Source of the DNA: Mesorhizobium sp. 131-2-1
Lineage (GTDB): Bacteria; Pseudomonadota; Alphaproteobacteria; Rhizobiales; Rhizobiaceae
Assembly: GCF_016756535.1 (NCBI RefSeq)
Contig: NZ_AP023247.1
Location: 3,844,501 to 3,908,500, forward strand
Length of the DNA stretch: 64,000 bases
Direction of reading: 5' to 3'
Below the pieces are notes generated by a model. The model did no database searches and was not told where the DNA came from. It saw nothing but the letters and a program-made list of their open reading frames with translations. The stretch's first letter is position 1, and each line of letters begins with the position of its first letter. The translations under genes were made by a program, and so were the position numbers. Positions 1 through 64,000 of the stretch are shown here, in pieces.

Positions 1-673
1 GGTCGAGATGGTCGATCGCCTTTTGCAGGTCGAGGAAGAAACGCTCCTGCTCGGCCCGCTCCTGGGAGATGTCGGCAAGCTGCCAGGCAAGCAGCGGCAG
101 CCGCTGGCCCGGCACATTGAAGGCGCGGGCGCGGGTGCGATACCAATGCGCGCCGGGCTCGGCGCCGGGGCGGATGGATTGGGCAAGCCTGAACTCGCCG
201 TCGCCCGCCTGGCCGTCACGCAGGCCCGATGCCAGCCGGTAGATGGTCATCGAGGCCTCGGGAACATCCGACAGCAGCCCTTCGACCGTCTTCAGGTCGG
301 CCGCCGACGAGGCGCCCGTCATGTCGGCATAGGCCCGGTTGGCGTAGATGATACGGCCCTTGGTGTCGGTGACCAGCAGGCCCTGCGACATCGAATCGAC
401 GAAAGCCTTGGACAGTTCGTCGCTGGTCGAGCGCGGCGCGACCTGAACGAAGCCGATGGCCGTGGCGAACAGGAAGCCGACGCCGATCATCGCCAGCACG
501 CCGAGCATGCCGAGCAGGAAGGGATCGCCAAGGCGCTCGCGGAAAAGCCCGAAAACGATCGCCGCACCGGTCAGGACAACGATGAAGATGATGAGCCGGG
601 TCACGGCACCCGGACGCGTGTTCTGGTCGACGATCGGTACCGGGTAGAAATCGCCGCGCGTTTCCTTGGCCAT
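1..673 (-). CDS. cckA: Cell-cycle sensor histidine kinase CckA, N-terminal part
   Basis: Open from an ATG at 673 to the left edge, so only about 224 N-terminal residues are present. Two hydrophobic segments (about residues 25-43 and 51-74) form a membrane anchor. They are followed by a PAS-type sensor region from about residue 85 (VTDTKGRIIYANRAYADMTG) and the start of a second PAS-like stretch ending in helical residues. This arrangement is that of alphaproteobacterial CckA, the hybrid kinase that feeds phosphate through ChpT to CtrA. The kinase and receiver domains lie outside the window, so the name rests on the N-terminus only. A purine-rich AGGGGG stretch precedes the ATG. Another PAS-containing membrane kinase remains possible. 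Confidence 0.75.
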   Translation of the reverse strand, partial: MAKETRGDFYPVPIVDQNTRPGAVTRLIIFIVVLTGAAIVFGLFRERLGDPFLLGMLGVLAMIGVGFLFATAIGFVQVAPRSTSDELSKAFVDSMSQGLLVTDTKGRIIYANRAYADMTGASSAADLKTVEGLLSDVPEASMTIYRLASGLRDGQAGDGEFRLAQSIRPGAEPGAHWYRTRARAFNVPGQRLPLLAWQLADISQERAEQERFFLDLQKAIDHLD

Positions 674-891
674 GTGCCCCCTGCTCGTGATTCCGGTGCC
701 CGACACCCCGCGGACGGCCGGTTGAATCACATTCTCCTGTAGCGGAAAAGGCCCCGGCGGCAAATGTCAGATAAAAATGGCGCCAGGCCATGGATTCGTG
801 TTTCAAACTGTTCACGAAGCGTGATGCCAACTTGCGGCGGCTGGTCCGCACGGTCTAGTGTCGCGTCACCTCAAAAAAGGGCGGTGCACCG

Positions 892-1614
892 ATGCTGCAG
901 TGGCTGGATAGCGTAGCGGGTCCTGGTTATGTCGCTGCAATCCTGTGGACGTTCGCCGCGCTCGTTCTGCTGGTGGTCGTTCTCCTCATCATCAAGCTGG
1001 TGCGCAGCCTGACATTCGGGACATTCGTCGCTGGCGGCCGCAACCGCAAGACCAGGCTGGCCGTGATGGACGCCACGGCGGTCGACAGTCACCGCCGGCT
1101 GGTGCTGGTGCGCCGCGACGACATAGAACACCTCATCCTGATCGGCGGCCCGACCGACGTCGTCGTCGAGCGCGACATCAGGCTTGCGGCGCCGCGCCGC
1201 CCGGCATTGACCGGAGACAGCGGCCAGCAGCAGGCCCAGGCGCCGCGGCCGCGGACCACTCAGCCGGCACCCGTGCCGGCAAGGCAGGCGCCACCCCAGC
1301 AGCAGCCGGCAAGCGCCACGCCGCTCCCTGCCCGCCCGCGCCCAGCCGCGCCCGCACCAGCGCCGAAGCCCGCCGCCCCGAGCTATCAGGCCAGCAACAT
1401 CACGCCGCTGCCTGCCTATGGTTCGGCGAACACCAATGGCGCCCGGCATGCCGCGCCGCCGGCGAAGCCAGTTTCCATAGACGATACGCTGATGCAGGAA
1501 CTCGAGGTTTCGCTCGACGAGTCGCACGCGAGCAAACCGGCCGCCAAGGCGCCGCCGTCGCTCGACGACGAAATGACGAAGCTGCTCGGCGAACTGGCCA
1601 GCCAGAAGCGGTAG
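892..1614 (+). CDS. FliO-like membrane protein with Pro/Ala-rich tail
   Basis: 240 residues. One strong transmembrane helix lies at about residues 15-40. A compact basic domain follows to about residue 105, with the FliO-like pattern of a short membrane-anchored domain containing VLVRRDDIEHLILIGGP. A long Pro/Ala/Gln-rich low-complexity tail covers about residues 105-175, then a short acidic C-terminus. FliO helps stabilise FliP in the flagellar export gate, but no other flagellar gene lies nearby. The protein may therefore be a FliO-fold relative with another membrane role. It is divergent from cckA, with 218 bp between the starts. The ATG at 892 follows a purine-rich AAAAAAGGGCGG region. 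Confidence 0.6.
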   Translation: MLQWLDSVAGPGYVAAILWTFAALVLLVVVLLIIKLVRSLTFGTFVAGGRNRKTRLAVMDATAVDSHRRLVLVRRDDIEHLILIGGPTDVVVERDIRLAAPRRPALTGDSGQQQAQAPRPRTTQPAPVPARQAPPQQQPASATPLPARPRPAAPAPAPKPAAPSYQASNITPLPAYGSANTNGARHAAPPAKPVSIDDTLMQELEVSLDESHASKPAAKAPPSLDDEMTKLLGELASQKR

Positions 1615-1724
1615 CAAAAGCCAGATCCGGCAACATTGGGCACAGAGGCGGCACGGCCGCGCCGGCACAAAAATGGCCGGTCGCCCGGCCATCTTAACGA
1701 TTCCAGGGATGACCGTCCCGCGCG

Positions 1725-2141
1725 TCAGTCGTCGCGATAGACCTTCTCGCGGCGCTCGTGGCGCTCCTGCGCCTCGATCGACAGCGTCGCGATCGGGCGC
1801 GCGTCGAGCCGCTTCAGAGCGATCGGCTCGCCCGTTTCCTCGCAGTAGCCATATGTGCCTTCATCGATGCGCTGGAGCGCGGAATCGATCTTCGAAATGA
1901 GCTTGCGTTGCCGGTCACGGGCACGAAGCTCAATGGCACGGTCGGTTTCCGAGGAGGCGCGGTCTGCCAGATCGGGGTGGTTGGCGTTTTCCTGCTGTAG
2001 GATTTCAAGAGTTTCGCGGGCTTCGCGCAGGATGTCGTTCTTCCAGGCGACCAGCTTCATGCGAAAGTAAGATTTCTGCCGTTCGTTCATGAACGGCTCG
2101 TCTTCGGAGGGTACGTAATCGGCGGTAACGATGTCGTTCAT
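1725..2141 (-). CDS. dksA: RNA polymerase-binding transcription factor DksA
   Basis: 138 residues. It has an N-terminal helix, a long coiled-coil hairpin (about residues 20-100, rich in R/E/D) and a C-terminal zinc-finger-like globule. DksA enters the RNA polymerase secondary channel and works with ppGpp on rRNA and biosynthetic promoters. Of the four zinc-ligand cysteines of the E. coli protein only the first remains (GYCEETGEPI), and the second pair is replaced (ATLSIEAQE). It is therefore a cysteine-poor form as seen in other alphaproteobacteria, probably zinc-independent. The start is the ATG at 2141. An upstream in-frame ATG at 2246 would add 35 residues unlike the family and would cover the promoter. 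Confidence 0.92.
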   Translation of the reverse strand: MNDIVTADYVPSEDEPFMNERQKSYFRMKLVAWKNDILREARETLEILQQENANHPDLADRASSETDRAIELRARDRQRKLISKIDSALQRIDEGTYGYCEETGEPIALKRLDARPIATLSIEAQERHERREKVYRDD

Positions 2142-2173
2142 TCGACTCACCCAACAACCCCAATTTTGGCGCC

Positions 2174-2202
2174 TATATATTCGCGCAGAGAAGCCTGCAC
2201 AA
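2174..2202 (-). promoter_or_regulatory. Candidate sigma-70-type promoter of dksA
   Basis: On the minus strand a TTGTGC hexamer (2197-2202) is followed after exactly 17 bases by TATATA (2174-2179), about 30 bp upstream of the dksA ATG. Spacing and -10 match rhizobial housekeeping promoters (CTTGAC-N17-CTATAT). The -35 is a weaker match. Inferred from sequence only. Confidence 0.5.
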
Positions 2203-2386
2203 GCGCAATCGGCGATCGTTTCACGCAAATGTAATGTCGGACGCACAGCTGCCCATGATATCCTTATGCTTGCAGGCGGAACTCGAATTCATCCATGATT
2301 CGTTGTGGTTGAAGGCTATTGGCCATTGTGCGCCACGGCTTTCTCGTGGCTAATCCCATAGCGCCAATCGGCACTTTGGGGGAGCG

Positions 2387-2890
2387 GTGAGCAGACTTTA
2401 CCTGTTGAGGCATGCCAAGGCCGGATGGGCGCTGCCCGGGGTCCGCGACTTCGACCGTCCGCTCGATGCGTCGGGCATCGCCGATGCCGAGGCGATGGGC
2501 GCGGCGATGCGCAGCCGCGCCTACATCCCCGACCTTACCCTCTGCTCCAATGCAAAACGGGCGCGCCAGACGCTGGAAGGCCTCGCCGGTCAAACCGATA
2601 CCGGTCGGGTGCTGTTCTTCGACACGCTCTACAGCGAGGACGCCGCCGGCTATCTCGCCATCATCCGCGAGAATGGCGGAGCCGGTTCGCTCCTGGTCAT
2701 CGGCCACAACCCGATGACCGAGGACCTCGCCATGGCGGTTTCGGGCGATGGCGAGGAGGGTGCGCGAGGCATGCTCAACCACGGCTTCCCGACATCCGGC
2801 CTCGCAGTCGTGCGTTTTCCGGGCGATCTTGCCCATGCCGCGCAAGGCGGCGGCTATCTCGAGGCTTTTTTGACGCCGGCCGATCTCTGA
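2387..2890 (+). CDS. SixA-like histidine phosphatase
   Basis: 167 residues from a GTG start at 2387 preceded by GGGGGAG. The histidine-phosphatase signature is at the N-terminus (LLRHAK, catalytic His9), with the partner motif LVIGHNP (second catalytic His) in the second half. The length matches SixA, which removes phosphate from histidine-phosphotransfer domains. An Hpt-domain gene lies at 14923-15291, and CckA signals through a phosphorelay, but a link is speculation. It is followed after 79 bp by the ycjX-like gene in the same direction. Confidence 0.85.
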   Translation: MSRLYLLRHAKAGWALPGVRDFDRPLDASGIADAEAMGAAMRSRAYIPDLTLCSNAKRARQTLEGLAGQTDTGRVLFFDTLYSEDAAGYLAIIRENGGAGSLLVIGHNPMTEDLAMAVSGDGEEGARGMLNHGFPTSGLAVVRFPGDLAHAAQGGGYLEAFLTPADL

Positions 2891-2969
2891 GCGGCAAATT
2901 GCTGGCGCCATTACAAACGGCAGCCCGAGCGCCTATATCGGAAACCGACGGGCCCTCAGAGAGCATGTT

Positions 2970-4445
2970 TTGGCATCATCGCTGACCACTTTCACCGACG
3001 AGGCGAAGATCGCTCTCGACACGCTTTCAGGGCGCGCCGCCGGGCTCTTTTCGCCGTCGCTGCGGCTCGGCGTGACCGGCCTGTCTCGTGCCGGCAAAAC
3101 GGTGTTCATCTCGGCCCTGGTCCACAACCTGATCCATGGCGGGCGCCTGCCGCTGTTCGAGGCGCAGAAATCGGGACGCATCGCGCGGGCCTTCCTCGAG
3201 GAGCAGCCCGACGATGCCGTTCCCCGCTTCCAGTACGAGGATCATGTCGCGGCACTGGTGAACGACCGCGTCTGGCCAGACTCGACGCGCGCCATCTCCG
3301 AACTGCGGTTGACCATCGAATACGAATCAGCTTCCGGCTGGAACCGTTTGTTTTCAGCGGGAAAATTGTCAGTGGACATCGTCGACTACCCTGGCGAATG
3401 GCTGCTCGACCTGCCGCTGCTCGGCAAGTCCTTCGCCGATTTCTCGCGCGAGGCGATGGAGATGGCGGCATTGCCGGTACGCGCCGACCTTTCCGAGGGC
3501 TGGCGCACGCTCGCCGCCACGGTCGATCCCAATTCCGATGCCGACGAGATGACGGCGCGCCGCCTTGCCGAGAGCTTTTCGGCCTATCTCAGGGCGTGCA
3601 AACTCGACGAGCGGGCGCTGTCGACCTTGCCGCCCGGCCGCTTCCTGATGCCTGGCGACCTCGACGGCTCGCCGGCGCTGACCTTCGCGCCGTTGCCGGC
3701 GCTCACAGATCGACGGCCGCGTCCCGGCTCGCTGCAGGCGATGATGGAGCGGCGCTACGAGGCCTACAAGACGCATGTGGTCAAGCCATTCTTCCGCGAG
3801 CACATCACGCGCCTCGACCGCCAGATCGTGCTGATCGACGCCATGCAGGCGCTGAATGCCGGCCCGGCCGCCATGGCCGACCTGGAACGTGCCGTCACCG
3901 AAATCCTTGCCTGCTTCCGGCCCGGCCGGGGCAACTTCCTCAGCGATCTGTTCTCGCGGCGCATCGACCGCATCCTGGTGGCGGCGACCAAGGCCGATCA
4001 CCTGCACCACGAGAGCCATGACAGGCTGCAGGCGATCGTGCGCCGGCTCGCCGACCGCGCGGTGGCGCGGGCGAATTTCACCGGCGCCGATGTCGATGTG
4101 GCCGCCATGGCGGCGGTGCGCGCCACCCGCGAAGGCACCGTCAAGCAAGGCCGCGAGACCTTGCCCGTCATCATCGGCACCCCGCTGAAGGGCGAGAAGA
4201 TCAACGGCGATACATTCGACGGCAAGGCCGAAACAGCCATATTTCCCGGTGATTTGCCGGAGAAAGTTGATGCGGTTTTCCACGCCTCCGAGACGCAGCC
4301 GTCGGATGGTGGCGAGCCGGCGATCCGCTTCGTGCGTTTTCGTCCGCCGAAACTCGAACGCACGGCTGAAGGCGTAACGCTGTCGCTGCCGCATATCAGG
4401 CTCGACCGCGCCCTGCAGTTCCTGATCGGAGATCACCTCGCATGA
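2970..4445 (+). CDS. YcjX-family P-loop NTPase (DUF463)
   Basis: 491 residues. The P-loop is near the N-terminus (GLSRAGKT, about residues 37-44). It is followed by a GTPase-like switch motif (DIVDYPGEW) and a TKAD base-specificity motif around residue 340. The YcjX family is conserved in proteobacteria and associated with envelope and phage-shock stress. Its biochemical role is not settled. The start used is TTG at 2970, because no ATG or GTG in frame lies between the upstream stop and the conserved region. It overlaps the next gene by 4 bp (ATGA), so the two are translationally coupled. Confidence 0.88.
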   Translation: MASSLTTFTDEAKIALDTLSGRAAGLFSPSLRLGVTGLSRAGKTVFISALVHNLIHGGRLPLFEAQKSGRIARAFLEEQPDDAVPRFQYEDHVAALVNDRVWPDSTRAISELRLTIEYESASGWNRLFSAGKLSVDIVDYPGEWLLDLPLLGKSFADFSREAMEMAALPVRADLSEGWRTLAATVDPNSDADEMTARRLAESFSAYLRACKLDERALSTLPPGRFLMPGDLDGSPALTFAPLPALTDRRPRPGSLQAMMERRYEAYKTHVVKPFFREHITRLDRQIVLIDAMQALNAGPAAMADLERAVTEILACFRPGRGNFLSDLFSRRIDRILVAATKADHLHHESHDRLQAIVRRLADRAVARANFTGADVDVAAMAAVRATREGTVKQGRETLPVIIGTPLKGEKINGDTFDGKAETAIFPGDLPEKVDAVFHASETQPSDGGEPAIRFVRFRPPKLERTAEGVTLSLPHIRLDRALQFLIGDHLA

Positions 4446-5527
4446 GCGCGCCCCGCAAGCCCGCGGCTTTCCGCATCGAGCCGGAAGAGAACCAGGAGGT
4501 GCCGAAGGCGCGGCAGGTGGAGGCCGATGCGGCGCGCAAGCCGCGCGCGGCGAAGGCCGGTGCCGCCGTCGTCATCCCTTCCGAGATCGATGTCTTCGAC
4601 GAGCCGGACCTCGTCGCGGCCGAACCGCCGCCGGCAACCGCGCCGCGCAAGCGTTCGTTGCTCGCCCGCCTGTTCTTCGGCGCGGTCGGCGTCCTGGTCT
4701 CGCTGGCGGTCGGCCTGTGGACCGACCGGCTCATCCGCGACCTGTTCGAGCGCGCCGAATGGCTGGGCTGGCTGGCCGCTGGCATGGCGGCGATCGCCGT
4801 GCTCGCGCTCGTCATCATCCTGGTGCGCGAATTCCTGGCCATTGCCCGCCTCGCCGAGGTCGAGAAGCTGCAACGGCGGGCGCTCGACGCCGTCGCCCGC
4901 GACAACCCGAAGGCGGCGCGCTCGGTCGTCGACGAGCTGTCGGCCTTCGTCGCGGCCAAGCCGGAGACCGCGGCTGGCAGGCGCTCGCTCGCCCGGCTGC
5001 GCGGCGAGATCATCGACGGCGGCAATCTGGTGCGGCTCGCCGAGACCGAGATCCTCGGCCCGCTCGATGCCCGCGCCAGGGCGATGATCCTCGAGGCGGC
5101 AAAGCGTGTGTCGCTGGTCACCGCGGTCAGCCCGCGTGCCCTCGTCGATGTCGCCTATGTCGTGTTCGAGGCCGGGCGGCTCATCCGCCGCCTGTCGGAG
5201 CTCTATGGCGGCCGGCCGGGCACGCTTGGCTTCTTCCGGCTGGCGCGCAGCGTCCTTGCGCATCTGGCGGTCACCGGCTCGATCGCCGTCGGCGACAGTT
5301 TCGTGCAGCAGATCGTCGGCCACGGCCTTGCCGCGCGGCTTTCGGCGAAGCTCGGCGAAGGCGTCGTCAACGGCATGATGACGGCACGAATCGGCATCGC
5401 GGCGATGGAAACCGCCAGGCCACTGCCCTTCATCGCCGCCAAGCGGCCAGGGCTAAGCGATTTCCTTTCGGCACTGACATCGTTCGCGGCAAGGAAAGAC
5501 GGCGAAACTTCGGCCTCCGGCAAGTAA
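4442..5527 (+). CDS. YcjF/TIGR01620-family inner-membrane protein (DUF697)
   Basis: 361 residues. A charged Ala/Pro-rich cytoplasmic N-terminus (about residues 1-70) is followed by two transmembrane helices (about residues 78-98 and 105-130). A large C-terminal DUF697-type domain contains a Gly-rich hydrophobic segment near residues 275-330. In enterobacteria ycjF follows ycjX in the psp region, and the same order with an ATGA overlap is seen here, which supports a shared function. No psp genes are near. Confidence 0.85.
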   Translation: MSAPRKPAAFRIEPEENQEVPKARQVEADAARKPRAAKAGAAVVIPSEIDVFDEPDLVAAEPPPATAPRKRSLLARLFFGAVGVLVSLAVGLWTDRLIRDLFERAEWLGWLAAGMAAIAVLALVIILVREFLAIARLAEVEKLQRRALDAVARDNPKAARSVVDELSAFVAAKPETAAGRRSLARLRGEIIDGGNLVRLAETEILGPLDARARAMILEAAKRVSLVTAVSPRALVDVAYVVFEAGRLIRRLSELYGGRPGTLGFFRLARSVLAHLAVTGSIAVGDSFVQQIVGHGLAARLSAKLGEGVVNGMMTARIGIAAMETARPLPFIAAKRPGLSDFLSALTSFAARKDGETSASGK

Positions 5528-5616
5528 TCGGCGCGGCCAAGTGACGAAGCATTAACCAATCTTGTTCATGGTCTGACACGTCTAGCAAACAGCGTCCTTG
5601 CTGCCGGGTGTCGTCT

Positions 5617-6171
5617 ATGAAAAGTGTAAATCTGTCCTGCGTCCTGTCTTTCGCGGTCGCGGTTGCGGCACCTTTGAGCCTTGCCGAAAAGGCCTTTGGC
5701 GCAGAACCCGACAAACAGTTCTTCCGGTCGGTCGAAGGCAAGTGGGTCGGCCCCGGCGAAATCGTCGCCGGCAAGTACAAGGGCACAAAGTTCACCTGCA
5801 ATTTCAATGGCTCGACGCCTGACGGCAAGACAGGCATGACGCTCGACGGCGATTGCCGGGTCGGCGTGTTCACCCAGAAGATGTCTGCGACCGTCGAACG
5901 CAAGGGTCGCGAAGGCTACAAGGGCAACTTCATGGGTGGATCGTCCGGCAACGGGCTCGACATTATCGGCGGCAATGTCGTCGACGCCCAGAAGGTCGTG
6001 TTCACCATCAACCGCAATCAATTGAACGGCGTCATGCAGGCACGCATCCCCGACGACAATTCAATGACGGTGACGGTCGCCGTGCGCGTCAACAAGCAGC
6101 TGGTGCCGGTGATCGGCATGAGCCTGAAGCGGGTCGACACCGTCGAGGTCGGCTCCATCGCTCCGAACTGA
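5617..6171 (+). CDS. Conserved exported protein, function unknown
   Basis: 184 residues from the ATG at 5617. An in-frame GTG at 5608 is an alternative start, and neither has a clear Shine-Dalgarno. Residues 1-28 form a signal peptide (short basic start, VLSFAVAVAA core, cleavage near AFGA-EP). The mature part is small and beta-rich, with two cysteines and repeated Gly/Asp turns (WVGPGEIVAGKYKGTKFTC). No catalytic motif was recognised. Such small periplasmic proteins are common in rhizobia. A strong shared terminator follows 15 bp after the stop. Confidence 0.72.
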   Translation: MKSVNLSCVLSFAVAVAAPLSLAEKAFGAEPDKQFFRSVEGKWVGPGEIVAGKYKGTKFTCNFNGSTPDGKTGMTLDGDCRVGVFTQKMSATVERKGREGYKGNFMGGSSGNGLDIIGGNVVDAQKVVFTINRNQLNGVMQARIPDDNSMTVTVAVRVNKQLVPVIGMSLKRVDTVEVGSIAPN

Positions 6172-6186
6172 TATCCAACAACAGCA

Positions 6187-6228
6187 ACGAAAAAGGCGGC
6201 GGCCTCGGGCCACCGCCTTTTTCGTTTT
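6187..6228. terminator. Bidirectional rho-independent terminator
   Basis: Between two convergent genes. The arms AAAAAGGCGG... and ...CCGCCTTTTT, extended by ACG/CGT on the outside, make a long GC-rich stem with a GGCCTCGGGCC core. It has T-runs on both strands, so it can end transcripts from either side. Confidence 0.87.
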
Positions 6229-6240
6229 CGATTCGGACGC

Positions 6241-6507
6241 TCAGCCCTTGATGGCGGCAGTCACTTCGTCATAGGCCTTGCAGGCCTCGGCCAAAGTCGA
6301 GGCGTCCTTGTACTTGTCCGTCACAGCCTGGACCTTGGCCGACAGGTCGGCTGCCTTGGACGGATCCTTGGTGATCGCTTCCTGCAGCGCGGCAGTCATG
6401 TCCTGCGCCTTCTTGGTCGCCATTTCGGCGGTGCACTCAGGCGCCTTCGAGCAGGCCGAACCAGCCAGCGCCGCAACACCCACGGCGACGAGCAAAAACT
6501 TCTTCAT
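6241..6507 (-). CDS. Small exported helical protein, possible lipoprotein
   Basis: 88 residues from the ATG at 6507, chosen because GAGGAG lies 9 bases upstream. An in-frame ATG at 6516 would abut that site directly. The N-terminus MKKFLLVAVGVAALAGSAC is a signal peptide ending at a cysteine. The -3 position is Gly rather than Leu, so the lipobox is imperfect. The mature part is Lys/Ala-rich, predicted helical, with two more cysteines (PEC, EAC) that may pair. Function unknown. It converges on the gene at 5617 across the terminator. Confidence 0.75.
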   Translation of the reverse strand: MKKFLLVAVGVAALAGSACSKAPECTAEMATKKAQDMTAALQEAITKDPSKAADLSAKVQAVTDKYKDASTLAEACKAYDEVTAAIKG

Positions 6508-6746
6508 GTCAGTCATCTCCTCAAAAAAGGCAGCGGCTTGATCGCCGCTCCCTCCCATGGCCGAAGCCAAGCGTCCCTTAACGGTCGATTGTGGCAGCAC
6601 GCAACGCGTGCACCGCATAAACTTGTGTAACGCGCCTGCAACACAGGCAGAGGCCGGATACGCACTGTTCGCCGCCGGCGATGCCCCTATCCTTGCGTCG
6701 CGACCCCGCGACATGCGAGGAAGCCTGCAGAAACGGAAAAGGCGGC

Positions 6747-8585
6747 ATGGCGGCGGAAACATCGGGCAGCGATCTGATCCAAGTGGTGGCGCTGCTCGCC
6801 GCCGGCGTCGTCGCCGTCCCGATCTTCAAGCGCATGGGGCTCGGCTCCATCCTCGGCTACCTCGCCGCCGGCGTGGTCATCGGCCCGTTCGGCCTTAGAA
6901 TCTTCTCCGAATCGGAAGCTATCCTTCACGTCGCCGAGCTCGGCGTCGTGATGTTCCTGTTCATCATCGGGCTGGAGATGCAGCCGTCGCGGCTCTGGGG
7001 GCTGCGCCGCGAGATCTTCGGCCTCGGCGCGCTGCAGGTCGGCGTCTGCGCGGCACTGCTCACCAGCGTCGGACTGGCCGGCGGCTTCCCGGTCGCGCAA
7101 TCCTTCGTCGCCGGCGCCGGCTTTGTGCTGACCTCGACGGCGATCGTCATGCAACTCCTGGAGGAGCGTGGCGAGATCGCGACACCCAAAGGCCAGCGAA
7201 TCGTTTCCATCCTGCTGCTGGAGGACCTCGCGATCGTACCGCTCCTGGCACTGATCGCTTTCCTGGCGCCGGGCGGCGCCGAGATGAGCCTGTCGCAGCG
7301 GCTGACCGAGGTCGGCATCGGCCTTGCCGCGATCGTCGGCCTAGTGGTGGCAGGACGTTATCTGCTCAATCCGTTCTTCCGCATCCTGGCGGAGGCCCGC
7401 GCCCGCGAGGTGATGACGGCGGCGGCGCTGCTGGTGGTGCTCGGGTCGGCGCTCGCAATGCAGCTTTCGGGCCTGTCCATGGCGATGGGCGCGTTCCTCG
7501 CCGGCGTGCTGCTCTCCGAATCGACCTTCCGCCATCAGCTCGAGGCCGACATCGAGCCGTTCCGCGGCATCCTACTCGGCCTGTTCTTCCTTGCCGTCGG
7601 CATGTCGCTCGACCTCAATGTCGTGGCAGCGAACTGGCGGCTGGTGGCCATCTACGTCGTTGCCTACATGTTGATGAAGGCCCTCGGCATCTATCTCGTC
7701 GCCCGCATGCTGAAGACCGGTCATCGCGAGGCCCTCGAACGCGCCGTGTTCATGGCGCAGGGCGGCGAGTTCGCTTTCGTTCTGTATTCGGCGGCGGCGG
7801 CGGTCGGCATCATCGACGCCCAGGCCAATGCGACGCTCACGGCAATCGTCATCATCTCCATGGTGCTGACGCCGCTCGCCATCATCGCGCTGCGCTATTT
7901 GACGCCGCGTGACGAGCCGTCGCTGGACGGGGTCGACATTGCCGATGGCCTTTCCGGCAGCGTGCTGATCATCGGCTTCGGCCGCTTCGGCCAGATCGCC
8001 TCTCAGCCGCTGCTGTTGCGCGGCATCGATGTCTCGATCATCGACAACGAGGTCGAGATGATCCAGGCGGCGGCCGATTTCGGCTTCAAGGTCTACTATG
8101 GCGACGGCACGCGGCTGGATATCCTGCACGCAGCCGGCGCCGGGCGGGCGCGCGCGGTGCTGATCTGCGTCGACAAGCCGGAAGCGGCGGTGCGCATCGC
8201 GCAGTTGATCAAGGCAGAATTCCCGCTGGTTACGATCCTGGCGCGCGCCTTCGACCGCGGCACCGCCTTGCAGCTGATCCGCGCCGGCGTCGACTACCAG
8301 CTGCGCGAGACCTTCGAATCGGCGCTGGTCTTCGGCGGCTCGGCTTTGGAAGCGCTCGGCGTCGACCCGGAAGACGTCGCCGAGGTGATCGAGGATGTCC
8401 GCCGTCGCGACACCGCCCGCTTCGAGACGCAGCTGGCCGAAGGCGTGCGCGCCGGACAGCGCTTCCTGAAAGGCAATATCGGTACGCCGATACCGACACC
8501 GCTGACGCCGCCGCGCCGCGCCGGCCAGGCGCTCAACGAGGAGACCGCCGGCGTGCTGAGCAAATCCGAGCCCGCGGAGGAATAG
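6747..8585 (+). CDS. CPA2-family cation:proton antiporter with TrkA-N domain (KefB/C-like)
   Basis: 612 residues from the ATG at 6747, preceded by GGAAAAGG. About 12 transmembrane helices cover residues 10-390 (Na/H exchanger fold, with GLEM and a MAQGGEFAFVLYSAAA motif typical of KefB/KefC). A cytosolic RCK/TrkA-N Rossmann domain starts near residue 405 (VLIIGFGRFGQIAS, dinucleotide-binding GxGxxG). It probably exports K+ or Na+ in exchange for protons under control of bound nucleotide or redox ligands. Whether it is glutathione-gated like KefC is unclear. The DUF924 gene starts 5 bp after the stop, suggesting co-transcription. Confidence 0.92.
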   Translation: MAAETSGSDLIQVVALLAAGVVAVPIFKRMGLGSILGYLAAGVVIGPFGLRIFSESEAILHVAELGVVMFLFIIGLEMQPSRLWGLRREIFGLGALQVGVCAALLTSVGLAGGFPVAQSFVAGAGFVLTSTAIVMQLLEERGEIATPKGQRIVSILLLEDLAIVPLLALIAFLAPGGAEMSLSQRLTEVGIGLAAIVGLVVAGRYLLNPFFRILAEARAREVMTAAALLVVLGSALAMQLSGLSMAMGAFLAGVLLSESTFRHQLEADIEPFRGILLGLFFLAVGMSLDLNVVAANWRLVAIYVVAYMLMKALGIYLVARMLKTGHREALERAVFMAQGGEFAFVLYSAAAAVGIIDAQANATLTAIVIISMVLTPLAIIALRYLTPRDEPSLDGVDIADGLSGSVLIIGFGRFGQIASQPLLLRGIDVSIIDNEVEMIQAAADFGFKVYYGDGTRLDILHAAGAGRARAVLICVDKPEAAVRIAQLIKAEFPLVTILARAFDRGTALQLIRAGVDYQLRETFESALVFGGSALEALGVDPEDVAEVIEDVRRRDTARFETQLAEGVRAGQRFLKGNIGTPIPTPLTPPRRAGQALNEETAGVLSKSEPAEE

Positions 8586-8589
8586 AGGG

Positions 8590-9138
8590 ATGGCTGAACT
8601 GGACAAGCGGGCGCTCGCCGTCACCGCATTCTGGCGCGAAGCCGGCGAGGATGCCTGGTTCGAGAAGAACGATGCCTTCGACGCGGATTTCCGCAACCGC
8701 TTTCTCGACCTGCACTATGCCGCCGCGCGGCGCGAATGCGACGACTGGTCGGAACACGCCGAGGGTTCGCTGGCGCTGATGATCCTGCTCGACCAGTTTC
8801 CGCGCAACTGCTTTCGCGGCACCGGCCATATGTATGCGACCGATCCGCTGGCGCGGCATTTCGCCGGCAAGGCGATCGCCGCCGGGCATGACCTGGCGCT
8901 CGATGACGACGTTCGCTTCTTCCTCTATCTGCCCTTCGAGCATTCGGAGCTGCTCGTCGACCAGGCGCGCTCGGTGGAGCTCACGTCCACCAGCGCCCAG
9001 GCCTATCTCAAATATGCGGTCGAGCACCGCGAGATCATCCAGCGCTTCGGCCGCTTTCCGCACCGCAACCGGATGCTCGGGCGCGAGACGACGCCGGAGG
9101 AGCAGGCCTTCCTCGACGGCGGCGGCTTCTCCGGCTGA
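8590..9138 (+). CDS. DUF924 family protein
   Basis: 182 residues, the full family length. Typical DUF924 features are the early FWREAGEDAWFEKNDAFD segment, the ILLDQFPRN motif at about residues 60-70, YLPFEHSE in the middle, and FPHRNRMLGR near the C-terminus. The fold is all-helical and TPR-like, and no activity is established for the family. It lies 4 bp behind the antiporter gene in a probable operon and has an AGGAAT-type purine stretch before its ATG. Confidence 0.87.
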   Translation: MAELDKRALAVTAFWREAGEDAWFEKNDAFDADFRNRFLDLHYAAARRECDDWSEHAEGSLALMILLDQFPRNCFRGTGHMYATDPLARHFAGKAIAAGHDLALDDDVRFFLYLPFEHSELLVDQARSVELTSTSAQAYLKYAVEHREIIQRFGRFPHRNRMLGRETTPEEQAFLDGGGFSG

Positions 9139-9180
9139 TTTCAGCCGCCGTCTTCCACTTGGCCGTAGGCGATGCCTAGT

Positions 9181-9693
9181 CTAGGCCAGCCACCAATCGC
9201 GGCCCGAGGGCAAGTGTTCGATGCCCGACGTGTCGACGGCGCCGAGGCGCTCCGACACGCTCTTGCCGCCGATGGCAAGCTCGGGCGCGATCTCGGCCAG
9301 GGGCGCCAGCACGAAGGCGCGCTCCAGCATGCGCGGATGCGGTACTTCCAGGCCGGTCTCATGGATGACCCGGTCGCCGAAGACCAGGATGTCGATGTCG
9401 ATCAGCCGCGGCCCCCAGCGCTCCTCACGCACGCGCTTCAGCCGGCGTTCGGCATCAAGGCAAAGATCGAGCAATTCGCGTGGCGTGAGCCCGGTCGTGA
9501 TCGTGGCGGCGGCATTGAGGAAATCGGGCTGGTCGAGCTTGCCCCAGGGCGGCGTGCGGTAGAGCGAGGAGACCGCGACGACGCTGGTCTTGTCGTCGCC
9601 ATCCAGAAGGCGGAGCGCAGCCGCCATCGACCTGGCGGGATCGCCGAGATTGCCGCCGAGGCTGAGATAGACCGTGTTATTCTGGCCAGACAA
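9181..9693 (-). CDS. folK: 2-amino-4-hydroxy-6-hydroxymethyldihydropteridine diphosphokinase
   Basis: 170 residues. Family motifs are YLSLGGNLGDP at the N-terminus, SSLYRTPPWG, and the HPPK signature ERRWGPRLIDIDIL with its metal-binding Asp pair, with IPHP-like VPHPRM behind. The enzyme transfers pyrophosphate from ATP to hydroxymethyl-dihydropterin in folate synthesis. It is the last gene of the folP-folB-folK operon. Its start overlaps the end of folB by 17 bp. Confidence 0.94.
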   Translation of the reverse strand: MSGQNNTVYLSLGGNLGDPARSMAAALRLLDGDDKTSVVAVSSLYRTPPWGKLDQPDFLNAAATITTGLTPRELLDLCLDAERRLKRVREERWGPRLIDIDILVFGDRVIHETGLEVPHPRMLERAFVLAPLAEIAPELAIGGKSVSERLGAVDTSGIEHLPSGRDWWLA

Positions 9694-10036
9694 CGGTCAC
9701 CTCGACATGGTCGAGCACGCCGGGCACGGGGGCATTCGGCTTGCGCACGGTAATCTCGGCCTTCTTGATTTGCGGAAAGCGCGCCGTCAGCGCCTTGGCC
9801 ACTTCCAGCGCCAGCGCCTCGATGAGGAAACGCCGGTGCCCGGTGATGATCTTCTCGATCACCGCGAAGGCGACGCCATAGTTGACGGTATCCTCGATCG
9901 AATCCTCGACGAGCGCCCGGCCGGGTTCGACGGTCAGCGCCGCGTCGACGTAAAAACGCTGGCCGAGCGTCTCCTCCTCGTCCAGCACGCCGTGCCGGGC
10001 AAAGAAGGCGCAGTTCTTCATGCGGATGACATACAT
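9677..10036 (-). CDS. folB: Dihydroneopterin aldolase
   Basis: 119 residues, the usual FolB length. Conserved positions include the N-terminal FFARHGVLDEE segment, a central DTVNYG stretch, and the catalytic-loop helix following the FLIEALALEVAKAL region. It converts dihydroneopterin to 6-hydroxymethyl-dihydropterin plus glycolaldehyde, the step before FolK. It starts 3 bp after the folP stop and overlaps folK, so the three genes form one tight operon. Confidence 0.94.
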   Translation of the reverse strand: MYVIRMKNCAFFARHGVLDEEETLGQRFYVDAALTVEPGRALVEDSIEDTVNYGVAFAVIEKIITGHRRFLIEALALEVAKALTARFPQIKKAEITVRKPNAPVPGVLDHVEVTVVWPE

Positions 10037-10039
10037 GGC

Positions 10040-10891
10040 TCAGCGTCCGGACGGGTCGGTTTCACGCGCCAGCATAGCATCGGCGAGCGCCAGCGCATCC
10101 ACGTTGATTGCGACATCGTGGACGCGAAAAAGATGCGCGCCTTTCAGCCTGAGAATAACACTGGTGGCCGCCGTTCCGGCGCCACGCTCGGCCGCGTCCC
10201 GCCCGGTCACCGCGCCGATGAAGCGCTTGCGCGAGGTGCCGGCCATCAACGGGTAGCCCAGCGCATGGAGCTCGGAAAACCGCGCCATCAGATCGAGGTT
10301 CTCCTCCGCCGTTTCCTTGGCGAAGCCGAAACCGGGGTCGAGCACGATCTGATCGTCGGCGATGCCGCTGGCCCGTGCGATCTCCAGCGATTTCCGCAGA
10401 AAGAAAAACTGGTCGTCGATGACGTCGGGCAGTTTCTGCCTGTCGCGCCCGGTATGCATGATGACGAGGCCGGCGCCGGTTTCGGCGGCGACGCGGGCGA
10501 TGCCCGGTTCGCGCTGCAGGCCCCAGACATCGTTGACGATATGCGCGCCGGCAGCGACGGCCAGCCTTGCAGTGTCCTCGCGATAGGTGTCGACCGAGAT
10601 CAGCGCCTCGCCGGCGCTGGCGAGCGCCTCGATGATCGGCAGGATGCGCGCCTGTTCCTCCTCGCCGGTTACCGGGGATGCGCCGGGCCTGGTCGATTCG
10701 CCGCCGATATCGATGACCGCAGCACCCTCCTCCACCATGCGGCGCGCCTGGGCGAGCGCTTCGTCGCGCCCGGCGAACAGTCCGCCATCGGAGAAACTGT
10801 CCGGCGTGACGTTGAGGATGCCGACCACCACGGCCTTGCTGCCAAGGTCGAGGTGGCGCCCATGCGCCAGCTGCCATTGCCTTGTCGTCAT
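10040..10891 (-). CDS. folP: Dihydropteroate synthase
   Basis: 283 residues. It has the pterin-binding signature ILNVTPDSFSDGG, GGESTRPGA, the INDVWG segment, DPGFGFAK, and SRKRFIGAVTG for the p-aminobenzoate and diphosphate loop. The TIM-barrel enzyme joins p-aminobenzoate to the FolK product and is the target of sulfonamides. All key motifs look intact. It is first in the folP-folB-folK operon and divergent from the DUF922 gene. Confidence 0.96.
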   Translation of the reverse strand: MTTRQWQLAHGRHLDLGSKAVVVGILNVTPDSFSDGGLFAGRDEALAQARRMVEEGAAVIDIGGESTRPGASPVTGEEEQARILPIIEALASAGEALISVDTYREDTARLAVAAGAHIVNDVWGLQREPGIARVAAETGAGLVIMHTGRDRQKLPDVIDDQFFFLRKSLEIARASGIADDQIVLDPGFGFAKETAEENLDLMARFSELHALGYPLMAGTSRKRFIGAVTGRDAAERGAGTAATSVILRLKGAHLFRVHDVAINVDALALADAMLARETDPSGR

Positions 10892-10976
10892 CGTCCGTCA
10901 ACCATCTTGTGATCCGCTGGAAATCAAATCCGTTGCGCCGAGAGCGGCCGTAACGCAAGGTGGTCGAAGAGGCAAC

Positions 10977-11597
10977 ATGATGAAACGATCGCTGACCTGC
11001 GCCCTGGTTCTCGCTTTTACCGCCTTGCCGGCGGGCGCAGCCAATCTGGTCAAGACCTACAGCTACTTCGCCATTGGCGGCCGCACGCTGGACGACATCG
11101 AGACGCAGCTTTCCAAGCACGGACCGCAGGTGAAAAGCACCGGCTCGCGGCATCCCGGAGCGACGCAGATGGCGTTCACCACCCGCGTCAGCTACGCCGA
11201 AAAACCGGGCTCCTGCCGCATCGCCGACGCCATCGTGACCGTCAAGGTCAAGGTCATCCTTCCGGAATGGCGCCGCTCGCGGAAGGCGGATGCCGACGTG
11301 AAGCTGTTCTGGGACACGCTGTCGGCCGACATCAAGCGCCATGAGGAGCGCCATGTCGAGATCGCCAAGAACCATGCCAAGCAACTCGAGGACGCGCTGA
11401 AGGCGAGCTATCCGCAAAGGACTTGCGCCGAGGCCAAGGCCAAGGCGGCCGAGATCACCGCGGCCGAGCTCGCCGGGCACGACCAGGACCAGGTGCGGTT
11501 CGACCGCGTCGAGAGCGTCAACTTCGAAAGCCGCATCCTGCGGTTGCTGCGCTACCGGATCGAGCGCATCGAGAGCGGCCAGCTGCCGCCGGCCTGA
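10977..11597 (+). CDS. DUF922 family exported protein
   Basis: 206 residues. The first of two adjacent ATGs (10977 and 10980) follows GAAGAGGC. A signal peptide covers residues 1-22 (LVLAFTALPAGA). The mature domain has the DUF922 hallmark of a predicted metalloprotease-like helix (RHEERHVEIAKNHA), an HExxH-like arrangement with Glu and His residues that could bind metal, and two cysteines. The domain is widespread in proteobacterial periplasmic proteins with undetermined function. It is divergent from folP. Confidence 0.85.
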   Translation: MMKRSLTCALVLAFTALPAGAANLVKTYSYFAIGGRTLDDIETQLSKHGPQVKSTGSRHPGATQMAFTTRVSYAEKPGSCRIADAIVTVKVKVILPEWRRSRKADADVKLFWDTLSADIKRHEERHVEIAKNHAKQLEDALKASYPQRTCAEAKAKAAEITAAELAGHDQDQVRFDRVESVNFESRILRLLRYRIERIESGQLPPA

Positions 11598-11832
11598 TTT
11601 TCGCCAACAATCGGGCGCCGGTGGCGCAAGCCAATTTCGCCGAAGCGTAGTGCCAGGCGGCAAAAAACTCCGAGCCCGGGTCGAAATCGGCCTATATGGG
11701 ACGACATATGTCAGGTTCGCAGAGGCGGACCCTGAAAGCACGAGACAACCAATCGACGCGGCGGATGCGTCGGACCGGCCGAGCCGGCCGCCCCACCCCA
11801 GGGCGCGCGCAAGCCCACGAAAGAACGAGACC

Positions 11833-13314
11833 ATGGATCAGGCTGTCGACAAGCCGGCGACAATTTCAGCGACGTCGCCGCTGACGGAGAGCGAGAAGAA
11901 CGCCATCATCGGCGGCGTGCTGTTGTCTATGCTGCTTGCGGCGCTGGACCAGACCATCGTTGCCCCGGCCATGCCGACGATGGCGCGTTTGCTCGGCCAT
12001 GCCGAATATCTGCCGTGGATCGTCACCGCCTATCTGCTCACCGCAACGGCGATGGCGCCACTTTATGGCAAGATTTCCGATGTTTATGGCCGCAGGCCAA
12101 CCCTCTACGCCGCTATCCTCATCTTTTTGGCCGGATCGCTGGTCAGCGCCATGGCGCCCAGTATGCTGGTGCTAATCGTCGGGCGCGCTATCCAGGGCGC
12201 TGGCGGCGGCGGCTTGTTCGCGCTGGCACAGACGGTGATCGGCGACCTCGTGCCGCCGCGCGAACGGGCGCGTTACGCGGCTTGGATCGCGGGCACCTGG
12301 GCTGTCGCCAGCATCGCAGGGCCGCTGCTGGGCGGCACCTTCGCCGAACATCTGCACTGGTCGCTGATCTTCTGGATCAACCTGCCGCTCGGCCTGCTGG
12401 CCATGGCGATCATCAACAAGCCGTTGAAGAAGCTGCCGATCGCGGCCAAGCATCATCGTATAGACGGGCTCGGCGCGGTGCTGCTGATCGTGGCCACTGC
12501 CCTGCTGCTGCTGGCGCTGAACTGGGGCGGCAGCGCCTACCCGTGGCTGTCGCGCGAAATCCTCGGGCTGCTCGCCTGTTCGGCGGTGATCTGGGCTGCC
12601 TTTGCGCTGAGGCTCATGCGCGCTGCCGAACCATTGATCTCGCTCGAGGTGCTCAGCAACCCTATCGTACTGGCCGGCACGCTGTCCCTGTTCCTGCTGC
12701 AGGCTGCCAATATCGGCCTGGCGGTCTATCTGCCGGTCTACCTGCAGTCGATCGTCGGGCTCTCGGCCAGTGAATCGGGCATGGCGTTGCTCGGGCTGAT
12801 GCTTGGCACTGTCGCCGGCGCGACGTTCAGCGGGCGCACGATACCGCGCTTTGTCCATTATAAGCGGATTGCCATGATCGGAGTGAGCTTCGCCATAGTC
12901 TGCCTTGGGGTGCTCAGCCTCGTCGCCGGGCATGCCTCCCTCCTGGTCGTTGAAATCCTGACGACCTGTATTGGCCTCGGCAGCGGGACGACGTTTCCGG
13001 TCGCCACTGTCTCGGTCCAGAACGCTGTCGATCAGGCGCATCTCGGTGTCGCCACGGGTGTGCTCACCTTCCTTCGCTCATTGGGCAGCGCATTGGGGGT
13101 GGCGATACTGGGCGCGGTCGCGCTGGGCTATGGCCTGCCATTGGCCGGCGAAGGCGCGCATTCAGCCGGCGCCGCCGCTTCTGCCGAAGCGTTTACGATG
13201 ATCTTCCTCGTCGCAGCGGTAATCCTGCTGATGGCGCTTGCCGCGCTCGGACTGATGCCGGAAAAGGCGCTTCGTGGCCATCCCGAGACCGCGACTCCGG
13301 TGCTGGCCGAGTAG
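11833..13314 (+). CDS. DHA2-family MFS drug:proton antiporter (EmrB/QacA type)
   Basis: 493 residues from the ATG at 11833. The in-frame sequence upstream to 11650 is Arg/Pro-rich and unlike a transporter N-terminus. About 14 transmembrane helices are predicted. Motifs include LDQTIVAPAMPTMA in helix 1 (DHA2 signature), GKISDVYGRRP between helices 2 and 3 (MFS motif A), and a Gly-rich GRAIQGAGGGG helix (motif C-like region). It probably exports lipophilic or cationic compounds. No adjacent MFP or TetR regulator is seen, so it stands alone, tail-to-tail with the reductase gene. Confidence 0.9.
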   Translation: MDQAVDKPATISATSPLTESEKNAIIGGVLLSMLLAALDQTIVAPAMPTMARLLGHAEYLPWIVTAYLLTATAMAPLYGKISDVYGRRPTLYAAILIFLAGSLVSAMAPSMLVLIVGRAIQGAGGGGLFALAQTVIGDLVPPRERARYAAWIAGTWAVASIAGPLLGGTFAEHLHWSLIFWINLPLGLLAMAIINKPLKKLPIAAKHHRIDGLGAVLLIVATALLLLALNWGGSAYPWLSREILGLLACSAVIWAAFALRLMRAAEPLISLEVLSNPIVLAGTLSLFLLQAANIGLAVYLPVYLQSIVGLSASESGMALLGLMLGTVAGATFSGRTIPRFVHYKRIAMIGVSFAIVCLGVLSLVAGHASLLVVEILTTCIGLGSGTTFPVATVSVQNAVDQAHLGVATGVLTFLRSLGSALGVAILGAVALGYGLPLAGEGAHSAGAAASAEAFTMIFLVAAVILLMALAALGLMPEKALRGHPETATPVLAE

Positions 13315-13322
13315 CAAAGCCT

Positions 13323-14764
<1,442 letters not shown>

Positions 14765-14922
14765 TTATCACCTGAAGGGGAGTTCCAGCCGAGATAATCA
14801 CTCCGGCGGACAAGTCAACTGCGGCGCGAAAACGCCGCGCCGTGACGTTTTTTCGGAAATTCAGATTGTTGTCCATGCATGTCGTTGTCGCAAAACCGCC
14901 GCGCAGTTTTGGGCGACATGCT

Positions 14923-15291
14923 TTAGCGGCTGATGGCGGCGATGAAATCGCGCACTTCCTCGATCAGGACACCGAGCCGCTTGAGGGTCTTGACGTCTTC
15001 GGGCTGGCCCTCGATTGCTGCGGCGCAATCGGCGATTGCAAAGGCCCCCACCGCGCGCGCCGAGCCTTTCAGCCCATGCGCCAGGAGCAGCCTCTCCTTG
15101 ACGTCTGCGTCGAGGATCTTGTCGTGCACGGCAAGCGCCTGTTGCACGAAGAGCGCCAGCACCTCCTGTTCGAGGGCGCGATCGCCCATAGTCTGGCGCG
15201 AAAGATGGGCGAGATCCACAGGTCGTGACCGGGCCGTTCCCGACACGTCGCCGCCGGGCATGGAAAAGGCAATGCCGCTTTCGCCGCGCAT
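14923..15291 (-). CDS. Hpt-domain histidine phosphotransfer protein
   Basis: 122 residues. The Hpt signature is AHGLKGSARAVGA with the phosphorylatable His72, inside a four-helix bundle covering about residues 40-120. The N-terminal 25 residues are not conserved-looking. Start 15291 has AGGAG 11 bases upstream, somewhat far, and the ATG at 15261 is an alternative. It carries phosphate between a hybrid kinase and a response regulator. It is divergent from the growth-pole gene across 289 bp. Confidence 0.82.
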   Translation of the reverse strand: MRGESGIAFSMPGGDVSGTARSRPVDLAHLSRQTMGDRALEQEVLALFVQQALAVHDKILDADVKERLLLAHGLKGSARAVGAFAIADCAAAIEGQPEDVKTLKRLGVLIEEVRDFIAAISR

Positions 15292-15408
15292 GGATATTGC
15301 AGCTCCTTAGGTGTCTGACTGCCTGGAAAACTAGGCGAATCCCGTAGCAAACGGGTTAATGACTGGCCTGAAAAAATGTTGACAGGGAGGCGCCGAAATC
15401 ACGTCTGC

Positions 15409-15427
15409 GTTAACCCTATATTTAAAG
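15409..15427. promoter_or_regulatory. Candidate CtrA-like site upstream of the growth-pole gene
   Basis: The sequence contains TTAA, eight bases, then TTAA (15410-15425), close to the CtrA pattern TTAA-N7-TTAA, within the divergent Hpt/growth-pole intergenic region. A CTATAT -10-like hexamer overlaps it (15416-15421). Pattern match only; the spacer is one base longer than the classic site. Confidence 0.3.
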
Positions 15428-15580
15428 TTTTACGTATCGCCCAGAATGCAGGTTTTCTTTACCCCTGTGTGTCATTACGATACGAGGGTCCATTTTCAGC
15501 CTCCTGCGTGGGATAAGACAAGCCAGAATCACGGGCCAAAATCATAAGTCCCTCGGCAGCTAGTACAGGGTAGCGAAGGC

Positions 15581-18500
15581 ATGGCGAAGAAACCAACGAC
15601 ACGAACACTCGACAACGACGTAGCCAAGGAACTCGAACGGGCGCTCGACCTGGATTTGAGTGCGGATGGCGACGGCGGCCTCGATATGGCGGCGTCGATG
15701 GAAGACCTGGAAGCGCAGATTTCAGCCGCGGCTGACGAGCTGGCGCGCGAAGGGCGCAGCCAGAAAGAGGAGCCGGCGGCCGTTCAGAATCAGAACATGT
15801 GGCCGGCACAGAACACGCAGCCGGCGGCGCAACCCAAGCCGGCCGAGTTGCGTCCGGTTGAAACGCGCAACGGCGCGCAGCCGGCCGGCTTCACCCCGGC
15901 CAATGACGACCGCCAGAAGGATTACCGCACGCTGCTGCACGGCCTCAACCGGCGCGCGTCGAGCACCATCTACTGGGTCGTGGCGTTCATTTCTCTGGCC
16001 TGGATCGCCGGCGCCGGCGGCCTGGCCAACCTCCTGTTCGGCCCGGGCATCTGGAAAATCCGCACCGCCGACCAGTTCTTCGCCCGCCCCGAGCTGATCG
16101 GCTTGGCGGTCGCGGCGATCATCCCCGTCATCCTGTTCTGGGCCTTCGCGGCCATGGTGCGCCGGGCGCAGGAGATGCGCCTTGCCGCGCAGTCGATGAC
16201 GGAAGTGGCCTTCCGTCTGGCCGAGCCGGAGAACCTGGCCCAGGACCGCGTCATGATGATCGGCCAGGCCGTGCGCCGCGAGGTTGCGGCGATGGGCGAA
16301 GGCATCGAGCGCACCCTGGCGCGCGCCGTCGAGCTGGAAACGCTGGTCCACAGCGAAGTCAACCAGATCGAACGCTCCTATTCGGAGAACGAAGCCCGTA
16401 TCCGCTCGCTGGTCGACGGTCTCGGCAGCGAGCGCGAAGCCGTCGTCACCCATGCCGAGCGCGTGCGCGCTTCGATCGCCAGCGCGCATGAGACGCTCAG
16501 GGACGAGATCGGCTCGGCCAGCGACATCATCCGCGATTCGATCCTCAATGCCTCGACCAAGCTGTCGATGACGATCAACAATTCCGGCGACACGCTGATC
16601 GACCGCATCAACGAGAGCTCGATGTCGATCTTCGATTCGGTCGAAGGCCGGCTCGATACGATCACCGACCGGCTGTCGACCTCGGGCGAGGCCTTCGCCA
16701 GCCTGCTCGACACCCGCATCGCCAAGCTGACCGACACCACAGATGGCCTCACCCGGTCGCTGACCGACCTGCTCGACGACCGCACCAGCGGCATGGTTTC
16801 GCTGCTGGGCGGTGCCGCGCGCACGCTGAGCTCCGAGTTCGAAAACAGCCTCAGCGGCATCGAGCGTACGCTGGCCGAACGCGGCCAGGCGCTGATCAGC
16901 GAATTCCAGACCCGCGCCGAGGCGCTCGACACCGGCACGCAGAAGCTCAACGCCGCGCTCGAGGCCCGCGCCCGCCAGATCAACGAGACGCTGGTCGAAC
17001 GCGCACGCGAAATCGCCCACACCTTCGCCGAGAGCAAGGACCAGCTGTCGACGATGATCGACCAGGGCAAGACCCAGATCGGCGCCGACATGGCCGACAT
17101 CATCTCGTCGACCTCGTCCATGCTCGAGGCCCGCGCCAGCGACTTCGCCGGTCGCATGGAAGCGGCCCGCCATGTTGTCTCGCGTTCCTTCGACAGCGAC
17201 ATCCAGCGGCTCGCGGATGCTCGCGTCGGCATCGAGGAAGCGGTGGAGAACCACAGCCGCAAGCTTTCGGAAAGCCGTGACCGCATGGCTGCCGCCATGC
17301 AGGCCGACCTGGCGACGTTCGCGGAGAGCCGCGCTGGCATCGACGCCGCCGTGACCGACCAGGTGCAGAAGCTGGCGGAAGGCCGCGACCTCATTGCGCG
17401 CGCGCTGGAAGACGACCTGCGTAAGGTCAACGAATCGCGCGCCGCCATTGACGCGTCGCTCGGCGCCCATCTCGAACAGCTCGAACAGGGCCGCAACAGG
17501 CTTTCGCAGGCCTTGAACGAAGACTCCGGGAAGCTCGTGCAAGCCCGTACGATCATTGATGAAATGGTCGCCGGCCATGTCGGCAAGCTGGCCGAAGGCC
17601 GCAACATATTGGCGCGTGCGCTGGAAGCCGACCTCGGCAAGCTGGCCGACAGCCGCGCCAGCATCGACGGACTGGTCGCCGGCCAGGTCGAGAAGATCGC
17701 CGAAGGACGCTCGGTGCTCGCCAAGGCGCTGGAGACCGACATCATCGGCATCAGGAGCCTGATCGAGACCCACTCCGCCAAGCTCGCCGAAGACAGGGGC
17801 GAGCTCAGCCGTTCGCTGGAGGACGACCTGTCGGGCATCAGGAACCTGATCGAGGGTCATGCCGTCAGGCTGGCCGACGACCGCAGCCTGCTGTCGCAGA
17901 CGCTCGAAGCCGACCTCGCCAAGCTGGCGGAGGGCCGCTCCAGCATCGACGGGCTGGTTGCCGGTCAGGTCGAGAAGCTCGCCGAGGGCCGCGACATCCT
18001 CAAGCGCGCGCTCGAAGCCGACATCAATACGATCAAGGGCGCTATCGCCGGTCATTCCGAGCGGGTGGCGGAAGAGCGCAGCCAGCTTTCCAAGGCCCTG
18101 GAAGCCGATCTGCAGAATGTAAACAGCCTGATCTCCGATCACACGAACCGGCTCGTCCAGGATCGCTCGACGCTGTCGCAGGCCCTGCAGGACGACCTGC
18201 AGAATGTGAACGGCATCATGGCCGATCACCAGAGCCGGCTTGTCCAGGACCGCTCGACGCTGGCCAAGGCCCTGGAGGACGACCTCGCCAAGCTGGCCGA
18301 GAGCCGCTCCAGCATCGACGGGCTGGTCGCCGGCCAGGTCGAGAAGCTCGCCGAGGGCCGGGATATCCTCAAGCGTGCGCTCGAAGCCGATCTCAACACG
18401 ATCCGGAGCGCCATTGCCGACCAGTCGCTGAAGCTGACCGACAACCGCGCCGAGTTCGCGCGGGTGCTGGAAGGTGATCTCGAGAACGTCAACAGCCTCC

Positions 18501-21500
18501 TCCAGGGCCACAGCGACAGGCTTGCCGAGGATCGCTTGGCGCTGTCCAAGGCGCTCGAGGACGATCTCGCCAAGCTGGCCGAGAGCCGCTCTAGCATCGA
18601 CGGGCTGGTCGCCGGCCAGGTCGAGAAGCTTGCCGAGGGCCGCGATATCCTCAAGCGCGCCCTGGAAGCGGACCTGCAGAAGCTCGCCGCGGGCCGCAGC
18701 GAGATCGACGACATCATCGCCGGTCATGTCGGCAAGCTGGCCGAAGGCCGCGACATGCTGTCCCGTGCGCTGGAAGACGATCTGGCGAAGCTCGTCGACA
18801 CGCGCAAGGACGTCGACCGTTCGCTCTCCGGCCATATCGACCAGATCGCGGCCCGCAGCGGCGACATCTCGGCGACGATCGCCGCCGATGTCGAAAAGAT
18901 CGAGCAGGCGTTCAACCGGCAGACCGGCATCATTGAGGAACGCGCCGGAACCATGGAGCGTGCACTGTCGACCGGCGTCGACAATGTCCGCAACGTGCTG
19001 GAGAAGAGCGCTGTCTTCGTTGCCGGCGCCCTGCGCGAGAAGGTCATGGAGGTCACCAGCGCCCTTCACGAGCAGGCAGGTCAGGCCTTCAGCGACGCCG
19101 ACCGCAAGATCGCCGAACGCGCAGAACAGACCTCGTCGGCCCTGCTCGCCAGGGCCGAGGACATCGCGCGCGCCTTCGAGGACGCCGATCGTCGCCTGCA
19201 TGCGCGTGCCGAGGATACCACCAGCGCGCTGATTGCCCGGCACGACGATATATCGAGCTCGATGCTCGCCCGTGCCCAGGAGACCGCCGATCAGCTGGCC
19301 GCACGCGCCAGCGAGATCGCAGGCACCTTCGACGCGGCGGACCAGAAGCTGGTTGCCCGTGCGGTCGAGACGGCGCAGTCGCTGGCGGCGCGCGCCGGCG
19401 ACATCCTGCGCAACTTCGAGGGCGCCGACGAACGGCTGAGCATGCGCATCGGCGAATCGGCCGAAGCGCTTGCCGCGCGCGCTTCGGATCTCGGCCGCAT
19501 CTTCGATGCCGCCGACCAGCATCTGATCTCGCGCATCGCCGAGGGTTCGGAAGCCCTGTCGTCGCGTGCGTCCGAGATCGCCCGCATCTTCGACGACGCG
19601 GACCAACGTCTGGTCACCCGCATCGCCGACAGCACCGCCACGATCGGCAGCCATGCCGAGACCATCGTCGGAGCCTTCGCCAGCACCGAGCAACGGGTTG
19701 CCGACCGCTCCCGCCAGACCGGCCAAGAATTGGCCGTCCACGCCCGCGAGATCGAGCAGGCGCTGGCCGGCGCAGACGAGCGCCTGGCGTCGAATGCCGC
19801 GGCGACGGCCGCCCGAATCGAGGAGCAGCTCTCGGGAGTCGAGAACCGCCTCGCCCATACCGCGGAAGCGATGGGCCAGAAGCTGAACGAGCAGGTCTCG
19901 GGCGCCGAGGCGCAACTTATTTCGCGCGCCAATGTGATCGCGGAGACCTTCACCGCGGTCGGTCAGCATATCGGCCAGAGCACCAACGACGCCGCCAAGA
20001 CCATCGGCGCCAACACCCGCGAGCTCAACACGATGCTCGCGGCGCGCTCGGCCGAGATGTCGCGGATCCTCGACGAGACGGCCAAGCCGCTGGTCGAGCG
20101 CTTCGCCCAGGGCGGCTCGGAGCTGCAGCGGAGCATGGAAGAGGTCACCGAGCGGGCGACCGAGAAGCTGCGCAGTGAAAACGCAGCCCTCGTCAACGCG
20201 CTCGCCAGCCGCACGGCCGAGACCCTGTCGGCTGTCGAAGGCGCGCGTTCGACGCTCGCCGACAGCGTCGCCGAGCTCATCGGCCGCTTGAGCACCTCCA
20301 GCGCCCAGCTCGGTCAGCTGATCGATCAAGCGGCGGTCAATCTCGGCCATGTCGAGGAGCGGCTCACCGGAAGCACGCAGAGCTTCGCGACGACCACGGA
20401 AAAGGCCGCGCAGACCTTCGCCAGCTCGGCGCGCCTGGTCGATTCCAACACGAGCCGGCTCACCGACCTGTCGTCGGCCACGCTGCGCGAGGTCGCATCG
20501 ATCGCCACCAAGTTCGACGAGCACAGCCGGTTGCTCTCCAGCGCCTCGGACCTGCTCAGCTCCGCGCAGAGCAATCTCGAGCACACGCTGGAGCGGCAGT
20601 CGTCGCTGGACGACCTTGCCGTCGGCCTGGTCAAGAAGTCGGAAGATCTCGAAAAGGTCATGCGCTCGTTCGAGAACCTGGTCGGCCAGACCATGCAGAA
20701 CGCCGAGGGCCGAACCATGGAATCGGCGGAAAAAATTCGCACTGCCATCGCCGAGGTCGTCGAGTCGGCGACGAAGCGCTTCGCCGACGCGACCGAGGAG
20801 ATGCGGCGCACCGCCGGCTCGATCAAGAGCGAGCTGGACCTCACCCGCGCCGAACTCAAGAAGGGCGTCATCGAGATGCCGGAAGAGGCCAAGGAATCGA
20901 CCTCGGCCATCCGCCGCGCCGTTTCCGAGCAGATCAACGCGCTCAAGGAGCTCTCCGACATCGTCGCGAAGTCCGGCCGCAGCGGCAGCGACTCCTCGGA
21001 GCCGCGCAGCCTACGCCCGGCGCCGCAGGCGCCGGCCCGTCCGGCAGAGCCGCCGCGCCGTCCGCCGGCGCCGCCACAGCCCGAGCGCCGGGCTCCACAG
21101 GCGCCGTTGGCTGAAACGACCTTGCGCGGCACGCTCGACCTCGATCGTCCCGCCGAGGCCCCGCTCCGCGAACCCAATGGCCGCACGCCGCAAGGCGGCT
21201 GGGTGCGCGATCTCCTGACTGGAGCGTCGCGCGAGGAGGACCTCAGGCCGGCCGCTCCGGCGGAAGCGCCGCGTCCGGCTCCGGCCCAGCGCTCGCCGCT
21301 GCATGTCGTGGAATCGCTCAACTCGCTGTCGGTCGACATCGCGCGCGCCATCGACCACGACGCCTCGATCGAGCTGTGGAACCGTTATCGCCGCGGCGAG
21401 CGCGACGTGTTCACTCGGCGCCTCTATACGCTGAAGGGCCAGCAGACCTTCGACGAGATCCGCCGCAAGTACCAGGCCGAGGCCGAGTTCCGTGCCGCCG

Positions 21501-21646
21501 TCGACCGCTACTGCGACGATTTCGAAAAGCTGCTCAAGGACGTGGCGCGCAACGACCGCGACAACATCATGGCGCAGACCTATCTGACGTCGGACACCGG
21601 CAAGGTCTACACCATGCTGGCCCACGCCAGCGGCCGCCTGCACTAA
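15581..21646 (+). CDS. rgsE: Giant coiled-coil growth-pole ring protein (GPR/RgsE family)
   Basis: 2021 residues. A disordered N-terminus is followed by two transmembrane helices (about residues 129-150 and 171-193). A very long apolipoprotein-like helical repeat region covers about residues 220-1780. A Pro/Arg-rich linker (about 1808-1907) precedes a conserved C-terminal globule (about 1910-2021, starting ESLNSLSVDIARAIDH). Size and order match the GROWTH POLE RING protein of Agrobacterium (RgsE in Sinorhizobium), an inner-membrane scaffold needed for unipolar elongation in Rhizobiales. The repeats come in lengths of 22, 29 and 36 residues. It is followed by a terminator. The family assignment is from architecture and memory; no alignment was run. 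Confidence 0.85.
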   Translation: MAKKPTTRTLDNDVAKELERALDLDLSADGDGGLDMAASMEDLEAQISAAADELAREGRSQKEEPAAVQNQNMWPAQNTQPAAQPKPAELRPVETRNGAQPAGFTPANDDRQKDYRTLLHGLNRRASSTIYWVVAFISLAWIAGAGGLANLLFGPGIWKIRTADQFFARPELIGLAVAAIIPVILFWAFAAMVRRAQEMRLAAQSMTEVAFRLAEPENLAQDRVMMIGQAVRREVAAMGEGIERTLARAVELETLVHSEVNQIERSYSENEARIRSLVDGLGSEREAVVTHAERVRASIASAHETLRDEIGSASDIIRDSILNASTKLSMTINNSGDTLIDRINESSMSIFDSVEGRLDTITDRLSTSGEAFASLLDTRIAKLTDTTDGLTRSLTDLLDDRTSGMVSLLGGAARTLSSEFENSLSGIERTLAERGQALISEFQTRAEALDTGTQKLNAALEARARQINETLVERAREIAHTFAESKDQLSTMIDQGKTQIGADMADIISSTSSMLEARASDFAGRMEAARHVVSRSFDSDIQRLADARVGIEEAVENHSRKLSESRDRMAAAMQADLATFAESRAGIDAAVTDQVQKLAEGRDLIARALEDDLRKVNESRAAIDASLGAHLEQLEQGRNRLSQALNEDSGKLVQARTIIDEMVAGHVGKLAEGRNILARALEADLGKLADSRASIDGLVAGQVEKIAEGRSVLAKALETDIIGIRSLIETHSAKLAEDRGELSRSLEDDLSGIRNLIEGHAVRLADDRSLLSQTLEADLAKLAEGRSSIDGLVAGQVEKLAEGRDILKRALEADINTIKGAIAGHSERVAEERSQLSKALEADLQNVNSLISDHTNRLVQDRSTLSQALQDDLQNVNGIMADHQSRLVQDRSTLAKALEDDLAKLAESRSSIDGLVAGQVEKLAEGRDILKRALEADLNTIRSAIADQSLKLTDNRAEFARVLEGDLENVNSLLQGHSDRLAEDRLALSKALEDDLAKLAESRSSIDGLVAGQVEKLAEGRDILKRALEADLQKLAAGRSEIDDIIAGHVGKLAEGRDMLSRALEDDLAKLVDTRKDVDRSLSGHIDQIAARSGDISATIAADVEKIEQAFNRQTGIIEERAGTMERALSTGVDNVRNVLEKSAVFVAGALREKVMEVTSALHEQAGQAFSDADRKIAERAEQTSSALLARAEDIARAFEDADRRLHARAEDTTSALIARHDDISSSMLARAQETADQLAARASEIAGTFDAADQKLVARAVETAQSLAARAGDILRNFEGADERLSMRIGESAEALAARASDLGRIFDAADQHLISRIAEGSEALSSRASEIARIFDDADQRLVTRIADSTATIGSHAETIVGAFASTEQRVADRSRQTGQELAVHAREIEQALAGADERLASNAAATAARIEEQLSGVENRLAHTAEAMGQKLNEQVSGAEAQLISRANVIAETFTAVGQHIGQSTNDAAKTIGANTRELNTMLAARSAEMSRILDETAKPLVERFAQGGSELQRSMEEVTERATEKLRSENAALVNALASRTAETLSAVEGARSTLADSVAELIGRLSTSSAQLGQLIDQAAVNLGHVEERLTGSTQSFATTTEKAAQTFASSARLVDSNTSRLTDLSSATLREVASIATKFDEHSRLLSSASDLLSSAQSNLEHTLERQSSLDDLAVGLVKKSEDLEKVMRSFENLVGQTMQNAEGRTMESAEKIRTAIAEVVESATKRFADATEEMRRTAGSIKSELDLTRAELKKGVIEMPEEAKESTSAIRRAVSEQINALKELSDIVAKSGRSGSDSSEPRSLRPAPQAPARPAEPPRRPPAPPQPERRAPQAPLAETTLRGTLDLDRPAEAPLREPNGRTPQGGWVRDLLTGASREEDLRPAAPAEAPRPAPAQRSPLHVVESLNSLSVDIARAIDHDASIELWNRYRRGERDVFTRRLYTLKGQQTFDEIRRKYQAEAEFRAAVDRYCDDFEKLLKDVARNDRDNIMAQTYLTSDTGKVYTMLAHASGRLH
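17246..18826 (+). repeat. Sixteen tandem 36/29-residue repeats in the growth-pole protein
   Basis: Residues 556-1082 divide without gaps into 16 units of either 36 or 29 residues, in the order 36 x4, 29 x2, 36, 29 x3, 36, 29 x2, 36 x3. A typical unit start is AGQVEKLAEGRDILKRALEA. The long form carries one extra heptad. Copies near 17,935, 18,300 and 18,580 are close to identical also at DNA level, suggesting recent duplication or gene conversion. Confidence 0.85.
19094..19900 (+). repeat. Second repeat family (29/22 residues) in the growth-pole protein
   Basis: From residue 1172 a different consensus repeats (starts such as GADERL, AADQKL, DADQRL). Lengths are 29, 29, 22, 29 x5, then 22 and 22. 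It has the same seven-residue step as the upstream family but a different sequence, with Arg-Ala pairs in place of Glu-Gly-Arg. Confidence 0.78.
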
Positions 21647-21667
21647 GCGGCGGTACTGGAAACAAAT

Positions 21668-21703
21668 AGAAAGGGGGGACCCGGTCCCGCCCTTTCTGCT
21701 TTT
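21668..21703 (+). terminator. Rho-independent terminator after the growth-pole gene
   Basis: Arms AGAAAGGGGGGACC (21668-21681) and GGTCCCGCCCTTTCT (to 21697) pair with one bulged base and are followed by GCTTTT. It lies 21 bp after the stop codon. Confidence 0.75.
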
Positions 21704-21788
21704 GGGCCGATGCTCTAGAGATGTCCCAAGACACCGTAAATCTTTAGACTCAATTGGATGTCCGCACCGTGGATTGAGGCTTGTGGCA

Positions 21789-22244
21789 ATGCAGACAATT
21801 CGTGGCGATCTGCTTCAGCTTGCGCTCGACGGAAAGTTCGATGTCATAGTGCATGGATGCAATTGCCAATGCCAAATGGGCAAGGGGATTGCTCTTTCGA
21901 TAAAGCAGCGTTTTCCCGAGGCATATGCTGCGGATTGCGCGACGTTGAAGGGCGACCTAGCCAAGTTGGGAAGCATATCCGTTGCTGACATCAAGCGGGA
22001 AAGCCGCAGTTTCCATGTCGTCAATGGCTACACTCAATTCCATTGGCAGGGCAAAGGGGTGAAAGCCGACTACCACGCGATCCGAAAAGTCATGCAGGCC
22101 GTCAAGGCCAGATTCGCTGGCAAAAGGATCGGCTACCCGAAAATTGGCGCAGGTTTGGCTGGAGGCGATTGGCAAGCTATCGTCTCAATCATCGAGGACG
22201 AGCTCGCGGGCGAAGATCACACGCTCGTAGAATACACGCCTTGA
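21789..22244 (+). CDS. Macro-domain protein
   Basis: 151 residues from the ATG at 21789. Macro-domain features are the opening QTIRGDLLQLA, IVHGCNCQCQMGKGIA (the ADP-ribose-binding loop with Asn and Gly), and IGYPKIGAGLAGGDW (second binding loop). Such domains bind or hydrolyse ADP-ribose derivatives, for example ADP-ribose-1''-phosphate or ADP-ribosylated targets. The subtype with CNCQCQMGKGIA resembles the phosphatase-like group also found in phages. Base composition is lower in GC than neighbours (28 of 60 in 21841-21900), so it may be acquired. No ADP-ribosyltransferase partner is adjacent. Confidence 0.86.
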   Translation: MQTIRGDLLQLALDGKFDVIVHGCNCQCQMGKGIALSIKQRFPEAYAADCATLKGDLAKLGSISVADIKRESRSFHVVNGYTQFHWQGKGVKADYHAIRKVMQAVKARFAGKRIGYPKIGAGLAGGDWQAIVSIIEDELAGEDHTLVEYTP

Positions 22245-22291
22245 GCCAACTCGGACTCTAGCGCAGCCGCTTCATGGCCGCGCTGATCGGC

Positions 22292-22900
22292 TCAGATCAC
22301 CGAATCTGTCCAGCGGACGATGTCCTTCGCCGCCTGGCCGAAGGCGCTGTCCAGCGCGCCGACATAGGCGGCGTTGCCGCTGCCCGAAACGGGCGCGCTT
22401 GCCGAGAAGCTCTTGGCGGCGCGGACCTCGCCATTGCGGTCGTTGAGGATGCGCACGAACAGATCGACCTCGGCGTGCTCGCCGCCGTTGACGCGGACCT
22501 CGAAGGAACGGACCTCGGCGATGATCTGGTAGTCGATAGCCAGCCCCTCGCCCGGCTTGCCGACCCCGGCGAAGCTGCCGGAACGCTGGAAGGTCTCGGC
22601 AAGCCTCGCCTGCACGATCAGCGGCAGCCGGTCGGCCCATTGCGCGCCCTTGAGATATTGGATCGACAGGTCTGACGGTCTGATGACGATGTTCTGGCTG
22701 TCCAGCGCTTTGAGCGCGGAAGGCTGGGCGATCAGGATCTGCCGGCGGCTGTGGCCATGCGCGTCGATCGACGGCGCCGACAGCTCGAACGTGTCGAGCG
22801 GCGCCGGCTTGGCGCCGAGCGCCGCGCAGCCGGCCAGCGAGAGCGCAAGCAGCGCCGCAGCCGATGTCAATCCAACCGACCTTGCCCAAACCGACGTCAC
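22292..22900 (-). CDS. ABC-transport auxiliary lipoprotein (PqiC/YmbA-like)
   Basis: 202 residues from a GTG at 22900 preceded by GGGGA. The N-terminal lipoprotein signal ends in LALSLAGC, with cysteine as the lipidation site. The mature domain matches the ABC-type transport auxiliary component family: an early TFELSAPS, a central IQYLKGAQWADRLPLIV and a C-terminal helix ending IVRWTDSVI. Such lipoproteins sit in the outer or inner membrane leaflet and partner with MCE transporters. It is last of a four-gene operon, 79 bp behind mlaD. Confidence 0.82.
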   Translation of the reverse strand: MTSVWARSVGLTSAAALLALSLAGCAALGAKPAPLDTFELSAPSIDAHGHSRRQILIAQPSALKALDSQNIVIRPSDLSIQYLKGAQWADRLPLIVQARLAETFQRSGSFAGVGKPGEGLAIDYQIIAEVRSFEVRVNGGEHAEVDLFVRILNDRNGEVRAAKSFSASAPVSGSGNAAYVGALDSAFGQAAKDIVRWTDSVI

Positions 22901-22979
22901 GCGCGATCCCCGTTGTCCCCAGATCGTAAGATCAACCCGCAATTGCGGCTTCTGTTCTTGCGGTGGGTGATGGCCGAAG

Positions 22980-24353
22980 TCAACGCCGCACCCTGCCGTC
23001 ATATTGCCGGACCTCACCCTCGCCGCCCGACAGGATGCGCTGCGGATTGCGGCTGAGATCGGTCACCGCTTCCTCGATGCGGTTGATCGAGCGGCGGCTG
23101 TCCTGGACCAGCGCCTCGACATTCTGCAGGCCCTGGCCGGAGAAGCGGGCCAGGTTGTCGGTGATGGTGCCGAGCCGCGCATTCAGCGTGTCGGCGACCT
23201 GCTTGAACGATTTCAGCGTGTCGCGAGCGTCCGCCATGACGCCGTTCGCCTCGCCCGAGCCGAGCAGCTTGTCGACCTTGGCCAGGATGCCGTCGACGCG
23301 CACCGAGGCGTCGTTCAGTCGCTGGGCGAGCTGCTTGGCGTCCTTGATGGTGTCGTCGATGTCGTCGGCGCGGCTGGCGAATTTGTTCGTGACCTTGGCG
23401 ATGTCGGCGGCGGCCTGATTGGCGTTTTCGCTGGCCTTCTGGATGTTGGCCAGCGCCGTGCGCACCTCGGCCGGATCGATGCCGTCGAGCACGCCGTTGA
23501 CCTTGTCCAGCGTGCCTTGCGTCTTCTGGGCGAAGTCGTTGATCGAGCCGACCGCCGTGTTGACGTTGTTGATGACGGTGTCGAACTGCTTGGAGGTTTC
23601 CTTCAGATTGCCGGTGACCGTGTCGACATTGGCGACGATGCTCTTGATCTTATCCTTGTCGACGGCGTTGAGCAGGCCTTCGGCGGCCTTCAAAGTTCCG
23701 TCAAGCTTGCCCGAGACCCCCTTCAGCTCGTCCGAGAGCGAGCTCACGCTGGACAGGAACTTGTCGATGCCATCGGAATTCTTGGCCAGCGCGTCCGAGA
23801 AGGTCTGCACGTTCTTGACCGTATCGGTCAGCGGCCCGCGCACGTCGTGGGTGAAGCCTTCGAGATCGGAGAGCACCTTGTCGGCGCGGGTGAAGATGTT
23901 CTGCGCGGTCTGCAGGAGGTTGGTGACGGCGGACGGATTGGCGACGATCTCGGCGACCTTGCCTTCCTTCTCGGCCTGGTCGAGCAGCTTCGGCTCCCTG
24001 GGGTCGGCGCCCTTGAGCTCGATATTGGCCTGACCGGTGAGACCGGCAAGCCCGATATCGGCCTGCGTCGACTTGGTGATCGGCGTCATCCGGTCGATCT
24101 CGGTGTCGGCGATGGCGACCGTCGGGTTGTCGACGTCGATGTAGACGCGCCTGACGTCACCCACCTTGACGCCGTTGAACAGCACGAAACTGCCGCGGCC
24201 GAGGCCGGACGCCGAGCCTGGGATGCGCACGCGCAGGAGCGTCGTCTCGCCCTTGTCGCCGATCGCCGCCGTCCAATAGACGAAGGCAAAGGCCGCCAGG
24301 ATCGCGGCCAGCGTGAAGATGCCGACAATGACGTAGTTGGCTCTGGTTTCCAT
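22980..24353 (-). CDS. MCE-domain protein MlaD-like
   Basis: 457 residues. An N-terminal transmembrane anchor lies at about residues 7-28. A single MCE domain at about 38-115 contains FNGVKVGDVRRVYID and GQANIELKGA. A long coiled-coil C-terminus rich in Asn/Asp/Lys/Thr covers about 140-440. This is longer than E. coli MlaD (183 residues) and resembles MCE proteins with needle- or barrel-forming helices that bridge the periplasm. It is probably the substrate-binding core of a phospholipid transporter with the downstream ATPase and permease. The ATPase stop is 14 bp before its start. Confidence 0.88.
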   Translation of the reverse strand: METRANYVIVGIFTLAAILAAFAFVYWTAAIGDKGETTLLRVRIPGSASGLGRGSFVLFNGVKVGDVRRVYIDVDNPTVAIADTEIDRMTPITKSTQADIGLAGLTGQANIELKGADPREPKLLDQAEKEGKVAEIVANPSAVTNLLQTAQNIFTRADKVLSDLEGFTHDVRGPLTDTVKNVQTFSDALAKNSDGIDKFLSSVSSLSDELKGVSGKLDGTLKAAEGLLNAVDKDKIKSIVANVDTVTGNLKETSKQFDTVINNVNTAVGSINDFAQKTQGTLDKVNGVLDGIDPAEVRTALANIQKASENANQAAADIAKVTNKFASRADDIDDTIKDAKQLAQRLNDASVRVDGILAKVDKLLGSGEANGVMADARDTLKSFKQVADTLNARLGTITDNLARFSGQGLQNVEALVQDSRRSINRIEEAVTDLSRNPQRILSGGEGEVRQYDGRVRR

Positions 24354-24367
24354 TGCCCCACTTATGG

Positions 24368-25177
24368 CTATGCGCGCGCCGCAAGATCAAGTTGCCGTGC
24401 ACGTTTTCCGCGAAAATAGGATTTCACCCACGGCTCCTCGCTTTTCAGCATGTCGTCGATCGTGCCTTCGACCAGCACCTTCTTCTTGCCGAGCACCGCC
24501 ACGCGGTCGCAGGCGGTGAACAGCGTGTCGAGGTCATGCGTGACCATGTAGACGGTGAGATCCATCGTATCGCGCAGCTTGACCACCAGCTCGTCGAATT
24601 CGGCGGCGCTGATCGGATCGAGGCCGGATGTCGGCTCGTCGAGGAAGACGATGTCCGGATCGAGCGCCAGCGCGCGCGCCAGTGCCGCGCGCTTGATCAT
24701 GCCGCCGGACAATTCGGATGGGAATTTCTGCGCGGCATCAGGCGGCAGCCCGACAAGCTCGATCTTCAGCAGCGCCAGCTCGTCCATCAGCTTCTTCGGC
24801 AGGTCGAGGTATTCGCGCATCGGCACCTGCACGTTCTCCTGCACCGTCAGCGCCGAAAACAGCGCGCCGTGCTGGAACAGCACGCCAAGGCGCATATCGA
24901 TGCGCAGGCGCTCGATGTCGCTCGCCTTCTCGACATCGACGCCGAACAGCTTGATCGTGCCCGACTGCTTGTGCAGCAGGCCGAGGATTGTGCGCAAAAG
25001 CACCGATTTGCCGGCGCCCGAGGCGCCGACGAAGCCAAGGATCTCACCGCGGGTGATGTCGAGCGACAGTTTGTCGAGGATGACCTTGTCATCCAGGGCG
25101 ACGGTGACGTCGCGAACGGACAGCACGATCTCGTTTTCGGTGGTTTCCTTGGCCTCGGTACCGTTTCGCGTCGCCAT
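24368..25177 (-). CDS. MlaF-type ABC transporter ATP-binding protein
   Basis: 269 residues. The Walker A is GASGAGKSV, the ABC signature is ELSGGMIKRAALARALA, and the Walker B is DIVFLDEPTSGLDP. The MKR-type signature and the DLDTLFTACDRVAVL segment are typical for MlaF/Mce ATPases. It powers lipid movement through the MlaE permease. Its ATG starts one base before the permease stop codon (2 bp apart), so the two are tightly coupled. Confidence 0.92.
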   Translation of the reverse strand: MATRNGTEAKETTENEIVLSVRDVTVALDDKVILDKLSLDITRGEILGFVGASGAGKSVLLRTILGLLHKQSGTIKLFGVDVEKASDIERLRIDMRLGVLFQHGALFSALTVQENVQVPMREYLDLPKKLMDELALLKIELVGLPPDAAQKFPSELSGGMIKRAALARALALDPDIVFLDEPTSGLDPISAAEFDELVVKLRDTMDLTVYMVTHDLDTLFTACDRVAVLGKKKVLVEGTIDDMLKSEEPWVKSYFRGKRARQLDLAARA

Positions 25178-25178
25178 G

Positions 25179-26366
25179 TCAGAACTCTATCGCGGCGTAG
25201 AACATGGCAAAAAGCCCGTCGAGGATGATGACGACGAAGATCGACTTCACCACCGAGGCGGTCACGTGCTGGCCAAGCGATTCCGCGCTGCCGCCGACCT
25301 TCATGCCCTCGACGGAGGCGATGGTGCCGATGATCATGGCCATGAACGGCGCCTTGATCAGGCCGGCGAAGATGGTGCTGAGATCGATGGCGACGCGCAG
25401 CCGGTCGATGAAGGCGGCAGGGGGAATGTCGGAATAGAGCCAGGCGGCGATGATGCCGCCGCCAAGGGCGGCGAAATTGGCGATGATGGTGAGACACGGC
25501 AGCGCGATGACCAGCGCGACCAGGCGCGGGAACACCAGCACGCCGATCGGGTTCAGGCCGATGACCTTGAGCGCGTCGACCTCCTCGCGCATCTTCATCG
25601 AACCGATCTCGGCGGTGATGGCGCTGCCGGAGCGGCCGGCGATCATGATCGCCGTCATCAGCACGCCGAGTTCGCGCAGGATCAGCACGCCGACTAGGTC
25701 GACGACGAAGATGTCGGCGCCGAAATAGCTGAGCTGGTAGGCGCCCTGCTGGGCAACGATGGCGCCGACGATGGCCGACATCAGCACCACCACCGGGATG
25801 GCGCCGACGCCCATGCGGTCGATCTGGTTGAAAATGGCGGCCGGGTTGACGGCATGGCCGCGGCCAAGCTTCATCTGCGCGCCGCGGATGGTGGCGCCGA
25901 GGATGTTCATCGAGGCCAGGAAATCGTCACGCATCTCATAGACGCGCCGGCCGACCGCCTCCAGCGCGCGGATGATGATGTTGGGCGGACCGGCGGGGCC
26001 CGATTCGGGCTCGCGCCGGACAGCGTCGCCGACGGCGCCGAGCAGGATCGAGGCGATCTCGCTCTGCCCCTGCATCCTGACTTCGACGCCCTTCTTCTCG
26101 AAAGCACTGACCAGGCGGTCGATCAGCCAGGCACCGGCGGTGTCCATCTTCTCAATTTGTGAAAGATCGAGCGCCAAGGTCTTGAAACCGCTGCGCTTCT
26201 CGATTTTGCGCATTTCCGCGTCGACCAGCGCCACGGTGCGCGTCGTCCAGCTTCCGGAGAAAGCGCAGCCGAGAACGCCACGCTCCTCGCCAACGGCAAT
26301 GCGCGGCTGGCCGTTCGGCTCCTTGGCGGCCGTGCCGCTTGCGTCGCGTTTGCGGATGGTCAACAT
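25179..26366 (-). CDS. MlaE-like permease with fused N-terminal STAS (MlaB-like) domain
   Basis: 395 residues from the ATG at 26366. Residues about 18-115 form a STAS domain (LALDLSQIEKMDTAGAWLID). Residues about 150-395 are the MlaE permease, with five to six membrane helices and the conserved EIGSMKMREEVDALKVIGLNP loop that contacts the ATPase. In E. coli the STAS protein MlaB is separate; here it is part of the permease chain, which is common in alphaproteobacteria. It is first gene of the operon and divergent from the epimerase gene, with 76 bp between starts. Confidence 0.9.
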   Translation of the reverse strand: MLTIRKRDASGTAAKEPNGQPRIAVGEERGVLGCAFSGSWTTRTVALVDAEMRKIEKRSGFKTLALDLSQIEKMDTAGAWLIDRLVSAFEKKGVEVRMQGQSEIASILLGAVGDAVRREPESGPAGPPNIIIRALEAVGRRVYEMRDDFLASMNILGATIRGAQMKLGRGHAVNPAAIFNQIDRMGVGAIPVVVLMSAIVGAIVAQQGAYQLSYFGADIFVVDLVGVLILRELGVLMTAIMIAGRSGSAITAEIGSMKMREEVDALKVIGLNPIGVLVFPRLVALVIALPCLTIIANFAALGGGIIAAWLYSDIPPAAFIDRLRVAIDLSTIFAGLIKAPFMAMIIGTIASVEGMKVGGSAESLGQHVTASVVKSIFVVIILDGLFAMFYAAIEF

Positions 26367-26442
26367 GGCGTCCTGTTTAGCCTGCCGGAACCGGCCTGTC
26401 ATTTGCCGGCGCCCGGTTGTCGCACTGCCCGAGAAGAAAAAT

Positions 26443-27426
26443 ATGGCGCGTGTCATTTCGGTCGAATCCGAGCGTTTCCCCATTGCCGGCGCCTTCACCA
26501 TCTCGCGCGGCTCGAAGACCGAGGCGGAAGTCATCACCGTGACGATCGGTGAAAGCGGGCATGCCGGGCGCGGCGAATGCGTCCCCTACAAGCGCTATGG
26601 CGAGACCATGGATGGCGTGCGCGAGGCGATCGAAGGCATGCGCGGCCAGCTCGCCGGGGGCATCGGTCGGATCGCGCTGTTCGACGCCATGCCGGCGGGT
26701 GCGGCCCGCAACGCCGTCGATTGCGCCTTGTGGGACCTGGAAGCGAAGTTGAGCGGCACGCCGGTGGCGGATGCGATATGCGCTGCTCCGCCGCGGGCGC
26801 TCGAGACGGCCTACACGCTCTCGCTGGGCGAGCCGGAGGCGATGGCGGCGCAGGCCCGCGCCAACGCGGCGCGGCCACTGCTCAAGGTCAAGATCGGCGG
26901 GGACAACGACATGGCCCGCATCCGAGCCGTTACCGAAGCGGCGCCCGCCAGCCGCATCATCCTCGACGCCAATGAGGGTTGGACGGACGACAATATCGTC
27001 GAAAACCTCGCCTTCGCCGCCGAGCACGGCATCACGCTGATCGAACAGCCGCTGCCGGCCGGCCGCGACGGCATCCTGAGTCAGATCGCGCATCCGGTGC
27101 CGATCTGCGCCGACGAAAGCGTGCACGAGGCGAAGGGCCTCGAGGCCCTCGTCGGACTTTATGATGCCGTGAACATCAAGCTCGACAAATCCGGCGGGCT
27201 GACCGAGGCGCTGGTGCTGCGCGAGCGCGCCCGCGCGCTCGGCTTCCGCATCATGGTCGGCTGCATGGTCGGCACCTCGCTGGCGATGGCGCCGGCCGTG
27301 CTTCTGGCGCAGGGCGCCGATTTCGTCGATCTCGACGGTCCGCTGCTGCTCGCGAGGGACCGCGAGCCAGGCCTCGTCTACCAGGGATCGCTGGTGCTAC
27401 CCCCCGACAGGACGCTGTGGGGTTGA
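26443..27426 (+). CDS. Dipeptide (L-Ala-D/L-Glu) epimerase, enolase superfamily
   Basis: 327 residues from the ATG at 26443, with GAGAAG upstream. It has the enolase/muconate lactonizing fold: a KVKIGGD motif carrying the first catalytic Lys, metal ligands in DANEGW, EQPLP and ICADES, and a second catalytic Lys in VNIKLDKSGG. A Cys-Met-Val-Gly-Thr loop (GCMVGTSLAM) is as in YcjG-type epimerases. It acts on L-Ala-D-Glu from murein peptide recycling. The 3' end overlaps the convergent MFS gene by 30 bp. Other specificities within the subgroup are possible. Confidence 0.88.
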   Translation: MARVISVESERFPIAGAFTISRGSKTEAEVITVTIGESGHAGRGECVPYKRYGETMDGVREAIEGMRGQLAGGIGRIALFDAMPAGAARNAVDCALWDLEAKLSGTPVADAICAAPPRALETAYTLSLGEPEAMAAQARANAARPLLKVKIGGDNDMARIRAVTEAAPASRIILDANEGWTDDNIVENLAFAAEHGITLIEQPLPAGRDGILSQIAHPVPICADESVHEAKGLEALVGLYDAVNIKLDKSGGLTEALVLRERARALGFRIMVGCMVGTSLAMAPAVLLAQGADFVDLDGPLLLARDREPGLVYQGSLVLPPDRTLWG

Positions 27427-28611
27427 GCGCGCCGCGAGCGCAATCAGCGCCAGCCCGATGAGCGCGATGGGGATCATGGCGAGGAAGCCGTCGACGCCGA
27501 AGCGGTCATAGAGCCAGCCCGACGCCAGCGTCACCACAGCCATGAAGAAGCCGTTGAAGAAATAGGCGATGCCTTGCGCAGCACCCGTTCGTTCCTCCGA
27601 GACGGTCTCGCCGATCATCTTCTGCAAGCCGATCAGAACCATCGCCACCGACACCGCGTGCAGCGTCTGGACGCCGAAGAAGCCGGCGACGCCAAGGCCG
27701 AGCGGCCAGATCAGCGGAAAGGCGATCCAGCGCACGATCGAACCGATGCCGGCGATCAGCATCACCCTGACGACCGAAACAGAGTTGAAAATACGGTTGA
27801 AAAACAAGAACATGCCGACTTCGGACACCACGCCCCAGGCCCATAGCAGGCCAACCACGGTGTCGCTGATGCCAATCGACTTCCAGTAGATCGAGACAAA
27901 GCCGTAGAGATAGGCGTGGCTGGCGGTGATGATGCCGACGCCAAGGGTGAAATAGAGGAAATAGGCATTGAGAAGCTTCGGCGCCGAATGCTGGATGTCG
28001 GTCGCCGACAGCGGCGAGGCGCGGCGCGGACGGCCGAGCCTCGGCGCCAGCAATCCGGCGACAAGCGCCGCGCCGAGCGCAACGAAGATGATTACCGGCA
28101 CCGCCTCGGCGCCGGTGCGCGCCAGGATGAAGCCGCCGACGACATTGGCGCAAAGATAAGAGATCGAGCCCCATTTGCGCATGCTGGTGTAGTTGGAGCC
28201 GAAACGGCGCACGCCCGAAAGCGCCAGCGAATCGGCGATCGGCGAATGCGGTGTCCAGACGATGGTCAGCGCCAGCGAGACGGCGAGCACGACGGCGTAG
28301 GTCGGCGGCAGGAAATAACCGGCGGCCAGCACCATCGAGGCCGCGACCAGCGCGATATAGACATGGGCGCGGTCCCTCGCCCGGTCGGCCAATGCGGTCA
28401 GCAGCGGCGTCGTCACCACGCGCAGGAACATGGGCGCGGCGAGGATGACGGCGATCTGCCCGACATGGAAACCCTTGGCCTGCAGCCAGAGCGGGAAGTA
28501 GGGCAGATGCGTGCCGAGCGACACGAAGAGCGTGGCGAAGATCAGGCTCATGCGCAGCTCGAAATGGCGTGGCTTGACGAGCTGTTCTGGCGAGAGCGGC
28601 GGCAGGGACAT
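27397..28611 (-). CDS. MFS transporter (HcaT/LacY-like subfamily)
   Basis: 404 residues from the ATG at 28611. An ATG at 28623 is an alternative. There are twelve transmembrane helices. N-terminal features of the 3-phenylpropionate/nucleoside-symporter-like group are FVSLGTHLPYFPLWLQAKGF in helix 1 and the helix 2-3 loop LLTALADRARDR. The middle helix 7 region contains the sequence WSWG-like LLWAWGVVSEVGMF. The substrate is unknown. The epimerase gene converges on it, so a shared peptide or aromatic acid pathway is possible but not shown. Confidence 0.88.
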   Translation of the reverse strand: MSLPPLSPEQLVKPRHFELRMSLIFATLFVSLGTHLPYFPLWLQAKGFHVGQIAVILAAPMFLRVVTTPLLTALADRARDRAHVYIALVAASMVLAAGYFLPPTYAVVLAVSLALTIVWTPHSPIADSLALSGVRRFGSNYTSMRKWGSISYLCANVVGGFILARTGAEAVPVIIFVALGAALVAGLLAPRLGRPRRASPLSATDIQHSAPKLLNAYFLYFTLGVGIITASHAYLYGFVSIYWKSIGISDTVVGLLWAWGVVSEVGMFLFFNRIFNSVSVVRVMLIAGIGSIVRWIAFPLIWPLGLGVAGFFGVQTLHAVSVAMVLIGLQKMIGETVSEERTGAAQGIAYFFNGFFMAVVTLASGWLYDRFGVDGFLAMIPIALIGLALIALAARSTPQRPVGG

Positions 28612-28739
28612 GAATCGATCCAATCACGTCACGGTCGACCGGCCGCGACGTATGTCGATCCCTTAACATGGAGAAAAACCGGGCGAAACCGGCTGGACTA
28701 ACCGATTGGCGCGGGGCCTTTATTACCGGGGGCCCGGCC

Positions 28740-29561
28740 TCACGCCGCCTGCACCACCCTGCCCTTGATGTTGACGGGAACCAGCACATCCTTGCCGGCC
28801 GGAGCCTCGGGCAGGACATGGGCCCAGGTCAGGATTTCCATGCGGCCGTCGAAATGCTCGACCACGGCGGTGCAGCTTTCCACCCAGTCGCCGGTGTTGA
28901 TGTATTGCACGTCGCCGTAGTTCTCGATCGCGGCATGGTGGATGTGGCCGCAGATGACGCCGTCGACATGCGAGCGCCGCGCTTCCTCGCTCAGCACCGT
29001 CTGGAACGAGCCGATGAAGTTCACCGCCTTCTTGACCTTGACCTTGGCCCAGGACGAGAACGACCAGTAAGGCAGGCCGAGCAGATGACGCAGCTTTGTG
29101 ATCACCCGATTGACCATCATCGCCGCGTCATAGGCGTAGTCGCCGAGATAGGCGAGCCAGCGTTGATTGTGCACAACGGTGTCGAACTGGTCGCCATGGA
29201 TGACCAGCAGGCGCCGGCCGTCGGCGGTCTCGTGGATGGCACGGTCGGCGACGACGATGCCGCCGAAATGCACGCCCTGGAACTGGCGGGCGAACTCGTC
29301 GTGGTTGCCGGCGATGTAGGTGATGCTGGCGCCTTTGCGCGCCTTGCGCAGCAGTTTCTGCACGACGTCATTATGGCTCTGCGGCCAGTGCCAGCTGCGC
29401 CTGAGCCGCCAGCCGTCGACGATGTCGCCGACCAGATAGATGATATCGGCGTCGTGGTGTCTGAGGAAATCGATCAGGAAGTCGGCCTTGGCCGCCTTCG
29501 ACCCCAGGTGGATGTCGGAGATGAACATTGAGCGGAAAGTGCGGGGCTCTGGGCCGGACAT
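28740..29561 (-). CDS. LpxH-like UDP-2,3-diacylglucosamine diphosphatase family metallophosphatase
   Basis: 273 residues. The calcineurin-like phosphoesterase motifs are complete: SDIHLGS, VGDIVDGW, AGNHDE, HGDQFD and CGHIHHA. The C-terminal extension and the WHWPQSHNDVVQ segment match the alphaproteobacterial LpxH-related group. LpxH removes UMP from UDP-diacylglucosamine in lipid A synthesis. Many rhizobia have LpxI as well, so this paralogue may act on another pyrophosphate. It is monocistronic and divergent from the SDR gene. Confidence 0.83.
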   Translation of the reverse strand: MSGPEPRTFRSMFISDIHLGSKAAKADFLIDFLRHHDADIIYLVGDIVDGWRLRRSWHWPQSHNDVVQKLLRKARKGASITYIAGNHDEFARQFQGVHFGGIVVADRAIHETADGRRLLVIHGDQFDTVVHNQRWLAYLGDYAYDAAMMVNRVITKLRHLLGLPYWSFSSWAKVKVKKAVNFIGSFQTVLSEEARRSHVDGVICGHIHHAAIENYGDVQYINTGDWVESCTAVVEHFDGRMEILTWAHVLPEAPAGKDVLVPVNIKGRVVQAA

Positions 29562-29681
29562 AGCTTGTCACCGTTGCTTTCGCAGAGCCTATGCCCCGAT
29601 TCATGCAACAACCGTATGACGGTTGCGATTGGTCCAGCCGAAGGGCTAGCTTGCCGCGCTTGATCAAGGGAGAATACCGTC

Positions 29682-30461
29682 ATGGATCTCGGCATTCGCG
29701 GAAAGAAGGCCATTGTCTGCGCTTCAAGCAAGGGGCTGGGACGCGGCTGCGCCATTGCGCTGGCCGAGGCCGGCTGCGATCTCGTCGTCAACGGCCGCAA
29801 TGCCGAGCTCCTGGCAAAGACCGCCGCGGAGATTCGCGAAAAGTCTGGCGTCAAGGTGATCGAGATCGCCGGCGACGTGTCGAAGCCCGAGGTGCAGAAG
29901 GCGCTGCTTGCCGCCTGTCCCGATCCGGACATCCTCGTCAACAACAATGGCGGGCCGCCGCTGCGCGATTTCCGCACGCTCGACCGTGGCAAGATCCTCG
30001 AAGGCGTCACCCAGAACATGGTGACGCCGATCGAGCTGATCCAGGCGGTTGTCGACGGCATGGCCAAGCGCGGCTTCGGCCGCATCGTCAACATCACCTC
30101 GCTGTCGGTTTATGTGCCGATCCCCGGGCTCGACCTCTCGTCCGGCGCGCGCGCCGGCCTGACCTCGTTCCTGGCCGGCGTGGCGCGCACGGTGGTCGAC
30201 CGCAACGTCACCATCAACAGCCTGCTGCCCGGCAAGCTCGACACCGACCGGCTGCGCGGCCCGCATGAAGCCGGCACGGCCGAGGAGCCGGCGGCAGCGG
30301 CGGCGCGGAAAGCCCGCATCAGCGCCGACGTGCCCGCAAAACGTCTCGGCACGCCCGAGGAATTCGGCCAGATCTGCGCCTTCCTATGCTCGGTGCATGC
30401 CGGCTATCTTACCGGGCAGAACATTCCGGTGGATGGCGGCCTCTACGTCAGCGCGTTCTGA
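29682..30461 (+). CDS. SDR-family protein lacking the Tyr-Lys catalytic pair
   Basis: 259 residues. It has a Rossmann fold with an altered cofactor loop (CASSKGLGRG) and VNNNGGPP in place of the usual NNAG. The catalytic Ser is present (NITSLS). Thirteen residues later, where Tyr is expected, there is Ser, and Lys is replaced by Arg (LDLSSGARAG). The C-terminal IPVDGGLYVSAF is normal. This subgroup is widespread in rhizobia and usually annotated as 3-oxoacyl-ACP reductase-like. With these substitutions its activity is uncertain. GGGAGA precedes the ATG. Confidence 0.85.
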   Translation: MDLGIRGKKAIVCASSKGLGRGCAIALAEAGCDLVVNGRNAELLAKTAAEIREKSGVKVIEIAGDVSKPEVQKALLAACPDPDILVNNNGGPPLRDFRTLDRGKILEGVTQNMVTPIELIQAVVDGMAKRGFGRIVNITSLSVYVPIPGLDLSSGARAGLTSFLAGVARTVVDRNVTINSLLPGKLDTDRLRGPHEAGTAEEPAAAAARKARISADVPAKRLGTPEEFGQICAFLCSVHAGYLTGQNIPVDGGLYVSAF

Positions 30462-30587
30462 TCAGAAGACTCGACGCGTTCGCAGAAATTCAGCGCAAGC
30501 CTATGAAATAGCTAAATCTTCCTGCGCTCGGTCCTTTCGCTCGCGATTGCGTCATTTGCCGTCGCGAAAAGCGCGCTTCGCATGCTA

Positions 30588-30624
30588 GAGCGGTTCAGCG
30601 TTTTTCGGAAACGCTGAACCGCTC
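30588..30624. repeat. Perfect 16-bp stem hairpin
   Basis: GAGCGGTTCAGCGTTT (30588-30603), a five-base TTCGG loop, and its exact complement to 30624. It lies between the SDR gene and maeB, 16 bp before another palindromic repeat. It has no T-run, so it is more likely an intergenic repeat element than a terminator. Confidence 0.7.
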
Positions 30625-30640
30625 AGCTATTTGCTTTGAC

Positions 30641-30688
30641 GCAATTCCGGACGGAAAACCGTTTCACACTTTTCCTGGAATTGCTCTA
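30641..30688. repeat. 48-bp dispersed palindromic repeat, copy 1
   Basis: Starts GCAATTCCGGACGGAAAA and ends TTTTCCTGGAATTGCTCTA; the ends form an imperfect hairpin. A second copy at 47004-47051 differs at two positions only. It lies 36 bp upstream of maeB. The sequence resembles intergenic repeats I associate with Mesorhizobium genomes. Confidence 0.85.
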
Positions 30689-30723
30689 AAAGGCAGCGAA
30701 GCAGCAGCGTGAGGAGGGCCGGC

Positions 30724-33048
30724 ATGGACAATGAGAACAAGAAACCGGCCCGATCCGACCTCGACGAGGCCGCGCTCTATTTCCACAAGCATCCCATTCC
30801 CGGAAAGCTCGAAATCCAGGCGACCAAGCCGCTTGGCAACCAGCGCGACCTGGCGCTCGCCTATTCGCCGGGCGTTGCCGCACCCTGCCTCGAAATCCGC
30901 GACGACCCGGCGACCGCCGCCGACTATACGGCGCGAGCCAACCTGGTCGGCGTCGTCTCCAACGGCTCGGCGGTGCTCGGCCTCGGCAATATCGGGCCGC
31001 TCGCCTCGAAGCCGGTGATGGAAGGCAAGGCGGTGCTGTTCAAGAAGTTCGCCGGCATCGACGTCTTCGACATCGAGATCGACGCGCCGGAGATCGAGCG
31101 CATGGTCGAAACGGTCGCGGCGCTGGAGCCGACCTTTGGCGGCATCAATCTCGAGGACATCAAGGCGCCGGAATGTTTCGAGGTCGAGGAGCAGCTCAAG
31201 GCCCGCATGGGCATCCCGGTGTTCCATGACGATCAGCACGGTACGGCGATCATCGTCGCCGCCGCAGTGCTCAACGGGTTGGAATTCGCCGGCAAGACGA
31301 TTTCCGACATCAAGATCGTCACGTCGGGCGCCGGTGCGGCCGCGCTCGCCTGCCTCAACCTTCTGGTCTCGCTCGGCGCCAAGGTCGAGAACATCTGGGT
31401 CACCGACCGTTTCGGCGTCGCCTACAAGGGGCGTCTCGAGGAGATGGACCGCTGGAAGGACCCCTATGTGAAGGACACGGAGGCGCGCACGCTGGCCGAT
31501 GTCATTCCGGGCGCCGATGTCTTCCTAGGTCTCTCAGCCGCCGGCGTACTCAAGCCGGAATTGCTGCAGCACATGGCGCCGAAGCCGCTGATCCTGGCGC
31601 TGGCCAACCCCAATCCGGAGATCATGCCGGAGGTCGCGCGCGCGGCGCGGCCGGATGCGATGATCTGCACCGGCCGCTCCGATTTTCCCAATCAAGTCAA
31701 CAATGTGCTTTGCTTTCCTTACATCTTCCGCGGCGCGCTCGACTGCGGCGCCAGCGCCATCAACGAGGAGATGAAGATGGCGGCGGTCAGGGCGATCGCC
31801 GCCCTTGCCCGCGAGGAGCCGTCGGATGTTGCCGCGCGCGCCTATTCCGGCGAGACGCCCATCTTCGGGCCCGACTTCCTGATCCCCTCGCCCTTCGACC
31901 CGCGCCTCATCCTGCGCATCGCGCCGGCCGTCGCCAAGGCCGCCTGCGACACCGGCGTGGCGACCAGGCCGATCGCCGACTTCGCCGCCTATATCGACAA
32001 GCTGAACCGCTTCGTCTTCCGCTCCGGGCTGGTGATGAAGCCGGTGTTCTCGTCGGCCAAGGCATCCAGCGCCAAGCGCGTCATCTATGCCGACGGCGAA
32101 GACGAACGCGTGCTGCGCGCCGCCCAGGTGGTGCTGGAGGAAGGCATCGCCGAACCGATCCTGATCGGCCGTCCGCATGTCATCGAGGTCAGGCTGAAGC
32201 GCTACGGATTGCGCATCAAGCCCGGCGTCGATTTCGGCCTGATCAACCCGGAAGAAGATCCGCGCTACCGCCACTATGTCGACCTGCTGATCGAGCTTGC
32301 TGGCCGGCGCGGCGTGACGACGGAAGCGGCACGCACCATGGTGCGCACCGACAACACGGTGATCGCGGCGCTGGCGCTGAAGCGCGGCGATGCCGATGCC
32401 ATGGTCTGCGGCCTCGAAGGCCGTTTCGAGCGGCATCTGCGCAACGTGACGCTGATCATAGGTCCGCGCGCGGGCATCAAGGACCGGGATCTGTCCACGC
32501 TCTCGATGCTGATCTCGCAGCGCGGCATCATCTTCCTGACCGATACCCATGTCTCGGTCGATCCGACGGCCGAGGAGATCGCCGAGATGACGGTGCTGGC
32601 GGCGGAGGAGATCCAGCGCTTCGGCATCGAGCCGAAGGCAGCACTGCTGTCGCACTCGGATTTCGGCTCGCGCGATTCCCCCAGCGCGCTGAAGATGCGG
32701 CAAGCGGCGGCGATCCTGGCTCGCATCGCGCCGGAATTGCAGAGCGACGGCGAGATGCATGCCGACTCGGCCCTGTCGGAGCACCTGCGCCAGCGCGTCT
32801 ATCCGCATTCGCGGCTGAGGGGCGAGGCCAATCTGCTGGTGTTCCCGAACCTCGATTCGGCCAACATCACGCTGACGGCTCTGCGCACCATGATGGATGC
32901 GCTGCATGTCGGGCCGATCCTGCTCGGCACCGACAAGCCGGCGCATATATTGACGCCGTCGGTGACCTCGCGCGGCGTCGTCAACATGACGGCGCTGGCG
33001 GTGGTCGAGGCGGCGCACAAGGCGCAGGCGGTCGTCAATCTGGGCTGA
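30724..33048 (+). CDS. maeB: NADP-dependent malic enzyme with phosphotransacetylase-like C-terminal domain
   Basis: 774 residues from the ATG at 30724 (GTGAGGAGGG upstream). The N-terminal malic enzyme (about residues 1-430) has [11 protein letters not shown], the metal site FHDDQHGTA, and a nucleotide-binding [10 protein letters not shown]. The C-terminal half (about 445-774) is a phosphotransacetylase-like domain ([13 protein letters not shown]) that usually has a regulatory role. It makes pyruvate and NADPH from malate. In rhizobia this long form is the TME-type malic enzyme. No co-transcribed gene is evident. Confidence 0.93.
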
Positions 33049-33178
33049 GACCGGATTTGGCGGTAAGCTGCCGTCACGTTGGTTGCAGACTCAACTGCGT
33101 CCGGTTGTAGAGTAAAGACAGGTTTAACCGCGGACGGGCTAGCTTTAGCGACGAGCTGGCAATCGGGGTTTCAGGCGA

Positions 33179-34399
33179 ATGAAGGGCGCGGGGTTGAAGC
33201 TGACCCACCTTGCGGCGCTGCTTGCGGCGCTGGCGGTGTCCGTCGTCGCCGTGACCGAGCCGCAGGCCGCCTCGCGCATCTGCCGCCAGCTTGAAGATGA
33301 ACTCACTGCTGCTCGCGGCGGTGGTGGCGGACCGAACCTGATCCGCAAATATGACGACGCCGTCGCGCGCCAGCGCGAGCAGTTGGCGAAGGCGCGCAAC
33401 CGGGCGAGCGATGCCGGTTGCGGCTTTTCGCTGTTTTCGCGCAACGTCAACAGATGCGCGGCGATCAACGCCAACATCGATCGGATGAACGCCAATCTCG
33501 ACGCCTTGCTGACGAAGCGCGAGCGGCTTGCCGGGGGCGGCTCGCGGCGCGACCGAAGCCGTATCCTTGCGGCGCTCGACGCCAATGGCTGCCGCGACGA
33601 TGAGATCGCGCCAGGGCGCGTTCCGCTCGAGGAGAGCGCGCGCAACAATGGTAGCGGCAATCTGTTCGAACAGCTTTTCGGCGGCGGCGACCGCGAGATC
33701 GAAACGCTCAATGCTCCCGATGTATCGGATGTGCCGCCAGACGATCCCAGCGAACGCAACATCCGCCGGGTGATCAACCAGCCCGACGGCATGGACCTGC
33801 CGCGGCTGGACGGCGAATTCCGCACCGTCTGCGTGCGCACCTGCGACGGCTATTTCTTCCCGATGTCGAACGCCGCCTCGTATGGCGATTTCGAGCGCGA
33901 CCAGAAGAACTGCGAATCGAGCTGCCCCGGCACCGAGATGCAGGTGTTCTACACGCGCGACATGGATGGCGACGCCGGCGCGATGACCTCGTCGGCGACC
34001 GGCAGGCCATACAGCGAGCTGCCGACCGCCTATCTCTACAAGCAGACCAACGTGATGCGGCCGCCGGCCTGCGGCTGCAACGCGCAAGCGGAGAACTTCG
34101 AAATCATCGCAGGCAATCCGCCGAGACCAGAACAGTCCGAGCCCGACGCGGCCACGACGCCGTTCGTTCCCGCGCCTGGCGGCAAGCCGGATCCGGGCGC
34201 CGATCCCGAGACGCTGGCCAATGCCGTGGGCGGGCTCGATCGCGACGCCATCAAGCGCCTGGCTCAAAAGCCGACGACGTCGCCGGTATCGGCGCTGCCG
34301 CCGGAACAACGCAAGGTCAGGGTCGTCGGGCCATCGTTCCTTCCCGACCCAGCAGGGGCAATAGATCTGCAAGCTCCGGCCCGGAAGGCTGTCCAGTAA
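33179..34399 (+). CDS. DUF2865 family exported protein
   Basis: 406 residues. A signal peptide covers residues 1-31 ([14 protein letters not shown] core, then EPQAAS). A helical Arg/Ala-rich region contains [11 protein letters not shown] and RYDDAV-like repeats. The conserved Cys-rich DUF2865 domain is at about residues 210-305 ([29 protein letters not shown]). A Pro/Asp-rich tail follows. The family is typical of Rhizobiales and its function is unknown. Paired cysteines suggest disulfides in the periplasm. The last 83 bp overlap the 3' end of convergent gltX, which is unusual for two conserved genes. Confidence 0.85.
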
Positions 34400-35690
34400 G
34401 CGCCAGCCTGAGCGGCATGAACAGCGCCTTGCCCTTGCGCCCGGTTGCTTCGCGGATCTTGCCGGTCCAGTCCTTCCAGACGGTCCCGTTCCACGGCTCC
34501 TCCGGCAGCAGGTCGAACGCCTGATGCAGGAAGTCGCGGTCCTCGCCGGAAAACTCCGCCGGTTCCTGCGGCCCCTGATCGACGATGCGCCACCAGACAA
34601 CCGCGTCGGCCAGCCTGTCGAGATTTCCGCGCACCGCCAGCCAGAACGGCTCCGCCCTGTCGCCGGAAATGCCCAGAACGATCAGCCGGTCGCGCGCTTC
34701 GGCAAACGGCATATGGTGCATGAGCGTGCGGTTGAGCACGAAAAGCTCATCCGGATCGAACTTGGCCGCCGACTTCGAGGTCGCGGCCGGGTCAAAATGG
34801 CTGGCGAGTTCGGCAAGGTCGTGCGCGGCGGCGACATTCTCCGAGGTGCCGACCAGCACCGCCAGCGAGGCCACCGCCATCGGCTCGATGCCATCCCCAC
34901 GCAGGCTCTCGATCGACAGCGCGCCGGTGCGCTTCGACAGGCCCTCGCCCGAGACCGTGGTCAAGAGGTTGTGGTGGCCGAAAACCGGCGGCTCGGCTTC
35001 TAGCGCCTGGAACAGCGCGATCTGCACGCCGGTATTGGTGACGTGGTCGTCGCCACGGATGACGTGGGTGACGCCCATCTCGATGTCGTCGACCACCGAA
35101 GGCAGCGTGTAGAGATAGGTGCCGTCCTCGCGTACCAGCACCGGATCCGACAGCGAGGCAAGATCGACGGTCTCCTCGCCGCGCACCAGGTCGTTCCAGT
35201 GGACCTCGGTGCGCTCCGGCTGCAGCGGGTCGCTGGTGAAGTTGGGCAGCAGGAAGCGCCAGTGCGGCTTGCGGCCGTCCGACTGGTATTCGGCCACCTG
35301 CTCCGGCGTCAGCGTCAGCGCCTCGCGGCCATAGACCGGCGGCAGGCCGCGGGTGCGGCGCACCTTGCGACGCAGGTCGAGCTCTTCCGGCGTCTCATAG
35401 CAGGCATAGAGCACGCGCGCGGCCTTCAGCCGCTCGACCGCCGCATCATAGATATCGACGCGTCGCGACTGGTATTCGGTGGCGTCGGGGAAGATGCCCA
35501 GCCAGTGCAAGTCGTAGAGGATGGAATCGGCGAATTCCTGCTTGGAGCGGGCGATGTCGGTGTCGTCGAAGCGCTGGATGAAACGGCCCTTGTTGTTCAT
35601 GGCGAACAGCCAGTTGAACAGCGCGGTGCGCGCATTTCCGATATGGATGCGGCCGGTCGGCGACGGGGCGAAACGGACGGTTACTGTCAT
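34317..35690 (-). CDS. gltX: Glutamyl-tRNA synthetase
   Basis: 457 residues from the ATG at 35690. Class I motifs are [14 protein letters not shown] (the HIGH motif as HIGN) and [12 protein letters not shown] (the KMSKS motif as LSKRT). A C-terminal anticodon-binding helical domain is slightly shorter than in E. coli GltX (471). Rhizobia often carry two gltX copies, so this may be either the canonical or the second enzyme. It converges with, and overlaps by 83 bp, the DUF2865 gene. Confidence 0.93.
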
Positions 35691-35867
35691 GAGCGGGGCG
35701 TAGCGGATGCTTTTCCGGTTGACAAGACGCCCCCCCGCGCGAAGGGCAAGACATAGTGCAAGCCAGCTAAAATGAAAAGGCGGAGCGACGGCATCGCCCG
35801 GGTGGCCCTGCGCGCGCCTGCCAACGGTCGCCAAAACCGGACTCTCCGGCGCGCTTTTCTGTCCCCG

Positions 35868-35876
35868 TTATCCACA
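35868..35876 (+). promoter_or_regulatory. Perfect DnaA box
   Basis: TTATCCACA, an exact match to the DnaA consensus, upstream of nrdJ. DnaA boxes occur near ribonucleotide reductase promoters in other bacteria. A single 9-mer can arise by chance. Confidence 0.5.
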
Positions 35877-36132
35877 TCTGTGACACACAAGATATTGGGG
35901 TCACAAAAGCTACGCAAACGAATCCTTGACGGCGCAAAACGAGTCGCCTTTTATAGGCCATGCGCCCCTGTTGAGAGCGCGACCGGAGAGTTTCGAGGCC
36001 GGTCTTTTTTCCCGGATTTTGTGCGTTTTGCCCACATTTCCGCCTGTTCACGAGGCCGGCGGAAGCGTTGGGATTGTTGGGGCTTGGGTGGCGGATAGGG
36101 AGAATTGTCGGCCTGGAAAAAATACTCTGTTA

Positions 36133-36179
36133 ACACTATATTTAGTGTTTGCAGGCAGGTTCGGCGCTAGATAATGTGA
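36133..36179 (+). promoter_or_regulatory. NrdR-box pair upstream of nrdJ
   Basis: Box 1 (36133-36148) is ACACTATATTTAGTGT, 15 of 16 positions of the NrdR consensus. Box 2 (36164-36179) matches 11 of 16. Their starts are 31 bp apart, about three helical turns, which is the known spacing for tandem NrdR boxes. NrdR represses ribonucleotide reductase genes when dATP is plentiful. Confidence 0.8.
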
Positions 36180-36412
36180 AGCCCTCGATCGGGGGAATCG
36201 CGAAAAAAGTTTCAGTTTTGAGGGACCCGCAGGGGTTCGTCGGCGGGTTGGGTAGGCGCTTCGCAAGAAGTTTGGCCAACGGAGCGGGCGGCGACTGCGA
36301 AAGGAGATGCCGGCGTTGTCAAGATGCCGGCAAACGGCGGACCGCGCGTTTCGCTTTGGGGCATGAATCCCTGGGGAAAAAGCGCTATATATAGACACAA
36401 AGGACCGGACCA

Positions 36413-39400
36413 ATGCGCATCGAGCGTCGTTTCACCAAGCCAGGACAATCTGCCTACGCGGAGATCGAATTCCGCAAGGCGCTTTCCGAGATCAAGAATC
36501 CGGACGGCTCGGTGGTTTTCCGCTTGGACAACATCGACGTGCCGGCGCAGTTCAGCCAGGTCGCCGCCGACATCCTGGCGCAGAAATATTTCCGCAAGGC
36601 TGGCGTTCCCGCGCGCCTGAAGAAGGTCGAGGAGAACGACGTCCCCTCCTTCCTGTGGCGCTCCGTCGCCGACGAGGCCGAGCTTGCCAAGCTGCCCGAG
36701 GCCGAGCGCTATGGCTCCGAGACCGACGCCCGCCAGGTCTTCGACCGTCTTGCCGGCACCTGGACCTACTGGGGCTGGAAGGGCGGCTACTTCAAGTCCG
36801 AGGACGACGCGCGCGCCTTCCGTGACGAGCTTGCCTATATGCTGGCCACGCAGCGCGTCGCGCCGAATTCGCCGCAGTGGTTCAACACCGGCCTGCACTG
36901 GGCCTACGGCATCGACGGCCCGAGCCAGGGCCACTTCTATGTCGATCCCTTCACCGGCAAGCTGACCAAGTCGAAGTCCTCCTACGAGCATCCGCAGCCG
37001 CACGCCTGCTTCATCCAGGGCGTGCAGGACGACCTCGTCAACGAGGGCGGCATCATGGACCTGTGGGTGCGCGAGGCGCGCCTGTTCAAATACGGCTCGG
37101 GCACCGGCTCCAACTTCTCGCTGCTGCGCGGCGAAGGCGAAAAGCTGTCCGGCGGCGGCCGTTCGTCCGGCCTGATGAGCTTCCTCAAGATCGGCGACCG
37201 CGCGGCGGGCGCCATCAAGTCGGGCGGCACGACGCGCCGCGCCGCCAAGATGGTCATCGTCGATGTCGACCACCCGGACATCGAGGAATTCATCGACTGG
37301 AAGGTCAATGAAGAGCAGAAGGTCGCCTCGCTGGTGACCGGCTCCAAGATCGTCAAGAAGCATCTCGAAGCGATCATGAAGGCCTGCGTCAATTGCGAAG
37401 GCCATGACGACGACTGTTTCGATCCGGCGATCAACACCGCGCTGAAGCGCGAGATCAAGGCGGCCAAGAGGGACGCCGTGCCGGAGAACTACATCTACCG
37501 CGTCATCCAGTTCGCCAAGCAGGGCTACACCTCGATGTCGTTCAAGACCTACGACACCGACTGGGATTCGGACGCCTACCTCACCGTTTCCGGCCAGAAC
37601 TCCAACAATTCGGTGTCGCTGAAGGACAATTTCCTGCGCGCCGTCGAGGCCGATGGCGACTGGCAACTCACCGCCCGCAAGGACGGCAAGGTGCTGAAGA
37701 CGCTGAAGGCCAAGGACCTCTGGGAAAAGATCGGCTACGCCGCCTGGGCATCGGCGGACCCCGGCCTGCACTTCAACACGACGATGAACGACTGGCACAC
37801 CTGCGCCTCGGCCGGTGCGATCCGGGCCTCCAATCCGTGCTCGGAATACATGTTCCTCGACGACACGGCCTGCAACCTGGCCTCGATCAACCTGCTGCCC
37901 TATCGCAATGCCGACGGCACGATCGACATCGCCACCTATGAGCACACGGTTCGCCTGTGGACCATCGTGCTCGAAATCTCGGTGATGATGGCGCAGTTCC
38001 CGTCGAAGGAAATCGCCAAGCTCTCCTACGAGTACCGCACGCTCGGCCTCGGCTACGCCAATATCGGCGGCCTGCTGATGACCTCGGGCATCCCCTACGA
38101 TTCCGACGAGGGCCGCGCCATCTGCGCCGCGCTCACCGCGATCATGACCGGCACGGCCTACGCCACCTCGGCCGAGATGGCCGCCGAGCTCGGCGCCTTC
38201 CCGGACTATGACCGCAACGCGCAGAACATGCTGCGCGTAATGCGCAACCACCGCCGCGCCGCCTACGGCGACAAGGACGGCTACGAGAAGCTCGCCGTCA
38301 ATCCGGTGCCGCTGGTCGCTTCCGACCTGAAGCAGCAGGCGCTCGCCGAGCACGCCAAGGCTGCCTGGGACCGCGCCATCGAGCTCGGCGAGGAGCATGG
38401 CTACCGCAATGCGCAGGCGACCGTGATCGCGCCGACCGGCACGATCGGCTTGGTCATGGATTGCGACACCACCGGTATCGAGCCCGACTTCGCGCTGGTG
38501 AAGTTCAAGAAGCTCGCCGGCGGCGGCTACTTCAAGATCATCAACCGCGCCGTGCCGGAGGCACTGCGCACGCTGGGCTACTCCGAGAGCCAGATCGCCG
38601 AGATCGAAGCTTACGCTGTCGGCCACGGCAACCTCAACCAGGCGCCCGGCATCAACCCCGGCTCGCTGAAGGCCAAGGGTTTTTCCGACGACAAGATCGC
38701 GGCGCTGAATGCGGCGCTGAAGTCGGCCTTCGACATCAAGTTCGTCTTCAACCAGTGGACGCTGGGCGCCGACTGGGTGAAGGAGACGCTCGGCTTCACC
38801 GACGAGCAGCTCGGTGACTTCTCGTTCGAGATGCTGCCGGCGCTGGGCTTCTCGAAGAAGGACATCGAGGCCGCCAACATCCATGTCTGCGGTGCGATGA
38901 CGCTGGAGGGCGCGCCCTTCCTGAAGGCCGAGCATCTCGCGGTGTTCGACTGCGCCAGCCCGTGCGGCAAGATCGGCAAGCGCTCGCTGTCGATCAACAG
39001 CCACATCCTGATGATGGCGGCGGCGCAGCCCTTCATCTCGGGCGCCATCTCCAAGACCATCAACATGCCGAACGAAGCGACGGTGGAGGACGCCAAAAGC
39101 GCCTACATGCTGTCGTGGAAGCTGGCGCTGAAGGCCAACGCGCTCTACCGCGACGGCTCGAAGCTGTCGCAGCCGCTCAATGCCTCGCTGCTCGCCGATG
39201 GCGAGGAGGATGAGGACGAGGCGGTTGAGCAGCTGATCGCCGCGCCGGCCGCGCAGCGCGCCGTGCAGGTGACGGAAAAGATCGTCGAGCGCGTGGTGGA
39301 GCGGCTCTACCGCGACCGCGAGAAGCTGCCGAACCGCCGCAAAGGCTACACCCAGAAGGCCGTTGTCGGCGGCCACAAGGTGTACCTGCGCACCGGCGAG

Positions 39401-40183
39401 TTCGACGACGGCCGCCTCGGCGAGATCTTCATCGACATGCACAAGGAAGGTGCCGCCTTCCGCGCGATGATGAACAACTTCGCCATCGCCATCTCGCTCG
39501 GCCTGCAGTACGGCGTGCCGCTCGACGAATATGTCGAGGCCTTCACCTTCACCAAGTTTGAGCCGGCCGGCATGGTGCAGGGCAACGACGCGATCAAGAA
39601 CGCGACGTCGATCCTCGACTACGTGTTCCGCGAGCTCGCCGTGTCCTATCTCGCCCGCCACGACCTCGCCCATGTCGACCAGTCGGACTTCGACAAGACG
39701 GCGCTCGGCCGCGGCATCACCGAAGGCAAGGCGACGCCGTTCTCGAAGGGCCTGACCCGTGGCGTTTCTCCGGTCAAGCTGGTCTCGGGCGTCGGCGAAC
39801 CCAAGGGTTTTGGCGGTTCGGCCCCGGCGACGGCCCCTGCCCGCGCAGCCCCGACCGCGTTCTCCGGCTCCAACGTGCTGACGCTAAAGCCGGCGAGCGA
39901 CGAGGCCATCGCCTACAAGCGCGACTATGAAGAGCGGGCCAAGGAACTGGCCGAGGACATCGTGGAAGAGGAAGCCGAGGCTTCCAGCACCGAGGCGCTG
40001 TTCACCGACGCCGCCGCGCAGGAAGCCGCCGAGGCAAAGAAGCTCGCCGCGACACGGCGCCAGCAGTCGCTGCTGCAGGGCTACACCGGCAACGAATGCT
40101 CGGAATGCCACAACTTCACCATGGTGCGGAACGGCACCTGCGAGAAGTGCGATACGTGTGGTTCGACGAGCGGGTGCAGCTGA
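36413..40183 (+). CDS. nrdJ: Adenosylcobalamin-dependent (class II) ribonucleoside-diphosphate reductase
   Basis: 1256 residues. It is a large NrdJ with the ten-stranded barrel: the N-terminal redox Cys in PHACFIQG, the active-site Asn-x-Cys-x-Glu in NPCSEYMF (radical cysteine), and a [11 protein letters not shown] loop. A zinc-ribbon C-terminus ([21 protein letters not shown]) probably carries the reducible cysteine pair. It makes deoxyribonucleotides using coenzyme B12, as usual in rhizobia. NrdR boxes lie upstream. The next gene starts 10 bp after the stop, and its ribosome-binding site overlaps the stop codon. Confidence 0.96.
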
Positions 40184-40193
40184 GGGGATCTGA

Positions 40194-41933
40194 TTGAGTC
40201 CAAAAGTCGTAAATGCAACGACGCCGACAATCCTAGATTTCGGCGTCGTTGAAAGCGGCATACGGGAACGTGAGAGCGCCAGCGTCTCGCGTAGCAATGC
40301 ATTCTCTAGACTCGCTCTGGAAACTGTCTTTGGCTTACCTCAATCGGAAGTCGACGAGTATATCGTGGACGGCTTCGATGACCGCGGAGTCGATATTGTT
40401 TATATTGACCATGACAATCGCGTAATAAATATTGCATCTTGCAAAACAGTTGTCTCCTATAAGAATTCACGGAAGAACTTCCCCGGCGACGAAATTGACA
40501 AAATAATCTCTTTCATCGAAGACCTCGTCCTTAATCGCGAGGATATGCTTAAAACATGCAACGGCCCTTTAGCTGCAAAAGTGAGGGAAATATGGGATAT
40601 CTTTGCGGAAGATAGCTATCGTATCTCCATACATCTCTTTTCAAATCAGGCTACGCTTCAAAAAGATGCTCACAACCGCTTAGTTGAAGCTCTAAGCCGT
40701 CATGAGATTGCGCTGTTTGAGTACGGCCTATTTGAGCTATCTCACGGCGTCGTAAAGGCCACTAAGCCCCGGTTCCAGAAGAAGCTCGTTCCGTCTGCCG
40801 ATGCAGCATTCAGCGTAAAAGAAGCCAATAAGCGGGCAATTCTGGTAAAGGTTTCGTTGAAGGAACTGACTGAGTTTCTCAGCGCAGATAATAAAGCGTT
40901 TGACGAACGATTAATATGGCAGAATGTTCGATATTTTCTTGGTTTAGACAATGACGTTAATAGGGAAATTCGGAAAACATTGCTCTCGGGACAGGCAAGC
41001 GATTTTTGGTTCTTGAACTCCGGGCTCACAATCGTTTGCGATCAGATAGTCTCTGTAGCGAATGGCAGACACCCCATAACGATGGTGAACCCCCAGATCG
41101 TTAATGGTTGCCAAACCGCGACCGTAATTCATTCAGTTTCGATCGGAACCATGGCCGATCTCGACAATGGCTATGTTCACGTAAAAATCATCGAAACAAA
41201 CGATAGTACATTCATTGAGCGCGTAGCACTGGCGAGCAACACACAGAGTCGCATTCTGAATCGCGATTTGAGAGCAAACGACAACCTGCAGCGTCAGTTA
41301 GTCGAGTGTCTTCGCCCTCATAACTATTTTTATGTCAGAAAACGCGGGGAAAACGCGCCGCGCCCAGGAATGAAAAACATCGATGCTGCGAGAGCCGGCC
41401 AGCTTCTCCTATCCTATCTTTGCGGAGAACCCACAAAAAGCAAAACTAACTCGAACGATATATTTGGTGACCTTTATGAAGAAGCGTTCAATCCTCATGC
41501 TGTGACACCCGAAATAATTATTGCGGCCCACGAGTGCTACTCCGCAATCGAGCGCCGTAGGAAAGAGGTTTTGGCTTGGCAGGCATCAGTTACTCGAAAT
41601 TCGTTTGAAGAAACGTGGCTGATCGAAGGTCATTTTCATCTGCTTTTCGTCGTTGGCGAACTAATGCGCCGAGCCTCAATCCCCTTGGCGGAGACGACGA
41701 TAGCTATTGGCTTGATTGAGAAGGCGAGCAGCATCCTAAGAGCCTTTGTCGAACGGAACCAAAAAGTTGCGAGTTATCGCCTTTTTCGCTTGGCTAGGTC
41801 TCGAGAGGAGATACTGAAGATAATCGATAATAGCTCCAAACCGGACGAGGTTAACCCGGTTCAGATTGAGCTATTTGACATCGATGCTGGCTCTCAGTCT
41901 AGGCGAACAACATCCTCAGATAGCTCGGCTTAA
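40194..41933 (+). CDS. AIPR-family (abortive infection phage resistance) protein
   Basis: 579 residues from a TTG at 40194 with GAGGGG 7 bases upstream. The N-terminal about 110 residues look like a degenerate PD-(D/E)xK nuclease-like fold (FDDRGVDIVYID, then NIASCK, then NFPGDEIDKI). The AIPR domain follows at about 240-480, with FLNSGLTIVCDQI, NPQIVNGCQTATVI, ASNTQSRI and NYFYVRKRGE as hallmarks. Family members belong to phage-defence systems that act by abortive infection; the mechanism is not established. It has much lower GC than nrdJ (27 of 60 in 40441-40500), so it is probably acquired. No partner methylase or helicase is adjacent. Confidence 0.88.
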   Translation: MSPKVVNATTPTILDFGVVESGIRERESASVSRSNAFSRLALETVFGLPQSEVDEYIVDGFDDRGVDIVYIDHDNRVINIASCKTVVSYKNSRKNFPGDEIDKIISFIEDLVLNREDMLKTCNGPLAAKVREIWDIFAEDSYRISIHLFSNQATLQKDAHNRLVEALSRHEIALFEYGLFELSHGVVKATKPRFQKKLVPSADAAFSVKEANKRAILVKVSLKELTEFLSADNKAFDERLIWQNVRYFLGLDNDVNREIRKTLLSGQASDFWFLNSGLTIVCDQIVSVANGRHPITMVNPQIVNGCQTATVIHSVSIGTMADLDNGYVHVKIIETNDSTFIERVALASNTQSRILNRDLRANDNLQRQLVECLRPHNYFYVRKRGENAPRPGMKNIDAARAGQLLLSYLCGEPTKSKTNSNDIFGDLYEEAFNPHAVTPEIIIAAHECYSAIERRRKEVLAWQASVTRNSFEETWLIEGHFHLLFVVGELMRRASIPLAETTIAIGLIEKASSILRAFVERNQKVASYRLFRLARSREEILKIIDNSSKPDEVNPVQIELFDIDAGSQSRRTTSSDSSA

Positions 41934-41943
41934 GATTGACGAC

Positions 41944-42029
41944 ATGCGTTACGCGGTAGTGATCGAAAAGGCGGAGACAATTTTTCCGCCTATGTGCCGG
42001 GCTGCATCGGCTGCGCAGGAGCGCCATAA
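41944..42029 (+). pseudogene. HicB-like antitoxin remnant, frameshifted and truncated
   Basis: The ATG at 41944 begins MRYAVVIEKAET, the typical HicB start. Restoring one A near 41980 gives NFSAYVPGCIGC, again HicB-like, then a premature stop at 42027. Thus about 28 of 80-130 residues survive, with a one-base deletion. No HicA is seen. Confidence 0.55.
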
Positions 42030-42076
42030 CGTCTTGTACTCATTTACATAAGAGAGGGGTTGCGTTCCGCCACACA

Positions 42077-42138
42077 CCCCTCATCCGTCTCGGCGCTATG
42101 CGCCGATCCACCTTCTCCCACAAGGGGAGAAGGAGGGG
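42077..42138. repeat. Palindromic intergenic repeat element
   Basis: Contains two perfect hairpins, CGGCGC-TAT-GCGCCG (42091-42105) and CCTTCTCCC-ACAAG-GGGAGAAGG (42111-42133), bracketed by CCCCTC and GAGGGG. It resembles short repeats scattered in Rhizobiales genomes. Confidence 0.7.
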
Positions 42139-42154
42139 CGCACCGCCTTTGCCG

Positions 42155-42763
42155 TCATGCCGGCCGTACAGCCAGGAATGTGTTCCATTCTTCGTCGTTC
42201 CGGCCCAGGTTGAAATCGTCCCTGATCAGTACCAGCCCGGCACCTTCGAGACGGGCCGCGAAGTCGTCCCTGCGCCAGTAGACCGTATGATATTCGCCGC
42301 CCGTATCGCCGTCGCCGTTGCGCATCGATACGAGGAAGGCGCCGCCGGGCCGCAGCGATCCGGCTATCTTGGCAAGGACCTGGTCGGCCTGGTCGCGAGG
42401 CACGTGGATCAGGACGGCGAGCGCCAGGACCGCGTCGTAGGGACCGCCGAGGTCATCGGTGAGGAGATCGAGAAGCTCGCCGTGCTTGCCGCGCGTGGCC
42501 TGCAGCTCGAGAAACCGCTTCGTCGCGTCGGTGCGCCGGACCTTGACGCCCAAGCCTTCTAGAAAGTCCGCGTCGTATCCCGCTCCGGACCCGACTTCCA
42601 GAATCTGGCCGCTTGTGCCGGCGATCGCCACAAGGCGCTTCAGCGATGCCTGCTCTCTCGCATTGGGAACATGCCGCACGATTGCGTCGTAGCGCTCAGC
42701 ATAATCCTCATAGGCACTGATCGTTTGACGGCTCTTCGCCAGAGCCTCCGGTGGCACATCCAT
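42155..42763 (-). CDS. Class I SAM-dependent methyltransferase
   Basis: 202 residues from the ATG at 42763, which has GGAGG 5 bases upstream; an ATG at 42781 has none. The SAM-binding motif I is ILEVGSGAGYD. An acidic motif II loop and a VLIHVPRDQADQVLAKI segment are typical of methyltransf_11/25 type enzymes. An N-terminal helix contains AYEDYAERYDAIV. The substrate is unknown. It is in a run with the small DUF1127 gene on the same strand, 27 bp apart. Confidence 0.85.
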   Translation of the reverse strand: MDVPPEALAKSRQTISAYEDYAERYDAIVRHVPNAREQASLKRLVAIAGTSGQILEVGSGAGYDADFLEGLGVKVRRTDATKRFLELQATRGKHGELLDLLTDDLGGPYDAVLALAVLIHVPRDQADQVLAKIAGSLRPGGAFLVSMRNGDGDTGGEYHTVYWRRDDFAARLEGAGLVLIRDDFNLGRNDEEWNTFLAVRPA

Positions 42764-42790
42764 CTTTCCCTCCTTGGTCAACGAGTTTCC

Positions 42791-42964
42791 TCAGCGGCTG
42801 CCGCCGGGAGGAACGCGTCCGTCGAGCATGCCGATATCGCGCAGGAAATGATCCGACAGCGACCGGCGGTCGAGCAGGCCGCGCGTGCGGGGCCTGAACG
42901 GCGCGATGAAGAGGTCGAGCACCGGACGACGAAGCGAGTTGTACAGAGCGATGGTGGTGGTCAT
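42791..42964 (-). CDS. DUF1127 small basic protein
   Basis: 57 residues from the ATG at 42964. The C-terminal part has the DUF1127 pattern LLDRRSLSDHFLRDIGMLDG. Such small Arg-rich proteins are abundant in Rhizobiales; some affect RNA turnover, phosphate or motility. It is divergent from the LysR gene with about 105 bp between starts, so LysR may regulate it. It is followed 27 bp later by the methyltransferase gene. Confidence 0.85.
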   Translation of the reverse strand: MTTTIALYNSLRRPVLDLFIAPFRPRTRGLLDRRSLSDHFLRDIGMLDGRVPPGGSR

Positions 42965-43069
42965 TGCCGTGTCCTTTCGGGTTTCGATCTGATGGACAAA
43001 GCATGCCGTTTTCCGGCCTTGGTTTCCAATCGAACGTCGCGTACCATGCATCAGGAGGATTGATGCGTC

Positions 43070-43984
43070 ATGAGCTGGGAGCTACCGCCGCTGGGGGCCA
43101 TTCGCGTCTTTGAAGCCGCTGCGCGGCTGGGCAGCTTCACCAAGGCGGCCGAAGAACTCGGCATGACGCAGTCGGCGGCAAGCTATCAGATCAAGGTGCT
43201 GGAAGAACGCGCCGGAACGCCGCTTTTCATAAGAAAAACAAGGCAGATTGCGCTGACCGAGGCTGGACAGCAGCTGGCGCCGCACGCAACAGGCGCCTTC
43301 TCGGCCCTGGCGGACGCGTGGGTCGCCACCAAGGGCGGAGCGACCGGCGTGCTGTCCGTGACGACCATGGAAACCTTTGCCTCGAACTGGCTGGCCGTAT
43401 GGCTTGGAACATTCCAGCTGATGCATCCGGATCTTGCAGTGAAGGTGAATACATCGTCCCGGCTGGTCGACTTCACACGCGAGGACATGGATATCGGGAT
43501 CCGCACCGGCACCGGAAAATGGCCCGGCCTGACGGCGCACTATCTGTTCAAGGCAGACTACACGCCAATGCTCAGCCCGAGACTGGCCGAGAGTGTCGGT
43601 GGCATCCACCGCCCCGAGGATCTCTACAAGGTGGCGCTATGCTGTGCCGACGATCCCTGGTGGAAAATCTGGTTCGAGGCGGCTGGTGTTCCCTTCGAGC
43701 CCGATCGCGTCATCGCGGGCCCGACGCTGGGTTCGCAGGCCTACGATGCAATGGCGGCGCTGACCGATCGGGGTGCTGCGATCCTCACCCGCAACATCTA
43801 CAGCGCCCTGCTGGCCAAGGGCCAGTTGATACAGCCATTCGACGTGCTTGGATCCGATGGCGACGGCTATTGGCTGGTGCATCTGGAAAGCCGTCGCAAT
43901 ACACCCAAGATCAAGGTGTTCCGCGACTGGGTGCTGGCCCAGACGGCCGAGATACGCGAGCGCGAACGGCGCGAGGGCCGATAG
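43070..43984 (+). CDS. LysR-family transcriptional regulator (GcvA-like)
   Basis: 304 residues. An N-terminal winged helix-turn-helix covers about residues 5-65 (FTKAAEELGMTQSAASYQIK) and opens LPPLGAIRVFEAAARLGSF as in GcvA/AmpR relatives. The C-terminal substrate-binding domain contains DMDIGIRTGTGKWPGL. AGGAGG lies 11 bases before the ATG. The divergent DUF1127 gene and methyltransferase are its likely targets by the usual LysR rule, inferred only from arrangement. Confidence 0.9.
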   Translation: MSWELPPLGAIRVFEAAARLGSFTKAAEELGMTQSAASYQIKVLEERAGTPLFIRKTRQIALTEAGQQLAPHATGAFSALADAWVATKGGATGVLSVTTMETFASNWLAVWLGTFQLMHPDLAVKVNTSSRLVDFTREDMDIGIRTGTGKWPGLTAHYLFKADYTPMLSPRLAESVGGIHRPEDLYKVALCCADDPWWKIWFEAAGVPFEPDRVIAGPTLGSQAYDAMAALTDRGAAILTRNIYSALLAKGQLIQPFDVLGSDGDGYWLVHLESRRNTPKIKVFRDWVLAQTAEIRERERREGR

Positions 43985-44017
43985 GTTTTCAGGCGGCGGC
44001 CCCGGGGCTCGGCCACC

Positions 44018-44560
44018 TCAATCCCTGAATGTGATGCCGTATTTCGCGGCCTGTTCCTTGGGCATGTCGGCGAACGCCTGGCGCACCGTGTAACCGCCAT
44101 AGACATCGCCGCCATTCTTGACCATCCAGTCCTCGACGTCGGCCTCCGCTACCGTCACGCGGTCGCCCAGCTTGTATCTGGTGCCGTTGACCGGCTCGTC
44201 CGCGAGCAGGCCGACGAAGTGGCCGTCGCCGTAGCCGGTGAGCTGCATCCAGATGTGCTCGGTGGCGCCGTTCTGCGTCAGCGGGAATTTCACCGTGTAG
44301 GTGCCGGGCGTGCCGGCGGCCATCAGCTCGTGGAAACGCGGCAGCGTCGAATGGCCTTTCTGCTTGGCGGCCTGCATCGCCTGGTCTTCGGTGGAATAGG
44401 CGACGACGTTTTCCGTCATCGGGCGCGGCGCCGTCGACGAGGCGCCGGGCGCCGCCGCCGGGATGGCCATCGGCTTGTCGCTCCGCATGTGACCAATGGC
44501 GTTGAAAAAGCCGTAGCCAACAGCGGCCACAAAAACGATTGCCAGAACCGGATTGCGCAT
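44018..44560 (-). CDS. DUF2314 membrane-anchored protein
   Basis: 180 residues from the ATG at 44560, chosen for GGAGGGG directly upstream; an ATG at 44572 is possible. An N-terminal hydrophobic helix (LAIVFVAAVGYGFF) is a signal or anchor. A DUF2314 domain at about residues 55-140 contains HIWMQLTGYGDGHFVGLLAD. A C-terminal VEDWMVKNGGDVYGGYTVRQ segment follows. The family is uncharacterised (YegJ-like). No operon partner is evident. Confidence 0.83.
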   Translation of the reverse strand: MRNPVLAIVFVAAVGYGFFNAIGHMRSDKPMAIPAAAPGASSTAPRPMTENVVAYSTEDQAMQAAKQKGHSTLPRFHELMAAGTPGTYTVKFPLTQNGATEHIWMQLTGYGDGHFVGLLADEPVNGTRYKLGDRVTVAEADVEDWMVKNGGDVYGGYTVRQAFADMPKEQAAKYGITFRD

Positions 44561-44739
44561 CGACCCCTCCATGCCCCATCGTCTTCATGCGTGGCCGCTT
44601 GGTTTTTGCGCCACATGCATGATCACGCGGATGTTACCAACCGGGCGTTGCGGGAGCGCTAAGGAAAAAGGTGAGCGGATCGTTAGAAAAACGCTGAAAA
44701 TACCCTCAGGCGTGCGCAGTCGGCGGCGTCCGCTGCTTC

Positions 44740-45834
44740 TCAGTCCGCGTCGGCGACGGTCATCTGTCCGCCGGCCCAGGCCCGCCAGGCACGCTCGTCG
44801 CCATGGAAGACGTTGAGGTCGATGCGGCCCCTCACCCCGTGCGACAGGCCGGAGCCGGAATATTGCCAGAACAGCCATTTGCGGTCGGGATAGACCTTTG
44901 ATGGATGGCGCGCCACGGCGCGCAGCCAGAACGGATAGTCGAGGAAGGCGCCGCGCAAATTGTCGCGATAGAAGTCGGGGCTGGTGTAGATGATGGGCCG
45001 CTGGCCGTAGTGGCGTTCCAGCTTCTCCATGAACACCTGCATCTTCTCCAGCACCGTTTCGCGCGACGGCCGCCGCTTGCAGGAGGATTCGCCGTTCCAT
45101 TCGACATCGATCACTGGCGGCAGCGCGCCCTCGACCCGCGGCACGTTGCGGATGAACCAGTCGGCCTGCTCGCCGGCGGTGCGACACCAGTAGAAGAAAT
45201 GATAGGCGCCGCGCTTCAGCCCGGCGGCATCGGCATTGCGCCAGTTGGTCCTGAACATCGGATCGAGATGATCGCCGCCGTCGGTCGCCTTGATATAGGC
45301 GAAGTTGGCGCCCTGGGCGCGCAACTTGTCCCAGTTGACGTTGCCCTGCCAGCGCGAAACGTCGACGCCGTGCACGGCAAGGTGGCGCGGCGAGGCCCGG
45401 CCGAAGTTGATCGGCTTGGCATCGCGAAAGCCATAGCGGGTGACGGGGCCGGCCAGCATCGCGGGCGCCGCGCGCGACAGCCGCTTTGGCGGCGACATAA
45501 GCGCTGCCGGCTCTACCGGCGGCTCGACGCTGTCGGGAAGATCCGGCGCGGGGAACGCCACCGTCTCTTCCTCGGCCAGGCCGAAGGGTCGCGCATTCTC
45601 TTCAGGCAGCGACGCCGGCGGCCTGATACGGGCGTCGCCGGCCATCGAGGTGGTCTCCACGGTCGTCGCGGTTTCGTCTATGGCGACGGCCTTTGTCACC
45701 GGCGCGCTCGGCCTGACGACGGAACTGGTGGTCTCGTTGGACGGCACCTGCAAGGCGTCCATGCCCGATGTTGACGAGCAGCCGGCAAGGCACAGCGATG
45801 CAAGCACGAAACTGACGACGCCTGAGAACCGCAT
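44740..45834 (-). CDS. Glycoside hydrolase family 25 lysozyme lipoprotein
   Basis: 364 residues from the ATG at 45834. The lipoprotein signal ends in ASLCLAGC. A Pro/Thr/Val-rich spacer (about residues 20-145) is followed by a GH25 domain at about 150-355. Catalytic-site motifs are HGVDVSRWQG, a YIKATDGG strand, PPVIDVEWNG with the DxE pair, YTSPDFY, and WQYSGSG. It cleaves peptidoglycan beta-1,4 links, probably at the outer or inner membrane surface, in cell-wall remodelling. It is monocistronic and transcribed away from the GNAT-like gene. Confidence 0.9.
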   Translation of the reverse strand: MRFSGVVSFVLASLCLAGCSSTSGMDALQVPSNETTSSVVRPSAPVTKAVAIDETATTVETTSMAGDARIRPPASLPEENARPFGLAEEETVAFPAPDLPDSVEPPVEPAALMSPPKRLSRAAPAMLAGPVTRYGFRDAKPINFGRASPRHLAVHGVDVSRWQGNVNWDKLRAQGANFAYIKATDGGDHLDPMFRTNWRNADAAGLKRGAYHFFYWCRTAGEQADWFIRNVPRVEGALPPVIDVEWNGESSCKRRPSRETVLEKMQVFMEKLERHYGQRPIIYTSPDFYRDNLRGAFLDYPFWLRAVARHPSKVYPDRKWLFWQYSGSGLSHGVRGRIDLNVFHGDERAWRAWAGGQMTVADAD

Positions 45835-46035
45835 CTGGACCTGTACACAGAACAAAACAGGCCGAAGGCGGATTGCCGCCGGCAGACACGATTCCTAACG
45901 ATAAATTACCAACAAAGTTTGAATCAACTTGTTAGGGATAAAATGGCGGGCGCCGATGGCGTCACCGGAAAGCAGGGCCGAGGTGCCGCCACATCCAGCT
46001 TGACAAGCCTGGCTATAATATTATCCTCCACTAAT

Positions 46036-46048
46036 CTTACATTGTAAG
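46036..46048. promoter_or_regulatory. Operator-like palindrome upstream of the GNAT-like gene
   Basis: CTTACA-T-TGTAAG, a perfect 6-bp inverted repeat 25 bp before the ATG at 46074. It is preceded by an AT-rich perfect palindrome ATAATATTAT (46015-46024). It could bind a repressor. No regulator gene is adjacent. Confidence 0.4.
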
Positions 46049-46073
46049 GTTGGAAATTTCGGGAGGGGAAGCC

Positions 46074-46985
46074 ATGTCATCCGCCCTGTCAGAACTGGAA
46101 CCCGTGATTGTGCCGGTGCCGCATCCGCCGGCCATGGCGATCGAGGACGTGTCGGATGACTCCAGCCGTGCCATCGAGCGCGCCGAGGTCAATGCGTGGC
46201 TCGACCTCTATGCAGCCGCGCCAGCCGATTTCGCCGCAAGGCAAGGGCTTTCGATCGCGGGAGAAGGCGACCTCGCCTGGACCACCTGCACGACCATCCC
46301 GTTCATCCATTTCAACTGCGTGAAGAATTTCGGCGTCGACAGCCCGGCCACCGAAAGCCAACTCGACATGCTGCTGGCGCATTACCGCGCCGCCGGCATC
46401 TCGCGGCCCTGGTTCTACGTCAATCCGCACACCGCACCTTCGCGGCTCAGATGCTGGCTCGAAGCGCGCGGCCTGCAGCGCCAGGGCGGCTGGGAACGGA
46501 TCTATCGCAAGGCAGAGCCGTTACCAACCGAACCGCTGTTCGCCGCAGACGGGGTCTCGGTCGAGCGGGTGACGCAGGCAACCGCTACCGAATGGGCCGG
46601 CTTCATCGATCGCCAGTACAGGCTGCCCACCTCGCCCTGGCTGCTGGCGCTGGTCGGCCGCAGGGGCTGGCATCATTACATGCTGAAGCGGGACGGCGCC
46701 GTGCTGGCGGTGCGCTCACTGTTCATCGGAGTCGACGGCGCGGCCTGGAGCGGCATCGACGCGCCGGTGCCGGGCATCATGGCGCCGAGCTTCGATCTCG
46801 ACGCAGTGCTTGGCGAAGCGCTGGTCCGCGACGGTCTGGCGGCCGGTGCGAAACTGTTCGTCGCCGACATCGAGGCTCCGCACGAGGAACGCGACGGACC
46901 CGCCTATCGCAACTATGCCCGTCTTGGCTTCAGGATCGCCTATTTCCGTAGCCATTACAGCTATTTGCCGGCCACCTCGAATTGA
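46074..46985 (+). CDS. GNAT-like acetyltransferase, function unknown
   Basis: 303 residues from the ATG at 46074 with GGAGGGG 6 bases upstream; a TTG at 46050 in frame is unlikely. The sequence looks like a degenerate double GNAT fold. A C-terminal half contains VRSLFIGVDGAAWSGI and YRNYARLGFRIAYFRSHYSY, typical of acetyltransferase last strands. The first half contains WTTCTTIPFIHFNCV. No clear acetyl-CoA loop is visible, so the assignment is tentative. An AT-rich region with palindromes lies upstream. A 48-bp repeat follows 18 bp after the stop. Confidence 0.6.
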   Translation: MSSALSELEPVIVPVPHPPAMAIEDVSDDSSRAIERAEVNAWLDLYAAAPADFAARQGLSIAGEGDLAWTTCTTIPFIHFNCVKNFGVDSPATESQLDMLLAHYRAAGISRPWFYVNPHTAPSRLRCWLEARGLQRQGGWERIYRKAEPLPTEPLFAADGVSVERVTQATATEWAGFIDRQYRLPTSPWLLALVGRRGWHHYMLKRDGAVLAVRSLFIGVDGAAWSGIDAPVPGIMAPSFDLDAVLGEALVRDGLAAGAKLFVADIEAPHEERDGPAYRNYARLGFRIAYFRSHYSYLPATSN

Positions 46986-47003
46986 GGAACGAGACATGTT
47001 TTC

Positions 47004-47051
47004 GCAATTCCGGACGGAAAACCGCTTCACACTTTTCCTGGAATTGCTTTA
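47004..47051. repeat. 48-bp dispersed palindromic repeat, copy 2
   Basis: Same as 30641-30688 except two substitutions (position 22 T to C, position 46 C to T). The terminal TTA supplies the stop codon of the convergent small gene at 47049-47261. Confidence 0.85.
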
Positions 47052-47261
47052 GACCCGCAGCCATTGCCGCAAGCAGTTCTTGGCAACCATGTGGGCCGGC
47101 GGCACCATCGGCTGGCCGGCGCGCATATCGTCAGCCGAACGGCCGCGAGCCCTCTCGAGCAGCGTGCGGAGCTCCGCCGGCTGCACGCGGTCACGCTCCA
47201 TCACGAGCCGGATCATCGGATCGTTCAAAAGCTCGTCCAGGGTGTTGATGCTCTCGCTCAT
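47049..47261 (-). CDS. Small conserved-looking protein, unknown
   Basis: 70 residues from the ATG at 47261, which has GAGGAGGCGACGG upstream. Predicted helical, with Glu/Arg/Leu rich stretches (LLNDPMIRLVMERDRVQP) and a C-terminal AHMVAKNCLRQWLRV. No family was recognised. The stop codon TAA lies inside the dispersed repeat (47004-47051), so the repeat may have truncated or reset the 3' end. The strong ribosome-binding site supports it as a real gene. Confidence 0.6.
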   Translation of the reverse strand: MSESINTLDELLNDPMIRLVMERDRVQPAELRTLLERARGRSADDMRAGQPMVPPAHMVAKNCLRQWLRV

Positions 47262-47389
47262 CCGTCGCCTCCTCGAATGCCGGCCCGCAGGCGATAGATA
47301 GGCAGGCAATGATGGCCCGCCAATGACGCTTTGCCGGCTATGTCGTGAATCGAAGATGAAATTTTTGTGCAGGACTGCGTCGAAATGAG

Positions 47390-47785
47390 TCAGGCTGGCG
47401 GCGCGCCCTCATATTGCGGCAGGCCATCGTCCAGCCGAACCCAGGGCTGCTTCGAGGCCGTCCAGAAATGCATGTCGGGGTTGAACTGCGACGGATCGTC
47501 GAGCGAACCCGAGGTGACGCCGATGATGCCGCGGGAGTCGCGCCTGGAAAACATCGTCGTGCCGCAGGCCGCGCAAAAGCCGCGCTTGAGGTCCGGCGAC
47601 GAGTTGACCGTCGCCACCTCGCCTTCGACGGTCACGTCATCGATGCGGAACAGCAAGCGCGCGTTGAACGCCGCACCGATCGCCTTCTGGCAGCGCCGGC
47701 AGTGGCAGACACGTTCGTTGATCGGCGCGACTTCGGCATGGTAGCGCACTGCGCCGCACAGGCAGCCGCCCTGAAATTTTGTCAT
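47390..47785 (-). CDS. GFA family (glutathione-dependent formaldehyde-activating enzyme-like) protein
   Basis: 131 residues from the ATG at 47785. The GFA/CENP-V fold has zinc-binding cysteines in GGCLCGAVRYH, VCHCRRCQKAIGA and FCAACGTTMFS. The length is typical for the family. The original Gfa of Paracoccus forms S-hydroxymethyl-glutathione, but most family members are of unknown activity. It is on the same strand as the exported hydrolase upstream, separated by a terminator-like hairpin. Confidence 0.87.
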   Translation of the reverse strand: MTKFQGGCLCGAVRYHAEVAPINERVCHCRRCQKAIGAAFNARLLFRIDDVTVEGEVATVNSSPDLKRGFCAACGTTMFSRRDSRGIIGVTSGSLDDPSQFNPDMHFWTASKQPWVRLDDGLPQYEGAPPA

Positions 47786-47907
47786 CACCGCTATCCGTTT
47801 GCTCGGGAAGAATGGCCGAACCGTAGCCGGGCGGGTCGAAGCGTCAATTGAAAAGCATTGATGGGATGCCATCGGTTGCGATGATGGCAGCGGCGCTTCC
47901 AAATCAC

Positions 47908-47933
47908 GCGACCGCCTCCTGGGAGACGGTCGC
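47908..47933 (-). terminator. Terminator-like hairpin after the exported hydrolase
   Basis: GCGACCG (47908-47914) pairs with CGGTCGC (47927-47933), extended inward by 4 bp after one mismatch. It sits 16 bp after the hydrolase stop in transcription direction. No U-tract is clear. Confidence 0.45.
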
Positions 47934-47949
47934 ATGTGGCTGCCAACCA

Positions 47950-48903
47950 TTATTCCGTTTCGCTGACGACCTCGTCCCAGCTCTTCACCTTGGTCTCGCC
48001 GTTGAGGAATGGCAGTGCGGCGGCCGTCAGTTCCGGGGCGAAGAACACGTCGTAGTGGGTGCGGTTGGGAATGATGGCCAGCCGATTCTGCGACAGGTTC
48101 TCGCGCATCCAGCCGGCATCCTTCAGCCCGCCGCCGAGCATCTGGTAGAACTTGATCTCATGCTCGGGCTTGTACATGTCGCTGTCGCCATAGGCGAGCA
48201 TGACCGGCATCTTCAGCTTCGGAACGTCGGCAGAGAAGTCACGGTTCTGGCGCATGAAGTTGCCAAGCGTATCGAGCAGTTTGGGGAAGTCCTCGGGATG
48301 CGGGGCCACCGCAACGTAGGACTTGTACATCGGTGTGTCCTTCATGAACGGCGCGGCGGCCGCGCTGACCTGCGCCTGCTGCGGACGCATCTCGTCATAG
48401 AAGCCATCGGTGGAGTAGCCGGTCGAGACAAGGACCAGACGCCGGACCGCCTCAGGATGCTGGACTGCCATGCGGAAGGCGACGCCGCCGCCCAGCGAAT
48501 AGCCCATGACGTCGACCCGGTCGTAGCCTAGCGTCTTGACGATCGCCGCCATGTCGTCGCCCATCGCGTCGATGCTGAACGGCCGCTCGCCAAGGGCAGT
48601 ACGGCCATGGCCCTGCATATCCACGGCGATCACGGTTCGATGCTCTGCGAATTTCGGCAGGATCGGCGCGAACATATCCGACGTGCCTAGGCCGCCATGC
48701 AGCAGGAGCAGCGGCTCACCCTTGCCGTAGATGGCATAGTAATAATTCAGGCCGTCGATGGGCAGCAGTCCGGATTTCTCCGGCTTCACAAGGGCTTTGG
48801 TCTCACTGGTCATGGCAGGCTTTGTCTCCTCGGATTGTGCATTTGGCACGGCAATCAGGGCCGCGGCCGAAGCGAGCATGGCGAAAAACAGGGTCTTGGG
48901 CAT
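47950..48903 (-). CDS. Exported alpha/beta hydrolase
   Basis: 317 residues with GGAGGAG before the ATG at 48903. A signal peptide covers about residues 1-24 (MLASAAALIAVPNAQS). The alpha/beta fold has the oxyanion strand LLLLHGGLGTSD, the nucleophile elbow GYSLGGG (Ser), an acidic residue in YGDSDMY, and the catalytic His near PNRTHYDVFF. Probably periplasmic, with unknown substrate. It is divergent in direction to nothing close; a ParB-like mini-gene follows upstream on the same strand. Confidence 0.87.
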   Translation of the reverse strand: MPKTLFFAMLASAAALIAVPNAQSEETKPAMTSETKALVKPEKSGLLPIDGLNYYYAIYGKGEPLLLLHGGLGTSDMFAPILPKFAEHRTVIAVDMQGHGRTALGERPFSIDAMGDDMAAIVKTLGYDRVDVMGYSLGGGVAFRMAVQHPEAVRRLVLVSTGYSTDGFYDEMRPQQAQVSAAAAPFMKDTPMYKSYVAVAPHPEDFPKLLDTLGNFMRQNRDFSADVPKLKMPVMLAYGDSDMYKPEHEIKFYQMLGGGLKDAGWMRENLSQNRLAIIPNRTHYDVFFAPELTAAALPFLNGETKVKSWDEVVSETE

Positions 48904-48993
48904 TGGTCTCCTCCGCTTGTGTGCTCCAAGGACGAGGCGACAGAGCGCAAGCCGACATGGCCCGCCAAAAAATTGCAGGTCAGGTGAATTCGG

Positions 48994-49242
48994 CTAGTGG
49001 CGCTTCGCTTGCACGAGATAGGCGTCGATCGTTGCCTCGCCCAGCCATTTGGCCGCTTCCAGTCGGTGCAGGCCTTCAACCAGAATGTGGCGCTTGCCGT
49101 CGTGGCGCACCTGGATCGGCGTCTTCATGCCGTTTTCCAGGATGTCCTCGGCCAGATGCCGCACCGTTTCGGGATGCAGCGTCTTCCGGCGCGCGGCTGG
49201 CACGTAGATGTCGTCGACCTTGACCTTTTGTACGCGCAGCAT
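48994..49242 (-). CDS. Standalone ParB/sulfiredoxin-fold mini-protein
   Basis: 82 residues from the ATG at 49242, GGGAG upstream. It contains only the ParB N-terminal-like fold: VDDIYVPAARR start, LAEDILENGMKTPIQV, and ILVEGLHRLEAAKWLG, the conserved GxHR motif used for nucleotide binding. There is no DNA-binding helix-turn-helix, so it cannot be a classical ParB. Small relatives are annotated as chromosome-partitioning protein. It is divergent from the dimethylformamidase-like operon. Confidence 0.75.
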   Translation of the reverse strand: MLRVQKVKVDDIYVPAARRKTLHPETVRHLAEDILENGMKTPIQVRHDGKRHILVEGLHRLEAAKWLGEATIDAYLVQAKRH

Positions 49243-49391
49243 GTCGACTCCCGGCGCTGAACCATTGCCTGGGCATGACATAGTCCGTTTGCCGGATATG
49301 GCCAAGAGCAGGCGCCGCTGGCCCGATGCTTTCCAATTGACGCTTGGCCGGCCATTGGTCTCAATGGCGGCCTGTTGGTTTCAGGTGTTCA

Positions 49392-51032
49392 TTGACGCGA
49401 CTGCCGACCGAGTTCCCCGACTTCGGGCTGACGCCCGAGCAGCGCTGCGAGGCGGTGCGCGGCCATTATTACGAATGGCCCGGCATGGACGGCGAGCGCG
49501 GCGAGATCTGGTGCTACAGCGACCGCTTTTCCTATCGCCCCGGCGAAACGGTGGCGTTGCATGTCAGTGCGACGGTCCGGCAATTCGGCATCACGATCGT
49601 TCGCGACGGCGCTACCGAAACGAAGGTCTTCGAGAAGGCTGGCCTCGCGGCGCGCTGGCAAGAGACGCCGGACCAATGTTCGGTCGAGGGCTGCGGCTGG
49701 GAGGTCTCGTTCGAGTTCCGCATCGGCGATGACTGGCCGTCCGGTGCCTATCGCGTCACGCTTACTGCCGAGGGCCGCGACAGCAAGCCGATCCAGAGCC
49801 GTCACCTCTTCATCGTCGCGCCCCTGCCAGACCGCAAGCCCGGCCGCCTGCTGCAAGTGGCGGCGACCGGCACCTGGCTTGCCTACAACACCTGGGGTGG
49901 GTCGAACCACTATCAGGGCATCACCGGCCCGAACCGCGACCAGTACGCCACGATGGTTTCTACGCAGCGGCCTTGGTGCCGCGGTTTCGTCGTGCTGCCG
50001 AAGGAGGCGCCGCGCGTGCCGCTCGAGGTCGCGGTGCCGCCGAAGACCGTGCCGCGCTATCCGCACATGGAATGGGCTTTCGCCACCGGCCATTCGAAGA
50101 AATACGCATCCTCCGGCTGGGCGAGCTACGACAGCCATTTCTTCCGCTTCGCCGAGCGCGCCGGCTACGCGGTCGACCTCGCCAGCCAGCACGAGCTGCA
50201 TTTCTCGCCGGAAATCCTCGACGGTTACGACTGCGTCGTCTTCGTCGGCCATGACGAATACTGGACCTGGGAGATGCGCGACGCGGTCGACGATTACGTC
50301 GAGCGCGGCGGGCATGCGGCGCGCTTTGCCGGCAATTTCATGTGGCAGACTAGGCTGGAGGACGAAGGCCGCCTGCAGGTCTGCTACAAATACCGGGCGC
50401 GCGCCGAGGACCCCGCCTATCGCGGCGGCGACGTCAGGCGCGCCACCAATTCCTGGGAGGCGCCGGAGATTGGCCGGCCGGGCAGCGCCACCTTCGGCCT
50501 CAACGCCACCAGAGGCGTCTATGCCGGCTGGGGCGGTTGCGCGCCGCGCGGCGTGCGCGGCTTTCCGGTCTACCGGCCCGAGCACTGGGCCTTCGCCGGC
50601 ACCGGCATCTATTATGGCGACCTGCTCGGCGCCGACAGCCATGTCTACGGCTATGAGGTCGACGGGCTCGATTTCGAGATCCGCGGTGGCCTGCCCTACC
50701 CGACCGCGGAGAGCGGCGCGCCGGACGGACTACAGGTGCTGGCCGTCGGCATGGCGAGCCAAGTCGAGGAAAGTGCCGATATCCCGATCGAGGATCAGTT
50801 CCTCACCGACGAGGATGGCCGCTTCACTGCTGAGACGCTGTTCGGCGATGCGAGCGACGCCAACCTCGACAAGGTCAAGCGCGGCAACGGCATGATCGTC
50901 AACTTCCCGCGCGGCAAGGGCGAAGTGTTCCATGCCGGAAGCTGCGAATGGGTCGCCGGCCTGCTAAGGCAGGACGCGATGGTCGAACGCGTGACCAAGA
51001 ATGTTCTCGACCGTTATCTCGGAAAGTCCTGA
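49392..51032 (+). CDS. N,N-dimethylformamidase large-subunit-like protein
   Basis: 546 residues from a TTG at 49392 with CAGGTG upstream; no ATG is in frame early. It matches the C-terminal domain family of dimethylformamidase large subunit: AYNTWGGSNHYQG, EWAFATGHSKKYASSGWASYDS, VVFVGHDEYWTWEMRD, GNFMWQTRLE and NFPRGKGEVFHAGSCEWVAG. The N-terminal about 125 residues form a beta-sandwich-like region (YRPGETVALHVSAT). DMFase hydrolyses amides to acid and amine, but most homologues are uncharacterised. It is first in an operon; the aminotransferase ATG is 1 bp behind its stop. Confidence 0.82.
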   Translation: MTRLPTEFPDFGLTPEQRCEAVRGHYYEWPGMDGERGEIWCYSDRFSYRPGETVALHVSATVRQFGITIVRDGATETKVFEKAGLAARWQETPDQCSVEGCGWEVSFEFRIGDDWPSGAYRVTLTAEGRDSKPIQSRHLFIVAPLPDRKPGRLLQVAATGTWLAYNTWGGSNHYQGITGPNRDQYATMVSTQRPWCRGFVVLPKEAPRVPLEVAVPPKTVPRYPHMEWAFATGHSKKYASSGWASYDSHFFRFAERAGYAVDLASQHELHFSPEILDGYDCVVFVGHDEYWTWEMRDAVDDYVERGGHAARFAGNFMWQTRLEDEGRLQVCYKYRARAEDPAYRGGDVRRATNSWEAPEIGRPGSATFGLNATRGVYAGWGGCAPRGVRGFPVYRPEHWAFAGTGIYYGDLLGADSHVYGYEVDGLDFEIRGGLPYPTAESGAPDGLQVLAVGMASQVEESADIPIEDQFLTDEDGRFTAETLFGDASDANLDKVKRGNGMIVNFPRGKGEVFHAGSCEWVAGLLRQDAMVERVTKNVLDRYLGKS

Positions 51033-51033
51033 C

Positions 51034-52416
51034 ATGCCGAAACCGCAAGTCCAGCCAGCCCCTCAAGCCGAAGCCCGCCAGCCATCGCATCTGTTCTATC
51101 TCTCCAGCCCGCGCCGGCCGCTCGTCGACCGCGCCGAGGGCATCTACTTCTGGACCAAGGACGGCCGCCGCTTCATCGACGGATCGAGCGGGCCGATGGT
51201 CGCCAATATTGGCCATTCCAACCGCAATGTGCTCGACGCCATGAAGCGGCAGATGGACAAGACCACCTTCGCCTACCGGCTGCATTTCGAGAACGAGCCG
51301 GCGGAAGAACTGGCGCGGGAACTGGCAGGCAAGCTTCCCGAGGGGATGGACCGCATCTTCTTCGTGTCCGGCGGCTCCGAGGCAACCGAATCCTGCATCA
51401 AGCTCGCCCGGCAGTGGGCGGTGGCGACAGGCCAGCCCAAGCGCTGGAAAGTGATCACCCGTTTTCCGTCCTATCATGGCGGCACGCTCGGCTCGCTGTC
51501 CGTCACCGGTGACGACGCGCTGGCCGAAACGTTTACCCCGATGATGCGTGTGATGCCGACGGTGCCGGCGCCGGCCGCCTGGCGCGACCGTGACAATCTT
51601 TCGATGGAGCAGCGCGGGCTGCGCTATGCCGACATGCTGGAGGAAAAGATCCTCGCCGAAGGCCCGGAAAGCGTGCTCGCCTTCATCATGGAGCCGGTCG
51701 GCGGAGCGGCCACGGCAGCCCTGGTCGCGCCCGACAGTTACTATCCGCGCATCCGCGAAATCTGCGACCGCTACGGCATCCTGCTCATCCACGACGAGGT
51801 GATGAGCGGCGCCGGCCGCACCGGCAAATTCCTCGGCGGCGATCATTGGGGCTGCAAGCCGGATCTGGTCGCGCTGTCGAAAGGGCTTGGCTCGGGCTAT
51901 GCGCCGCTTGGCGCGCTGGCGGCACCGATGCGGCTGGTCGAGCCGCTGCTTGCCTCCGGCGGCTTCCAGCATGGCCACACCTATGCCGGCAATCCGCTCG
52001 CCTGTGCTGCCGGCCTCGCCGTGCTTGGCGAAATGGACCGGCTCGACCTCATCACCAACGCGGCAAGAATGGGCGATGTGCTGATCGAGGAATTGAAGGG
52101 GCTGGCGAAGCGTTTTCCGTTCATCGCCGACGTGCGCGGCAAGGGCTTGCTGCTCGGGGCGGAGATGGTCGCCGATCCGAAGACGCTGACGCCGATCGCG
52201 CCGGGCAAGAAGGCGACGCAGCGCCTGCTCGACCTCGCCTATGAACGCGGCCTGATCATCTATGGCCGAAGGGTCAAGGGCGGCGTCGACGGCGACAACT
52301 TCATGGTGGCGCCGCCGATGATCGTTACCAGGGAGCAGGTCGGCGAAATCATCGCCATCATCGGCGACTCGCTGGAAGTGCTGGCCGCCGAGCTTGACCT
52401 GCCGGTCGAAGGCTGA
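51034..52416 (+). CDS. Class III PLP-dependent aminotransferase
   Basis: 460 residues. Fold-type I with the PLP lysine in DLVALSKGLGSGYAPLGA (Lys283), SGGSEATESCIKLARQW, a FPSYHGGTLGS loop, HDEVMSGAGRTG with the pyridine-binding Asp, and HTYAGNPL. It resembles omega-amino-acid/beta-alanine-pyruvate type enzymes. It lies between the dimethylformamidase-like and BKACE genes, so a free amine released by the first enzyme may be its substrate. This is inference from order. Confidence 0.9.
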   Translation: MPKPQVQPAPQAEARQPSHLFYLSSPRRPLVDRAEGIYFWTKDGRRFIDGSSGPMVANIGHSNRNVLDAMKRQMDKTTFAYRLHFENEPAEELARELAGKLPEGMDRIFFVSGGSEATESCIKLARQWAVATGQPKRWKVITRFPSYHGGTLGSLSVTGDDALAETFTPMMRVMPTVPAPAAWRDRDNLSMEQRGLRYADMLEEKILAEGPESVLAFIMEPVGGAATAALVAPDSYYPRIREICDRYGILLIHDEVMSGAGRTGKFLGGDHWGCKPDLVALSKGLGSGYAPLGALAAPMRLVEPLLASGGFQHGHTYAGNPLACAAGLAVLGEMDRLDLITNAARMGDVLIEELKGLAKRFPFIADVRGKGLLLGAEMVADPKTLTPIAPGKKATQRLLDLAYERGLIIYGRRVKGGVDGDNFMVAPPMIVTREQVGEIIAIIGDSLEVLAAELDLPVEG

Positions 52417-52429
52417 GAGGTAGAAAAAG

Positions 52430-53359
52430 ATGGCACCGAGGAAAGTCATCATCACCTGCGCCGTCACCGGCTCGGTGCACACGCCGTCCATGTCGCCCTA
52501 TCTGCCGGTCACACCGGACCAGATCGCTACGGACGCCATCGCTGCCGCAGAAGCCGGCGCCTCGATCCTGCATCTCCACGCCCGCGATCCTAAGGACGGC
52601 CGGCCTACCGCCGACCCGGACGTGTTCATGCAGTTCCTGCCGCGCATCAAGCAGGCGACCGACGCGGTGATCAACATCACCACCGGCGGCTCGTCGCTGA
52701 TGACGCTCGACCAGCGGCTGGCGGCACCGCTCAGGGCGGAGCCGGAAATGTGCTCGCTCAACATGGGTTCGATGAATTTCGCGCTGTTCCCGATGCTCGA
52801 CAAGCCGCGGGAGTGGCAGCACGAGTGGGAGCCGAAGCTGCTCGAAGCGACCCGCGACACCATCTTCAAGAACACCTTTGCCGACATGGAGGCCGTGCTC
52901 GAAAAACTCGGCAAGGACTGCGGTACCCGCTTCGAGTTCGAATGCTACGATGTCGGCCATCTCTATTCGCTGGCGCATCTGCGCGACCGCGGCCTGGTGT
53001 CGGGGCCGCTGTTCCTCCAGTTCGTGCTCGGCATTTTGGGCGGCATCGGCGCCGATCCCGACAATCTCATCCATATGAAGCGCATCGCCGACAAGCTGTT
53101 TGGCGACAGCTACCAGTTCTCGGTTCTCGCAGCCGGTCGCCATCAGATGCCGCTGATCTCGATCGCCGCCGCCATGGGTGGCAATGTCCGCGTCGGGCTG
53201 GAGGACAGCCTCTATGACGGAAGGCAGCTGGCCAAATCGAACGCCGACCAGGTCCGCCGCATCCGCAGCGTTCTGGACGGCCTGTCGCTGGACGTCGCGA
53301 CGCCAGCCGAGGCGCGTGAGATGCTGGCTCTGAAGGGTGGCGACCGGGTCGCGTTTTGA
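52430..53359 (+). CDS. BKACE beta-keto acid cleavage enzyme (DUF849)
   Basis: 309 residues. The TIM-barrel BKACE family has a metal-binding motif (ILHLHARDPKDGRP), an N-terminal IITCAVTGSVHTPSMSP, an INITTGGSS phosphate-like loop and the C-terminal MGGNVRVGLEDSLY. It condenses a beta-keto acid with acetyl-CoA to yield acetoacetate and a new CoA ester; 3-keto-5-aminohexanoate and dehydrocarnitine are known substrates. It follows the aminotransferase by 13 bp with no terminator, so one operon is likely. Confidence 0.92.
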   Translation: MAPRKVIITCAVTGSVHTPSMSPYLPVTPDQIATDAIAAAEAGASILHLHARDPKDGRPTADPDVFMQFLPRIKQATDAVINITTGGSSLMTLDQRLAAPLRAEPEMCSLNMGSMNFALFPMLDKPREWQHEWEPKLLEATRDTIFKNTFADMEAVLEKLGKDCGTRFEFECYDVGHLYSLAHLRDRGLVSGPLFLQFVLGILGGIGADPDNLIHMKRIADKLFGDSYQFSVLAAGRHQMPLISIAAAMGGNVRVGLEDSLYDGRQLAKSNADQVRRIRSVLDGLSLDVATPAEAREMLALKGGDRVAF

Positions 53360-53392
53360 GATGCTGTAACCTGAGATGGTAGCGATCCTTCC

Positions 53393-53550
53393 CACCCCCC
53401 TCTGGCCTGCCGGCCATCTCCCCCGCAAGGGGGGAGATCGGATGTCGCCTCGGATTTCGCCAGTCGCCAACGCTGCAAGATGGGCAGCAACGCTGAAATT
53501 ACCAATCTCCCCCCTTGCGGGGGAGATGTCCGGCAGGACAGAGGGGGGTG
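53393..53550. repeat. 158-bp two-armed palindromic element
   Basis: Two 29-bp arms (53393-53421 and 53522-53550 region) are inverted repeats of each other with two mismatches. Each arm adjoins its own perfect hairpin, ATCTCCCC-CGCAAGG-GGGGAGAT style (53416-53438 and 53505-53527). The 66 bp between is unpaired. It looks like a miniature repeat element. It lies between BKACE and the GNAT gene. Confidence 0.8.
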
Positions 53551-53569
53551 CCTTGGCGCCCTGCTTGTC

Positions 53570-54076
53570 ATGAGCAAGCTATCAAACATCCTCATACGTC
53601 CCGGCACCATCGACGATGTCGAAACCATCCACGCCGCCCTGCTGCGGCTTGGATCACATATCGGCGCGCATCAGGAGATCACCTCGACGGCCGAGGATCT
53701 GCGCCGCTATGGCTTTGGCGAGAAGCCGGCCTTCTCTACCCTGATCGCCGAGGTGGACGGCGAGTTCGCGGGACTGTGCCTGCATTTTCCGATCTTCTCG
53801 ACCTGGATGGGGCGTCCCGGGGTCTATGTGCAGGATCTCTATGTCGAGGGCCGCTTTCGCGGCCGCCGGATCGGCGAGCGGCTGCTGCGGCGCGTGGCCG
53901 CCGAATGCCGCAAGGCTGGCGGCGTCTATCTCCGGCTGTCCGTCGACACCGACAATGAGACCGCCAAGGACTTTTACGAGCGGCTGGGCATTGCCTGGTC
54001 GAGCTACGAGCAGACGCAGAAGATCGTTGGCGACGCCTTTTTTGCTTTCGCCGATGCGCCGGAGGGAGAACAATGA
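53570..54076 (+). CDS. GNAT N-acetyltransferase (diamine/polyamine-type)
   Basis: 168 residues from the ATG at 53570, placed just after the palindromic element. It has GNAT motifs: an IRPGTIDDVETIHAALL opening, VQDLYVEGRFRGRRIGERLL (motif A, acetyl-CoA binding R/QxxGxG/A-like), and RLSVDTDNETAKDFYERLGI (motif B). The shape resembles spermidine/diamine acetyltransferases. It overlaps the acetylpolyamine deacetylase gene by 4 bp, so acetylation and deacetylation genes are coupled. Confidence 0.86.
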   Translation: MSKLSNILIRPGTIDDVETIHAALLRLGSHIGAHQEITSTAEDLRRYGFGEKPAFSTLIAEVDGEFAGLCLHFPIFSTWMGRPGVYVQDLYVEGRFRGRRIGERLLRRVAAECRKAGGVYLRLSVDTDNETAKDFYERLGIAWSSYEQTQKIVGDAFFAFADAPEGEQ

Positions 54077-55101
54077 AAACCTTCTACGCCGAGGAACAGA
54101 AACGTCACGATCCAAAAGCCTTCCTCTCCAGCGGCGCGCCTCAACCCAATCCGGAGAAGCCGGAGCGCATCGAAAGATTGTTAGCCGGCGCGAAAGCGGC
54201 CGGCTCGACGATCGAACGGCCGAAAGATCACGGGCTGGGTCCGGTCGCGGCGGTGCATACGCCGGAATATCTCGACTTCCTCGAGCATATCTTCGCGCGC
54301 TGGCAGCGCATCGAGGGCGCCTCGGCGGAGGTCATCCCAAACATCCATCCGATCGCTCGGGACGGCTCCTATCCGGCATCTGCCGTCGGCCAGGCCGGCT
54401 ACCATATGGCGGACACCGCCTGTCCGATCTCGGGCGAAACCTGGAACAGCGCGTTGTGGAGCGCCTGGAGCGCGGTGGAGGCCGCCGAGGCGGTGATGGC
54501 GGGCGCGTCCTCGGCCTATGCGCTCTGCCGTCCGCCGGGCCACCACGCCTTCGCCGATGTCGCCGGCGGATTCTGCTTCATCAACAATTCGGCGGTCGCG
54601 GCGCAGGTGCTGCGAAGGAACGCGGCGCGGGTGGCGATCCTCGACGTCGACCTGCATCACGGCAATGGCACGCAAGGCATCTTCTATGCCCGGGCCGACG
54701 TGCTCACCGTTTCGCTGCATGCCGATCCGGTGCGCTTCTATCCGTTCTTCTGGGGTCATGCCGACGAGCGCGGCGCGGGGCCTGGCCTCGGCTACAATCT
54801 CAACCTGCCGCTGGCGCGCAAATCCGGTGACGCGGCCTTCCTCGAAGCGCTCGCGACCGCCTTCCGGCGCATCCGCGCCTTTGCGCCCGATGCACTGGTC
54901 GTGGCGCTCGGGCTCGACGCCTTCGAAGGCGACCCGTTTGGCGGCCTGTCGGTCACGACGGCCGGCTTCTCGCGCATTGGCGAAGCCATCGCCGGACTCG
55001 GCCTGCCGACGGTGATCGTCCAGGAAGGCGGTTACCTTTGCGATGCGCTGGGCGACAACCTCACCGCCTTTCTCACCGGCTTCGGCGGCAAAGAGCGATA
55101 A
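54073..55101 (+). CDS. Acetylpolyamine amidohydrolase/histone deacetylase family protein
   Basis: 342 residues with GGAG before its ATG, which overlaps the GNAT stop. The HDAC fold is complete: RPPGHHAF with the catalytic His pair, GFCFINNSAVAA, ILDVDLHHGNGTQ with the zinc Asp and His, VSLHADP, and LGLDAFEGDPFG with the second zinc Asp, then QEGGYL. Acetylpolyamine amidohydrolases remove acetyl groups from acetylputrescine and similar amines. Coupled to a GNAT gene, it suggests a reversible acetyl tag on an amine. Confidence 0.9.
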   Translation: MKTFYAEEQKRHDPKAFLSSGAPQPNPEKPERIERLLAGAKAAGSTIERPKDHGLGPVAAVHTPEYLDFLEHIFARWQRIEGASAEVIPNIHPIARDGSYPASAVGQAGYHMADTACPISGETWNSALWSAWSAVEAAEAVMAGASSAYALCRPPGHHAFADVAGGFCFINNSAVAAQVLRRNAARVAILDVDLHHGNGTQGIFYARADVLTVSLHADPVRFYPFFWGHADERGAGPGLGYNLNLPLARKSGDAAFLEALATAFRRIRAFAPDALVVALGLDAFEGDPFGGLSVTTAGFSRIGEAIAGLGLPTVIVQEGGYLCDALGDNLTAFLTGFGGKER

Positions 55102-55107
55102 CCCGGC

Positions 55108-56372
55108 TCAGGCTCGCTGCTGCCTGAGCATGGCGATGACCCTGTGCACGCTTTCCAGCGTCGCATCGATCTCGATAGCCGTATTGTAGTGGGCGATGCC
55201 GATGCGCACGACGCCCTCGCCGGCCGGAATGCCGAGCTGATGGACGATCTCCCAGGCATAGTTGTGGCCCGACCAGAGGAAGATGTTTTCCGCATTCATC
55301 TGCCGCACGATCGTCTCCGGCGCGATGCCCTCGACGGTGAAAGACACTGTTGGCACGCGTTCGCCAATCCGTGCCGGTACGGTGATGCCGTGGATCGTCA
55401 GGCCGGCAATATCCGACAGGCCATCGATCAGTTTTTGCGCCAACGCGTTCTCATAGGCGATCGACACCGCGAATGCCCTGGCGATGCGTTGCCGCCGCGA
55501 CCCGTGCTCGCCGGCCGCCGCGCCAAGATCGGCGAAATAGTCGACCGCCGCGGTCAGACCTGCCATCAGTTCGATCTGCGGCGTGCCGAGCTCGAAGCGC
55601 TCCGGCAGGCCGTTTGACGAGCAGCGGCATTTGTAGGGTTTCAGCGCATCGATGACGTCGCGGCGGCCCCACAGGATGCCCATGTGCGGGCCGAAGAATT
55701 TGTAGGCCGAGCAGCCAGGAAATCGCAGCCGAGTGCCTGCACTTCGATCAGGCCGTGCGGCGCGAATTGGACGGCATCGACATAGACCAGCGCGCCGGCC
55801 TGTTTGGCGATCGCAGTCAGCGCCTTCACCCGGTTGATCGAGCCGGTGAGGTTCGAGGCGTAGTTGAGTGCGACGAGCCGCGTCCTTTCCGAAAGCAGCG
55901 CGCTCAACGCCGCTTCCTCGACCTGCCAGCTTTTCTCGTCGAAAGGCAGGAAGCGCACGACGAGGCCGAGATCCTCGGCAAGCTGCAGCCAGGGCGAGAC
56001 ATTGCCCTCATGGTCCATGCGGGTGACGATGATCTCGTCGCCCGGCTTCATCGCGCGGCCGAGCGTGCGCGACATATGGTATGTCAGCGTCGTCATGTTG
56101 GCGCCGATGATGATTCCCTCGACGCTCGCGGCGCCCAGGAAATCGGCCATCGCCGCATGCGCGTCGTCGACCACCTTTTGCGCCGCTATCGTCGTTTCGA
56201 AAAAGCCGCCGAGATTGGCATTGGTGGTGAGCAGGCAGCGCGATACGGCATCGGCCACCGCTTGTGGCACCTGCGTGCCGGCCGGGTTGTCGAGATAAAT
56301 GCGGCGGCGGCCCGTGTCGGTCAGCGACAGTGCCGGGAATTTTCCTCTGACGGCCTCGATCGGAAAGTTCAT
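55108..56372 (-). pseudogene. Class V aminotransferase/cysteine-desulfurase-like gene with a frameshift at the PLP lysine
   Basis: N-terminal part from the ATG at 56372 (GGGGAGGGGG upstream) encodes 220 residues to GCDFLA, in one frame. The C-terminal part continues in another frame as CSAYKFFGPHMGILWG, containing the PLP lysine, to the stop at 55108. One base is missing near 55713-55716 (GCC expected, GC found). With it restored the protein has about 421 residues, normal for this family. Whether the deletion is real or a sequencing error is open. It is tail-to-tail with the amidohydrolase gene. Confidence 0.85.
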
Positions 56373-56423
56373 TGCCGCCCCCTCCCCTTTGTTATCATTA
56401 GATAATTTTACGTTTCTCACCAG

Positions 56424-57491
56424 TCACGGGCACGGATTGCCGACGCGCTGGTGAATGGCATCGACCGCCTTCTGCATCTCATCGGTCCAGGTCACATCGA
56501 CCGAGGACAGCGCCATCTCGAGCTGCGGGATCGACGTGGCGCCGATAATGTTGGATGTGACGAAGGACCGGCTGGAGACATAGGCATTGGCAAACAGCGC
56601 CGGCTCCATGCCGAAGGAGCGCGCCAGCTCATTGTATTCGAGCAGCACTTGCGCCGCATTCGGCGTCTCGTAGCGCTGGCCGCGATTGAAGAGCTGCGAA
56701 CGCGAGCCTTGCGGACGCGCGCCGTGATCGTATTTGCCGGTCAGATAGCCCTGCGCCAGCGGCGAATAGGGCAGGAAAGCGATCCGCTCGCGCTCGCAGA
56801 CCTCGGCCAGGTTCACCTCGAAGGTGCGATTGACCAGATTGTAGGCGTTCTGCAGCGAGACGGGGTGCGGGCCGGCGCCCTTGTCGGCCTCGAAGAGGAA
56901 GCGCATCACGCCCCAGGAGCTTTCGTTCGATAGGCCAAGATGGCGGATCTTCCCGGCCTTGACCAATTCGTCGAAGACGCCAAGCGTTTCGGCGATCGGC
57001 GTCTCGTCTGATGGAGCGCCCTCGGTATCGGCGCGGCGCGGCACGGCGCCGATGCGCGTCGGGTTGGAGCCCCAGGGGATGTCCCGCTCCGGCCAATGGA
57101 TCTGGTAGAGATCGATATAGTCGGTGCCGAGCTTAGTCAGCGACTTCTCGACCGCGTCGAAAATATCGGCGCGCACCAGCTTGGACGGCCGGTCGCCGCG
57201 AAACCAGGTGTTGCCGGTGCGGCCGACCACTTTCGAGGCGATGATCACCTTGTCGCGATTGCCGTTGGCCTTCATCCAGCTGCCGATGATCTTCTCGGTC
57301 CGCCCTTGCGTCTCCGCCTTGGGCGGTATCGGGTACAGCTCGGCGGTATCGATGAAATTGACGCCGCGTTCAAAGGCCAGGTCCATCTGCGCGTGGCCCT
57401 CGGCCTCGGTGTTCTGCTGGCCCCAGGTCATTGAGCCCAGGCAGATCTGCGACACAAGAAGATCGGTCCGACCGAGACGGCGTTTGTGCAT
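56424..57491 (-). CDS. NADP-dependent aldo-keto reductase (Tas-like)
   Basis: 355 residues from the ATG at 57491. AKR barrel motifs are the start RRLGRTDLLVSQICLGSMTWG, NFIDTAELYP with catalytic Asp/Tyr, KVIIASKV with Lys, and YIDLYQIHWPER with His. The insertion PPKAETQGRTEKIIG and the length match E. coli Tas. It reduces aldehydes or ketones with NADPH. It lies 52 bp upstream of the frameshifted aminotransferase on the same strand, so they may have formed an operon. Confidence 0.92.
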   Translation of the reverse strand: MHKRRLGRTDLLVSQICLGSMTWGQQNTEAEGHAQMDLAFERGVNFIDTAELYPIPPKAETQGRTEKIIGSWMKANGNRDKVIIASKVVGRTGNTWFRGDRPSKLVRADIFDAVEKSLTKLGTDYIDLYQIHWPERDIPWGSNPTRIGAVPRRADTEGAPSDETPIAETLGVFDELVKAGKIRHLGLSNESSWGVMRFLFEADKGAGPHPVSLQNAYNLVNRTFEVNLAEVCERERIAFLPYSPLAQGYLTGKYDHGARPQGSRSQLFNRGQRYETPNAAQVLLEYNELARSFGMEPALFANAYVSSRSFVTSNIIGATSIPQLEMALSSVDVTWTDEMQKAVDAIHQRVGNPCP

Positions 57492-57610
57492 GGAAATTTC
57501 TCCGGCGGGGAACTTTTGCGCGAGGCGCGGGGAGGAAGCCCGAGCATAAAGCAAAGGGCGGGTGTTCTCCAAGCCCGGTCCGGACGACTTTTGCGTGAAC
57601 TTGTACGGGG

Positions 57611-58188
57611 CTAGCGCCTAGCTCCGGCGACCGCGCGCCGCTTGGCCTCGTCGATCAGCATGTTGGCCACCTGCATGCGGATCATGGCACGCTGGCGCAG
57701 ATGCGGGGCGACGCGGTCCGGGTGGTTGGCGAAGGCGAAGCTGCGGCGCATGCGGCCGAGATCGGCGCTCTTGACGGGATGATCGAGGCCGAGTTCGGCG
57801 GCGATCGCCTCGGGGTCGATCGGCGGCAGCTTCTCCTCCGGCCTTGCCTGCTCGCTGGCCAGCGCCAGCTTCGCCTGGTCGAGCAGAGCGGCGAATTCGG
57901 CGGCGAGGTCGGCGCCTGCCTCCCGGTATTCGGCCGCGAACGTCTCACCGGAAACCTTGATGCGGCCGGAATGCAGCTCATCGGCCACCGAGAGGTAGTC
58001 GAACGGAATGGTCGGCCGCGCAGCCGCTTCCTCGCCCGCCTCGACCTTGTCGGAGGCAACGAAGAGATCGTCGAGCAGAGACGCGAAATCCCGCTTGGCT
58101 CCGGTGCCGATGTCAGCCTCCCCATCTCGTCAAGCAGCGCATGAGATGCGTCGCACAATAGAGCCTGCTCGTTAAAAATGAATGCCAT
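57611..58188 (-). pseudogene. J-domain-like protein gene with a frameshift in a G-run
   Basis: From the ATG at 58188 the frame reads MAFIFNEQALLCDASHALLDEMG, then shifts. In the next frame EADIGTGAKRDFASLLDDLF and a protein-like sequence continue to the stop at 57611, ending with a J-domain-like helix pair and the HPD motif (FANHPDRVAPHLRQ). Adding one G to the GGGG run near 58121 joins both into about 192 residues. A GTG at 57988 would give a shorter 125-residue version. The HPD motif suggests a DnaK co-chaperone role. Confidence 0.75.
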
Positions 58189-58235
58189 CGATGTTAACGA
58201 GTTTAGGCGTCGCCTGCCGCGCGACTCCCCTTAGC

Positions 58236-58272
58236 GAATAAAAAGCCGGACTGCATTTTCATACAGCCCGGC
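58236..58272 (-). terminator. Rho-independent terminator on the minus strand
   Basis: On the minus strand GCCGGGCTG and CAGTCCGGC pair around a short loop, followed by TTTTTATT. It stops leftward transcription about 50 bp before the J-domain gene starts, so it may insulate that gene or act as an attenuator. Confidence 0.65.
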
Positions 58273-58474
58273 AAGGTCGCCAGGAGTGGCGAGGAAAAAG
58301 CCGGCCATGTGCCAGCACCACGCCTACGTTCGACAGACCCTAAAAGTTTCAAAAAAAATCGATTGTGGCCAAAAAAATCGTTCGAACATGGCTGCCATGC
58401 AATTGCTGCACTGCACAATTTTAACAATCGTCCTATATTTTCGAATCGGGAGGACCAACAAGGGGCCATGGATC

Positions 58475-58639
58475 ATGGGGTTCTTCACCGAAATGTTCGT
58501 GCGGCCGCGGCCGCAGGAACATCAGCGCTACCGCGCAGCCTTGGCGCTGCTGCATTTGATGAGCAATGCTGACCGCGCCGACATCGGCATCAAGCCGGCA
58601 GACTTCCCGCGCATCGCGCGCGAAATGTCCGGGCGCTGA
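58475..58639 (+). CDS. Small DUF1127-like protein
   Basis: 54 residues from the ATG at 58475 with AGGGG about 9 bases upstream; another ATG at 58468 is out of frame. The start MGFFTEMFVRPRPQEHQRYR is basic and the C-terminal NADRADIGIKPADFPRIARE resembles the DUF1127 end. Its base use is like that of its neighbours. A 13-bp hairpin follows 14 bp after the stop. Confidence 0.7.
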   Translation: MGFFTEMFVRPRPQEHQRYRAALALLHLMSNADRADIGIKPADFPRIAREMSGR

Positions 58640-58652
58640 GCCTGTCCAGCAC

Positions 58653-58681
58653 GAGGTTTCCCGGTGGCACCGGGAAACCTC
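58653..58681. terminator. Hairpin between convergent genes
   Basis: GAGGTTTCCCGGT, loop GGC, ACCGGGAAACCTC: a perfect 13-bp stem. It lies between the DUF1127-like gene and the DUF1993 gene, which converge. It has no T-run on either strand, so it may be a factor-dependent terminator or mRNA 3' stabiliser. Confidence 0.6.
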
Positions 58682-58688
58682 AGAGCAT

Positions 58689-59192
58689 TCAACGTCCCAG
58701 GAAGACCGCCTTGCCAAGCGGCACGCCATTGTGCCGCAGGATATCGTAGGCCGTGGTCACGTGGAAATAGAAGTTGGGCATCGCGGCGTAGAGCAGGTAT
58801 TGCAGGCCCGGCATCGAGACTTCCCGCCCGCCGAGCCTGAGTTCGATCGTCCGCTCTTCCGAGCCATTCAGGTCGGCGGCAGAGAAGGTCGCCAGATGGT
58901 CGACCGTCTTGGCGATGCGTGCCTGCAGGTCGGCGAAACTCGCTTCATTGTCCTCATATTTCGGCACTTCGCGGCCGGCGAGCCGCGACGGCGCTCCCTT
59001 GGCGTGATCGGTGGCGATCTGAACCTGCCTGGTCAGCGCGAACATGTCTGGCGCCAGCCGCGCGGTCAGAAAAACCTGCGGGTCGATCTTGCGATCGGCC
59101 GCGTTCTGTTCGGCCAGCGACAGCACCTTGGATAGTGACTTCAGCCTGGCCGAAAACACCGGCACCGAGGCCTCGTACATCGAAATCGTCAT
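58689..59192 (-). CDS. DUF1993 family protein
   Basis: 167 residues. It has the full length and pattern of DUF1993: an N-terminal SMYEASVPVFSARLKSLSKVL, a middle FADLQARIAKTVDHL, and a C-terminal PNFYFHVTTAYDILRHNGV. The fold is DinB-like four-helix bundle. Its function is unknown, and the His residues near the end could bind metal. It is divergent from the DUF1176 gene. Confidence 0.88.
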   Translation of the reverse strand: MTISMYEASVPVFSARLKSLSKVLSLAEQNAADRKIDPQVFLTARLAPDMFALTRQVQIATDHAKGAPSRLAGREVPKYEDNEASFADLQARIAKTVDHLATFSAADLNGSEERTIELRLGGREVSMPGLQYLLYAAMPNFYFHVTTAYDILRHNGVPLGKAVFLGR

Positions 59193-59306
59193 GTTGCTTC
59201 TCCAATCGAGCGGCGAGAGCTAGCGCTTCCACAGGCGATTCTTCAAGCGTCACCGCGCCGCCGCAATCGCCATGCTAGCTGTTTCCATCTGGAGTGGAGG
59301 ATCCCG

Positions 59307-60344
59307 ATGAGATGCGCGTTTCTTGCAGCGACCGCTTTTTTCTCGATCGCCGTAGCGAGCCAGCAGGCGCTCGCAGCCGATCCGCCCTATGTCGACGACC
59401 GCTCGGACGCCGCCTCGGTCATCCGCTCGCTCTACAGCGCCATCAACCGGCATGAATTCGCCCGCGCCTGGGGCTATTACGGCGATACCAAGCCGGCGAA
59501 GGATTTCGACGCGTTCGTCAAAGGCTATGACGGCACCGATACCGTCGAGGTCAAAACCGGCGCGGTATCCGACGAAGGGGCGGCGGGCAGCATCTATTAC
59601 AACGTCCCGGTCGCCATCCAGGCGACCGACAAGAAGGGCGAGGCCAATGTCTTTGCCGGCTGCTACACGCTGCGCCAGGTCAACGCCCAGATCCAGGAGC
59701 CGCCGTTCCAGCCGATCTTCATCGACAAGGGCGCGCTGAAGCCGTCGACCGCCGATTTCGAGGAGGCCGTGCCGGCGAGCTGCGGCGACGGACCGCCGCC
59801 GCCGAAAAAGGATGAAGCGCTGGAACAGGCCAGGAAGGCATTCGCCGCCGCCTATGCCGGGCAGTGCGACAAGGAGCTATTCGAGCAGGAGCCCGAGCTG
59901 TTCTCGATCAAATACAAGGACAAGAACGCGGCCGAGGGCGACCCCGAGCGGGAAACCCGGCTTTTCCATTTTGCCTGCTCGGCTGCCGCCTACAACGAGA
60001 GCTCGATCTACTACATCTACGACGACGTCTCCGGCGTCAGGCAGTTGCAGTTCGCCGAACCCGAGATGGACATCCGCTACGCCAACAACGACAGCGACGG
60101 CAAGGTGGAGAGCATGCACGTCGTCGGCTTCCAGGCGACCGGCTGGGCGGTCAACTCCGCCTATGACGAGGCCGCCAAGACCATTACCACCTTCAACAAG
60201 TGGCGCGGTGTCGGCGACGCCTCGTCGTCGGGAACCTACCTGTTCCGCAATGGCGACTTTTCCCTCGTCCAGTACGATGTCGATGCATCCTATGACGGCG
60301 AGGAAAATCCGCAGACGGTCGTTGACTACAACACCGCGCCCTGA
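59307..60344 (+). CDS. DUF1176 domain-containing exported protein
   Basis: 345 residues with GGAGG before the ATG at 59307. A signal peptide covers residues 1-23 (AATAFFSIAVASQQALA). The N-terminal about 130 residues form a beta/alpha domain with SAINRHEFARAWGYYG, as in NTF2-like or lipocalin-like exported proteins. A second domain from about residue 185 carries DUF1176 features (ARLF-like RLFHFACSAAAYNESSIY, then TFNKWRGVGDASSSGTYLF). Function unknown, probably periplasmic. It converges on the hydrolase gene. Confidence 0.8.
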   Translation: MRCAFLAATAFFSIAVASQQALAADPPYVDDRSDAASVIRSLYSAINRHEFARAWGYYGDTKPAKDFDAFVKGYDGTDTVEVKTGAVSDEGAAGSIYYNVPVAIQATDKKGEANVFAGCYTLRQVNAQIQEPPFQPIFIDKGALKPSTADFEEAVPASCGDGPPPPKKDEALEQARKAFAAAYAGQCDKELFEQEPELFSIKYKDKNAAEGDPERETRLFHFACSAAAYNESSIYYIYDDVSGVRQLQFAEPEMDIRYANNDSDGKVESMHVVGFQATGWAVNSAYDEAAKTITTFNKWRGVGDASSSGTYLFRNGDFSLVQYDVDASYDGEENPQTVVDYNTAP

Positions 60345-60362
60345 GGCGCTCCCGGCAACAGG

Positions 60363-61259
60363 TTACGGTGCCTTGGAGAGCATCCAGTTGAGCGTGCCGC
60401 GCCAGTCGGTCATGCGGATCGGTGTGCCGTGGGTGCCGGTCTCGAAGCGGACGAAGCGGGTCGGATACGGATAGGCCTTCGATTTGGCGATGATGGAGCG
60501 GAAGAAGGCTTCCTGCTTTTCCACGGGAAATACCGGGTCCTTGCTGCCCTGGCCGAAGAAGACAGGCACGTGGCGCCGGAAGGCGGGACTGGCGAGAAAG
60601 CTCTCGTCCCACAGCGAACCGAGCAGCAGCAGCCCGCCTATGCGCCGGCCGGTGTCGTTGCGCGCGGCAAGCTTCCAGCACAGCGAGCCGCCCATCGAGC
60701 CGCAAGCGACGAAGATCTTCGCAGCCGGCGACTTTTCGGCATAGTGGTCGATCAGTGCCGCGACCTGGGCCGCCCCTTTGTCGCCGAAATCGGGGAAATC
60801 CGGCGACAGATAGAGGCCGCCATTGCCGGCCATCAGGTTCTTGATGCGGTTGAAATTGCCGCCGAAGGTGAAGTCGTCGACGCCCTGCTTGCGGCTGCCG
60901 CCCTGCCCGTGCAGGTAAAGCACGATGATGCTGGCGCCCTCGGTCTTGCCGACGGCGACATGCCTGACATCGCCGGCGTCCGTCTTCAGCATCAAATCCT
61001 GCTGCACCTTGCGCACGCCGGTGTCGGTATATTCGGCATGCACGCGCTTTTCCGGCACCTCGTCACGCTGGTTGATGTCACGCATCTCGCGATAGTCGAT
61101 GACCGTGTAGGCGCCGTCGTCGCCGGACGAAAGCGTCGCCGGATAGGCGAACAGATCGTCCTTGAAGGGTTTTAGCGACAGCGCCTGGCTGTATGCGCCA
61201 GACAGCGAAAAGGCGGTCGCGGTTAGAAGAGCCGAGAAAAATCGAAAACGGAAAGCCAT
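60363..61259 (-). CDS. Exported alpha/beta hydrolase
   Basis: 298 residues from the ATG at 61259; an ATG at 61295 is less likely. A signal peptide covers residues 1-26 (ALLTATAFSLSGAYSQA). The alpha/beta fold has the strand-turn LYLHGQGGSRKQG with HG, the nucleophile elbow CGSMGGSLCW (Ser), FFGQGSKDPVFP with Asp, and a His in FETGTHGTPI. Similar proteins are called phospholipase/carboxylesterase-like. It is downstream of the molybdopterin-related operon but 32 bp apart on the same strand, so read-through is possible. Confidence 0.83.
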   Translation of the reverse strand: MAFRFRFFSALLTATAFSLSGAYSQALSLKPFKDDLFAYPATLSSGDDGAYTVIDYREMRDINQRDEVPEKRVHAEYTDTGVRKVQQDLMLKTDAGDVRHVAVGKTEGASIIVLYLHGQGGSRKQGVDDFTFGGNFNRIKNLMAGNGGLYLSPDFPDFGDKGAAQVAALIDHYAEKSPAAKIFVACGSMGGSLCWKLAARNDTGRRIGGLLLLGSLWDESFLASPAFRRHVPVFFGQGSKDPVFPVEKQEAFFRSIIAKSKAYPYPTRFVRFETGTHGTPIRMTDWRGTLNWMLSKAP

Positions 61260-61291
61260 TCCGCAGCCATGCGAAATTCGGCTTCGGTTTG

Positions 61292-62902
61292 TCAATCCTG
61301 CAGAACCCCGCCGGCACCTTCCAGCGCTTCGCGGGTGTCGACATCGATCGACGCCGCCGTTCCGATCTCGATATCGATGACGTCGAGCCCCTCAGCCTCG
61401 ACCAGATGGCGTGCGCCGGTGTCACCTTCCAAATGCGCGATGGCCGGGAACAGCGAGCGCGGCAGGAGCACCGGGTTGCCACGCCTTCCATCGTGGGCGG
61501 CGCGCACCACCGAGTGGCCACCGGATTTGCGGAAGGCATCGATCAGCCGGTCGAGATCGGCGGAGGACACGCCTGGCATGTCGCCAAGAACGATCAAGGC
61601 GCCGGCGGCATCGTCCGAAACCTGGGCTATCCCCGCTTTCAATGACGAGGACAGGCCGTCGGCGAAATCGGGATTGTCGGCCAGAAGTATGTCGAGACCG
61701 GAAAGCGCCACGCGCACCCGCTCCCTCTGATGTCCGGTCACGACAATTGTCTTCGCCGCCCTGGAACCCAGGGCGCGCTCGGCGGCGCGGCGCACCAGCG
61801 GCTTGCCGTCGAACAGCGCCAGAAGCTTGTTCGGCCCGCCCATGCGGCTGGAGCGGCCGGCGGCAAGCAGCACGATCTCGACCTTCGGCTCGGCTTTTGC
61901 AGGTAGCGGCTCGCGCGGCTGCGGCCGGGTCGGGATTTCCATCAAGAGCCCGCCGACGCCCATGCCGGCGATGTCACTTGCCGTCACGTCCAGGCCGGCG
62001 ATCAGCCGGTCGAGCACCCAGTCGAAACCGTTCTCCTTCGGGCTGCGCGCGCAGCCGGGCGCGCCGATGACGCGCTTGCCGGCAAGCGTACCCAGCACCA
62101 GAAGATTGCCGGGATCGACCGGCATGCCCGCACGGACCACGCTACCCCCTGCGTGTTCGATCGCTGCCGGCACAACGTCGGCGAAATCGCTCATTGCCGA
62201 GGCGCCGAAGATCACCACCATGTCGTTGTCTCGGACGAGTGAGGCCGCAGCTTCGGCGACGGGGGCGATCTGGTGCGGCGTGCGACGCTCGGCGGTGAGC
62301 CGGCCGCCGGAACGCGCCAGCCTGGCCTTGGTGACGCGCAGCGTCTTGTCGAGCACGCTCGGCTTGACGCCAGGCAGCATCGTCTGGATGACGCCGACCC
62401 GCATCGGCCGGTAGGCATTGACGGCAAAAATCTCGCCGCCGGCGCAGATCCTTGCCACTCGCTCCACCAGGCTGGCGGCGACGGCGAAGGGAATGATCTT
62501 CACGGTCGCCACCATCTGGCCTTTTTCCACCGGCGCATGCTGCGCCAGCGTGGCGATGGTGATGGTCGGATCGACCGCGTTGATGGCGTCTATCATCGCG
62601 CGGTCGACAGTAAAGACACCGGGCGCTTCGGCGTGGAGGTTGACACGGCCGGTCGCGGCGGGCTTGGCCTCGACGTTGCGATGGCTCATACCGGCGGCGA
62701 TCCTTTGCGCCGCCGCATCCTCGCTGAGATCATCCGGCGCCAGCACGGCCGCGACGACCTCGGAAATGCCGACCGCCTTCAGCGCCGACAGGTCATCCGC
62801 ATTCAGCCTGTGTGCCTTGCGAAAGCGCCGTGCGCCGGCTTCGGTGGCGTGCGCCAGCACCGCGCCCTCGGCCTGATCGATCGGAACGGGACCAAATTTC
62901 AC
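61292..62902 (-). CDS. Molybdopterin-binding (MoeA/MogA-like) and MobA-like NTP-transferase fusion
   Basis: 536 residues. Residues about 1-335 are a molybdopterin-binding protein, with MVVIFGASAMSDFADVVP and a PGCARSPKENGFDWVL segment. Residues about 350-536 are a MobA-like nucleotidyl transferase with LLAAGRSSRMGGPNKLL. This resembles MocA fused to a molybdopterin domain, as found with CO dehydrogenase/xanthine oxidase type enzymes needing cytidylated cofactor. It overlaps the XdhC-like gene by 4 bp (ATGA). It is the third gene of an operon entering from the right edge. Confidence 0.85.
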   Translation of the reverse strand: MKFGPVPIDQAEGAVLAHATEAGARRFRKAHRLNADDLSALKAVGISEVVAAVLAPDDLSEDAAAQRIAAGMSHRNVEAKPAATGRVNLHAEAPGVFTVDRAMIDAINAVDPTITIATLAQHAPVEKGQMVATVKIIPFAVAASLVERVARICAGGEIFAVNAYRPMRVGVIQTMLPGVKPSVLDKTLRVTKARLARSGGRLTAERRTPHQIAPVAEAAASLVRDNDMVVIFGASAMSDFADVVPAAIEHAGGSVVRAGMPVDPGNLLVLGTLAGKRVIGAPGCARSPKENGFDWVLDRLIAGLDVTASDIAGMGVGGLLMEIPTRPQPREPLPAKAEPKVEIVLLAAGRSSRMGGPNKLLALFDGKPLVRRAAERALGSRAAKTIVVTGHQRERVRVALSGLDILLADNPDFADGLSSSLKAGIAQVSDDAAGALIVLGDMPGVSSADLDRLIDAFRKSGGHSVVRAAHDGRRGNPVLLPRSLFPAIAHLEGDTGARHLVEAEGLDVIDIEIGTAASIDVDTREALEGAGGVLQD

Positions 62903-63603
62903 GCCACCGCGCCCTTTGCTTCCAGGCCGCGCGAGCGGAAGGCGTGGATCGCCTGCGCCAGCACCGCAACGGCGATCTCGGCCGGGCTCGCCGCGCCGAT
63001 GTCGAGGCCGATCGGCGCGTGGATGCGCGCGATCTGGTCGGCGCCGGCGCCAAGCGCCAGCAGGCGCTCCACGCGCTTGGCGTGGGTTTTACGGCTGCCG
63101 AGCGCACCGACATAGAAGCACCCGGCCTCGAGCGCCGCCTTCAGCGCGAAATCGTCGATCTTGGGATCGTGGGTGACGGCAGCGAGCGCGGTGTAGCTGT
63201 CCAGCGGCTGGCGCTTCAGCACATCCTCAGGCCATTCGGCATGCAGCGCGACATCGGGAAAGCGCTCCGGCGTGGCGAAGGCCGTGCGCGGATCGATGAT
63301 CTCGACGGGATAGCCGGCGATCTTCGCCATCGGCGCCAGCGCCTGGCTGATATGGACGGCGCCGATCACCACCAGGCGCGGCCGCGGCAGATGCGCATTG
63401 AGGAAGAAAGTTCGCCCTTCCGCCTCGACCGAGCCCGAATTGCCGGTGCGGAACGCCTTGGCGATGGCCGCGCCAAGATCGCCGGCGACCGGATCGCCCT
63501 CGCGCACGATGCGGTCGCGGCCGTCGCCGAGATCGGTGACCAGCACCGCCGCGCGCCGGGCACGGCGCTCTTCGTTCAATGTCTTGAGAACGTACGGGTC
63601 CAT
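62899..63603 (-). CDS. XdhC-family protein, XdhC C-terminal Rossmann part
   Basis: 234 residues. It has the XdhC Rossmann domain: PRLVVIGAVHISQALAPMA (where HISQAL replaces the usual GHVAxAL), EIIDPRTAFATPERFP, VTHDPKIDD, YVGALGSRKTHAKR, and PIGLDIGAASPAEIAVA. XdhC proteins load and protect sulfurated molybdenum cofactor. The N-terminal XdhC_CoxI part is encoded by the next gene, so the protein is split into two chains. It begins 6 bp after that gene. Confidence 0.9.
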   Translation of the reverse strand: MDPYVLKTLNEERRARRAAVLVTDLGDGRDRIVREGDPVAGDLGAAIAKAFRTGNSGSVEAEGRTFFLNAHLPRPRLVVIGAVHISQALAPMAKIAGYPVEIIDPRTAFATPERFPDVALHAEWPEDVLKRQPLDSYTALAAVTHDPKIDDFALKAALEAGCFYVGALGSRKTHAKRVERLLALGAGADQIARIHAPIGLDIGAASPAEIAVAVLAQAIHAFRSRGLEAKGAVA

Positions 63604-63609
63604 CCGTGA

Positions 63610-63948
63610 TCAGCCCAGCCGCTCGACATAGACCTTGATGCGGCCGCCGCAGGAGAGGCCCACCTGCCAGGCGGTTTCATCGGCGACGCCGAACTCCAGC
63701 ATCCTGGCCTTGCCCGAGCCGATCACGTCCATCGCCTCGGTCACCACCGCGCCCTCGACGCAGCCGCCGGAAACGGAGCCATGGAAATTGCCGTCCGCGT
63801 CGATGACCAGATGGCTGCCGACCGGGCGCGGCGCCGAACCCCAGGTCTCGACCACAGTCGCGATGGCGACATCCTTGCCGTCCTTCATCCAGCCTTCCGC
63901 GATGACCAGGGGATCGCGGGCCTCATCGAGATAGATGCTGTTTTCCAT
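63610..63948 (-). CDS. XdhC-family protein, N-terminal CoxI-type part
   Basis: 112 residues. XdhC_CoxI domain: ATVVETWGSAPRPVGSHLVI, GSVSGGCVEGAVV, and VGLSCGGRIKVYVERLG with the conserved cysteines. This short form occurs together with a longer XdhC in CO dehydrogenase-like operons. It is translated just ahead of the second XdhC gene. A stop codon of a further upstream gene lies 22 bp before its ATG (63971-63973). Confidence 0.9.
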   Translation of the reverse strand: MENSIYLDEARDPLVIAEGWMKDGKDVAIATVVETWGSAPRPVGSHLVIDADGNFHGSVSGGCVEGAVVTEAMDVIGSGKARMLEFGVADETAWQVGLSCGGRIKVYVERLG

Positions 63949-63970
63949 GACTGCTTCTCCCGGAGTCTGT

Positions 63971-64000
63971 TTATGATCTGGTCACCACCAGTTCGCGCAA
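63971..64000 (-). CDS. 3' end of an upstream gene, partial
   Basis: Nine sense codons (LRELVVTRS) and a TAA at 63971-63973 in one open frame run to the window edge. It precedes the XdhC gene by 22 bp. In related loci a CoxE/VWA gene is at this place, but ten codons cannot prove it. Confidence 0.3.
   Translation of the reverse strand: MRELVVTRS

What the first reader, a model, noticed from the sequence alone, without database searches (positions are those of the whole stretch)
17246..19900. Quantised 22/29/36-residue repeats in the growth-pole ring protein
Direct reading divides residues 556-1082 into 16 units of 36 or 29 residues, and residues 1172-1440 into units of 29 or 22. All lengths are 7n+1. 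Every length change is thus the gain or loss of one heptad, in two unrelated sequence families within one protein. The helical periodicities would be 22/6 = 3.67, 29/8 = 3.63 and 36/10 = 3.60 residues per turn, so unit order may set the local supercoil and make a pattern of twisted and straight segments. I do not know of a description of this ordering for GPR/RgsE proteins.
Basis: partly seen in the sequence, partly recalled or inferred. Interest (0 to 1): 0.75.

Follow-up and report, generated by a model that had tools for sequence, protein, structure and literature searches.

The report
Phase-locked helical repeats in polar-growth protein
A giant helical protein linked to tip growth in rhizobia is built of repeat cassettes whose lengths match whole turns of the alpha-helix, so cassettes can come and go without rotating the rest of the rod.

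Summary
The repeats are real. In this 2021-aa growth pole ring (GPR/RgsE-type) protein, residues 556-1082 divide into sixteen units of 29 or 36, and 1172-1440 fits 29s and 22s. In 60 same-genus proteins 1059 of 1065 array-1 anchor spacings are 29 or 36. But 7n+1 is a special case. The recurring element is the hendecad (11 residues, 3 turns) with optional heptads: 36=(7+11)+(7+11), 29=(7+11)+11, 22=11+11. Relatives also use 33, 40, 44, 51, 55, 66 and 76, none 7n+1, all 11b+7a with a<=b: 3.60-3.67 residues per turn. In 30 disjoint close pairs the rod has no indel under 7 in 50,162 residue pairs and 34 longer ones, all of that form; the disordered segments have 66 under 7 in 6,410. A supercoil code is not supported: drifts are small and unit order is lineage-specific. 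Best reading: a near-straight hydrophobic seam made of interchangeable, phase-neutral cassettes, working like the Streptomyces polarity protein Scy (51 residues, 14 turns) and apolipoprotein 11/22-mers. New variant of a known kind. Caveats: no structure could be predicted; small indels are also absent from other structured segments; the rule is weak in residues 1083-1171 and 1441-1790.

The parts
15581..21646 (+). GPR/RgsE-type growth pole ring protein gene, 2021 aa
   Evidence: ORF; PF01442 at 92.9 bits against a cut-off of 90; homologue of its first 240 aa in 100 of 101 family and 97 of 99 genus genomes, own genome counted in both
15581..15913 (+). presumed disordered N-terminal segment (residues 1-111): internal control with indels of many small lengths
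   Evidence: 26 indels under 7 residues and 5 of 7 or more in 3,300 residue pairs; lengths 1-9 and 12
15914..16192 (+). segment with two hydrophobic stretches taken as transmembrane helices (residues 112-204)
   Evidence: read by eye; topology as described for GPR in PMC8262873; no indel in 2,790 residue pairs
16244..17245 (+). first part of the rod (residues 222-555), hendecad repeats (lags 11, 22, 33; hydropathy period 3.655)
17246..18826 (+). array 1: sixteen units, nine of 36 and seven of 29 residues; core spacing (7,4,4,3)x2 and (7,4,4,3)+(4,4,3)
   Evidence: hydropathy period 3.61 for residues 556-1090
17243..18154 (+). conserved start of array 1: nine spacings 36 36 36 36 29 29 36 29 29
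   Evidence: 58 of 60 same-genus proteins; 16 sequences chosen for having these spacings align without a gap over 304 columns
18116..18700 (+). turnover zone of array 1 (residues 846-1040): whole units gained or lost between close relatives
   Evidence: 28 of 34 rod indels in the 30 disjoint pairs lie here
19094..19900 (+). array 2 (residues 1172-1440): 29-residue units with extra hendecads
19208..19303 (+). turnover zone of array 2 (residues 1210-1241): indels of 11 (four), 18 and 40 residues
   Evidence: 6 of 34 rod indels
20951..21292 (+). Pro-rich linker (residues 1791-1904): internal control, indels of small length
   Evidence: 40 indels, all under 7 residues, in 3,110 residue pairs
21299..21643 (+). 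conserved C-terminal domain (115 aa)
   Evidence: 16-sequence alignment, mean column identity 83%; no indel in 2,925 residue pairs counted as C-terminal

Best explanation
The rod (about residues 222-1790, a single proline between 217 and 1766) is a long alpha-helix with one narrow hydrophobic seam. It is built from hendecads (core steps 4,4,3) with an optional heptad, not more than about one heptad per hendecad, so a cassette is a whole number of turns at 3.60-3.67 residues per turn, close to the undistorted helix (3.63). Cassettes are therefore phase-neutral: 11, 18, 29, 36, 40, 65 or more residues can be added or removed and the seam downstream still faces the same way, while indels that break the phase are removed by selection. 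Shown: cassette lengths, turn numbers, indel spectrum in close pairs, where turnover happens, seam width in array 1. Inferred: that the rod is a continuous helix; that the seam mediates near-straight helix-helix association of GPR chains in the growth-pole ring; that selection on phase, and not only intolerance of any small indel, does the filtering; that recombination between repeats is the mutational source.
For: Array-1 spacings are 29 or 36 in 1059 of 1065 cases in the genus. In 30 disjoint close pairs 34 of 34 rod indels have lengths 11b+7a with a<=b; 32 of them are 72 or shorter, where 18 of 72 lengths qualify, the other two (159, 217) are too long to be informative. None is under 7 in 50,162 residue pairs, against 66 under 7 in 6,410 residue pairs of the two disordered segments. 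Top-5 lags fit 11b+7a (a<=b; 41% of lags 5-130) in 300/300 genus, 200/200 family and 836/840 further relatives, and in 299/300, 196/200 and 798/840 with hydrophobic residues masked. The expected turn number is the strongest hydropathy harmonic in 21 of 24 repeat cases that I picked from the lag lists, from 22->6 to 94->26. Hydropathy period 3.655, 3.61, 3.63 and 3.62 in four rod segments; SMC arms of the same genome 3.51 and 3.48 with heptad lags. Seam of array 1: 99-100% LIVMF in the central 40 degrees, 26% or less beyond 60 degrees. Inserted 29/36 blocks have a copy elsewhere in the gene at median 0.84 DNA identity.
Against: The transmembrane and C-terminal segments also have no indels (0 in 2,790 and 0 in 2,925 residue pairs), so absence of small indels does not prove selection on phase. 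Whole-unit indels are in phase by homology alone. For the 11/18/40 indels the best copy elsewhere (median 0.73) is little above background (0.67 for random 11-codon pieces). DNA likeness does not by itself place the turnover: units 672 and 766 are 0.81 alike, yet no indel lies at 205-845. With hydrophobics masked, residues 1083-1171 and 1441-1790 show mostly lags outside the set, and unmasked 1441-1790 has 6 of 10 top lags in it, with lags 7 and 14. In all overlapping pairs of identity 0.85 or more the rod also shows 19 gaps under 7, 230 of 7 and 47 of 43, 45 or 79; 7, 43 and 79 equal differences of unit sums (36-29, 72-29, 108-29) and may be alignment compromises, the others are unexplained. 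The expected harmonic was not the strongest in 3 of 24 cases, nor in the pooled 36-units (harmonic 8 at 0.22, harmonic 10 at 0.17). No structure could be predicted. PF01442 membership and neighbouring lipid-transport genes also suit a lipid-binding helix. Pairs were matched by identity, not on a tree.
Confidence: 0.68

Rival explanations
1. Apolipoprotein-like reading: the 11/22 periodicity marks an amphipathic helix that lies on the inner membrane or binds lipid; heptads are decoration and the rod folds back into bundles like ApoA-IV.
For: PF01442 over its curated cut-off, 10 stretches; in 168 further relatives the top lag is 22 in 91 and 11 in 56; published modelling on ApoA-IV (PMC8262873, section read); MCE, MlaF and MlaE matches in 57, 57 and 56 of 65 named loci.
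Against: Array-1 seam about 120 degrees wide with a nearly pure L/I/V/M/F core, narrower than I would expect of lipid-binding class A helices (recalled); no Trp, about 0.1% Tyr and 1.6% Phe in the rod; one proline in residues 217-1766, whereas apolipoprotein 22-mers are often punctuated by proline (recalled). No PDB sequence match for residues 556-1440, which also means no match to solved apolipoproteins at that sensitivity.
Confidence: 0.25
2. Pure tandem-duplication reading: units are copies made by recombination or slippage and lengths are quantised only because copies have their parent's length; helical phase plays no part.
For: Most rod indels are whole units with a near copy elsewhere; unit turnover sits where adjacent units are alike (889 and 983 are 0.91 alike); 94-residue super-repeats (36+29+29) are among the top lags of all 60 genus proteins.
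Against: Does not explain why different lineages use 22, 33, 36, 40, 44, 51, 55, 66 and 76, all whole helical turns, nor the 11, 18 and 40 indels of array 2. Units 672 and 766 are alike but stable.
Confidence: 0.15
3. One reading: the order of 22, 29 and 36 units sets a pattern of twisted and straight segments.
For: Theory links hydrophobic periodicity to supercoil (PMC9858780, passages); the first nine spacings are the same in 58 of 60 genus proteins; segment periods differ, 3.655, 3.61, 3.63, 3.62.
Against: Drift per unit is at most 30 degrees and its sign depends on the helix value assumed; about 30 different unit strings in 60 genus proteins; other genera use other cassettes.
Confidence: 0.07
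4. Ruler: the number of cassettes sets rod length and hence the size of the growth-pole ring.
For: 12 to 32 array-1 anchors within the genus; family open frames from 1,236 to 3,032 codons, leaving out two on short contigs (not checked for completeness).
Against: Rod length varies widely even within one genus; no ring measurements exist here.
Confidence: 0.12

Closest known systems
GPR of Agrobacterium tumefaciens and RgsE of Sinorhizobium meliloti (PMC8262873, sections read; PMC7327166, passages read)
   Same: About 2,000-2,100 aa, N-terminal membrane anchor, very long helical region matching PF01442; found across Rhizobiales.
   Different: Those texts describe apolipoprotein A-IV-like domains and short predicted coiled coils; the words repeat, heptad and hendecad do not occur in the main text of PMC8262873. 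Neither reference protein was fetched, so their own cassettes were not measured.
Scy (CC51) and FilP of Streptomyces, polar-growth coiled-coil proteins
   Same: Polar-growth scaffold with a rod over 1,000 residues, described as almost entirely hendecads (PMC9858780, passages); Scy has a 51-residue repeat forming 14 turns (PMC3718342, passages). GPR relatives L130 (unnamed) and L236 (Chelativorans salis) have about four copies of a 51-residue repeat with 14 turns.
   Different: No DivIVA family in the Pfam rows, different phylum, membrane-anchored; the window's own arrays are not 51-residue repeats. Likeness of working, not membership.
Eukaryotic apolipoproteins A-I/A-IV/E (PF01442)
   Same: Pfam cut-off met; 11- and 22-residue repeats (apolipoprotein side recalled).
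   Different: Added heptads giving 18/29/36/40/51, almost no proline, far longer, narrow seam in array 1.
Heptad coiled coils (SMC arms)
   Same: Long helical rod with a hydrophobic stripe.
   Different: SMC of this genome: lags 7, 14, 21 and periods 3.51 and 3.48; GPR rod: z of 1.1, 0.5, 0.2, -0.4 at lags 7, 14, 21, 28 and period 3.63.
Coiled-coil period theory (PMC9369452, passages read)
   Same: Periods decompose into steps of 3, 4 and 7, and realisable lengths oscillate with period length.
   Different: General theory; the passages seen do not treat this protein.

Membership tests
GPR/RgsE growth pole ring protein | very long helical rod matching PF01442 | tested here: met
   92.9 bits against cut-off 90, 10 stretches; helicity itself inferred
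GPR/RgsE growth pole ring protein | two N-terminal transmembrane helices | tested here: inconclusive
   two hydrophobic stretches read by eye in residues 112-204; no topology program run
GPR/RgsE growth pole ring protein | homologue throughout the family and genus | tested here: met
   100 of 101 and 97 of 99 genomes, own genome included
GPR/RgsE growth pole ring protein | direct sequence match to Atu1348 or SMc00190 | not tested
   neither protein was identified by name among the fetched sequences
GPR/RgsE growth pole ring protein | localises at the growth pole and is needed for rod shape | not testable with these tools
   experiment needed
Apolipoprotein A1/A4/E (PF01442) | profile score over the curated cut-off | tested here: met
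Apolipoprotein A1/A4/E (PF01442) | 11/22-residue periodicity | tested here: met
   residues 222-555 and most further relatives; array 1 uses 29/36 instead
Apolipoprotein A1/A4/E (PF01442) | lipid binding | not testable with these tools
   seam width in array 1 argues against
Scy/FilP (CC51) family | N-terminal DivIVA-like domain | tested here: not met
   no DivIVA family among the 18 Pfam rows up to E 10
Scy/FilP (CC51) family | hendecad-rich rod with a 51-residue, 14-turn repeat | tested here: inconclusive
   found in relatives L130 and L236, not in the window's own arrays
Canonical heptad coiled coil | 7-residue periodicity, about 3.5 residues per turn | tested here: not met
   rod period 3.63; z of 0.5, 0.2 and -0.4 at lags 14, 21 and 28; residues 1441-1790 do show lags 7 and 14

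The most novel reading that the evidence does not exclude
Two unrelated polar-growth scaffolds, GPR in Rhizobiales and Scy in Streptomyces, have converged on near-straight rods of hendecads plus sparse heptads (both reach 51 residues per 14 turns) because phase-neutral cassettes let rod length evolve freely while the interaction seam stays aligned; cassette number then tunes ring or polarisome size.
Probability: 0.2. Interest if true: 0.72.

Novelty: new variant of a known kind. Interest (0 to 1): 0.5.

Why it matters
It gives a sequence-level rule for the rod of an important polar-growth protein, not found in the papers searched: lengths are whole helical turns. It makes deletions designable: in-phase ones (11, 18, 22, 29, 36) should be tolerated better than out-of-phase ones. 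It offers a possible reason why a deletion of about 20 residues was the most disruptive in a published interference test (PMC8262873): 20 residues is 5.5 turns, 21 is 5.8, 22 is 6.1. The paper gives 20 and 21, and end points 413-433 and 413-434, so the phase of that deletion is not certain; and deletion of the surrounding domain (232-494, 263 residues by those end points, also out of phase) was milder, which speaks against a phase-only explanation. The disordered segments of the same protein serve as a built-in control for indel tolerance.

Tried and rejected
Rejected: the 7n+1 law as a general rule; the rod as a heptad coiled coil. Not seen in the closest pairs: single-heptad gain or loss (0 of 34 indels), with the wider-pair gaps of 7 left unresolved. 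Undetermined: relationship of the two arrays (hhalign probability 0.2%, E 0.27). Led nowhere: PDB sequence search of residues 556-1440 (0 matches); NCBIfam (one match at E 0.71, far under cut-off); a second protein search meant to find a named Agrobacterium or Sinorhizobium sequence (none of the 64 listed rows names one); a tree to polarise hendecad against heptad-containing cassettes: a strict motif kept 42 rows, 20 of 40 family proteins were dropped, 21 of 38 inner branches are open, so no polarity is drawn; paper searches on apolipoprotein 11/22-mers (0 papers) and hendecads in Alphaproteobacteria (0 papers). Rows dropped: L085 (frame broken in that record) from all genus counts; five other same-genus proteins without the C-terminal end (L062, L070, L078, L086, L092) were kept for the rod. 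Three array-1 spacings over 400 are spurious hits; without them the anchors per protein run from 12 to 32 (one search printed 13-32) and distinct strings are 30 instead of 31. One search used cruder borders and counted 7 gaps of 1-3 residues as rod; by window coordinates 5 of these lie at residue 1800 and none in 205-1790. The 168 further relatives include near-duplicates and are mostly unnamed.


Full report
WHAT IS THERE. The finding lies in an ORF of 2021 aa at 15581-21646. A homologue of its first 240 residues is in 100 of 101 family genomes and 97 of 99 genus genomes, own genome counted in both. The genus is taken as Mesorhizobium by inference: contigs of same-genus genomes have the same lengths as named Mesorhizobium contigs (736143 and 262572 bases); the window's genome itself is unnamed. 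Pfam finds the apolipoprotein A1/A4/E domain, 92.9 bits against a cut-off of 90, in ten stretches. The protein is treated as a GPR/RgsE-type growth pole ring protein, as described in PMC8262873 (abstract and sections 3, 5, 7, 8, 10, 12 read) and PMC7327166 (passages read). It was not aligned to Atu1348 or SMc00190.

OBSERVATION. In 60 same-genus proteins the spacings are 29 (480), 36 (579), 58 (3) and three spurious values. Array 2 has anchors 51, 29, 29, 29 apart, consistent with 29s and 22s.

THE REAL QUANTUM. Lag scoring without a unit model gives 29, 36, 18, 94, 11, 58, 22, 40, 65 as the leading lags of the genus. Averaged hydropathy of 340 distinct 29-units and 303 distinct 36-units shows core spacings (7,4,4,3)+(4,4,3) and (7,4,4,3) twice (the spacing is my reading of that table). 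So a 36 is two 18s, each a heptad plus a hendecad; a 29 lacks one heptad. Two hendecads give 7n+8, which is why the window shows 7n+1. Relatives show what the window cannot: repeats of 40 in Aquamicrobium aerolatum, 51 in Chelativorans salis, and 22, 33, 44, 55, 66, 76 in unnamed ones. All are 11b+7a with a not above b. The expected number of turns was the strongest hydropathy harmonic in 21 of 24 cases picked from the lag lists; in L131, L153 and L121 it came second, second and third, and in the pooled 36-units second.

HOW GENERAL. Of the five best lags of each protein, 300/300 (60 genus), 200/200 (40 family) and 836/840 (168 further relatives: all those listed, near-duplicates included, mostly unnamed) fall in the set 11b+7a, a<=b, which holds 41% of lags 5-130; with hydrophobic residues masked, 299/300, 196/200 and 798/840. 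So this is not only amphipathic periodicity. 7n+1 accounts for 375 of 1340. Within the window the rule is clear in residues 222-555, 556-1082 and 1172-1440, but masked lags of 1083-1171 and 1441-1790 fall mostly outside the set and unmasked 1441-1790 has 6 of 10 top lags in it. Controls: the two SMC arms of the same genome show lags 7, 14 and 21 and periods 3.51 and 3.48; the MCE protein in the window shows 7, 14, 21, with a period of 3.59. Among the 168 further relatives the top lag is 22 in 91 and 11 in 56, so hendecads are the commonest state; no polarity is claimed.

HOW IT CHANGES. Thirty disjoint pairs of same-genus proteins (identity 0.88-0.99; matched by identity, not by tree) have 34 indels in residues 205-1790: 11 (4), 18, 29 (16), 36 (7), 40, 65 (2), 72, 159, 217. 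All fit 11b+7a; 23 are 7n+1; none is a lone heptad. They lie at residues 846-1040 (28, whole units) or 1210-1241 (6: 11, 18, 40), with none at 205-845 or 1242-1790. No indel under 7 occurs in 50,162 residue pairs of the rod, against 26 in 3,300 and 40 in 3,110 in the two disordered segments; the five longer gaps there are 7, 7, 8, 9 and 12, so none of those 71 gaps is in the set. The transmembrane and C-terminal segments have no indels either. Results against: in all overlapping pairs of identity 0.85 or more the rod also shows 19 gaps under 7, 230 of 7, 47 of 43, 45 or 79, and a further site of 58-residue gaps near 1375-1400. Some can be alignment compromises between unequal arrays; I did not resolve them. 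Inserted 29/36 blocks have a copy in the same gene at median 0.84 DNA identity; for the 11/18/40 blocks it is 0.73 against a background of 0.67. DNA likeness alone does not place the turnover, since units 672 and 766 are 0.81 alike and stable. The first nine spacings are the same in 58 of 60 genus proteins, and the rest of the array gives about 30 different strings with 12 to 32 anchors. Sixteen sequences chosen for having those nine spacings, down to 68% identity, align over 304 columns without a gap; because of that choice this shows only the absence of compensating small indels.

MECHANISM. At 3.63 residues per turn, adding 11, 18, 22, 29, 36 or 40 residues rotates the downstream helix by +11, -15, +22, -4, -30 and +7 degrees. 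Cassettes are thus interchangeable with little turning of the seam. In array 1 the seam is narrow: 99-100% LIVMF in the central 40 degrees, 33-66% in the flanking 40 degrees, 26% or less beyond. The published argument that GPR must fold because an extended 1,700-residue helical domain would be 600 nm (PMC8262873) implies about 0.35 nm per residue; at the alpha-helical rise of 0.15 nm (established knowledge) it spans about 255 nm.

SUPERCOIL CODE. Segment periods differ slightly, 3.655, 3.61, 3.63 and 3.62, so segments could differ in twist, but the differences are near the uncertainty of the helix itself, and unit order is not conserved between lineages.

KNOWN OR NEW. Repeats of hendecads with heptads are known: Scy has a 51-residue repeat forming 14 turns (PMC3718342, passages) and is described as almost entirely hendecads (PMC9858780, passages); the theory of allowed periods is in print (PMC9369452, passages). 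I found no description of these cassettes in GPR/RgsE in searches of the held open-access library. The 2019 paper that first described GPR was not found under the DOI I recalled and was not read. Verdict: a new variant of a known kind.

Noticed in passing
window 22292-26537 (-): ORFs resembling by eye an auxiliary lipoprotein, an MCE protein, an ABC ATPase (MlaF-like) and an MlaE-like permease, a Mla-type lipid transporter, lie convergent to and just downstream of gpr. MCE and MlaF matches are in 57 and MlaE in 56 of 65 named loci of at least 17 kb, in most of the rows printed directly downstream. A link between a polar-growth ring protein and lipid transport may be worth a test.
   Followed up: partly
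window 15722-20584 (-): A 1620-codon open frame runs antisense to gpr; in loci L081, L146 and L147 the antisense frame is even longer than the sense gene. Probably a by-product of high G+C and repeat codon usage.
   Followed up: no
L130, L236; also lag 51 in L234: About four copies of a 51-residue repeat with 14 turns in L130 and L236, the numbers of the CC51 repeat of the Streptomyces polarity protein Scy.
   Followed up: partly
window 21702-22244 (+): Small ORF directly after gpr that looks like a macro-domain protein by eye; tblastn with it at E 1e-15 found no match in 65 named loci.
   Followed up: no
L085 (same-genus locus): The gpr frame ends early in this record and the expected C-terminus is missing; assembly error or real break not resolved; left out of all counts.
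   Followed up: no
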